31,334 nucleotides of DNA, taken from IMG/VR virus record IMGVR_UViG_3300031601_000015, positions 1-31,334 of that record. One strand, 5' to 3'. Below the pieces are notes generated by a model that made no database searches, was not told where the DNA came from, and saw only the letters and a program-made list of their open reading frames with translations. Below, piece by piece: positions 1-31,334 of the stretch (positions within the stretch are counted from its first letter, which is position 1; each line of letters starts with the position of its first letter). The position numbers and the translations under genes are program-made. Source of the DNA: a virus.

Positions 1-317
1 TCTCGTTTTTTACCGCCTTTTGCAACATAAAAATTCATTTCAGGTTTGTTTCGTGCGACCACATCTTCAATAATAAATGCATAATCAGGGCCAAACACAC
101 CCTGAAGCACATCAGTTACTAATTGTTCAATGACTTCTTTTGTTTTAGTTTGACTCAAAATGCCAACTACAGACATAATTTCTCTTGCATCTTCTTGATC
201 TGCTTTTCGCTTTCTATTAGAAACCAAATCTTCAATAAGTTGATCAGCATTGGCTCGAAGGATAACTTTTTGAGCTTTATGCTTTGCAAGGTACTTTTCG
301 TATATTGCTAAATCCAT
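1..317 (-). CDS. C-terminal half of a split SbcC/Rad50-like ATPase (partial, runs off the left edge)
   Basis: The visible 105 residues begin with about 70 residues of charged helix that looks like coiled coil, followed by a segment around VFGPDYAFIIEDVVARNKPE. This resembles the stretch just before the signature motif and Walker B in SbcC/Rad50-type ATPases. No Walker A is present, and the start at 317 lies one base after the stop of the preceding gene, with a weak GAAAG ribosome site. The gene at 1949-3313 supplies an N-terminal SbcC half that stops just after its zinc hook, so the two could form one ATPase in trans. The signature and Walker B motifs would lie outside the window, so this reading is inference. 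Confidence 0.6.
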   Translation of the reverse strand, partial: MDLAIYEKYLAKHKAQKVILRANADQLIEDLVSNRKRKADQEDAREIMSVVGILSQTKTKEVIEQLVTDVLQGVFGPDYAFIIEDVVARNKPEMNFYVAKGGKKR

Positions 318-318
318 A

Positions 319-540
319 TCAATCTTTCAGATAGTAAACCATAATTGTAGTTCCAACAGGCATATGAGAAGGATCTAGAGTGAGAACTTGAGCAGGAATC
401 ATCTTTATTGCTTCTTCTGTAGGAAAGTGAAAAGTGTCCCAATTGGGAAGAACATCAGTTTTCATAATTGTTGCACTCCCTACAAGTACTTTACCTTTTG
501 ATAAGTGCATCCATTGACGCAATTGTTTTAAGACTCGCAT
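319..540 (-). CDS. Hypothetical protein, 73 aa
   Basis: This small gene lies between a coiled-coil protein and the putative SbcC C-terminal half. Its start at 540 is preceded by AGGAG seven bases upstream, so the 50-base overlap with the previous gene looks genuine. The protein starts basic and ends with beta-rich hydrophobic patches (QVLTLDPSHMPVGTTIMVYY). I see no known motif, signal peptide or membrane helix. Its position within the recombination genes suggests a role with the nuclease complex, but nothing in the sequence proves that. Confidence 0.7.
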   Translation of the reverse strand: MRVLKQLRQWMHLSKGKVLVGSATIMKTDVLPNWDTFHFPTEEAIKMIPAQVLTLDPSHMPVGTTIMVYYLKD

Positions 541-727
541 CTGTAATCTCCTGTAGTTGTGTTTGAAGTGCTTTTGCTTCTATTCTAGCTGCTTCTATGG
601 AATCCATTCCCATATCCTTTAATTGCAGAAGAATTTGATCTCGAGCACCTTCTAGTTTTGTTTGTTTATCTACAACTTCTTTAAGCATAGATACACGTGA
701 TTTAAGTTGTTCTACAACATCAATCAT
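491..727 (-). CDS. Small coiled-coil protein, 78 aa
   Basis: Almost the whole protein is charged alpha-helix with heptad-like hydrophobic spacing (for example VEQLKSRVSMLKEVVDKQ), so it is probably a coiled coil. AGAGG precedes the start by six bases, and the start overlaps the end of the sbcD-like gene by eight bases, implying translational coupling. It lies between the two SbcC halves and could bind their coiled coils. That is only a suggestion from position and fold. Confidence 0.75.
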   Translation of the reverse strand: MIDVVEQLKSRVSMLKEVVDKQTKLEGARDQILLQLKDMGMDSIEAARIEAKALQTQLQEITDASLKTIASMDALIKR

Positions 728-1664
728 TGGTAACCTCTTCTAATACATGATCAATTATATCTTTTACTGACTGGGAAGTTTTTTTCTCTAAAAGAACTGT
801 TTCCAGAACTTCTTTCCAAGCCACTTGTGATCCTTGACTCTTTTGTAAACGTTCAATAAATTGAAGGACACCATCTTCTTCCATTTTAATATCACGTCTA
901 AGATCAAATACATCGTCTATTGTACCCACCTTCAGCTCAATAATTTCAAAGTTATTAGTCTCAGTATCAAATATTATTACTGCGGGTTTAAGTTCAAGAT
1001 CAAATTTACCAATCGTTTTTCTAATAATAGCCCCTGGATTGATAATTGTTCGATTATTACATATTTCAGTAAATCTAAAATGGTAATCACCGCACACCAC
1101 AAGATCATAGTCTGGAAACTTACGCAAGAAATTTCGTGGACCTTCAAGTACTTGACCAGGCCACAGAGGACGATCACCAATCATTCTATGAGTTACAAGG
1201 ATGTTAAAACTTTCTGTATTTTCTACATCAGGAGGTTCTTCACCAAATGGCGCACCATATAGATTAATTTGTTGTCCTTTGTCTTCATTTAACATAACAG
1301 GAGCCGGTCCCAGCAGAGTTATCAGCTCTGCTGCTTCCAGCACAGCCAAGGGGCTGTTGGGCAGTGTGGTGGCACTATGCCCACTAATGTCATGTTGACC
1401 ATAAACCACAAAGGGTTTAAGGGCGTATGGTTTGTAGTTAAACCACTCTGTTTGTAATAATTTAATTATTGCAATTTTCACACGATTGGCAACTGTAGGT
1501 GTATCAAAAAAATCACCAGGTTGAATAACTGCTGTGCACTCATGATCTCTAAAAATTTGAAATGCTTGGCACAATTTACCAAGATGTGTTTGAAAATAAT
1601 CATCTTTCCTACGAATAGGAGAATAATTTGTTAAATGGTTATCCCCAAGAAGGCCAATTTTCAT
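720..1664 (-). CDS. SbcD/Mre11-like metallophosphoesterase nuclease
   Basis: This 314-residue protein has the calcineurin-like phosphoesterase motifs in order: GDNH (7-10), GDFFD (50-54), GQHD (89-92), VTHR (157-160), GDYH (192-195) and NPGA (209-212). Proteins of this family are the Mn-dependent nuclease subunit of SbcCD/Mre11-Rad50, which processes DNA ends and hairpins. The usual GNHD motif reads GQHD; I recall this variant in other phage members, so it need not be inactivating. AAGGA precedes the start by nine bases. It sits between the two proposed SbcC halves, which supports a phage SbcCD complex for recombination or replication-end processing. Confidence 0.9.
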   Translation of the reverse strand: MKIGLLGDNHLTNYSPIRRKDDYFQTHLGKLCQAFQIFRDHECTAVIQPGDFFDTPTVANRVKIAIIKLLQTEWFNYKPYALKPFVVYGQHDISGHSATTLPNSPLAVLEAAELITLLGPAPVMLNEDKGQQINLYGAPFGEEPPDVENTESFNILVTHRMIGDRPLWPGQVLEGPRNFLRKFPDYDLVVCGDYHFRFTEICNNRTIINPGAIIRKTIGKFDLELKPAVIIFDTETNNFEIIELKVGTIDDVFDLRRDIKMEEDGVLQFIERLQKSQGSQVAWKEVLETVLLEKKTSQSVKDIIDHVLEEVTND

Positions 1665-1956
1665 GTTGCCATTCCTTTAATTCATTACGAACTATAATAT
1701 CAGCTGTTAGGCCACTTATACCTGCAAGCATTCTCCAATGTTCTCTATCATTAAGCACTTCTAATGTTTTTATATGTATTAAATCTGCCATATGATTTGC
1801 TAAGGATTCAATAGCGGTATCAGATAAAATATTTAAACGAATAATATCATCACCAAACAAGTATAACATGGCATCATCAAATTCAAATCCATCATCTTCA
1901 AATATTAATAGTCCTTCCAGCTCTGCTGGAGTCAATAGCAGATATGTTCTAACCAT
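1639..1956 (-). CDS. Hypothetical acidic protein, 105 aa
   Basis: The start at 1956 is chosen because AAGGA lies seven bases upstream and the ATG overlaps the stop of the SbcC N-terminal gene by eight bases; a longer reading starting at 2055 would overlap that gene by over 100 bases. The protein is acidic (for example LIFEDDGFEFDDAMLYLFGD) and ends in a tryptophan-rich tail (WQHENWPSWG). No family is recognised. Lying directly between sbcC and sbcD, it may be an accessory part of the nuclease complex. Confidence 0.7.
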   Translation of the reverse strand: MVRTYLLLTPAELEGLLIFEDDGFEFDDAMLYLFGDDIIRLNILSDTAIESLANHMADLIHIKTLEVLNDREHWRMLAGISGLTADIIVRNELKEWQHENWPSWG

Positions 1957-3313
1957 TTTTAGATCCTTCAATGAGTTGGTCTTTTTCTTTATCAGTAAGC
2001 TTATGTCCACATGTGGGACAATCAACAAGTTGAGCTGTAAAGACATCAACATCATTTTGATACTTCTGCTTTGTTTTTTCTAATACAGCTAATTGCGTTT
2101 GTTTGTTAAATCCTTCTGAATGTACTTGAGACATCAGACACTTTTTCTGTTTCAATGTATTATACTCATCTGCTTGTTGTTCGGCGAGAGAAATTAGAGC
2201 AGTAATTTCTTTAGCATCAATTGTATTATTTATTGTTGTATTCCATTTTTCAATCAGAGGATTGATTAATCCAATAAGTTCAAATAGTTCATTAATCATT
2301 TGAATGTGATCTTTTGCGATATTCATTTTTTGTGTAAGGACTTTTACATCTACTACAAATTGTTTTATGCATTCATCATATGCATCAATTGGAAGTTGAA
2401 AACGTTGAGTATGTTGGGCTTGATGCATGTATTTAACAGCTAATTCTTCTGCTACATACATTTTCTGAACAAAATCTGTTGTAATTACAAAATCTTTTAC
2501 ACACTCATCATAGTCTGCAACTCGCTGCTGAAAAAATCCTGTTATCAAATTTATTTGCAAATATTTATCTGTTTGTTCTTCTGCTAATCGAATTGTTGCT
2601 TCAATATTATCAGGAATAGCATCAAGTTGTTCCTGAACTTGATTATATTCAGACATTTTGAATTCTAGTTGTTGTAGTTTTGATGCAGCTATACTCTGCT
2701 GTTTTTTATAGCTTTGTGTTTGAACCAAGAGCACCTGGAAATGATCCAGTTGTAATTCCTCCATGGCCAGCAATGCTTGCTCGTTTTCTGCTTGATCACA
2801 CTCCAAGCTGTTAATGATACCGTTAGATCGTTTGATCCTAGTAGCAAGATTACTAGTAGCTTCATCAATTATATTGAGTCCCATCAATTCACGAATATAA
2901 CGAGCAGTCTCTCCAGGAGATTTCACTACAAGAAAATAAGGTTCCTTTTGTTCTTGGAAGTTAATATCTTCCATAACCAATGCTTGTGTAATCACTTCAG
3001 GTGGATTAACACCAAAAGATGTAAGTTCATCATCATTCAATTTGTAATATCCATTGTCTTTTCGATTACGTCCACGTTCAATAATTGTTTCTCCATCAGC
3101 ATCTTTAAGGATTAGACGAACAAAACAATCATCCATATCATCATGAATAAAGCCATTACTTAAAGGACGATTAGCTTTGACCCATTGAAGAGCACGCCAC
3201 AAACAAGATTTTCCTGCATCTCCCGAACCAATTATTACATTGACTCCAGGATGATAATTTAGTGTTGAATTTGTATGTGCTTGAAAATTATGAAGCACTT
3301 GTTGTTTGATCAT
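1949..3313 (-). CDS. N-terminal half of an SbcC/Rad50-like ATPase, ending at the zinc hook
   Basis: The 454-residue protein begins like Rad50/SbcC, with Walker A GSGDAGKS at 29-36 and a Q-loop-like region near NFQEQKEPYFLV. A long coiled coil follows, and a zinc-hook CPTC lies at about 432-435. It stops about 20 residues after the hook, with no return coiled coil, signature motif or Walker B. A normal SbcC is around 1000 residues, so this is half a protein. GTGGAG precedes ATG 3313 at good spacing, and the ATGA overlap with the RuvC-like gene favours this start over a TTG seven codons upstream. The matching C-terminal half is probably the gene at 1-317. Zn-linked dimerisation by this hook would be expected. 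Confidence 0.88.
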   Translation of the reverse strand: MIKQQVLHNFQAHTNSTLNYHPGVNVIIGSGDAGKSCLWRALQWVKANRPLSNGFIHDDMDDCFVRLILKDADGETIIERGRNRKDNGYYKLNDDELTSFGVNPPEVITQALVMEDINFQEQKEPYFLVVKSPGETARYIRELMGLNIIDEATSNLATRIKRSNGIINSLECDQAENEQALLAMEELQLDHFQVLLVQTQSYKKQQSIAASKLQQLEFKMSEYNQVQEQLDAIPDNIEATIRLAEEQTDKYLQINLITGFFQQRVADYDECVKDFVITTDFVQKMYVAEELAVKYMHQAQHTQRFQLPIDAYDECIKQFVVDVKVLTQKMNIAKDHIQMINELFELIGLINPLIEKWNTTINNTIDAKEITALISLAEQQADEYNTLKQKKCLMSQVHSEGFNKQTQLAVLEKTKQKYQNDVDVFTAQLVDCPTCGHKLTDKEKDQLIEGSKNG

Positions 3314-4080
3314 AGTGGATCTCCACTGGGACAATATTCTATGAAAGTACGATGCATCAAATCTACAGGATAATATGTTGAAATACGTCTGAAGATTTTC
3401 TGTTTAATCTTATCTAATTCATCAATTATAATTCTGCCATCTCTTAATTGTAGCTCCATGTAAAGCATATGTGCCAAAAACCACGCATCAATGATATCAG
3501 TACCAGGACCATCAACATCTATGAATATACCTGCTTTTTTTACAGGTTTGATAATAGAATCAGGAACAAGAAAACCTTTAGTTCTTGCAGCATCAAGCAT
3601 CTGTATTTTTTTTGCATTTCCAAGATTTGCACCAAATTGTTTAAGTGTTGAAGGATCATGAACCCGAATTTTTGCCCCCATTTCAAGTAGTTTATGTTTC
3701 AATGTTCCAGTTAACTCTGCAATTTGACAGATAGATGTGGTCTGACTTTGATATGAGTATCCTTCAATTGAAATGAAAAAATCATCTTTTTCATATCCTA
3801 TCACAGAATAGTCAAACAGAATTGATTTTATAAGACATTGAATACGTTCCACCGCGGTATGAATTCGTCGTTGTGTAAATGGTGCTTTCTGTTCATTTTC
3901 TTTTTTAATAGGCGATTGTATGCCGGTATACTTAATTTCAGAAATGGTATCCACCACCCACTTTGGAGTTGTGTAACTTGACCAGGAACCAATGAGGTTT
4001 CCAGTATTAGAAGAGATACAGGTTATTCCCCAGTGTTCCAATGAAATGTCAAATCCGAAAAGTAAATATTCTTTATTCAT
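3310..4080 (-). CDS. RuvC-like Holliday junction resolvase
   Basis: This 256-residue protein has an RNase H-fold nuclease pattern: D11 in GFDISLEHWG, E106 in ISIEGYSY, a PSTLKQFGANLGNAKK segment (143-158) and D195/D198 in GTDIIDAW. These match the four acidic metal ligands of the RuvC family. Phage members cleave four-way junctions or branched DNA during recombination and before packaging. It overlaps the SbcC N-terminal gene by four bases (ATGA) and follows queC after nine bases, so it is co-transcribed with both. It is longer than E. coli RuvC (about 173 aa), with extra sequence at 40-100 and at the C terminus. Confidence 0.82.
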   Translation of the reverse strand: MNKEYLLFGFDISLEHWGITCISSNTGNLIGSWSSYTTPKWVVDTISEIKYTGIQSPIKKENEQKAPFTQRRIHTAVERIQCLIKSILFDYSVIGYEKDDFFISIEGYSYQSQTTSICQIAELTGTLKHKLLEMGAKIRVHDPSTLKQFGANLGNAKKIQMLDAARTKGFLVPDSIIKPVKKAGIFIDVDGPGTDIIDAWFLAHMLYMELQLRDGRIIIDELDKIKQKIFRRISTYYPVDLMHRTFIEYCPSGDPL

Positions 4081-4089
4081 TATGATTCT

Positions 4090-4857
4090 CTATTCTTTTT
4101 CTTTAAACGTAACAGGGACTCCATGAGAGGAAATTGTTTTTGTGTAAATTATTACAGCTTGTTTCCACTCTTCTTTTGTAAGAAAAGGATCAGGATATCC
4201 AGTACTAAGAAAAGCACCAGTTCTTTCTTGACAAGTTCCACATTTTAAGCAGGGGCGGTCGCCTTGTCCATTGTAACAAGTCCATGTATGTTCATATGGA
4301 ACATCATGCTCCATACCCCATATAGCAATCTTTGCTTTATTCCAATTGCCAAATGGTGAAAGAATTTGAACACCATTGTATGTACCATTTTGGATAGCAT
4401 TACCCATGGCAATCGTAAATACTTCTCTACAATCTGGATAGAGATTATGATCGCCAGCATGATTTGCAAGGATGATAACATCAAATTCTCTAGATTCTGC
4501 AAAACCTGCGGCCAATGCCAACATGATACCATTCCGAAATGGAACCACTGTACTCTTCATAGATTCTTCTGCATAGTGGCCTTCAGGAATTTCCCCTTGA
4601 TCCTGTAGTAGATTGGACTTTAAGAAGGATTCCTGTTTTCCAACTATCCAACACTCCATAGGAAGATTGTATGTATAGAAGGGAATATCCAAATTTTTAC
4701 AGATCCAGGCACCAGCGGCACGTTCCTTTTCATTGTGCTTGCTTCCGTAGCTAAAGGAAATCCCAGTAACATCATACAACATATTTAATGCATAATAAAC
4801 TGCTGTGACACTATCCATACCACCTGATAACAGTATTAATGCTTTTTTCTTTTTCAT
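4090..4857 (-). CDS. queC: QueC, 7-cyano-7-deazaguanine (preQ0) synthase
   Basis: QueC uses ATP and ammonia to convert 7-carboxy-7-deazaguanine into preQ0. The 255-residue protein has the PP-loop SGGMDS (11-16), VPFRNG (105-110), YPDCRE (140-145) and a C-terminal zinc site from C194, C203, C206 and C209. AAGGATAAAC precedes the ATG. It lies downstream of recA, separated by a 12-bp hairpin, and away from queE, folE and queF, which are 10-17 kb upstream in the same block. It supplies the intermediate for QueF and DpdA. Confidence 0.95.
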   Translation of the reverse strand: MKKKKALILLSGGMDSVTAVYYALNMLYDVTGISFSYGSKHNEKERAAGAWICKNLDIPFYTYNLPMECWIVGKQESFLKSNLLQDQGEIPEGHYAEESMKSTVVPFRNGIMLALAAGFAESREFDVIILANHAGDHNLYPDCREVFTIAMGNAIQNGTYNGVQILSPFGNWNKAKIAIWGMEHDVPYEHTWTCYNGQGDRPCLKCGTCQERTGAFLSTGYPDPFLTKEEWKQAVIIYTKTISSHGVPVTFKEKE

Positions 4858-4870
4858 GTTTATCCTTAAT

Positions 4871-4903
4871 TTGTTAGAAAAACTAATATATTTTTTCTAA
4901 CAA
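4871..4903 (-). terminator. 12-bp perfect inverted repeat between recA and queC
   Basis: TTGTTAGAAAAA (4871-4882) and its exact complement (4892-4903) enclose a 9-base loop. It fills the 49-base gap between the recA stop and the queC start. The stem is AT-rich with A and T runs on both sides, so it could be a weak terminator or attenuator on either strand, or an mRNA-stabilising hairpin. It is the clearest break inside the leftward block. Confidence 0.5.
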
Positions 4904-4906
4904 AAA

Positions 4907-5938
4907 CTATTTCCATACTCTTTTTTTGCGAACTTCTGGAGCATAAACTTGCTTCCATACTTTATATACTTCTTGACGAAGCTCTTCTTCTTTATTATCT
5001 CGTTCAATATGTATAATCCATGTCTTCATTTGTTTTTCTTCACCGAAGACAGTAACCTTTCCGGTCTTTTTCATGGACTCTTCTTTTCCATGTTCCTCTT
5101 CACAAAGGAATCGGAGATTAGAATGAATATCATCAATACCATGATCAAAAAGAAGTTTAAAGTACCCTGTACGAAATGGTGGACCAATTTTATTTTTTGC
5201 CATTTTAAATTTGATCCAAATACCAATTGGTTTCTCTGCAGTATTCATAACAACCCTTTCATGCTGTAAATAAATACGACATGACGCATAAAATTTGAAT
5301 CCTTTACCTCCTGTTGTTGTTTCTCCACCAAACCCAGTCATATTTTCTCTTGTTTGATCAACTATAAAAAGTGTTGTATCTGTTGCAGACAATGGTTGAA
5401 CATTTCTTCTTAAGCCGAGTGAGATCTGTTTAGCACGATATGCTCCAAATCCTTGTTTGGTCATTGACTTTTCCATCTCAATAGCTGCAGGTAATGCAGT
5501 AAGTGAATCAACCACACATATTCGAGGACCTTTCAGTTTCTTATTCTTATTTTCAGGGTCCATAATATTAAATAACCAGTTATCAAACATTTCTTCTAGT
5601 GTTTCTGGATAGCCAAGTATTAATTTTTTATTATCACAATCTAATCCATATAATTCAGCAAAATTAGGATCTAGAGTGTGTTCAATATCTGCTAAAAATG
5701 CATTGGCTCCTTTTCGTTGTGCTGCTCCTAAAACGGCATTAGCAAGTACAGATTTAGCAGTACTATTATCACCGTAAATTTGTGTAATTCTCCCACCAGG
5801 AATTCCTCCTGGCAACTGATTGGCGATGGCAAGATCAAGAACTGTACATCCTGTTGAATAAAAAGTTTTAACGGGGGCTAATTGTTCCACTCTGTTTGCT
5901 CCTAATACTTCATTAATAAGTGTATCAAATTCATCCAT
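4907..5938 (-). CDS. RecA/UvsX-like recombinase
   Basis: The 343-residue protein has the RecA core: GGIPGGRITQIYGDNSTAKS (44-63) with the P-loop, ICVVDSLTALP (Walker B, 140-150), and a region like loop L2 (ENMTGFGGETTTGGKGFKFY). Family members pair and exchange single-stranded DNA with duplex DNA. The P-loop reads GDNSTAKS, so alanine replaces the usual glycine before lysine. Unlike T4 UvsX, the acidic tail is absent and the end is basic (RKKRVWK). The start has no strong ribosome site; it lies eight bases after the preceding stop. Its partners ssb and a possible mediator are directly upstream. Confidence 0.9.
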   Translation of the reverse strand: MDEFDTLINEVLGANRVEQLAPVKTFYSTGCTVLDLAIANQLPGGIPGGRITQIYGDNSTAKSVLANAVLGAAQRKGANAFLADIEHTLDPNFAELYGLDCDNKKLILGYPETLEEMFDNWLFNIMDPENKNKKLKGPRICVVDSLTALPAAIEMEKSMTKQGFGAYRAKQISLGLRRNVQPLSATDTTLFIVDQTRENMTGFGGETTTGGKGFKFYASCRIYLQHERVVMNTAEKPIGIWIKFKMAKNKIGPPFRTGYFKLLFDHGIDDIHSNLRFLCEEEHGKEESMKKTGKVTVFGEEKQMKTWIIHIERDNKEEELRQEVYKVWKQVYAPEVRKKRVWK

Positions 5939-5946
5939 TGGAGAAT

Positions 5947-6498
5947 TTACTCGCCTTCATTGTTTCGTTCTTGTTTACGTTGTATGGCCAAATCTTTTCT
6001 ACGTTGCATGATCTGTTCTTCTGAAGCAGAATTTTCTGTATCTTGTACCTGTCGAACATTTCGTTCACCAACTTGCTTATCCACATTATTGTAGAAGTCA
6101 TGCACAAATTGTTCAGTAAGATTGCTAAGTTGCGTCTTTCGCTGGGCCACTGATTCTTGAATAACCTGGAGCCTTCCATGAATCTTTTCAGCTTGTCTAA
6201 GTTCCGATAAGGCTGTAATATATCTTGGTTGTCTTATAATACATGCATTTACAACAACTTCAGTTAATTTGTCCAGACTAAATGCATCTTTATCACGTCT
6301 GATTTCATCCATCAGCTTAGCTTCTATTAGGCGAAGCGCATCCTTGGTACCATTCATCTCATCCTTAGCAGATACTACTTTATCACCAACGAGATCATTG
6401 AGACAAGCCTGGTCTGCACATTCTACAGGAAGATTAAATCGATCAATAGGCATTCGATTTTTCATCTCTTCAAGAAACATTTTTAGTTCATTATTCAT
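5947..6498 (-). CDS. Helical protein, possible UvsY-like recombination mediator (183 aa)
   Basis: The start at 6498 is chosen for AGAG upstream; an in-frame ATG at 6552 has no ribosome site. The middle (about 55-160) is charged helix with the pattern LTEVVVNACIIRQPRY followed by LSELRQAEKIHGRLQVIQES, and the end is strongly charged. A T-E-x3-V then P-x-Y then helix pattern recalls helical phage proteins, some annotated as UvsY-like, but I cannot align it to T4 UvsY with confidence. Its place between ssb and recA is where a recombinase loader would make sense. Function is inference. Confidence 0.6.
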   Translation of the reverse strand: MNNELKMFLEEMKNRMPIDRFNLPVECADQACLNDLVGDKVVSAKDEMNGTKDALRLIEAKLMDEIRRDKDAFSLDKLTEVVVNACIIRQPRYITALSELRQAEKIHGRLQVIQESVAQRKTQLSNLTEQFVHDFYNNVDKQVGERNVRQVQDTENSASEEQIMQRRKDLAIQRKQERNNEGE

Positions 6499-6566
6499 TT
6501 TTAAATCTCTATATAATAAAAAGATAATCTGGGTAAGTATTTCATCACCCATGTTTTTATTAATTT

Positions 6567-7508
6567 TTATTTAGTAGTTTCTGCTTTTTTCTTTGCTTGA
6601 ATTGCTGCAATACGTTCTTGCACAGACAATTTCTTTCCTGTTTCCTTAACAAGAGCCTTCTTTTCTTCTTTAGTAGAAATTTTTGTTCCTTCTTTGGGAG
6701 AATCTGCATCAAATGGAGGAGCCTTCTCTTCTTTAGCAGGAGCCTTCTCTTCTTCTTTAGGATCCTGATTAACTTTTACAGGAACCTTCTCTTTTTTAGC
6801 AGGAGCCTTTGCTTTTTCTTTAATAGGCGGACAACCATCTAACAAGTTCTGTGTGAACTCATAATCCGGACGTTTTAATATTTCATCAAAGGTGTTTGGT
6901 GTAGCAGCATATAATTCCAAGTCTGGCATTTCACCATCACCAAGAATCTGAAAACCCAAGTACTTCGTGTTCAATGCTTTACCTTCACGAATGAACATAA
7001 TGTCGCCTCCTTCTTCAGGATCACTAATATCAATGAATTCACCTGAACGAGGATTTTTAGATAAAGCTAGAATGTTACGTTTAAAACCACCTGGACCATC
7101 ATACCAACGAAGACCTTTTTTTGACTCTTCAGTATTTTTTGTATTTACTAAAAACATCAAAAATCTAACACTATAACGAAGTGCTTTTTCAGTTTCATCC
7201 TTTGGATCTGCAGCAACAATTTTATCACGTAATTCACAGATAGGACAGGATTCATTGAACATGCGTCTAGCACAGAGAATATTGTGACCATCAGCACCAA
7301 TTTTATAATGTAGAAAAATTTCTTTCATAAAAAAAGCTTCAGGATCTTGTTGAGGAATGATTCGGAAAATATTTTCACCCACTTCAGATTTGTATTGAGT
7401 AATACCCATACGTTCCAACATGTGTGTGTCAACGTAATTCCATTTGTCTACTCCACCTGTTCCGGAGTTTGCATGTTCCTGTTTGATTGCATCAGTTCTC
7501 TTTGACAT
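6567..7508 (-). CDS. gp32-like single-stranded DNA-binding protein with Lys/Ala-rich tail
   Basis: The first 230 of 313 residues resemble phage gp32-type binding proteins, with a zinc-site candidate from H67, C79, C88 and C91 (NESCPIC) inside the OB-fold region. After CPPIKEK near residue 231 the protein becomes a low-complexity tail rich in Lys, Glu, Ala and Pro (KEEKAPAKEEKAPP). A similar acidic/basic tail in gp32 contacts other replication proteins, but this one is much longer and mixed in charge. AGGAGG precedes the start by eight bases, the strongest site in this block, as expected for a protein needed in large amounts. Confidence 0.82.
   Translation of the reverse strand: MSKRTDAIKQEHANSGTGGVDKWNYVDTHMLERMGITQYKSEVGENIFRIIPQQDPEAFFMKEIFLHYKIGADGHNILCARRMFNESCPICELRDKIVAADPKDETEKALRYSVRFLMFLVNTKNTEESKKGLRWYDGPGGFKRNILALSKNPRSGEFIDISDPEEGGDIMFIREGKALNTKYLGFQILGDGEMPDLELYAATPNTFDEILKRPDYEFTQNLLDGCPPIKEKAKAPAKKEKVPVKVNQDPKEEEKAPAKEEKAPPFDADSPKEGTKISTKEEKKALVKETGKKLSVQERIAAIQAKKKAETTK
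6717..6812 (-). repeat. Imperfect DNA repeats encoding the SSB tail
   Basis: Four copies starting AGGAGCCTT or AGGAACCTT (at 6717, 6738, 6780 and 6801) spell short Lys-Glu-Lys-Ala-Pro-Ala units in the single-strand binding protein. The copies are imperfect and spaced unevenly, so the tail probably grew by local duplication. Such a stretch can change length by slippage between isolates. Confidence 0.65.
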
Positions 7509-7520
7509 TTATAATGCCTC

Positions 7521-8471
7521 CTAAAATTTTGGTAAATCAAAACACGCTCTGGCAATAAGGGCACCAAGCTGTGCCTTGCCACTATAATATACACTTGATG
7601 AAAATAGACGCAACAGGTAGGTCATCTCCTCAGCCTCATCTTGATCCTGTGCTCCTACTAATTTTTTCCACATAAAGCTCATAATACTCCTTCGGATCCG
7701 TTCTGGATCATCTGAAAGAGAATTGTATGCTTGAAGAATGGTTTGCCACTTAGCCTTCCGCAGCTTAGGAAGCATGCATAAGTTTTTACAAATATCTATG
7801 ATGTCCACATCTTCTTCTGTTCCTGAAATCAGAAGTTCAAAAGCTTCTTCTAAGTCCATGTCTTTTGTCTGATCCAAACTAACAAGAGCATTCCTCGGAG
7901 AGCCTTCACACATTTGTGAAATGCCTTCCAACAAGTCAGGATCAACAGTAAAATCAGCTATTTTACAAGCTCGTTCTAGAACCTTCATAATATCCTTCCG
8001 ACCCAAAGGATTCACATCATACTCTGTCACACGACTCCTGATCGTTTTGATCATGTGATCTGGTTCTGTTGTGCAAATGATGATGTAGCAGTAGTCCGGA
8101 CAATCTTCTAACGGTTTCAGCAGACCCTCCTGAGCCGTAGCTGTTAGCTGATGTGACTCATCTAGCAGAATGACACGAGACTTTCCAAAAGGCCGTAACC
8201 TTGTCATCTTTTCAACTTCTCGAATGGATTCAATACCACGAGTATTCGCAGCATTTGTTTCCATAAAGTCCATATCCATATTACATTCTAATAGGTTCGC
8301 TAAGATCCTTGCAATAGTAGTCTTACCACAACCAGGAGGTCCTTTAAGCATCAGAGCATGTGGTCTGTGCTGTGGAGCCATCTGCATAAATTTCTTCAGT
8401 GAAGAGATCGTAGAAATGTTGCCTACAATATCTTCTAGTGTTTGCGGTCGCACATTTTGATAAAGTCCCAT
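7521..8471 (-). CDS. AAA+ clamp loader subunit (DnaX/RFC small-subunit-like)
   Basis: The 316-residue protein starts with LYQNVRPQTLEDIVGN, typical of DnaX and RFC loaders. Walker A GPPGCGKT is at 44-51, Walker B ILLDESH at 101-107, a sensor 1 region around ICTTEP, and a sensor 2-like GSPRNAL. The SRC motif is changed to SRV (IRSRVTEY), and no DnaX zinc module is seen. It loads the sliding clamp on primed DNA using ATP. It begins at a TAATG overlap with the polymerase gene and is preceded by GGAGG; the clamp lies just beyond the polymerase. No separate delta-like subunit is visible, so it may act as a homo-oligomer or with host subunits. Confidence 0.9.
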   Translation of the reverse strand: MGLYQNVRPQTLEDIVGNISTISSLKKFMQMAPQHRPHALMLKGPPGCGKTTIARILANLLECNMDMDFMETNAANTRGIESIREVEKMTRLRPFGKSRVILLDESHQLTATAQEGLLKPLEDCPDYCYIIICTTEPDHMIKTIRSRVTEYDVNPLGRKDIMKVLERACKIADFTVDPDLLEGISQMCEGSPRNALVSLDQTKDMDLEEAFELLISGTEEDVDIIDICKNLCMLPKLRKAKWQTILQAYNSLSDDPERIRRSIMSFMWKKLVGAQDQDEAEEMTYLLRLFSSSVYYSGKAQLGALIARACFDLPKF

Positions 8472-11149
8472 TATACCTCCACCTCCAAAGGTGACATATC
8501 ATACCAGTTTGATCCAATTTCCCACTCAACAGGAGTAGGAACGGATTCCCAATCAAAATTAGATACATTGCAAATTGATTCTACAATCTCAATGAGTTCT
8601 GGTATTTCTTCCGGCACAGCATCAAAGGTGCCGCTATCATGAACTTCTAATATGAGCATTGATTTTAATCCTCTTCGCATCACTTCTTTATCAATCAAAC
8701 GAAGTTCATTCAGAAACAAGCAGAAACCTGTCCCCTGTGTGGGATTATTATATAGCTGGAAAAGTGAAAGTGGACCACGCCTTTTAAATCCAGGCAAAGC
8801 TTCAAAGTATCCATTATCATTATATTGTTCTACAACCTCTAATTGCCAACGACGCACTTCTTTATATGTTTCCCAAAACTCTTTCTGTACCTTGATGATA
8901 TGATCCAAGCTGATTTCAGCTGCTTGAAAGTCTTCATACCTGGCAACAGCTTTAGGAGCTGAACCATAAAAACTTGCAAACACAAAACCATTTTTTCCAC
9001 CATACCGAAAGATTCCTTGTTGTTTAGGTGTAAGTTCATCCCAGTTGTACTTACTACCAGCATACAACTTTTTCGTCCAAATCCTATGAAAATCAATACC
9101 CTCAATTAATTGTTTCATAAGGATAGGATCTTTGGATTCCATCGCGATGATTCGCACTTCTAGACTGGATTTATCAAATTCTAAAAAGATGTTGCCATCA
9201 CTTGGAATGACAGCTTTCCGAAGTAGCTTCTGAGTTGGATCGTGTTTTGGAATGTTTTGTACGTTAGGATCAATGGCTGAAGAACGATATGTTTTCGCAA
9301 CATTCAATGTGAATGTGGGATGAATTCGACCATTTTTATCCATAGCCTTTTCAAATCCAGCAATTCTTTTTAATGTACCATTAGAACCTTCGACCTTTCT
9401 ATAAAGAATTAAAGCTTCAATAAACACTCGCACATCTTCAGACACTGGATTTTTTAAAATATCAGGAAATACAGCTTGACTAGCAGCAGGCTTACCACCA
9501 GCAGTCTTTACAGTTACAAGTTGACCCATATACAATTTTCCACCTTCAGAATTTTTTGTCATTGCATCTTCACCGTACAATACTTTTCCAATATCAGAAG
9601 AAGAAGTCCAAGAGAATGGTTTCTTTTTAATAGCTTCTCTATCCTCATTAAATTCTATTACAGCAGGTAAACCTGTAATTGTAACAATAGCAGCATCTCT
9701 GATGATTGTATTCTTTATTCGCATTTCTTCAAGCAAGCTCGCATCCATTTGAATGCCTCTGTGTTTCATACGAGCAAGGACACCAGCACCTTTCATATAG
9801 TTCTCACTGAATTCTATTTCTCTGCCTTTGAGCATCTCTTGTTGTACTTCATATGCCCAAATGGGATATCGAACATCAAAGCAGTTGTAATTCCAGATCT
9901 CCTCCAAAGGAACCTCAGCCATTCGTGCTTTCATCTTCTTACCAATAGTGTCATAAGTATGACCACAGAGCCTGTAAGCGATGAGCTTGAGTCCAGTTGT
10001 GTTGTCTCTACAATTTCTTATATGAGCACCAATCATGGTATCATAAGCAAAGTTGATAGGCTCCTGATTAAACATCTCCATGGACCATGGTCCTTCCATG
10101 TTAAAATTCTGTACAAGTTTTGGAGCTGAAGATGCAAGGAATGCTTCAAATGCATCCCATATACGTGTACGATCCCCAAAGGACCAATAGTGATCATCCG
10201 TTCCTGGAGTGATGTAGTCTAACGGAATACAATGAGCGTACTCCTTCGAATTAGTAATAGCGACTGTAATTAGTCTAGCTCCTTTTTCAAATGGTGAAAG
10301 ACATGTCGTTTCAAAGTCAAAGGACACAAGTTTCTTTGATGTACTATACATTTCAAGAAGCTTTACTGCATTTTGTGCATTTGTAATAAGTGAATTGCCT
10401 TTTTTTGTAAGCTTTGCAGGAAGAGGTTCTCCTAGCTTGTCTATGATGTATTCCATGTCTTCTACAAAGACAGCTGTAGGATCCAATGTTTCTTCTTTGG
10501 CCGATTGGATCTCATTTGGATCCATGATACAACCTACCCAGCACCCAAACCGATGATCTGGAAATACAAGACCATGAACGGAAGTAGGTGTGAAGATGTT
10601 TCCCGTGAACGGAACTACACAAGCAATGGACTTAATAGCATACTTACCAAGACAGATAATCAGAGATGGTTTCATCTCCTCAATCATTTTGAACAGTGTG
10701 GGCTGACAACATTTAATATGTACCTCTTTAGGAGGTGTGGTTGTTCCTTTAGCATTTGATGGGGGCTGGCATCTGACAGCAGAAATACGACTACAATCTA
10801 CATCCATATCAATCCCGAAAGATTTTAACGTCCGGCGGAGTAAGTAACCACCAGCATCAGTCAAAATTTTACCTTGTCGATCACCCGCCTTCCCTGGAGT
10901 ACCATTGATGATCATAATACCAGCTTCACCTTTCCCGTAGAGTTCAATTTTGGGAGTGTGACAGGTATCACATAATTTACAACGAGCACAATCATACTGC
11001 GTGGTAGAGGGAAGGGGACTTTTCTTACCAGTGGACTTATCACCAATATTTCTACGGGATTTGGTTTTCTTTGGATTTTTAATTTCCTCCGCTGCCAACT
11101 TATTTTGCTGGATAGTATAAGGATCTAAGAAGAATGATTTCTGTCTCAT
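8471..11149 (-). CDS. Family A DNA polymerase with N-terminal UDG-like domain and 3'-5' exonuclease
   Basis: This 892-residue fusion has three parts. Residues 50-230 resemble family 4/5 uracil-DNA glycosylases (cysteines 54, 57, 60, 63, 127, 147/148; GTPGKAGDRQGK; RCQPPSNAKG; SLIICLGKYA). Residues 270-440 are a DEDDy exonuclease (FDFETT 277-282, QNFNMEGPW, YNCFD 421-425). The C-terminal half is a family A polymerase: RSSAIDPNVQNIP, motif A FDKSSLEVR (658-666), motif B FRYGGKNGFVFASFYG (714-729) and motif C VHDSG (836-840). SPO1-like phages have comparable fusions. The UDG part lacks a clear HPA-type motif, so it may not excise uracil. It overlaps the clamp and loader genes by TAATG at both ends. 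Confidence 0.93.
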   Translation of the reverse strand: MRQKSFFLDPYTIQQNKLAAEEIKNPKKTKSRRNIGDKSTGKKSPLPSTTQYDCARCKLCDTCHTPKIELYGKGEAGIMIINGTPGKAGDRQGKILTDAGGYLLRRTLKSFGIDMDVDCSRISAVRCQPPSNAKGTTTPPKEVHIKCCQPTLFKMIEEMKPSLIICLGKYAIKSIACVVPFTGNIFTPTSVHGLVFPDHRFGCWVGCIMDPNEIQSAKEETLDPTAVFVEDMEYIIDKLGEPLPAKLTKKGNSLITNAQNAVKLLEMYSTSKKLVSFDFETTCLSPFEKGARLITVAITNSKEYAHCIPLDYITPGTDDHYWSFGDRTRIWDAFEAFLASSAPKLVQNFNMEGPWSMEMFNQEPINFAYDTMIGAHIRNCRDNTTGLKLIAYRLCGHTYDTIGKKMKARMAEVPLEEIWNYNCFDVRYPIWAYEVQQEMLKGREIEFSENYMKGAGVLARMKHRGIQMDASLLEEMRIKNTIIRDAAIVTITGLPAVIEFNEDREAIKKKPFSWTSSSDIGKVLYGEDAMTKNSEGGKLYMGQLVTVKTAGGKPAASQAVFPDILKNPVSEDVRVFIEALILYRKVEGSNGTLKRIAGFEKAMDKNGRIHPTFTLNVAKTYRSSAIDPNVQNIPKHDPTQKLLRKAVIPSDGNIFLEFDKSSLEVRIIAMESKDPILMKQLIEGIDFHRIWTKKLYAGSKYNWDELTPKQQGIFRYGGKNGFVFASFYGSAPKAVARYEDFQAAEISLDHIIKVQKEFWETYKEVRRWQLEVVEQYNDNGYFEALPGFKRRGPLSLFQLYNNPTQGTGFCLFLNELRLIDKEVMRRGLKSMLILEVHDSGTFDAVPEEIPELIEIVESICNVSNFDWESVPTPVEWEIGSNWYDMSPLEVEV

Positions 11150-12195
11150 TATTCCCTCGTCTGAATTAAGTATTCTAAATCACCTGAAGTGAATAATACA
11201 ATGCCTTCAGCGTCATAAAATTTAAAGGAATCAGCTTTGGATAAAATATCTTGAACAAGTACAGGATTCAAACTGAATGACAACGCCTCAGGAGTGCTCA
11301 CATAAGTTTCCTCTTCAAGCACACCAAGTTTATTTGCATGAGATTTTAGCACACAAACATGATCTTTTGCTGTAATGGAAACTTCTTTATCTACCATATC
11401 CATTTCTTTCAAGAAGACAGTATGACGAGCAAAGATATCTTTAAAATCAGATTCAAATCCTACATCCAAATATTTCATATCTTTTGTAGGATAGAAAGCA
11501 GCTAAGTCCATGAAATTACCATCATGTACTAAAGTAGACAAATTTGTACCATCCTTCAACTGTACTTGAAATCGATCTCCGGTATAGTCCATAAAGATGA
11601 TCTTAGAGAACAATCCTTTCATTAGAATATCAATGAACTTTATAGGAAGAGAGAACTGTTCTTTGTATGGATTCGTCCACTTGGCTCGAAGGATTCGGAA
11701 TCTATCTGTTGCATACAAATACGTTTCGCCTTTGGCATCAGTGGGTGTAAAAATCACACCACAGAGCACACCAGCAGTCTCATCCTGACTAACACCAAGC
11801 TTACACATAGCAAGACCATCATGCAATCCAGCCAAATCGATCTCACTTACAATGTTATCCGAGAATTCAATTCTGGGGAATTTTGCATTGGAAGTCAGCT
11901 TGAACTCACCTTCCATTTTATCGGTTTTTACCTGAAGGATATTGTCTTTAAGTTCTAAATCAATCTGATCGTACTTCAGACTTCGAAGCAAAGAAAGGAA
12001 TCCAGAGGCATTGACACAAAAATGTAATCCCAAATCTACAGGCAGTGTAGTTTCTATTTTAATAGCCCCATCAGTACCTTCTACAATTGCTCCATCTACT
12101 TTAACATTTTGAAAAACAGGCAATAAAGCGTTCGTTCCAACAGCAGGATATACAATCTCCAATGCATGAACAAGTTCTTTTCTATCAACGTTCAT
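11149..12195 (-). CDS. Beta-type sliding clamp (DnaN-like)
   Basis: At 348 residues this is close to bacterial DnaN (about 366). The pattern VLCGVIFTPTDAKGETYLYATDRFRILRAKW near the middle matches the beta-clamp signature of a Gly-Val-x-Phe strand followed by ATD-x-x-R. The N terminus (VDRKELVHALEIVYPAVG) and C terminus also fit the three-domain ring. It would tether the polymerase encoded next door and serve the AAA+ loader. GGGAG precedes the ATG by five bases and the dpdA stop is nine bases away. A phage carrying its own beta clamp is less common than a gp45/PCNA-type clamp. Confidence 0.87.
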   Translation of the reverse strand: MNVDRKELVHALEIVYPAVGTNALLPVFQNVKVDGAIVEGTDGAIKIETTLPVDLGLHFCVNASGFLSLLRSLKYDQIDLELKDNILQVKTDKMEGEFKLTSNAKFPRIEFSDNIVSEIDLAGLHDGLAMCKLGVSQDETAGVLCGVIFTPTDAKGETYLYATDRFRILRAKWTNPYKEQFSLPIKFIDILMKGLFSKIIFMDYTGDRFQVQLKDGTNLSTLVHDGNFMDLAAFYPTKDMKYLDVGFESDFKDIFARHTVFLKEMDMVDKEVSITAKDHVCVLKSHANKLGVLEEETYVSTPEALSFSLNPVLVQDILSKADSFKFYDAEGIVLFTSGDLEYLIQTRE

Positions 12196-12204
12196 TGTTA
12201 CTCC

Positions 12205-14556
12205 CTAGAAGAATGATTTATTTGTTCTAAAAACTTTCTTTTCTTTGATTGAGCCCTCTTCTAATAACTTTTGATAATAGTAGATATTAACCTTAAACCT
12301 TTCAGTAATATCTTTTCCTAATTGCTCCATGTCTACGCCTACTTCAGCCAAGTAAATGTTTACAGCTTCAATCTCTTTTGGTGACAAGGCTAATGTATAA
12401 TGTGCATGTGTAGATGGTTTGAGTTTACTAAGTTCAGAAACAGAAACATGTAATGGTTGACAAGTATAGTCAAATACACCTTGCCCACTAATATATCTTG
12501 GAACAATTACTTTTCCATAGGCTGCGAGTTTCAGCCATGTGGTTGAGTTATGTACCAATAGTCCATTTGCAACAAACTTTTGACCATCGGGAACTTCTAA
12601 ATCATAAACAGTAGACTGTTCCGGGGCAATTGTTGTGATCTTCATTACCTTTAAAAAGGAATGATTGTTTTCTTTTTCTGATCGAGTCCCCCTATTTTCA
12701 GAAATAGAAGAAATGCTTTCTTGTAATTTTATATTTTTTCTTCCGGGCAAAAATCCAATCTTTTCTTGAAAAAGTTTTAAACTTGAAAGATTACCAATGC
12801 TTAAATTATGACATGGGCGAACTCCCCATTCCTCCTCTGTTTTTATCTTCCTTGAATGTGTACTTTCGTAAATTCTAACATCAATTCCTAAACTTTGTAG
12901 AAGGAAAAACACCCCATAAAGAAGTTTTCCACTAGTAGTGGAGCACTCAATATCATTACAACATGTTCCATCGCCACTAAAATATCCTCGAAGAAAAGAA
13001 CCCAAGTTTTCTTTTGAAAGATCAAACACCCACCAGGGGACTTCTTTAGTATGAGAATGCCCTACAAGTCCCAAAACTTTCATTGTTCTCATTAACTTAG
13101 AAGAAGAAATACTTGCATCCACCTCATTATTATCAATTCGAAGTTTGCAGTTGTATCGTTTTGCAATATCCTGCAAAAGTTGCATATGTTCTGAATCATT
13201 TGCAGCGGAGATTTGAACCGCAGCATTATTATCTAAAGAGGAATAACTTCCATCGGCTATCCACAAACCACAAAATTCTAAAAATTTGGAATCAAATTTA
13301 ATTTTTGAAGGTAATTTACGCATACACGTTGTACTTGGATGGGATTCAGATGCATACGTTTTTCTATCAATATTCACTATTTGTTCTTGTACATTGTTTG
13401 TCTGCTCATTTGTATTATAGTCTACACCAACACAATGGTTTCCCAGTTTCACTTGAGAAGTTGGAAGACATGATAATCCAGAATCATCATGTACAAACAA
13501 ACCATGATCGCCAGTAAGTGTTAATTGTCTTCCTGTTTTTGTCTTCACTCGATATTTAGTTTTAGACACACTATGGCGAATAACTTTAGAAACAGGTTTC
13601 CAAGATCCATTTCCAACATCATCTGTAACAAAAGTTTCCACATCTTTCAAAGTTTTGTATTCATGTCCAGAAGATTGTTTCTTTTTCTTTCCTTCTGTAC
13701 AATTAAACAATCCTTGAATGGTTTCTACTCGAATTCGTCCCAATTCTCTAATAAGTAAATGTGATTCGCCTACCACGGAATCGACGCTGTACCAGGAATA
13801 TCTGTGCATCAGCGAGAAGCTGGTCACTGCAAATCCATGCACCTTGATGTCCGGATTAACTGCTTGAATATACTCAAAGGCTTTATTGCCCAATCCGTTT
13901 ACGAATTGTTTAAGAGTAATACCTCCAGCAACACCACCAATACCGATGTACTCATAATTATCCACCATCTTACGAAAATGGCAAAAATCTTCTCCGTAAT
14001 GGAATACAGGAACCGGTACAAGACCATTTGCTTCCATTTTGTGCATGTTCTTCCAAGAGCCTTCAGCATTGTACACAATGTCCAAGTTTGCGTATCCATC
14101 GAAGTGATCTTTATACTTATGGCAGAATACAATGTAGTCATCAAGATACGCCTGAACTTCAGGAGTGTCGTTGAATGAAAAATCCGTGAAAGATTGGACA
14201 GCACCTTTGTTCTTTGAGGCATACGAAATCTGTTGATTTCTGTCAAGTGTATCTTCAAACTCCATTTCACTAAATTCAATAGTACCATCTTTATTTGCAC
14301 GTTTTTCAGAGTCAACTCCTGTATCATAGGATGTTCCAACTAATCCAACCGCATGGTTTAACAAACTATGTGCTCCTGAATCCATGAACAATTCAACCTC
14401 AGGCACATCATCCAACACTTTTTGAATTTGTTTTTTTTTCCAAAATGTTTCTAAACTTGTAGCACGCCCATCAAGAACCGCATTCAATCCAAGTCCCCGG
14501 GCACTAGATTTTCCAGGTGTCAAAATATTGGCAAGATGTATTTTTTGTGTACTCAT
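12205..14556 (-). CDS. dpdA: DpdA-like DNA 7-deazaguanine transglycosylase interrupted by an intein
   Basis: DpdA exchanges guanine in DNA for a 7-deazaguanine base and is related to tRNA-guanine transglycosylase (TGT). Extein motifs are FMDSGAHSLL (57-66; the aspartate matches TGT's first catalytic Asp), YIGIGGVAGG (203-212) and HGFAVTSF (240-247). SVDS begins at 257 and, after splicing, reads SVDSTTWLKLAAYG, like the DpdA form of TGT's nucleophile region. The 783-residue precursor contains an intein at 260-670, so the mature enzyme is 372 residues. The start overlaps the upstream stop by TAATG with AGAGGA before it. QueF, QueC, QueE and FolE in the same block supply the base. Confidence 0.92.
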   Translation of the reverse strand: MSTQKIHLANILTPGKSSARGLGLNAVLDGRATSLETFWKKKQIQKVLDDVPEVELFMDSGAHSLLNHAVGLVGTSYDTGVDSEKRANKDGTIEFSEMEFEDTLDRNQQISYASKNKGAVQSFTDFSFNDTPEVQAYLDDYIVFCHKYKDHFDGYANLDIVYNAEGSWKNMHKMEANGLVPVPVFHYGEDFCHFRKMVDNYEYIGIGGVAGGITLKQFVNGLGNKAFEYIQAVNPDIKVHGFAVTSFSLMHRYSWYSVDSVVGESHLLIRELGRIRVETIQGLFNCTEGKKKKQSSGHEYKTLKDVETFVTDDVGNGSWKPVSKVIRHSVSKTKYRVKTKTGRQLTLTGDHGLFVHDDSGLSCLPTSQVKLGNHCVGVDYNTNEQTNNVQEQIVNIDRKTYASESHPSTTCMRKLPSKIKFDSKFLEFCGLWIADGSYSSLDNNAAVQISAANDSEHMQLLQDIAKRYNCKLRIDNNEVDASISSSKLMRTMKVLGLVGHSHTKEVPWWVFDLSKENLGSFLRGYFSGDGTCCNDIECSTTSGKLLYGVFFLLQSLGIDVRIYESTHSRKIKTEEEWGVRPCHNLSIGNLSSLKLFQEKIGFLPGRKNIKLQESISSISENRGTRSEKENNHSFLKVMKITTIAPEQSTVYDLEVPDGQKFVANGLLVHNSTTWLKLAAYGKVIVPRYISGQGVFDYTCQPLHVSVSELSKLKPSTHAHYTLALSPKEIEAVNIYLAEVGVDMEQLGKDITERFKVNIYYYQKLLEEGSIKEKKVFRTNKSFF
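12547..13779 (-). mobile_element. Intein with LAGLIDADG homing endonuclease inside dpdA
   Basis: The 411-residue intein runs from Ser260 to Asn670 of the precursor. Block A is SVVGESHL, block B is LTLTGDHGLFV (345-355, with the conserved His351), and the C-terminal splice block is YDLEVPDGQKFVANGLLVHN (651-670), followed by Ser671 as the +1 nucleophile. Two LAGLIDADG-type motifs, FLEFCGLWIADG (425-436) and LGSFLRGYFSGDG (518-530), give a homing endonuclease. All splicing residues are present, so it should self-excise. Ser rather than Cys is the first residue, a permitted variant. The endonuclease acidic residues (D435, D529) are intact, so mobility may persist. Confidence 0.92.
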
Positions 14557-14729
14557 TATCTAATTTCCTCTTTAAGCAAATATCCAGAACAAGAAACAAT
14601 ATTGTCCGTTTTTGGATTATCTGTAAAAACAGCATTTCCAAAACACTCTGGATACATCTGATAACAACTATCACATAAATGTATACTCATATTTTTTAAG
14701 GTTTCTGGAACTAAATTTAAATCACCCAT
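14556..14729 (-). CDS. Small zinc-binding protein, 57 aa
   Basis: The start at 14729 has AGGAA seven bases upstream; a reading from 14783 would run into queF and has no comparable site. The protein has CDSC then PEC then NIVSC, four cysteines spaced as in small phage zinc proteins. It lies between queF and dpdA, nine bases after the queF stop, and overlaps the dpdA start. No function is known; a role next to base modification is only positional. Confidence 0.72.
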   Translation of the reverse strand: MGDLNLVPETLKNMSIHLCDSCYQMYPECFGNAVFTDNPKTDNIVSCSGYLLKEEIR

Positions 14730-14737
14730 TATGTTTC

Positions 14738-15223
14738 CTAAATAGTAACTGGTCCATATATATGTGGTGCCGTTAAACGCCAATGATTTAAAATTCTCAT
14801 ATATAGTTCATGGTCCGGCATATTCGGAAGAATTACAGTTGGATTAATGCTGATTCCACCACGGGGCATAAAGTCTCCCCGGACAATCAGAACTTTAGGC
14901 TTCATGACGTCATATAGTCGCCGAGCAATTCGGTTGACTACATCTTCATGAAACTCACCATGATTCCGGAAGCTGAATAGGAAGAGCTTTAATGCTTTCG
15001 ACTCAACCATTTTCAGGTCTGGGATGTATGCAATGCTAAGTTTAGCATAATCAGGTTGATGCGTAATGGGACATGTGCTAGAAAACTCCGGACACTCAAA
15101 TTCAACCACGTAATCATTCTCTGTGTGTTGGTTGTCAAAGGTTTCCAGAACTGCATCATCTGGATTGGTTGGATACTTCGTTGCACCTTGTCCTAACAGG
15201 CTCAAATTTTCTGTATCACTCAT
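14738..15223 (-). CDS. queF: QueF, preQ0 reductase (7-cyano-7-deazaguanine to preQ1)
   Basis: QueF reduces the nitrile of preQ0 to the aminomethyl of preQ1 using NADPH. The 161-residue protein has the nucleophile Cys51 in STCPITHQPD, Asp58, the NADPH-binding QueF motif ESKALKLF (74-81) and GEFHE (89-93). This is the short unimodal form, about the usual length. Because the NADPH motif is complete it should be a true reductase, not a QueF-like amidinotransferase. Its presence beside dpdA predicts preQ1 rather than preQ0 in the DNA. The start overlaps the stop of the 49-residue gene upstream. Confidence 0.92.
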   Translation of the reverse strand: MSDTENLSLLGQGATKYPTNPDDAVLETFDNQHTENDYVVEFECPEFSSTCPITHQPDYAKLSIAYIPDLKMVESKALKLFLFSFRNHGEFHEDVVNRIARRLYDVMKPKVLIVRGDFMPRGGISINPTVILPNMPDHELYMRILNHWRLTAPHIYGPVTI

Positions 15224-15369
15224 TTGATCTCCTGTGATTTTAAATACAATATATGAAATGGAGGAGATACTGCACCATTATAATGTGCTGCCGCCTCCAA
15301 TGCATCTTTAATAATGTCACCGCTAATCCAAACTTTACCATTATTTTGATATCCTGCAATACATATCAT
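15220..15369 (-). CDS. Small hypothetical protein, 49 aa
   Basis: This short gene fills the gap between queF and the 104-aa gene. Its ATG overlaps the upstream stop (ATGA) and its own stop overlaps the queF ATG (ATGA), with GGTGGA just upstream of the start. Such two-sided coupling is hard to explain by chance. The product, starting MICIAGYQNNGKVWISGDII, resembles no family I know. Predicted beta strands come first, then a helix. Confidence 0.7.
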   Translation of the reverse strand: MICIAGYQNNGKVWISGDIIKDALEAAAHYNGAVSPPFHILYLKSQEIK

Positions 15370-15680
15370 TTTTTCCACCGATCTTTATTAGCACTATATT
15401 CATTAGCATCGCCCTGCTCTTTGATTCGGCAAGGTATTTCTCGTTCATAATATGTTCCTTTGCAACCATTCTCTACCAGCTGCAAAAGTTTCTGCTCAGA
15501 CCATCCAGCTTTAATAAGAAGGTCACGTAATTTGTTATACTCAGTATCAAACCCGTTCACCAGAACTTTGTTAAAAGAAATCAGCTCTCTAAGGTACTGG
15601 GCCACAGCATTCTGATCACTGTAGTCGAGCTGTGCGGCTGCGGGCATTGTTTCAAAGACTTTCCATTCTTGTTCAGTCAT
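15366..15680 (-). CDS. Hypothetical protein, 104 aa
   Basis: The start overlaps the primase stop by ATGA, so it is translated with the primase. The protein is mainly helical and charged, with two cysteines (C77, C86 by rough count) and a basic C terminus. I checked it as a possible QueD because that enzyme is missing from the pathway, but it lacks QueD's Cys and HGH zinc-site pattern. No family is recognised. It may be an accessory replication protein. Confidence 0.72.
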   Translation of the reverse strand: MTEQEWKVFETMPAAAQLDYSDQNAVAQYLRELISFNKVLVNGFDTEYNKLRDLLIKAGWSEQKLLQLVENGCKGTYYEREIPCRIKEQGDANEYSANKDRWKK

Positions 15681-16627
15681 TCTGCTTCTCCGATGAGTTG
15701 CTGCAATTTCACTGTTCCATATATCTTTCCATACGAATCAGGATCATGTTCTTTTGGAAATTCAGCACACAACACAATGTTGATGAATGGCCTGAACCAG
15801 GCGGCTTGTTCTCGTGCCTTCCAAAAAGTTTCTGCGTCCCAGCAAAAAACAATTTTGTTTGGATTTTTCTGGAGTATCAAATGCTTTTGTTTTTCAGTTA
15901 ATGAAGTTCCAAAGGAACATACTGCACCAAGTCCTATTCTCCATTGATCCAATACTCCTTCACAAATATAAATAACATCATTTTGTGGAATTAAATTATA
16001 CCCATATAAATAATCATTAATATATCCCTTTGATGTATTATACTTAAGTTCTGCTGTCCCAGTAAGATCTGCAGCTTGATAAGAAACCAATTCATGTGTC
16101 TCTGAATAAACAGGAATGATGAGACGATTCATACACTCACCAACTTTGCAAATTCCGCAGTCCCAATGGAGTAAAGTCTCTTGAGATACTTTACGTCTTG
16201 TCTTCCATCGTTCTAAGAGTGGCCAAGGCTCTTTCAAGTTCGTTATGGATTGTGTATATTCAGGTAGTACAGTGGATATCGCTGGTCGTTCTCTTTCCCG
16301 TGGCGATGTATCCTCATCAAAGATAGATTCCAGCTGCTCCAATGTCTCAACTTTAAACGTGGACGTCTCAATGTCCAACATGTTTTCAGCTACTTCATAC
16401 GAAATATTTAATAAAGAAGCAAGTAATACAAAAGCAGGACCACGTGATTGACATCGCCAACAAGAAAAGACTTGTGTCTCTGGAAAGAATCCACAATGAT
16501 TAGAGGGATCATCACAGAAAGGACAGTTTACATTTACTGAACCTTCAGAGACATTTTTACCCTCAGTCCAGTATTCAATATCAAATTCTTTGTAAATACT
16601 AATGAGCAATTCTTTACTATCAGTCAT
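15677..16627 (-). CDS. DNA primase with CHC2-type zinc finger and TOPRIM domain
   Basis: The 316-residue protein has an N-terminal zinc finger (C35-P-F-C38, then C56-W-R-C59) as in DnaG and phage primases. The TOPRIM region has E223 in YICEGVLDQWR and D264 in FCWDAETFW. The usual DxD acidic pair is here DxE, a conservative change. There is no helicase domain, and replicative helicase is encoded separately 2 kb upstream in the same block. It makes RNA primers for lagging-strand synthesis. Its start overlaps the HNH gene stop by eight bases, with only a weak ribosome site. Confidence 0.88.
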   Translation of the reverse strand: MTDSKELLISIYKEFDIEYWTEGKNVSEGSVNVNCPFCDDPSNHCGFFPETQVFSCWRCQSRGPAFVLLASLLNISYEVAENMLDIETSTFKVETLEQLESIFDEDTSPRERERPAISTVLPEYTQSITNLKEPWPLLERWKTRRKVSQETLLHWDCGICKVGECMNRLIIPVYSETHELVSYQAADLTGTAELKYNTSKGYINDYLYGYNLIPQNDVIYICEGVLDQWRIGLGAVCSFGTSLTEKQKHLILQKNPNKIVFCWDAETFWKAREQAAWFRPFINIVLCAEFPKEHDPDSYGKIYGTVKLQQLIGEAE

Positions 16628-17165
16628 TATGTTCTTTCACTATTTCATAAATATGTTTCCATGACTCGCCCGCACAAATTGAATATATGGTCGTTGTTAC
16701 AATTTTATACATATTTGCAAATCGTATTTTATCCTCACGTTTACTGCAATTAATTAAGATATTAACCACATCCAAAGGTTGCAATTTACTTTTCCAGTGA
16801 TCTGCTCCCCTAGGTCGTTTTCCATTTCTAACTGAATCTTCCCCATTCTGTTTTATAGTTCCCCAGGCCAAATTACTAAGGTCATTATTTGAATTGTCAT
16901 CATCTAAGTGACGTGCTACTTCTTTTGGGGCTGGTAAGCGTACAAATGTGGTTAAAAGAATTTTTGCTTTGGACCAATATGCCTTTTTTGCCCCTTCATA
17001 TAATCCAATGGAACTATAATTTTTACTCCCAATATCCTTCAAATATCCACCAGAACATTGGGACCAAACTTGCCCTTTTAAATTCACATAGTATCTAGGA
17101 AATCCTGGAATTTGTACCATGCCTTTTGGAACAGGTGTTTTATTTTGAAGGTAACGAATCATCAT
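16620..17165 (-). CDS. HNH homing endonuclease with NUMOD4-like N terminus
   Basis: The protein has an N-terminal NUMOD4-like segment (QIPGFPRYYVNLKGQVWS), an HNH motif (ARHLDDDNSNNDLSNLAWGT) and a C-terminal DNA-binding helix region (WKSKLQPLDVVNIL, ESWKHIYEIV). I chose the ATG at 17165, one base after the helicase stop, because GGGAG lies six bases upstream; ATG 17177 is possible. It is a paralogue of the HNH gene at 21576-21986. Free-standing HNH genes of this kind in phages cut intronless or related genomes and spread themselves and flanking DNA. It is inserted between the SF2 helicase and primase genes. Confidence 0.88.
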   Translation of the reverse strand: MMIRYLQNKTPVPKGMVQIPGFPRYYVNLKGQVWSQCSGGYLKDIGSKNYSSIGLYEGAKKAYWSKAKILLTTFVRLPAPKEVARHLDDDNSNNDLSNLAWGTIKQNGEDSVRNGKRPRGADHWKSKLQPLDVVNILINCSKREDKIRFANMYKIVTTTIYSICAGESWKHIYEIVKEHND

Positions 17166-17166
17166 A

Positions 17167-18657
17167 TTATCTCCCATACTCCCTCATATACTCCAACATA
17201 GATTTTACGAAACTAAATCTTGGACCTCGATTTTTTATCATCCTTGCATCAGCTGAATATTTTAATGTGAAATCCATCACATAACATCTAGGACTTATCT
17301 GTACATTTCTACGAACACGGCCAATACACTGTTTCCTGATGAGAGGAGAACCAATTGGGCTAAAAAAACCAACCATATCAGTCACTGTACCATCAAATCC
17401 TTCTTTGGAACAGATATCTTGTGCTATTAAAACTCTATAAGTTAGATCAGTTTGAAAGTCTTTAATAGCTTTCTTTCTAGCATCATGACTTTGACCACCA
17501 AATACAGCACTATATTTAATTTTTGCTTTCTTAAACGCACGTTGCATCGCTTCCAATTCACCTTGCCAGTGATAAAACATAATGAGTTTCTTATGTGTTC
17601 CATTTAACTTATCAACTACAGCCTCAGCCTTTGGATTAGATGTAAGATGGTGGATGATTTTCTTTTTAGTATCAGAGATAGTCTCATAGAAAAATCCGGA
17701 GGCGAGTTCTTTACAAAGCATACCAATAGCGGAGGGATTCCCATTGGCTGAAATAGCAATACCTTTATGAATGAATTTTCCTGTTCGGATCAATATATTC
17801 TGAAGTTTCAAGAATTCAGAAGTGGCTTGACATTCAATCACAGTGTCTGTCACTTCTGGCATGTCACAACATTCTGTGTCTTCAAATCTAATTACAGATT
17901 GTTCAGCTCTATTCAGAATTTTTGGTTCTGCTCCTTTATTAATTTCCCATTCAAATACTGACTTGTGAAAATACTTTAAAAGATAACCATAAAAATTTGT
18001 TCCTAAGGAAACCCCATGATCAATAACTTTCATGATATTAAAAAGTTCCAGGAGGGAATGATCAATTGGCGTACCTGTCATGCCAATAGTATAAGAAACA
18101 AGTTTACTGAGTTCATAACATATTTCAGACTGAAGAGAATTATAGGTCTTGCATCTATGAACTTCATCTAAAATCAGTCCATCAAAACCATACTTATGAA
18201 TTTTATTAAGATCAATAACCCATTTATTTACAATTTTTCCTGTCTTTTTATTAAGTGTAAGTTTACGTTTAGCAAAAACAGATTTTAAACCTTCATAATT
18301 GATTGTGACCATGTTTAAAGATTTGGATGTAAAAATTTTCTCTCGTTCTCTTTTTGTTCCAACAGCAAAATCAATAGAATAATTTGTAAAGGCAGGTGTA
18401 TCTCTTTCCCAAGCACTGTATGCGGAAGATGGACAACATGTTAAAATCTTATTGCAATGCCAGATGTTTTTCATAGTCATTAAGGCCAAAGGTGTTTTTC
18501 CTGTACCGACATCATGAAAAAAACCTACTCGATTTCTTGATTCAGCAAATACCATAGAAAAATATTGATGCCAATACGGAGAAAGTTTGAAATCCATTTC
18601 TTCAAAAATGTACTCACATTCAATTTTAGAAAGAGATTTGTAGTCTAAATTAGCCAT
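17167..18657 (-). CDS. Superfamily 2 DNA helicase (DEVH, SNF2/UvsW-like)
   Basis: The 496-residue protein has all main SF2 motifs: a Q-motif region, Walker A DVGTGKT (49-55), DEVH (164-167), TGTP (194-197) and motif VI QCIGRVRR (443-450). The spacing and the second domain (LIMFYHWQGELEAM) fit phage SNF2-like or UvsW-like helicases, which branch-migrate recombination intermediates or remodel replication forks. Its start abuts the DnaB-like stop, so both are co-translated. The C terminus lacks extra zinc or nuclease domains. Confidence 0.9.
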   Translation of the reverse strand: MANLDYKSLSKIECEYIFEEMDFKLSPYWHQYFSMVFAESRNRVGFFHDVGTGKTPLALMTMKNIWHCNKILTCCPSSAYSAWERDTPAFTNYSIDFAVGTKREREKIFTSKSLNMVTINYEGLKSVFAKRKLTLNKKTGKIVNKWVIDLNKIHKYGFDGLILDEVHRCKTYNSLQSEICYELSKLVSYTIGMTGTPIDHSLLELFNIMKVIDHGVSLGTNFYGYLLKYFHKSVFEWEINKGAEPKILNRAEQSVIRFEDTECCDMPEVTDTVIECQATSEFLKLQNILIRTGKFIHKGIAISANGNPSAIGMLCKELASGFFYETISDTKKKIIHHLTSNPKAEAVVDKLNGTHKKLIMFYHWQGELEAMQRAFKKAKIKYSAVFGGQSHDARKKAIKDFQTDLTYRVLIAQDICSKEGFDGTVTDMVGFFSPIGSPLIRKQCIGRVRRNVQISPRCYVMDFTLKYSADARMIKNRGPRFSFVKSMLEYMREYGR

Positions 18658-20052
18658 TTAATCATCATCTCCATGATCATCGTCATGTGATGTAAATTTT
18701 AACGGCCAACTGTAAAGTACTAATTGTCCAGCATCAAGTTGTGAATTGAAAGTACAACCCATATCCATTTTACCATGTCGATTTGCTATTATATACATTT
18801 GCATTCTATCCGTTGTAGAACGACTCTGAGACATGGTTTGGCTAATACCAAGAGCTAAATCCACATCACCAATTTTCTCAATATTCTCAGATGTAGATTC
18901 TTGTCCAAGAACTTTTTTCTTGAGATTTTGACGATTTACTTGACTTACTGTGACCATAAGCAAATTTCGCTCTTCAGCAATACGTTTTGAAACCATGTAA
19001 GCTTCATGAATTGCATTTCGTCTATTGTCACCGAATGGTAGTTTCATCTTTTCAATATAATCATTGATTATAACATCAGGTCTGAAACCATGTTGAACTT
19101 CCAGATATTCAACATATCGTTCTATCTCATCCATTGTTCCAGTTAAGGCAGGATATTTTTTTAACCAAAGTGTACCACCAAATTTCTCTGCTTTCTTTCG
19201 AGCTTTATACACATTAGTAGCATCATATACTGATGGAACCATTCGAGCATTTGTATCAATAATTTTCCCTTCATCATTAAATACTTCAAACTGTACAGAT
19301 TTGGCTTGATGTTCGCTTGTAAGTCCACCGAAGCACATATCATATCTTTTTTCACAATCATCACGAGAGAGCTCATGAGAAATATGAAGAACATTGAATC
19401 CATGGAGAAGAACTTCACGCCCTAAGTGAAATAAAAACCAAGACTTACGACCTTTAAATCCACCAAGAATGGTCACTAAATCACCTCTGCATAAACCTCT
19501 AGGAAGCATGTGATCAAGGTGTGGAATACCAAGTCCACAAATATAAGGAGCATCTTCATCAGTATAGTGATAGGAAGGAGGTGTAGCAGAGCTGTATTTG
19601 AGCCCATCTTCAATGACAGGAATGCCACTCCGAAGAGCCAAGGACATCAAAAGCTCAGCTTTATCAAATTCACCTTTGGCTGTTAATTTAGCAAATTTAA
19701 TAGCAGCTGATTCAAACTCTCGTGCTTTAATAAATTCAGAGATTCTACTAAGAATATAATGAATATCAGGTTTGTCCATATCTTGAATACGTACCAAGTA
19801 CGTGAGATAAAATTCTTGATCTTCATCTGATTTATTCTTGAGATGTCGTTCCAGCTCATCGTGGAAATGATTATCTGGAGCGGTTCCGAATTGATCGAAG
19901 TATGCATAACACCATGTGATAATATCTTCAGTGATCATAGAGGAAAAGTAGTCAGGCTTAACACTTTGTCGAGCTGACTTCAGAAATTTAGATGAAGTGA
20001 TTGCCAAGAATACAAATGCATCTTGAATCCTTTGTGAGATTACACTCTCCAC
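18658..20052 (-). CDS. DnaB-like replicative helicase with unusual P-loop
   Basis: The C-terminal RecA-fold ATPase of this 464-residue protein has P-loop GGFKGRKS (197-204), HISHELSRDD (223-232, catalytic Glu), Walker B VIINDY (327-332) and the polar-residue strand VTVSQVNRQ. The first 150 residues are helical as in DnaB N-domains but lack clear homology. It would unwind the fork ahead of the UDG-polymerase and pair with the primase. In the P-loop, arginine stands where glycine normally precedes the lysine. No helicase loader is obvious nearby; the rightward initiator candidate is 5.6 kb away. Confidence 0.88.
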   Translation of the reverse strand: MESVISQRIQDAFVFLAITSSKFLKSARQSVKPDYFSSMITEDIITWCYAYFDQFGTAPDNHFHDELERHLKNKSDEDQEFYLTYLVRIQDMDKPDIHYILSRISEFIKAREFESAAIKFAKLTAKGEFDKAELLMSLALRSGIPVIEDGLKYSSATPPSYHYTDEDAPYICGLGIPHLDHMLPRGLCRGDLVTILGGFKGRKSWFLFHLGREVLLHGFNVLHISHELSRDDCEKRYDMCFGGLTSEHQAKSVQFEVFNDEGKIIDTNARMVPSVYDATNVYKARKKAEKFGGTLWLKKYPALTGTMDEIERYVEYLEVQHGFRPDVIINDYIEKMKLPFGDNRRNAIHEAYMVSKRIAEERNLLMVTVSQVNRQNLKKKVLGQESTSENIEKIGDVDLALGISQTMSQSRSTTDRMQMYIIANRHGKMDMGCTFNSQLDAGQLVLYSWPLKFTSHDDDHGDDD

Positions 20053-20062
20053 ATCAGCCCTT

Positions 20063-20251
20063 TCAATTAGTTATTTCAACTGTGTCTTTCAAGGATTGCC
20101 TTAAAGCCCGAATATAATTAATCCTAGCTTCTTTATCAGGGAAAGCGGCAGTGATTCCGACATTCATTTTAGCTAACATCTTCTTATCCATATTGGAAAT
20201 GAAGTCACAGGGACGTCTATGTTTGATTTTTTTCTTTTTTTTCTTAGCCAT
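20063..20251 (-). CDS. Small basic protein, 62 aa
   Basis: The protein starts with a run of lysines (MAKKKKKKIKHRRP) and continues as a helix-rich 45-residue region. AAGGA lies eight bases before the ATG, and it sits ten bases upstream of the DnaB-like gene. The basic end could bind nucleic acid or the helicase. No family is recognised. Confidence 0.68.
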   Translation of the reverse strand: MAKKKKKKIKHRRPCDFISNMDKKMLAKMNVGITAAFPDKEARINYIRALRQSLKDTVEITN

Positions 20252-20301
20252 TAACGCATCCTTAGAGGTTTTTCAAAAAACATAAGGCATTTTATTATCT
20301 C

Positions 20302-20859
20302 CTATGCATCAAGAAATTCTTGTTTTAAGCCAAGATCTGTAAGTAATGCTCCGCGAATGGATGATGTTACAGTCATTGCTCCTGTGGATTGGATTCCACG
20401 ACAGGTCATACATTCATGTTCTGCTGTCAAAACAACGCCAACACCCTTAGGTTCTAAATATTCCATCAGTGTATCAGCCACTTGATCAGTTAGATGTTCT
20501 TGTACTTGAAGACGATGAGCAAAACATTCAAGTATACGAGCTAACTTAGATAACCCTGTGACTTTACCACTGGGAAGATATCCAATTTTTGCAGTACCTC
20601 TGAAAGAAACCAGATGATGAGCACAATGGCTGATAAAAGGAATATCCTTTACAATCACCAAGCTATCATACTTATCAACAAATTCAACATTCAGTATATC
20701 TTTGGGATCTTGACCATATCCCGCACCAAATGTTTTGATCCAAGCTTTGGCCACACGTTCAGGTGTGCGACGGAGATGTTGATCCTCCAAATCCAAACCC
20801 ATGCCTTCAATAAAATTCGCAATTGCTTTTTCCATTCGTGGTTGGTCGTACTGATGCAT
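20302..20859 (-). CDS. folE: FolE, GTP cyclohydrolase I
   Basis: FolE converts GTP to dihydroneopterin triphosphate, the first step of the 7-deazaguanine pathway. The protein has RTPERVAKAW (31-40), the zinc/catalytic region SHCAHHL (77-83), GKVTGLSKLAR (98-108), RLQVQEHLT (116-124) and HECMTCRG (148-155). Of two adjacent ATGs I prefer 20859, since GGAG is only two bases from the one at 20862. The common CEHH is CAHH here; the zinc ligands C79, H82 and C150 remain. The gene follows queE after nine bases, giving the first two pathway genes together. Confidence 0.95.
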   Translation of the reverse strand: MHQYDQPRMEKAIANFIEGMGLDLEDQHLRRTPERVAKAWIKTFGAGYGQDPKDILNVEFVDKYDSLVIVKDIPFISHCAHHLVSFRGTAKIGYLPSGKVTGLSKLARILECFAHRLQVQEHLTDQVADTLMEYLEPKGVGVVLTAEHECMTCRGIQSTGAMTVTSSIRGALLTDLGLKQEFLDA

Positions 20860-20868
20860 CATAACTCC

Positions 20869-21576
20869 TTAACGTTCTTCTATTGCATTTGGCCACAATA
20901 CTTTGTGGATTTGTAAACTGTATTGAATGTCCCACATCTCATCTTCAATCAACAACTCTGCCAATTGAGCAGCCCAAGTATACTTTGAAAGCTCTACATA
21001 ATCCTCATCACTAAGTGCGGGAGACACAGCTATCTGTGCTTTCATCATATGAAATTGACAGTCAAGAAGTGTTTTCATGTAGGTATACTCATCCTCAGAA
21101 GAAAGAACGAATTTAACAACATCTTCTTTTCTAAGTATCAAAAAGTTTTGAATGGACATTCGATGCTCCATTCCACTGGATGGCATCTTATAGTCCATCA
21201 CAATTCTGACATTAGGATTGTTTGCGATTTCAGAAGGAACCGCATAAGATCCATTTGTTTCAATTGATATCATTTGCTTAGGATATATACCAATGCCCAG
21301 TTGTTTGATTAAAGAAACAACTCCAATTATTTGTTCAAAGGGCTCCCCACCTGTAATTGTAATCTTTGGACTCCGCCGGAGCTTGTCAACAAGCACAGCA
21401 ATCGCCGTCTCTTTACCATCACACTGTTGTAGTGCATATTTGGTATCGCAATAGGTACACCTCAGGTTACACCCAGCAAGCCTAAGGAACGTGGTTAATT
21501 GGCCGGCACCTCTAAAGCCATTAACTTCTCCATCAATAGCCCTAAAAATGGATTTGACGAACAATGTGTTTCGCAT
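20869..21576 (-). CDS. queE: QueE, 7-carboxy-7-deazaguanine synthase (radical SAM)
   Basis: QueE makes 7-carboxy-7-deazaguanine from 6-carboxytetrahydropterin by radical SAM chemistry. The 235-residue protein has CNLRCTYC (Cys36, Cys40, Cys43 bind the 4Fe-4S cluster), TGGEPF (75-80) and the C-terminal LQIHKVLWPN typical of QueE. Its start overlaps the HNH stop by TAATG, with GGGGA ahead. Its substrate is made by QueD, for which I find no gene in this window. Confidence 0.95.
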   Translation of the reverse strand: MRNTLFVKSIFRAIDGEVNGFRGAGQLTTFLRLAGCNLRCTYCDTKYALQQCDGKETAIAVLVDKLRRSPKITITGGEPFEQIIGVVSLIKQLGIGIYPKQMISIETNGSYAVPSEIANNPNVRIVMDYKMPSSGMEHRMSIQNFLILRKEDVVKFVLSSEDEYTYMKTLLDCQFHMMKAQIAVSPALSDEDYVELSKYTWAAQLAELLIEDEMWDIQYSLQIHKVLWPNAIEER

Positions 21577-21986
21577 TACGTCCCCACAAAAATATTATAA
21601 ATATGTTTCCATATACGTCCATGAGAAATATCAGCAACGGTTGTTGCATGCACAGTATACATTTTAGCAAGCTTAGTATGTGTATACTTCTTTTCTGATA
21701 TTGACCAAAGGATATTGAGTACATCAAGGGGAAATAATTTTGAACGCCCATGTTTCTCACCAATATGAGAATGGCCATTTCTGATCATATCCGCCATATT
21801 TTGTTTATTGGTTCCCCAAGCAAGATTTTCAAGTTTATTATCTGTATTGATATCATTAAGATGCCTGCCGAGTTCCCCAAGCTTTGGTGGTCGTACAAAT
21901 GTGGTTAAAAACCTGTTGGATTTCTCAGACCAGACTTCCCCCTTCAAGTTTATATGGTATCCGGGGAAGCCTGGAATTGGTTTCAT
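21576..21986 (-). CDS. HNH homing endonuclease, paralogue of 16620-17165
   Basis: The 136-residue protein has PGFPGYHINLKGEVWS (NUMOD4-like), HNH motif GRHLNDINTDNKLENLAWGT and C-terminal WKHIYNI. Compared with the 16620-17165 protein it lacks the middle NUMOD part, but it shares LxPLDVxNIL and the WKHIY ending. AGAGG lies six bases upstream, inside the end of the DUF932 gene. It separates the DUF932 gene from queE and probably inserted there as a mobile unit. Confidence 0.88.
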   Translation of the reverse strand: MKPIPGFPGYHINLKGEVWSEKSNRFLTTFVRPPKLGELGRHLNDINTDNKLENLAWGTNKQNMADMIRNGHSHIGEKHGRSKLFPLDVLNILWSISEKKYTHTKLAKMYTVHATTVADISHGRIWKHIYNIFVGT

Positions 21987-21987
21987 A

Positions 21988-22968
21988 CTATGCCTCTACT
22001 AGAATATCGTATGCTCTCTGCTTTACCTCAGCCCCAGTACCCATTAAAACACTATTCATTCGAATTTCTTGAGGATCATGACCACCAGTGGCACGCGTGG
22101 TAGCAATATGGTCGATGTATTCACTGACACCATTTAAAGCGGCCCACTTTGTATTTTTTACAGCAGCATTACCCTTACCAGTGTATGCAAGGTCTGTAAC
22201 CTTTGCTCTAATGGCTTGGGTTTGTTTCGACAAAATTAATTCACCCGTCTTCTCACTCACGGTTCTAGGAAATACGGATTCAACGAAGAGCTCTATATCA
22301 TTATCATTCATTGAAGCATCCAGCAGACGATTGAATTGTACAGACATATTTTTGAAGTAATGATCAGTTAACTTCAAAAGCTCTCTGGCATTAGTTGCTT
22401 TCGTTTCCCAATTGGTGGTATGACGAATAGAACATTTCTGTTTAGTGTCTTCACCAAGTGCCATGCCAAGTGTATTGGCACAAACAACACGAACAGGAGT
22501 CATGCGAACATGAAGAGCAGAACTGCCATCATGTGCATTTGTAAGAAGAAGATATTTTTCAATAGCATCAGCACCAACTGTAACATCATTCGGGAATTTC
22601 ATAGTCATAAAGATGACCTTACCATTGAATAGTGAGCCAGCCGTGTGATACATTGCCTGACCTTCACCAACAATTGCATCAGCAAAGTTGAAGCAGTCCA
22701 GGTTCTGGATGACCTCGTATCTATTACCAACTGTGCCAAGAATAGAATGGTCTGTCATTCGCATGATGGCATGGCGGTCTGGAACAACAACATTTTCTTG
22801 CATCGGCGTACCTGCACCAAGTCGCACTTCCATAGGATATTTCTCAACCTCCCAATCTAGGCCAGCTGTCTTATGGCACTCTTCAGCTGTCATATCATAA
22901 TCAACCTGAACACCTAAACCGTGCCAAACAGCTCCATTCGCGACCATTGTTTCAACTTCTGCACTCAT
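21988..22968 (-). CDS. DUF932 phage/plasmid-like protein, 326 aa
   Basis: The protein fits the DUF932/TIGR03299 family found in phages and plasmids: an N-terminal AVWHGLGVQVD, a middle TPVRVVCANTLGMAL, and FNRLLDASMNDNDIELFV. The biochemical role of this family is not established. It is the first gene after the leftward promoter, 38 bases from the predicted transcription start, with AGGAG before the ATG. First-gene position suggests early, strong expression. Confidence 0.85.
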   Translation of the reverse strand: MSAEVETMVANGAVWHGLGVQVDYDMTAEECHKTAGLDWEVEKYPMEVRLGAGTPMQENVVVPDRHAIMRMTDHSILGTVGNRYEVIQNLDCFNFADAIVGEGQAMYHTAGSLFNGKVIFMTMKFPNDVTVGADAIEKYLLLTNAHDGSSALHVRMTPVRVVCANTLGMALGEDTKQKCSIRHTTNWETKATNARELLKLTDHYFKNMSVQFNRLLDASMNDNDIELFVESVFPRTVSEKTGELILSKQTQAIRAKVTDLAYTGKGNAAVKNTKWAALNGVSEYIDHIATTRATGGHDPQEIRMNSVLMGTGAEVKQRAYDILVEA

Positions 22969-23012
22969 GTTTTGTCTCCTGAATAAATTGATTAATTATT
23001 GTTTACATACAT

Positions 23013-23041
23013 ATTATAAAATATATGAAAGAAAAAATCAA
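23013..23041 (-). promoter_or_regulatory. Leftward sigma70-like promoter for the replication block
   Basis: On the minus strand TTGATT (23036-23041) is followed after exactly 17 bases by TATAAT (23013-23018). The predicted start is near 23006, leaving a short leader to the DUF932 start at 22968. It is the only strong promoter I see for the 23-kb leftward block. Confidence 0.8.
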
Positions 23042-23343
23042 CTGTATTCTTAGAATTGTTTAAAAAAATATAAGGTATGATGCCATTGCTATTATATGTA
23101 ATAAAAAGAGACTCCCCTAAAGAGATTAGATAGCCTCCAATGACCGGTATTATCAGATCCAACGCATAATATATCTCCCTTTTTATTTTATAAATTAATT
23201 TCATTATCATTTGTATTGTGGACTATAAGTCCTGCAAATTTGTTGGAGTTCATTTACTCCATGGTGGGCTCTTAACCCTTGAGATCTATTATAGTGTTTT
23301 TGTGTTCCTCAAATGATTTTTTTAAAAAATAACTTTAATTCTA
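23042..23343. other. Divergent intergenic region with three stem-loops
   Basis: Between the two outward promoters are three consecutive hairpins: GGACT-ATA-AGTCC (23220-23232), GGAGT-TCATTT-ACTCC (23245-23260) and GGG-CTCTTAA-CCC (23266-23278). The third loop looks like a tRNA-Lys anticodon loop, but no T-arm or acceptor pairing exists. Minus-strand reading frames here (for example 22992-23210 and 23188-23253) have no good ribosome site or are cut by stops, so I treat the coding signal as decayed or absent. The region may hold a small RNA or operator sites. Confidence 0.45.
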
Positions 23344-23372
23344 TTGACATTTTTTATTCAATACATTATATT
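23344..23372 (+). promoter_or_regulatory. Rightward sigma70-like promoter
   Basis: TTGACA (23344-23349, perfect consensus) is followed after 17 bases by TATATT (23367-23372). The predicted start near 23379 precedes the first rightward open frame, which begins at 23426. This is the best -35 box in the window, suggesting strong early transcription by host RNA polymerase. Confidence 0.8.
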
Positions 23373-23425
23373 GTGTTGTAAGTTAAAAATAAACAAAATG
23401 TTAAACAATTGAATGGAGAAAAATC

Positions 23426-23865
23426 ATGAATACTAAAAAAGAAACACAAGATTTTTTAACAAACATAACATATGAAGTAGTCACTAGATCTTAAGAAATT
23501 TTTAAAGAGGAGAGCAATAAAATCATTGCAGCATTATCTATATCTGAAAAAACATTTAATCAAATGATGCAATGGGACATTGCTAATTTAGTGTACTTAG
23601 AACATCTTTCAAAGAAATGTAATCTTCTAACATTCGTGATGAACAAAGAAGGTGTTGAAAGTGGATTACATATACTTCAGACAGAATTGGAAAAAGTGCA
23701 ATACTATTTATTAAAAATTTTCCACACAGCACAACACCTGAAGCCAATCGAGTAGTAGAGATGGAAGTCAGAGCAGAAGTTGAACTGTTGAAAAAGATCA
23801 AATATGCTCTCTCCGAAATAAATATTTGGAATAAAAACCAGGAAAAAGAAAATGATACGAAATAA
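23426..23865 (+). pseudogene. Broken gene just after the rightward promoter
   Basis: From ATG 23426 (GGAG upstream) the frame reads 22 codons to an in-frame TAA at 23492-23494, then stays open to TAG 23755. The second half, including MMQWDIANLVYLEHLSKK, is in the same frame as the first. Near 23690 (a run of five A) the coding signal seems to move to another frame, which reads PEANRVVEMEVRAEVELLKK and stops at 23865. One nonsense change plus one frameshift would make this a 146-residue helical protein turned pseudogene. Re-initiation at 23564 and 23761 as short proteins is the alternative. Confidence 0.6.
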
Positions 23866-24028
23866 AAAAGATCCTTTTGATGATATATGGGATTCAGTAA
23901 AGACTAGGTCCCCAAGGTGCAAAGATTCATGTGCCTGGTGCTATAAAGTAAGGCCATCATGGATGCTAAAATATACTACCATTACTGGAACTGTTTGTGA
24001 AATTTGTGTTGATAGTCACGGGAGATAA
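23852..24028 (+). CDS. Small zinc-ribbon-like protein, 58 aa
   Basis: ATG 23852 follows AGGA at eight bases, and the frame runs to TAA 24028, one base before the next gene. The product has C-x3-C-x2-C (CKDSCAWC) and later CEIC, a pattern that suggests a small zinc ribbon. It was probably missed by length filters. No specific function is known. Confidence 0.75.
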   Translation: MIRNKKDPFDDIWDSVKTRSPRCKDSCAWCYKVRPSWMLKYTTITGTVCEICVDSHGR

Positions 24029-24029
24029 G

Positions 24030-24311
24030 ATGAAAAAGAAAACATGCAGTACATGCATTTATCGGGATCTAAAAACGAAATGTTGTCGTTGTCCAAAAAT
24101 TAAAGAAATAGAACACCATAATAAAATGTCTCAAACTGAAATTGATATAAAAAATCATGATTGCTTGGTATACTCTTATTATGAGAGTGGAAGTTTTTGG
24201 GTGGGAGATGATTTCGGTTGTATTCATCATAAAACTTGTAGTATTCCATGTTATAAATGTGTCAATAATTTGTGTACACTTAGAAGAGACGATAAACCTA
24301 ATGTAAACTAA
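24030..24311 (+). CDS. Cysteine-rich protein, 93 aa
   Basis: ATG 24030 is chosen because GGAG lies five bases ahead and the upstream gene ends one base before it; a GTG frame from 23997 is less likely. The protein has CSTC, KCCRC, a YYESGSFWVGDDFGC region and a tail CSIPCYKC. I recall phage small proteins with an ESG-x-FWVG-x-x-FGC pattern; the function is unknown. It belongs to a cluster of zinc-ribbon genes here. Confidence 0.82.
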   Translation: MKKKTCSTCIYRDLKTKCCRCPKIKEIEHHNKMSQTEIDIKNHDCLVYSYYESGSFWVGDDFGCIHHKTCSIPCYKCVNNLCTLRRDDKPNVN

Positions 24312-24321
24312 AGAAAAACTC

Positions 24322-24546
24322 ATGATTACACTAGAAAAATATATCGAAGCAATGGGTAGTCCTCCACCATATAATAATCTAGAACGTTGTAACTGTCCTA
24401 ATGCAGGAGAACCTGGCCATCGTTATTGTGGATGGTGTCCAGATCATGATAAACCTAGAGCCATGTGTGGTTGTCAACTTAAATGGAAAGAAATAACAAC
24501 TAAATCTGTTTTTCATGACTTCAGAGGATTAAAAATAAAAAAATGA
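24322..24546 (+). CDS. Small Cys/His-rich protein, 74 aa
   Basis: The middle has RCNC, YCGWC and MCGC with nearby histidines, likely to bind one or two zinc ions. The ribosome site (AAAGAAAAA) is weak. It lies ten bases after the preceding cysteine-rich gene and is probably co-transcribed. No known function. Confidence 0.75.
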   Translation: MITLEKYIEAMGSPPPYNNLERCNCPNAGEPGHRYCGWCPDHDKPRAMCGCQLKWKEITTKSVFHDFRGLKIKK

Positions 24547-24598
24547 AAATAAACTAAAAACTTGTCAAAGATTATATTGATATTTTTGGAGTAAGACT

Positions 24599-25159
24599 AT
24601 GAATCAAGAAGAAGGAAACACATTAATTGCAACTATGCGACCTACAGTCGAGATATTAGCATTCCAAACATATCCAAAGATCAAAAAACCCACTCATCTA
24701 AGCGTTGATGATTTAATTCAAGAAGGTCTTATGGTATGTTATGAATGGGTAAAGCGATGGTACAAATCAGACTCTGGTGCTAGTATAAAGACATTTGCTA
24801 CCAGTGGAGTTAAGTTTCATTTCAAAGATCTTGTTATGAAGAGTTGGAAATCGGTGAATACAATTGCAAGTGTTGCTAATGAAGATGAAGAAAATACATC
24901 CTTTATTGATTCATTTCCCGGAAACACACGAACAGAAGTTCTAAATACAATCATCAATTTGTCCTCCTTTTCAATAAGAGAACAACAGTATATTGCATTG
25001 ATATTAGATCCTATAGATATTATTAAAAATGAAATTGTCAACCATCCCAGACAGCTTCGTCAATCGATAAGAAATTTTCTTACGATCTCTATTGACACGG
25101 AAAATGTTCTCCGTAAACAGATCCAGCTGAAACTGGAGACATTAAATGAACAGAATTAG
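24599..25159 (+). CDS. Sigma-70-like factor, region 2 type
   Basis: Residues about 34-80 of 186 (LSVDDLIQEGLMVCYEWVKR then GASIKTFATSGVKFHFKDLV) match sigma region 2.1-2.4 in layout, with the DLIQEG core-binding motif. A later stretch, SSFSIREQQYIALILDP, may be a degenerate region 4, but no clear helix-turn-helix follows. GGAG lies eight bases before the start. It could redirect host RNA polymerase to middle or late phage promoters, such as those before the portal gene. The call is moderate because region 4 is poor. Confidence 0.68.
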   Translation: MNQEEGNTLIATMRPTVEILAFQTYPKIKKPTHLSVDDLIQEGLMVCYEWVKRWYKSDSGASIKTFATSGVKFHFKDLVMKSWKSVNTIASVANEDEENTSFIDSFPGNTRTEVLNTIINLSSFSIREQQYIALILDPIDIIKNEIVNHPRQLRQSIRNFLTISIDTENVLRKQIQLKLETLNEQN

Positions 25160-25168
25160 GAGTCATAC

Positions 25169-25432
25169 ATGTTACGATTAATTCCATTCACCATTTTAAT
25201 TCCTCAAAAAGATGGAACCACAGCAACTACAGAAATGGCTATCAATCCAGAACAAGTAGCTGCTGTTCAAAAAATACGTATCGCTACAGCAATGGTAGGT
25301 CCCAACAAACAACCCATTACTAAACCTGGTTCAGGTATGTTGGTTACAGGAAATATGTTTGTTGTTGACATGAAAAAAGAAGAACTGATTCGTATTTTAC
25401 TTGATGAGACTAAAGATGTTGAAACATCCTAA
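25169..25432 (+). CDS. Hypothetical protein, 87 aa
   Basis: AGGAG lies eight bases before the start. The protein is beta-rich, beginning LRLIPFTILIPQKDGTT, with alanine- and threonine-rich central turns, and ends acidic. No cysteines or known motifs. It overlaps the next gene by 17 bases and probably shares its transcript with the sigma-like gene. Confidence 0.78.
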   Translation: MLRLIPFTILIPQKDGTTATTEMAINPEQVAAVQKIRIATAMVGPNKQPITKPGSGMLVTGNMFVVDMKKEELIRILLDETKDVETS

Positions 25433-25679
25433 AACTCCATATAGTTTAGCAGACAAACACTTGAATGAACTGGCAAAGCCTTTACCACTCGTTCATAATT
25501 TTCCTTGTAAATCCTGTAAAAAGCTTGCACTCCAACATCTGCCTGGAACCACGTGCATGACTTGTATGGCCTGTGGCAAAACATATGGACCTATCCCTAG
25601 ACGGAATCCTTCCTATGGCGACATGCTACGCTGCATGGTTAATTCTGCTGAAAAAGAAATGAGGCACTTGAAACTATGA
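25416..25679 (+). CDS. Zinc-ribbon protein, 87 aa
   Basis: The start is uncertain: ATG 25416 has GAGACTAAAG upstream, whereas ATG 25404 has no site. The middle holds CKSC then TTCMTCMAC, so CxxC plus CxxCxxC, a zinc-ribbon candidate. The stop overlaps the next ATG (ATGA). The role is unknown; adjacent genes suggest replication or transcription control. Confidence 0.75.
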   Translation: MLKHPKTPYSLADKHLNELAKPLPLVHNFPCKSCKKLALQHLPGTTCMTCMACGKTYGPIPRRNPSYGDMLRCMVNSAEKEMRHLKL

Positions 25680-26977
25680 CACAGCGATCATTATTTCCCT
25701 CATGGGATGAACTAGCAAAACATCCCCCAAGTCCAATGTTCATGTTAGTCTGCAATTCCCGAAAAGAAGCTGTACTACTTGAACTCATTCATCATTTAAC
25801 ATGCACGGCTAAACGAACAGCAATTCCCATGACAATGAAATTTGCAGCATGTCTTGTAAAATGTTCCTATGATGCTGTTTCCTATCTCAAATCAAGCTTA
25901 GTTACTAAAGGATTTATCAGCATAAAAGTAACAGGTAAAGAACGTATGATGTGGTGGTCATTTAATCAGATTGCAGTAAATGAAGCATGGGCCAATAAAG
26001 CACCAGCTTATCAGGATGACCGACCACAACTACTTCCTGTAGAAACAGACTTTTGGGTAACCTTCTGGAAAGAAATCAATCCGCGTTTACTTGGCAGCAG
26101 CCCATTACCAACTCTGTACGAAATGGGTGACCAAGAAGTACGAAATGGGGAAACCAACCATACACCTAAAGAACCCCATTATCAAATAGTTGGTAATGGC
26201 GAGAACTGTAACGAGAAGTTCGCTACTACCATTTTAGGCGATAAATCTCCTTCAAATGACATTATATATAATAATACTAATAATAAATTATATTCAAATA
26301 GTATTAAAAGTAATAAAAAATTAGTAGTAAAAGATAAACTCATTTCAGATGAAGATTATCAATCAATAATTGATTATTGGAACGAGCAGAAACTTACCAA
26401 GTTTTGGATGAAATGTAGGAAATTATCACCTTATGTTTCTAAAGGTATCAAAGGTGCTTTTAAGTTATACACTTTAGAAGAGATTATTGAAGCAATTGAT
26501 AATTACAGCTTGGTGTTGCAATCCTCGAAGTATTATTGGGATTATATTTGGTCTATCGGTGATTTCTTTAACGTGGGAGTTTCCTCCTCAGCAACTGCTC
26601 CTCGGAAATGGTGGAAGTTTCTTGAAGAGAACTTTACTGCAAGCAACTATCTTGACAAGGATTATGTTGCTCCTGAAGAATGTAATCTCAAGGTCCTCAA
26701 GAGAATGCTGATAGGATATCGGAGGGTGATGAATACACCTGACTATCAACCTTCAGAGAAAGAGTTGGCGAAGTTTTCTCAAGGTGCTAACCATCTGGAG
26801 CAGTTTTGTAATCGGAGGTCCTTGTCTCCTAAGGAGGGACATACTTATTTGTTTGAGATGTTTGATCAGCAGATCTTTGAGCAAAGTCAAGTATTGTATC
26901 CAGGACATTTTAGTTCTAAGACCACTTGGGACCAATGGATGCCTCACTATCTAAATGAGCTTGGAATTACAGAGTAG
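25676..26977 (+). CDS. DnaD-like replisome organiser / replication initiator candidate
   Basis: The 433-residue protein has an N-terminal region that could be a winged helix (VLLELIHHLTCTAKRT to WWSFNQIA, about 33-102), then an Asn-rich linker (220-235). A helical C-terminal part reads IIDYWNEQKLTKFW and EEIIEAIDNYSLVLQSSKYY followed by IWSIGDFF. This second pattern resembles phage replisome organisers that use a DnaD-like fold to bind origins and load DnaB. The linker DNA (26255-26330) is very AT-rich, a possible origin-like melting region. The family call is inference; no search was possible. Confidence 0.62.
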   Translation: MTQRSLFPSWDELAKHPPSPMFMLVCNSRKEAVLLELIHHLTCTAKRTAIPMTMKFAACLVKCSYDAVSYLKSSLVTKGFISIKVTGKERMMWWSFNQIAVNEAWANKAPAYQDDRPQLLPVETDFWVTFWKEINPRLLGSSPLPTLYEMGDQEVRNGETNHTPKEPHYQIVGNGENCNEKFATTILGDKSPSNDIIYNNTNNKLYSNSIKSNKKLVVKDKLISDEDYQSIIDYWNEQKLTKFWMKCRKLSPYVSKGIKGAFKLYTLEEIIEAIDNYSLVLQSSKYYWDYIWSIGDFFNVGVSSSATAPRKWWKFLEENFTASNYLDKDYVAPEECNLKVLKRMLIGYRRVMNTPDYQPSEKELAKFSQGANHLEQFCNRRSLSPKEGHTYLFEMFDQQIFEQSQVLYPGHFSSKTTWDQWMPHYLNELGITE

Positions 26978-26986
26978 TTTCTTTTT

Positions 26987-27021
26987 GAAAAGGATGTTAG
27001 TGTATTCTTTTTAAATTTTTT
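26987..27021 (+). terminator. Possible weak rho-independent terminator
   Basis: AAAAGGAT (26988-26995) can pair with ATTCTTTT (27004-27011) with one G-U pair, followed by TAAATTTTTT. The stem is AT-rich so strength is doubtful. It falls just after the replisome-organiser gene and before a promoter, where a transcript end would be expected. Confidence 0.4.
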
Positions 27022-27032
27022 CAGGAATTTAG

Positions 27033-27061
27033 TTGATTTTCATATGCAATTTCGTTATGAT
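27033..27061 (+). promoter_or_regulatory. Rightward sigma70-like promoter for the 27-kb gene cluster
   Basis: TTGATT (27033-27038), 17 bases, TATGAT (27056-27061). It has the same -35 box and spacing as the leftward promoter. The predicted start near 27068 gives a leader that contains the first copy of a repeated 40-base element. Confidence 0.7.
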
Positions 27062-27070
27062 ATGTATATA

Positions 27071-27110
27071 GGAAATAAATTAAATTGTTGAATTGGATTT
27101 AAAAGGATAA
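27071..27110 (+). repeat. 40-base leader repeat, copy 1
   Basis: Begins GGAAATAAATTAAATTG and ends GGATAA just before the 88-aa gene at 27116. It matches copy 2 (27382-27421) at 35 of 40 bases. It includes the ribosome site AAGGA and may be a shared translation or regulatory leader. Confidence 0.75.
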
Positions 27111-27115
27111 GTAAG

Positions 27116-27382
27116 ATGGAAGAACAAGATTTTTGTCATAATGTTCGGAAGTATTGCATGGAGAAAAGATTATCTACTTTTGGAGGTAGGGGCAGGACTG
27201 ATAAGCGTACTTATGTTTGTTGGTCTACTTATGTTACAATTGTATCTAATTCAGATGTTGCTCCTAATGTTGCTGGTCTTGGTTATTGGAAAACAGGATT
27301 TAACAATGGTCTTGGTTTTTCAAAGACATTGTATACTCCGTCTACTTTTCATATTGTAGTGGGTGAAAATTGGGAAGTGTAG
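27116..27382 (+). CDS. Hypothetical protein, 88 aa
   Basis: AAGGA lies eight bases upstream. The product begins MEEQDFCHNVRKYCMEKR and is rich in Gly, Thr and aromatic residues, probably a small beta fold. No family is recognised. It is the first gene after the promoter at 27033, and its stop TAG overlaps copy 2 of the leader repeat. Confidence 0.72.
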   Translation: MEEQDFCHNVRKYCMEKRLSTFGGRGRTDKRTYVCWSTYVTIVSNSDVAPNVAGLGYWKTGFNNGLGFSKTLYTPSTFHIVVGENWEV

Positions 27383-27421
27383 GAAATAAATTGAATTTCT
27401 GAATTGGATTTGAAAAGATAA
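27382..27421 (+). repeat. 40-base leader repeat, copy 2
   Basis: Near-copy of 27071-27110, lying directly before the next gene at 27426. Here GGATAA has become AGATAA, so the ribosome site is weaker than in copy 1. Sequence between the copies is unrelated, so the leader alone is repeated. Confidence 0.75.
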
Positions 27422-27425
27422 AAAA

Positions 27426-27692
27426 ATGATAACAATTCAAAAACATAGTCAAATAATAAAGGTAAGGAATGCTGAGTTAGATCAGACTCAAAAAGATGAG
27501 AATATGACCTCTGAACAAGAAAAGATGATTAGAATGCAAATCGGAGATCTTGAAGTTCAAAATGAGTGTGATGAAATTTCATATAGAGAAAGTGGAGATA
27601 TAGTTCAGAAAATTAATGTCCTTTGCAAGAAATTGGGTGAATCTTATAGTCCTGGTAATACTGCAAGATATTGTGTAAAGGAGACAATATGA
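27426..27692 (+). CDS. Hypothetical helical protein, 88 aa
   Basis: The product is charged and mostly helical (LDQTQKDENMTSEQEKMIRM), possibly a coiled coil, with one or two cysteines near the C terminus. The leader repeat supplies its upstream region. It overlaps the membrane-protein gene by four bases. No known function. Confidence 0.7.
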   Translation: MITIQKHSQIIKVRNAELDQTQKDENMTSEQEKMIRMQIGDLEVQNECDEISYRESGDIVQKINVLCKKLGESYSPGNTARYCVKETI

Positions 27693-27994
27693 AAGCATTA
27701 AAAACATTTTTCATGTATATGAATCTTATTATTCGGGCTATTATAGTTTGGCCCATAGTAGCTTGTGTTCAGGTAGTTTTGCTTTTTGCAATGATGTTTA
27801 TCTTGTGTTTGTGCGTTCCAGTCCAATGGCAGCATGTAATATTCTTCATTGAAAGGTACGAGACTGGTTTTGAAGTCATATCTATCATAATACATTGTGG
27901 TGGATTATGGTTGTGTGCCGTGGTTGCATATGGATTTTTTCGCGGTATTTTAGTTGTTGGTAAAATGTACAAAATAGTAGTTTGTGGAATGTGA
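27689..27994 (+). CDS. Small membrane protein, 101 aa
   Basis: Start at ATG 27689 is preceded by AGGAG at six bases; a GTG start at 27671 is less likely. Two strongly hydrophobic segments lie at about 13-43 and 61-92, so it should span the membrane two or three times. There is no signal peptide cleavage site. Candidates such as holin or superinfection exclusion fit only by size and are not supported; it sits far from any visible endolysin. Confidence 0.75.
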   Translation: MKALKTFFMYMNLIIRAIIVWPIVACVQVVLLFAMMFILCLCVPVQWQHVIFFIERYETGFEVISIIIHCGGLWLCAVVAYGFFRGILVVGKMYKIVVCGM

Positions 27995-28027
27995 AAGGAT
28001 TAATGTGGATTCAAAATAAATACTTAA

Positions 28028-28117
28028 TTGTGGTATACATCAGAATGTACACGATGTGACTTTACACATATTTACAGTGTATGGCAAGATCTGCTTACTG
28101 GTAAGGAGTTAGAATGA
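28028..28117 (+). pseudogene. Possible truncated zinc-finger gene
   Basis: The frame reads WYTSECTRCDFTHIYSVWQD and ends at TGA 28117, overlapping the next ATG (ATGA). The CxxC and overlap look real, but upstream there is only a TTG with no ribosome site, after an in-frame TAA. A separate frame from ATG 28003 (AAGGA ahead) reads MWIQNKYL, which would join this frame through a one-base shift. I therefore suggest a frameshifted gene; short length limits confidence. Confidence 0.35.
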
Positions 28118-28233
28118 AAGATGTAATTGTTGTAGAAGCTGTATGTGATTGCCCATTCTATTATGAATTAGATGGTTTTACCTTAGCTTCTGGTACAGGG
28201 TGGTTGGGTAATGATAATTGTATTAGAGTTTAA
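28114..28233 (+). CDS. Small hypothetical protein, 39 aa
   Basis: TAAGGAG lies six bases before ATG 28114, one of the best sites in the rightward region. The product begins MKDVIVVEAVCDCPFYYELD with a CxC pair and another Cys near the end. It is too short to assign to a family. Confidence 0.6.
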   Translation: MKDVIVVEAVCDCPFYYELDGFTLASGTGWLGNDNCIRV

Positions 28234-28293
28234 GAACAATACCTTTGTACGATATTCGTTGAGAATATCTAGAGTATTGAAAGGTGATAATAA

Positions 28294-28785
28294 ATGATAA
28301 TATATAATCAGCTCATATTGAGGAGTAATAAGATTACACGGAATGGAAGATTGTATCCGCCAGAAGTATTGAAAAAAGCGGTACATTCCTTGTGTTCAAG
28401 TTACGGACAAATTGGTTCACCAATGATGAATCTTTTCAATCTTGTTAATGCATCTCATACAGTGGTTTTACGATATGTGGATGATATGTTATTGGCTGAT
28501 ATTACAGTGCTTGAAACACCGGCTGGATTGTTATTAAGTGGTATGATAGATGACGGTGTAGACATACGCTTCTATTCTCACGGTAATGGTACAATTGTTG
28601 ATAGGATTGTACAAGATAATTATAGAATGAATCAAGTGTATGCAGAACGATCAGACTTTGTCAAAACCACAGCATGTCCGGAGTGCGGATGCAGTGATTA
28701 TTACAATCCTGATGAACTTGGTGAAGGTTACAGAACATGTGTTGAATGTGGTCAAGAATGGTGGACGGATATAGAGTATTCATAA
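28294..28785 (+). CDS. Prohead-protease-like domain fused to a zinc ribbon (candidate), 163 aa
   Basis: Residues 17-22 read NGRLYP, followed by H55 in ASHTVVLRY, LETPAGLLLSGMIDDGVD (73-90) and S95 in RFYSHGNG. This order, with His then Ser before a Gly-rich turn, resembles the T4 gp21-type prohead protease layout (SH..., TP.GK, SSRG.G). The C-terminal CPECGC and CVECGQEW (128-133, 149-156) form a zinc ribbon. The gene is apart from the structural genes and is preceded by AAGGTG. Protease function is a hypothesis; it may be a repurposed fold. Confidence 0.5.
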   Translation: MIIYNQLILRSNKITRNGRLYPPEVLKKAVHSLCSSYGQIGSPMMNLFNLVNASHTVVLRYVDDMLLADITVLETPAGLLLSGMIDDGVDIRFYSHGNGTIVDRIVQDNYRMNQVYAERSDFVKTTACPECGCSDYYNPDELGEGYRTCVECGQEWWTDIEYS

Positions 28786-28926
28786 GTAGACAGAGTGCTA
28801 TGCCAAGTGGTCGAAAGACTTGAGGATGAGGTAATAAGTCTTCCTATTTAGAAGCAACGGATCATCCCAGCTTTGTATCTACTTACACTAATAGCAGTAT
28901 ACAATTAGATTCTGTTGAGGAGTAAA
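28786..28926 (+). other. Non-coding gap with a 7-bp hairpin
   Basis: AAGACTT (28815-28821) pairs with AAGTCTT (28836-28842), and the preceding TGCCAAGTGGTCGAAAG looks like a tRNA-Ser D-arm. There is no T-arm (GTTCRA) and no proper anticodon loop, so I do not call a tRNA. I see no gene of useful length on either strand. Confidence 0.35.
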
Positions 28927-29037
28927 ATGGATAGACCAGAATGTTTTGATTATGTAGAAGAGTATACTAGAAGACTACATGAAGACCCTGTGGGGGGATG
29001 TGGTTCTAAAACTATGGATATATTTTCTTTTCATTAG
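28927..29037 (+). CDS. Small hypothetical protein, 36 aa
   Basis: GAGGAG six bases before ATG 28927 supports translation. The product MDRPECFDYVEEYTRRLHED continues to a Gly/Cys-containing tail and ends at TAG inside the first tandem repeat. No family recognised. Confidence 0.58.
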   Translation: MDRPECFDYVEEYTRRLHEDPVGGCGSKTMDIFSFH

Positions 29038-29072
29038 ATTACTTTTAGATTACTTTTAGATTACTTTTAGAT
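29034..29072 (+). repeat. 11-bp tandem repeat before the portal gene
   Basis: TTAGATTACTT occurs three times exactly (29034-29066), followed by a partial copy TTAGAT. It lies between the small gene and the portal promoter. Such iterons may bind a protein (repressor, activator or replication factor) or result from slippage. Confidence 0.85.
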
Positions 29073-29092
29073 CTTTTATCCCCAGTGTTACT

Positions 29093-29122
29093 TTGATTTA
29101 TAATATAATGTAGAGCTATATT
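29093..29122 (+). promoter_or_regulatory. Candidate promoter for the portal/structural module
   Basis: TTGATT (29093-29098) and TATATT (29117-29122) are 18 bases apart. Two overlapping TATAAT boxes (29099-29104, 29104-29109) lie within, without good -35 boxes. The site may be late-type or regulated through the adjacent repeats. Confidence 0.5.
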
Positions 29123-29160
29123 TTTCATTTATCAGTAAAATTCATGTCGAAGGAATTCAA

Positions 29161-31008
29161 ATGGACCAGAGAAATCCCTTTAATTTGTTGTATGATCTCA
29201 CACCAAAGCCTGCAACTATTTCCGGTGATGTAGTCACGGACAAGATGGGACAAGAAGATTTGATAGCACTCAGGAAGATAGGAATCCGGAGTGGGGACTT
29301 GATGGAGATGATGCAGCATGAGTCTCAGATCTCGTACAACAGGTATGAGATGTATCAAGATATTTCTCGAGCAGCTGATCATTGGATGGTTGGTTCGGGT
29401 GTAGAACTTTATGCTGAAGTAGCAACGAATTATTCACAGCTTCACAACGCATCTGTATGGGTGAATAGTGATAGTGATAAGTATCATAGAATCCTTTCTA
29501 AGATGTTGAATGATATTCATATTGAAGAGAAGATCTTTGATTGGGCATACAGCCTTTCACTTTATGGTGATATGTTTGTGAGGGTTAATGCTAAACCAGG
29601 GCTTGGTATTGTAAGTGTAGATGACAATGAGCATCCTATCAATATTGGACGATTAGATTATGAAGGAGCCCTAATAGGGTTCTACCATAACAGCTGGGGA
29701 GCGGGGCAACAAAACAGCTCAAACACAGCCAGCATAAACAAGGATACAACTCCTTTGATTCCACCGTGGGAGTTTGTCCATTTTAGAGTCTTGGGTGCGA
29801 AGAAGACACGAGCACTTGCAGGGGACCCACTACACAGTGAGTTCAGAAGCTTATCCATCTTAGGAAGTAGCGGTAAGCAGTACACATCCAAATATGGAAC
29901 ATCTGTGATAATCAATGGCCTGGCGCCTTACAAAAGGTTAAGGATGGCCGAGGATAGCATCCTCTTAGCACGTCTTACCAGAGGCATTTTACGCTACATC
30001 TACAAACTCAAAGTAGACTCGGGGAATGCTGAAGCAGTTGCGGAACTGATGGATCAGTACACAACCATGCTTAAAAACGCCAGGTCCATTGATACAGAGA
30101 ACGATGGCCAAGGAGCATATGATTCTAAGTCCAACCCATTCAGTTCAATGGAAGACATTATTGTACCTGTGTGGGGAAACACTAATGACTTAGAGATTGA
30201 ACATGTGGGTGGTGATCCCAATATTAGATGGATCGTTGATATTGATGAACTCAGGAACCAATTAGCAGCAGCGATTAGAGTACCATTATCGCTACTCGGT
30301 GCGTATACAAAAGATGCATCTGGTGCCCTGGGTAGTGAAGCAATTGAAAAGCTTGACATCAGATTCGCACGATGTGCAAGACGAATCCAAAGGTCGCTGG
30401 TCGAAGGTATCACGAGACTCTGTCAAATTCATCTGGCTTGGATGAACATGGATCCTGATGAATCATTGTTTCAAATTAACATGGCTGAGACATCATCAGC
30501 AGAAGAAGAAAGTTTGCGTGAAAGTCTTGACACAGGTGTTGATACGATACAGAAGTTCATGGATATGCTTAGTGAATTTGTGCCAAATCTTGATAGGGTA
30601 GAAGTATTCAATTATTTGAATCAGAAGATTTTGAAGTTGGAAGACTTTGATGTAAAGGATTATTTGCTCGCAGATCAGATACCATTACCAGAATTAACAG
30701 CAGAGGCGAATCAGTTGCGATTTAAGAAGATGGCAGTAGAACATTCGCTCTTGGTAGAGAAGCTTAGGAAGGGGTTAGAAGCCCCACCGCCACTTCGCAA
30801 CAGTGATATTCATGCATACTTGCCAATGAAGGAAGGGTGCAAGGGACGTGGTAAGCGGATGCATAAGTGTGCTAATGTTTGGGAGTCAAGGTGGTCTGCC
30901 AAGGAAGTTGAGTATGAATTAACAGAACATACAACACTTGCAGTGAGTAAGCATACGGATGAGCTCAACGAGCGTACTAAGAAGGTTTCTAAGATGGAGA
31001 GAGTGTAA
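29161..31008 (+). CDS. Portal protein (T4 gp20-like)
   Basis: The 615-residue protein fits T4 gp20-type portals. The core includes RLTRGILRYIYKLKVDSGN, the clip/wing region with DIIVPVWGNTNDLEIEHVGG, then IRWIVDIDELRNQLAAAIRV and PLSLLGAYT. It forms the dodecameric ring through which DNA is packaged and ejected. AAGGA lies six to seven bases before the ATG. It is the first structural gene in the window and follows the tandem repeats and candidate promoter. The final 60 residues are basic (KEGCKGRGKRMHK). Confidence 0.93.
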   Translation: MDQRNPFNLLYDLTPKPATISGDVVTDKMGQEDLIALRKIGIRSGDLMEMMQHESQISYNRYEMYQDISRAADHWMVGSGVELYAEVATNYSQLHNASVWVNSDSDKYHRILSKMLNDIHIEEKIFDWAYSLSLYGDMFVRVNAKPGLGIVSVDDNEHPINIGRLDYEGALIGFYHNSWGAGQQNSSNTASINKDTTPLIPPWEFVHFRVLGAKKTRALAGDPLHSEFRSLSILGSSGKQYTSKYGTSVIINGLAPYKRLRMAEDSILLARLTRGILRYIYKLKVDSGNAEAVAELMDQYTTMLKNARSIDTENDGQGAYDSKSNPFSSMEDIIVPVWGNTNDLEIEHVGGDPNIRWIVDIDELRNQLAAAIRVPLSLLGAYTKDASGALGSEAIEKLDIRFARCARRIQRSLVEGITRLCQIHLAWMNMDPDESLFQINMAETSSAEEESLRESLDTGVDTIQKFMDMLSEFVPNLDRVEVFNYLNQKILKLEDFDVKDYLLADQIPLPELTAEANQLRFKKMAVEHSLLVEKLRKGLEAPPPLRNSDIHAYLPMKEGCKGRGKRMHKCANVWESRWSAKEVEYELTEHTTLAVSKHTDELNERTKKVSKMERV

Positions 31009-31045
31009 ACTGGAATGAGAATTTAAAGAAGTAATTAAGTTTTTG

Positions 31046-31074
31046 TTGATTTTTTGTTATTAATATTTTATAAT
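31046..31074 (+). promoter_or_regulatory. Sigma70-like promoter downstream of the portal gene
   Basis: TTGATT (31046-31051), 17 bases, TATAAT (31069-31074). This is the same box pair as the leftward promoter at 23013-23041. The predicted start near 31081 precedes the gene at 31122. Confidence 0.7.
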
Positions 31075-31121
31075 ATATTTGTAGGTTAAAAGAAATAAAA
31101 TAAAATTTAAGAGAAAATGTA

Positions 31122-31334
31122 ATGAATGACATGGATAAAATGAGAGAAGCGATCACTACTGATGTGTTTCAACCAACTAATAATGATGAGGTTTATAAAC
31201 GTCGTTTCGCTGCCAGAGATGCTAGACGTAAAAGGAATCGTGAGCTGTCTGTTTCAATACTGCCGAAAGAGGATAAGACAGCTATCCGGAATAAGGTGAA
31301 GGCATTGGGTATAACTTACATCAAGGTTACTAGT
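31122..31334 (+). CDS. Hypothetical protein, partial (71 codons visible)
   Basis: The frame starts at ATG 31122 with a weak AAGAGAAAA site and remains open to the right edge. The visible part has a basic segment, KRRFAARDARRKRNRE, then LSVSILPKEDKTAIRNKVKA, which could be a ribbon-helix-helix-like or other DNA-binding region. It has its own promoter. No family is assigned. Confidence 0.6.
   Translation, partial: MNDMDKMREAITTDVFQPTNNDEVYKRRFAARDARRKRNRELSVSILPKEDKTAIRNKVKALGITYIKVTS

Follow-up and report, generated by a model that had tools for sequence, protein, structure and literature searches.

Organization of the Split SbcC/Rad50 Locus

The window, a linear virus record of 31,334 bases analyzed over its whole length, carries on its minus strand a set of genes in which the two halves of an SbcC/Rad50-type ATPase are encoded separately (Table 1). 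In the direction of transcription these comprise the N-half, a 105-aa open reading frame (ORF), SbcD, a 78-aa ORF, an ORF of at most 73 aa, and a left gene that runs into the contig edge. The sequence-only reading had likewise placed sbcD and three small genes between the halves.

Table 1. Features of the split set in the window, numbered from the first base of the window.
Feature	Position	Strand	Remarks
SbcC/Rad50 N-half, 454 aa	1949..3313	(-)	lobe I with Walker A, Q-loop region, coiled arm, CPTC hook
Two tandem 44-residue coil units in the N-half	2324..2587	(-)	about residues 243-286 and 287-330
105-aa ORF between N-half and SbcD	1639..1956	(-)	start chosen by eye; outside the conserved set
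SbcD/Mre11-like metallophosphoesterase	720..1664	(-)	GQHD and GDYH at two metal-ligand motifs
CC, two-helix coiled-coil protein, 78 aa	491..727	(-)	fourth member of the conserved set
ORF of up to 73 aa between CC and C-half	319..540	(-)	probably starts further in
SbcC/Rad50 C-half, first 105 aa	3..317	(-)	coil helix and start of lobe II; cut by contig edge

The N-half starts at an ATG at position 3313, with an alternative TTG at 3334 that would yield 461 aa. Its Walker A motif reads GSGDAGKS and is followed by a long helical region, with CPTC at residues 432-435 and a stop codon 19 residues past the second cysteine. Among Pfam models AAA_23 scores over its cut-off (5.9e-8) and Rad50_zn_hook below it (0.0011), while the NCBIfam Rad50 model PRK03918 covers residues 2-449 (5.3e-11, below the family cut-off) and no match to TIGR00618, the full-length SbcC, is listed up to E 0.01. 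ORF and domain matches thus bear out the earlier description of a Walker A, a coiled coil and a CPTC hook ending in a stop. The CxxC hook typical of Rad50 and SbcC, a putative zinc binder, is therefore present; the defining single polypeptide with both lobes, both arms and a mid-chain hook is not, the C-half being separately encoded. PHROG 16465 also matches this gene.

The window SbcD matches Metallophos_2 over the Pfam cut-off and phrog_100 (SbcD). The GNHD and GHxH motifs of Mre11 hold metal ligands; here they read GQHD and GDYH. The GQHD/GDxH combination is shared by the window with 33 relatives of the same gene order (N-half, SbcD, CC, C-half; hereafter N-D-CC-C) and one of another order, other loci reading GNHD and GHxH. 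Counted within the viral clade, window included, 34 loci carry it. The two changes mostly co-occur, and an intermediate GNHD/GDxH state is found in 14 loci. Of the small genes, the 105-aa ORF has no Pfam match and CC shares 8 bases with the end of sbcD. CC also gave low matches to eukaryotic coils, which were discounted as noise from coiled-coil sequence.

Identity of the Left Gene

The left gene opens with an ATG at 317 and its reading frame is still open at the contig edge. It had been described as a coil followed by what looked like the segment preceding the ABC signature, and comparison with relatives sustains this: the gene can be aligned over its full length with residues 1-104 of their complete C-halves, with 37-40% identity over about 104 aa to those of loci L098, L124, L129, and L188 (40% for L188 and L098), and a C-half profile from which it was left out gives it 76 bits (E 1.2e-21). 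PHROG 15167 matches it as well; a low Pfam match to CRM1_C was dismissed as coil noise. The four complete C-halves are 202-217 aa long. Examination of these closest homologues for the motifs expected to the left finds a GGG-type signature, a Walker B (ILDE, FFDE), and an H-loop (VTH), followed by a stop. Because they would lie beyond the contig edge, the window's own signature and Walker B are predicted from such relatives.

Recurrence of the Break after the Hook

A tblastn search identified Bacillus phage vB_BboS-125, in which gp32 (471 aa) terminates in GGICPLCEQTHKGGGC immediately followed by a stop, gp35 (211 aa) carries RGGGIADVVSLALRLA, PLFLDE, and LITHN, and the stretch immediately downstream holds an sbcD that the annotation does not list (NC_048735 22423-23403). 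Searching with gp35 reached LR745208, Magritte, Tunturi_5, and Mvi-JY20, in each of which a separate gene of 205-229 aa encodes the C-half. The N-halves of Mvi-JY20 (347 aa) and LR745208 (455 aa) have a terminal CxxC, with sbcD in the same neighborhood; in Magritte and Tunturi_5 the parts of the set are far apart across the genome. The Magritte N-half (OR553905 gp155; L100 3839-4891) has no CxxC at all, and CC is matched weakly (E 1.9e-5) at 127234-127470, in the vicinity of gp245, so that this phage has a hook-less version of the split set. A separate full-length SbcC, which would speak against a two-chain ATPase, was sought through AAA_23. Within the 31,334 bases of the window, itself a fragment of the phage genome, there is a single AAA_23 gene. 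The N-half is the sole AAA_23 match in vB_BboS-125, Mvi-JY20, and Magritte. In LR745208 and in Tunturi_5 a single additional match, a weak one, turns up; the Tunturi_5 gene concerned bears the annotation DnaC-like helicase loader.

As single-protein queries against viral contigs the window N-half and SbcD gave no match, and alignments were required. N-half alignments were used to scan viral contigs twice and bacterial genomes once, which yielded about 180 loci; in the C-half alignments no segment was conserved well enough to serve as a search pattern. The scan patterns cover only the region of Walker A plus one motif close to it and therefore do not select for the split, although confirmation by tblastn against split N-halves does favor the split family. 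CxxC occurs in 134 of 138 distinct complete N genes, and 133 of the 138 end within 35 aa after it. A hook at the end of one chain, noted earlier for the window alone, is thus a recurrent feature. A mid-chain hook is seen in just one N-like gene, which encodes the single-chain SbcC of phage JWF.

Taken alone, the window would permit a decaying or frame-broken sbcC, with a post-hook stop and an sbcD insertion separating the halves in this phage only, and one C-half copy in Peptoniphilus obesi (G005) is itself interrupted. Recurrence in 133 of 138 distinct genes indicates that the break is more than chance, and its identical position across phages and bacteria, together with the intact starts, stops, and conserved motifs of both halves, makes decay a most improbable explanation.

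All four parts (N-half, SbcD, C-half, and CC) are present in 108 loci, in the orders N-D-CC-C (70), N-CC-C-D (29), and D-N-CC-C (9), with CC upstream of C in every one. The CC profile used was seeded from 25 loci, the other loci being independent of the seed. Both the 78-aa CC gene as a member of the conserved set and the wide spread of the split architecture were overlooked by the sequence-only reading. Among 110 distinct C-halves, 101 have the GGG-type signature and 107 the Walker B. Gene order largely tracks the SbcD tree, in which the window falls within a mostly viral clade, apart from a Bacillota clade. In L098 (N-D-CC-C) D overlaps CC and CC overlaps C; such overlaps, there and in the window, are compatible with stoichiometric expression. 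No CC-C or N-CC fusion was seen.

Structural Comparison of the Two Halves

Against solved structures, the N-half profile finds its best matches in the N chains of archaeal Rad50 (3aux, 8e-19; 1f2t_A, 2.9e-12), and it also matches the Rad50 zinc-hook structures 1l8d and 6zff (about 1e-6). The C-half profile matches Rad50 C chains (3qkr_B, 2.5e-17; 1ii8_B; 1f2t_B). The AlphaFold model of the N-half is of low overall confidence (pTM 0.33), with an uncertain coil; its lobe I (residues 1-126) resembles the heads of Rad50, SMC, and RecF (Z 11-15) and matches 1f2u_A/C. The L098 C-half is modeled at pLDDT 92.5 as a single helix (residues 2-77) followed by lobe II, which fits 1f2u_D with a TM of 0.77 by target length; the C-half model also matches 1f2u_B and 1f2t_B. 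Since profiles and models both match separate chains, each natural half corresponds to one chain of the Rad50 catalytic-domain crystals.

Bacterial Copies and a Natural Fusion

The split set is also found on bacterial chromosomes. In nine Tissierellia loci the order D-N-CC-C follows recA in a core neighborhood with ftsK and pgsA, and in six of the nine rny comes next; carriers include Peptoniphilus, Lagierella, Mediannikoviicoccus, Soehngenia, Miniphocaeibacter, and Gallicola. The C-half profile is sharply selective, scores above 140 bits falling almost entirely in frames of about 155-280 aa and SMC- or RecN-sized frames scoring below 54. It detects a split C-half in 49 of 299 genomes in a phylum sample and 67 of 120 in an order sample; 39 of the latter 120 have full-length SbcC (TIGR00618). 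At the thresholds used, 65 order-sample genomes have the split form only, 37 the full-length form only, 2 both, and 16 neither. Co-occurrence in 2 genomes, against 22 expected (Fisher p 6e-16, uncorrected for phylogeny), is consistent with one version of SbcC replacing the other, and the split set seems to be the sole SbcCD of many Tissierellales.

Weak matches of the N-half to GajA, LmuB, and mad3 models, through the shared AAA lobe, might suggest a phage defense or counter-defense ATPase (Lamassu-, Gabija-, or mad-like) in place of an SbcCD. This is very improbable, given that Rad50 provides the best solved matches, that the partner is an SbcD-like phosphoesterase, that the neighbors are UvsX-like, RuvC-like, polymerase, clamp, and clamp-loader genes, and that the bacterial copies adjoin recA and appear to take the place of SbcC.

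An SbcCD identity is further suggested by an 825-kb bacterial contig (L203, 4652-6754, minus strand), in which SbcD, N lobe, and C lobe form one 700-aa chain with no coil, no hook, and no adjacent CC gene. This protein, next to a gene recognized by eye as AddB-like, appears from its sequence to be a coil-less minimal Mre11-Rad50. That D, N, and C are fused naturally is strong indirect evidence that the separate parts act as one complex.

Proposed Assembly and the Role of CC

The set very probably encodes a phage Mre11-Rad50 (SbcCD) complex in which Rad50 is built from two, perhaps three, polypeptides. The N-half would supply lobe I (Walker A and Q-loop), the ascending arm, and the terminal CxxC hook, and the C-half a coil helix of about 60 residues and lobe II (signature, Walker B, and H-loop). 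The N and C lobes would pair non-covalently to rebuild each ABC head, and two rebuilt heads would dimerize on ATP. SbcD (Mre11), a predicted nuclease, may bind as in other MR complexes and process DNA ends during phage recombination. The earlier proposal that a complete ATPase is assembled from two polypeptides is thus supported by the motifs of the N-half and by those of complete C-halves in relatives; physical assembly and ATPase and nuclease activity are predicted, the conserved gene set, the D-N-C fusion, and the exclusion of full-length SbcC being indirect pointers to a complex. On the other side stand the truncated C-half of the window, the low confidence of the N-coil model, the dispersed parts in Magritte and Tunturi_5, and the hook-less N-half of Magritte.

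The hook-to-head length of N is quantized. For the viral orders the values lie near 170, 217, 262, and 306 residues; the Bacillota orders show values near 272, 320, and 366. Self-alignment reveals tandem units of 44-47 residues in several N coils; the window is among the clearest, its coil scoring 68 against a shuffle mean of 23.5, a value reached by 0 of 200 shuffles. CC (about 78 aa) and the C helix (about 60 residues) are constant in length whatever the N arm (r = -0.06 for CC against arm), and hence would not pair with its variable part; pairing with a second N subunit would match variable arm lengths automatically.

In the shortest N variants the N arm measures about 160-170 residues and CC, C helix, and tail add up to about 150, and because these values are close CC is favored, if only narrowly, as a return strand over an independent adaptor. 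In the latter case N and C would still form a complex, and CC would stand outside the arm as an adaptor or regulator, for instance a hook cap or an SbcD- or recombinase-binding factor. Its own start, its two-helix pattern with a central turn, and its indifference to arm length all accord with such a role, which is a serious contender, although CC invariably precedes C and often overlaps it, is absent beside the coil-less fusion, and was not found in the single-chain JWF phage.

A return-strand role leads to a three-polypeptide Rad50, offered tentatively as the likeliest arm model and to be regarded as rather doubtful in its full form. CC and the C helix might pair with the proximal N arm as the missing return strand, limited to that region; the distal N arm, varying by whole units of 44-47 residues, might pair symmetrically with the same part of a second N; and the two CxxC ends, both free chain ends, might clasp one zinc at the arm tip. 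Such a ring, if real, could open or exchange subunits at its non-covalent joints.

Relation to Known Systems

Archaeal Mre11-Rad50 (Pyrococcus, Methanocaldococcus) likewise has both lobes, a CxxC hook, and an Mre11-type partner. Its Rad50 is one continuous chain, whereas the split set is cut after the hook with the CC gene between, and most of the return arm is missing from both halves. In the engineered two-chain Rad50 catalytic domain (1f2t, 1f2u, 1ii8, 3qkr), N and C lobes are also separate chains of one ATPase head; those constructs lack arm and hook, while the split set is natural, has both, and includes CC. Bacterial SbcCD (TIGR00618/TIGR00619) and single-chain phage SbcC (JWF gp43), with which T4 gp46/47 is grouped, follow the same two-component nuclease logic. 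Single-chain SbcC, however, has 560-1,200 aa and a mid-chain hook, and in place of its usual SGGE/SGGQ signature the split set reads GGGxxD.

The component families are themselves known: PHROGs 16465 (exonuclease), 15167 (ATPase), and 18563 (no assigned function) correspond to the N, C, and CC parts, and the catalogue draws no link among the three. What appears to be new is the post-hook division, the unvarying CC partner, the arm built of modules, and the replacement of SbcC on chromosomes, no description of a split SbcC/Rad50 or of these features having been found in the literature searched, whose coverage excluded most subscription papers. Three orphan phage families would thereby be tied to one machine, with CC proposed as a new conserved MR component. 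In the usual picture, Rad50 runs as a continuous chain from head to hook and back, relaying signals between ATP state and hook. A naturally split Rad50 makes the need for a covalent head-hook path directly testable, and provides a two-chain protein for biochemistry without engineering.

Other Genes of the Window

Several further genes lie on the minus strand of the window. QueC, QueF-like, GTP cyclohydrolase I, and radical SAM genes occur at 4090-4857, 14738-15223, 20302-20862, and 20869-21576, the radical SAM gene being called QueE-like by position; together they make up a 7-deazaguanine pathway, possibly for DNA modification. An intein (splicing domain plus LAGLIDADG) lies within a 783-aa protein at 12205-14556, the host parts of which have no Pfam match and by eye resemble phage tRNA-guanine-transglycosylase-like (DpdA-type) proteins. 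At 8471-11149 a uracil-DNA-glycosylase-like domain is fused to a family A DNA polymerase with a 3'-5' exonuclease domain.

Follow-up and report, generated by a model that had tools for sequence, protein, structure and literature searches.

What becomes of a DNA-modifying enzyme when an intein lies directly behind the residue that probably carries out its chemistry? The question is raised by a dpdA gene in a virus record of 31,334 bases (hereafter the window, meaning the whole stretch of DNA that was analysed), for which an initial annotation had proposed that such an intein could switch DNA modification on. The reading favoured here, to which we assign a probability of about 0.85 on sequence evidence, is that a class 1 homing intein has been inserted in a phage dpdA gene just after the codon for the nucleophilic Asp and would be spliced out to give a working enzyme.

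The dpdA gene, its intein and its neighbours

The dpdA gene (12205–14556, minus strand, stop codon included) is one open frame of 783 residues comprising an N-extein, an intein and a C-extein, as recognized from the reading frame, a phrog_887 match and Pfam intein domains. The N-extein (residues 1–259; 13780–14556, minus strand) ends in ...WYSVD and the C-extein (residues 671–783; 12208–12546, minus strand) starts with STTWLKLAAYG; both limits come from reading of the junctions and from orthologue alignments. The intein between them (residues 260–670, 411 amino acids; 12547–13779, minus strand), delimited by Pfam, NCBIfam and the junction reading, begins with Ser1 in SVVGES and closes with His-Asn, its first codon lying at 13779–13777 and its last at 12549–12547. 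The intein span in the initial annotation was exact to the codon, and its junction, SVD/S...N/STTW, matches the one read here (SVD/S...HN/STTW, between Asp259 and Ser671), across which intein-free orthologues are continuous.

Pfam identifies Intein_splicing (E 2.2e-17) and LAGLIDADG_3 (PF14528, E 1e-12) domains in the precursor, while the NCBIfam models intein_Nterm (TIGR01445, E 1.6e-7) and intein_Cterm (TIGR01443, E 3.3e-7, covering residues 650–671) both score above cut-off, and the archaeal TFIIB intein 5o9i matches the intein at both its ends (E 1.1e-10). Class 1 splicing is described, in passages of PMC4031507 and PMC10663303, as using Ser1 or Cys1, a TxxH motif, a terminal Asn and a Cys, Ser or Thr at +1. 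All of these marks are present, namely Ser260 as the first residue, the block B motif TGDH (residues 348–351; 13504–13515, minus strand; motif role from part of PMC10663303), and the block G pair of penultimate His669 and terminal Asn670 (12547–12552, minus strand; NCBIfam and junction reading) followed by Ser671, together with a gap-free extein alignment to intein-free homologues. Ser671 (codon 12544–12546, minus strand), placed by the junction and by its invariance, is the +1 splicing nucleophile and becomes Ser260 of spliced DpdA. Besides the endonuclease domain, the intein retains the acidic residues of both LAGLIDADG motifs, which we take to be the catalytic acids of the endonuclease: motif 1 is FCGLWIADG (residues 428–436; 13249–13275, minus strand) and motif 2 is LRGYFSGDG (residues 522–530; 12967–12993, minus strand), both located by sequence and domain match. 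By its domains and motifs, the segment of residues 260–670 is a class 1 intein with a LAGLIDADG homing endonuclease. A chance match or misplaced boundaries are ruled out by the domain matches and the gap-free orthologue alignments, and a frame-broken gene by the single open frame.

The host had been named as DpdA, and this holds: the N-extein matches phrog_887 (queuine tRNA-ribosyltransferase; E 3.4e-27, residues 132–260) and the joined extein, 372 amino acids once the intein is removed, aligns with phage DpdAs. Full-length alignments give extein identities of 54%, 50% and 52% with the intein-free IMG/VR proteins L024, L026 and L027, and a further one, L025, is 58% identical over residues 1–353; the junction is crossed without a gap in the alignments with L024, L025 and L027, and the site in intein-free L017 reads WYSVDSTTWL. 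No variation is seen at Asp59, Asp259 or Ser260 across all 14 sequences compared (the window extein and 13 uninterrupted phage proteins annotated as queuine tRNA-ribosyltransferase or hypothetical), and the site Asp is kept in every row of two further alignments (26/26 and 41/41). Pfam TGT (PF01702) has no match in the precursor or anywhere in the record. The phrog_887 match, the Asp pair and the presence of 7-deazaguanine genes are those of the DpdA family, and insertion of a base into DNA is predicted.

The window protein resembles phage DpdA (phrog_887, the type treated in part of PMC6884629) in its conserved Asp pair and in the 7-deazaguanine genes close by, and the order dpdA–sliding clamp–DNA polymerase A is shared with Vibrio phage VpKK5. 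It differs from the 13 aligned phage proteins, which are uninterrupted, in carrying the intein. It also has an insertion of about 60 residues, which follows Asp59 (residues about 64–134; about 14155–14367), is common to the window and L024–L027, is absent from L017 and is of low confidence in both predicted models; a second mobile element is not favoured as its origin, given that L024–L027 carry it too. Bacterial DpdA copies on plasmids (L104–L107) align at both Asp positions and are unlike the window protein in being bacterial and larger (416–714 amino acids), with an intein in none of the four.

Genes of the 7-deazaguanine pathway lie on the minus strand of the window. They comprise a QueC-like gene (4090–4857; phrog_1550, E 1.7e-61), a QueF-like gene (14738–15223; QueF-II E 9.1e-44, above cut-off; Pfam QueF E 8.6e-30), FolE, or GTP cyclohydrolase I (20302–20862; Pfam E 2.1e-62), and a QueE-like radical SAM gene (20869–21576; phrog_2076, E 3.1e-31; rSAM_QueE_Clost E 3e-44, below the curated cut-off); QueD was found in none of the window ORFs scanned, and the record may be a fragment. 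According to part of PMC6884629, the QueF homologue of Streptococcus phage Dp-1 acts like QueF and the phage DNA carries dPreQ1; because a QueF-like gene is present here as in Dp-1, dPreQ1 may also occur in the window phage. Elsewhere on the minus strand, one ORF (8471–11149) combines a uracil-DNA glycosylase domain with a 3'-5' exonuclease and DNA polymerase A, and two HNH-endonuclease-like ORFs (16620–17177 and 21576–21986) are possibly further mobile elements.

The aspartate at the insertion site

Two aspartates are central to the host enzyme. Asp59 (codon 14380–14382, minus strand; in FMDSGAHS) is aligned to the general acid/base Asp of TGT through the 14/14 invariance and the alignment bridge described below, and Asp259 (codon 13780–13782, minus strand) has a double role as probable catalytic nucleophile and as the -1 residue of the intein, the former on the basis of invariance and of alignment to bacterial DpdA and E. 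coli TGT D264. A profile of phage DpdAs (83 sequences, 81 of them used by the program) matches four bacterial DpdAs with a probability of 97.7% (E 7.9e-12), Asp59 falling on GDCGAF and Asp259 on SIDSTT, and SIDST of the solved bacterial DpdA, a DNA-guanine transglycosylase (PDB 7ui4), aligns to the phage profile with E 0.033. The bacterial DpdAs match E. coli TGT (93.1%, E 3.2e-7) with SIDSTTP on MFDCVMP (Asp264), which links Asp59 and Asp259 through bacterial DpdA to D89 and D264 of E. coli TGT; in a PDB alignment D264 lies opposite residue 280 of a Zymomonas TGT chain. In Zymomonas TGT, Asp280 is the nucleophile, covalently bound to ribose, and Asp102 is its acid/base partner, as stated in parts of PMC4425180 and PMC6165067. 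The initial annotation had spoken of a covalent base intermediate at this residue; Asp as the TGT nucleophile stands, but the bond is to the ribose and not to the base (PMC6165067, in part).

The mapping was routed through bacterial DpdA because the direct match of the phage profile to E. coli TGT is weak (21%) and covers the first Asp region alone. That the direct alignment stops short of the second Asp could be taken to mean that the nucleophile lies elsewhere and that Asp259 is simply a conserved residue, which we judge extremely unlikely: Asp59 and Asp259 are the very pair aligned through bacterial DpdA with D89 and D264, D264 is paired with Zymomonas residue 280, and the equivalent of Asp259 in a predicted structure of L024 (Asp256) sits in a strand of a TGT-like fold. 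Asp259 is the probable catalytic nucleophile, and alignment of the extein with DpdA and TGT puts it on E. coli D264 and Zymomonas D280, not elsewhere, in agreement with the earlier statement that the intein directly follows the residue equivalent to the TGT nucleophile.

The model of intein-free L024 has a mean pLDDT of 83.8 and a pTM of 0.81. Compared by VIA with T. maritima TGT it gives Z 18.9 and rmsd 3.2 over 267 residues, and the best 50 VIA matches listed are all TGT or archaeosine TGT; this VIA comparison suggests that the intein-free orthologue has a TGT-like predicted fold. Foldseek with the same model yielded no match at E <= 0.001, and TGT is absent from the best 50 matches listed, the top ranks being occupied by Cap10 and common TIM barrels. 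The first Foldseek match is 9ntn, a Cap10-CdnD complex with an NDG modification, which could hint at a TGT-like enzyme that takes part in defence. The model of the precursor is without the strand that carries the Asp in the L024 model; because its pTM is 0.54 and its pLDDT falls below 50 at both junctions, it lends weak support to a disrupted active site.

Related inteins and their distribution

Six DpdA inteins are known from this analysis, including that of the window. Three occupy the D/S bond (the window, L020 and L019) and three the DS/T bond (L002, which is the gut phage MT835482.1; L021, which is IMG/VR UViG_3300029989_000117; and L115, which is JAMOAB010000035.1:555-3134). MT835482.1 and L021 are like the window in having a homologous intein in a phrog_887 DpdA-like protein, whereas their insertion is one codon downstream, DS/T rather than D/S. 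Because of this later insertion, L002, L021 and L115 have Ser at -1 and Thr at +1; L019 and L020 retain Asp at -1, and their frames are open. All six match one another by blastp, the best match of the window intein being L020 (38%, E 7e-93). Pfam intein and endonuclease domains occur in each of the four others scanned (L020, L019, L021 and L002), and PHROGs assigns all four to phrog_887, together with L018 and L024, which have no intein. In the L019 intein the first acidic residue of the LAGLIDADG motifs is replaced by Asn, and that of L115 is a mini-intein of 188 amino acids with, by reading, no room for an endonuclease, although it matches the other five by blastp. This range from intact to reduced endonuclease (L019, L115) fits a homing cycle. 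In the L019 record (G001), LAGLIDADG matches also fall in two long frames (contig 10498–11055 and 62955–63194), and these may mark another intein or endonuclease besides that in DpdA.

A scan of viral_contigs with a 3'-junction pattern returned two stretches, both D/S DpdA inteins (L019 and L020), and a pattern one codon shorter returned one, L021. In genome_contigs the window-type (D/S) pattern gave 0 stretches and the shorter pattern eight, of which one is the DpdA intein of L115 (on a Bacillota MAG contig) and six are in frames of 16–101 amino acids and probably due to chance. Both patterns require an Asn/Asp-Gly and a His-Asn motif, so some DpdA inteins may go undetected. One of the eight stretches, L117 (CAIQQO010000477.1), is in a terminase-like ORF of 1001 amino acids with what seem, by reading only, to be two intein-like segments.

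Uninterrupted sites are common among the compared DpdAs. The best 60 of 170 'phages' records matching the extein are all continuous across the site, and MT835482.1 is the one intein-bearing DpdA among the 'phages' records inspected. The S-x-D-S site is intact by pattern in 77 of 80 viral DpdA relatives examined from a total of 485, a sample that is biased because one of the two search patterns demands an intact site and that holds the L017 contig again and some near-copies; the remaining three (L079, L090 and L092) were read as uninterrupted, and in L053 the match exceeds the frame read and the site is whole. Empty sites are represented by L024–L027 and L017 and, in a second DpdA branch, by Bacteroides phage BS162P1, an intein-free relative of L002 (61%) with FFSVDSVTWLGG. 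Compared with 'phages' records, the window intein scores highest against the other DpdA intein (E 3e-34, 140 bits); inteins from polymerases and from a reductase follow, with 63 bits at best. Nothing nearly identical to 22 kb of the window turned up in 'phages', and related-locus searches with the whole precursor and with the intein pair found no relative. The patchy presence among compared DpdAs, together with the location at a conserved catalytic site, fits a homing element.

A branch with support 85/84 (88% of bootstraps) separates five DpdA inteins from six further phage inteins, in a tree with modest support and flagged long branches. In a DpdA tree of 26 chosen rows, intein presence requires four changes, a number that 35 of 500 label shuffles match; the window gene shares a clade with five genes that lack the intein (100/99), L020 stands next to intein-free L071 (99/95), and L019 (D/S) lies between DS/T hosts. 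The six-intein tree separates the window and L020 from the other four (100/99), a split that follows the two DpdA branches, and because of this the trees are as compatible with long-standing vertical inheritance and repeated loss as with recent homing within each branch. The DS/T inteins (L002, L021 and L115) do not group together in the same tree (30% of bootstraps), L115 having a long branch. The window and L020 inteins are each other's best match, yet when the tree is rooted on six further phage inteins the former branches off first and L020 joins the rest (88/90), so the two were dropped as sisters.

A survey of mycobacteriophages (PMC5050341, in part) likewise reports sporadic phage inteins, many with homing endonucleases, beside conserved motifs, and often after invariant residues, DNA methyltransferases included. 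The window intein differs from the survey inteins in that the -1 residue is itself the probable nucleophile.

Splicing, persistence and the question of regulation

The proposed course of events, in which splicing, homing activity, precursor inactivity and the modification made are all predictions from sequence, runs as follows. An intein with a LAGLIDADG endonuclease would have been inserted in dpdA at the codon boundary right after the nucleophile Asp. In the precursor, Asp259 would be parted from Ser-Thr-Thr-Trp, and the unspliced protein should for that reason not modify DNA. Self-excision would proceed by an acyl shift at Ser1, attack by Ser+1 and cyclisation of Asn670, joining Asp259 to Ser671 and restoring SVDSTTW. 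Ser671 thus serves twice, first as the +1 splicing nucleophile and then, in mature DpdA, as the invariant Ser that follows the catalytic Asp. The spliced enzyme would modify phage DNA with a 7-deazaguanine base, either preQ0 or, in view of the QueF gene, perhaps preQ1. Two things could keep the intein in place: homing by its endonuclease into dpdA alleles without an intein, and the need for exact removal if the enzyme is to work. That the precursor has no normal active site until splicing, as had been claimed, is consistent with the intein following the nucleophile-aligned residue, and the precursor is probably inactive before splicing.

An Asp at -1 could make splicing inefficient, since PMC10663303 (in part, citing Amitai 2009) reports that it promotes off-pathway N-terminal cleavage. 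If cleavage replaced splicing, the phage DpdA would be largely disabled, a view that could draw on this behaviour of other inteins and on the Ser at -1 in three of the six DpdA inteins; we regard it as very improbable, as the window ORF is intact, the invariant residues are kept in the joined extein and L019 and L020 have open frames with Asp at -1. The overlap might instead have a subtler effect. With the nucleophile as the -1 residue, splicing could compete with self-inactivation in a pH- or time-dependent manner, and some lineages could have escaped by a one-codon move that kept D-S-T-T-W in the mature protein; this is conceivable but doubtful. Were it true, Ser at -1 with Thr at +1 would be the escape state of the shifted inteins.

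The proposal that the intein acts as a switch for DNA modification did not fare well, as no regulatory feature was found and the intact endonuclease motifs, the patchiness and the catalytic-motif site fit a homing element. A conditional switch would require a signal during infection that holds back or sets off splicing and so times DNA modification. The location does make enzyme activity depend on splicing, but any intein in a catalytic site would create the same dependence; conditional splicing is known in other inteins, yet no sensor or shared extra feature was noticed among the DpdA inteins in an inspection that was not systematic. The 188-residue L115 mini-intein is a case of a DpdA intein retained without an endonuclease and speaks for a switch, whereas the endonuclease motifs of the window are apparently intact and close orthologues manage without an intein. 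Regulation by conditional splicing is unlikely on this balance, and a homing intein whose splicing would leave a working DpdA is the reading that we retain.

The dpdA gene appears to be an intein host not described before. No report of an intein in DpdA or TGT was found in the open-access literature searched; such an intein is not described in the available parts of PMC8594841, PMC7824862, PMC3655853, PMC10343443, PMC4912749 and PMC9992855, where the enzyme and intein terms occur separately, and in the mycobacteriophage survey PMC5050341 'queuine' has 0 occurrences and 'DpdA' is also absent. The earlier impression of novelty is upheld as regards publication but not as regards uniqueness, as the D/S bond is also interrupted in L019 and L020 and the DS/T bond in L002, L021 and L115. 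The gene for the enzyme responsible for 7-deazaguanine DNA modification would thereby join the known intein hosts, and its alleles range from full-length to mini-intein, with empty sites besides. The overlap of nucleophile and -1 residue, with the natural one-codon difference, offers a natural experiment on how splicing chemistry constrains intein sites. Annotation also needs care, as intein-bearing dpdA genes may be missed or mis-sized. By reading, the DpdA of L019 (4685–7468) and L115 (555–3134) runs on into a Cys-containing C-terminal part, and in L018 (6983–7738) and L021 (6775–7488) an apparently separate downstream gene corresponds to the C-terminal part that is fused in L019 and L115.
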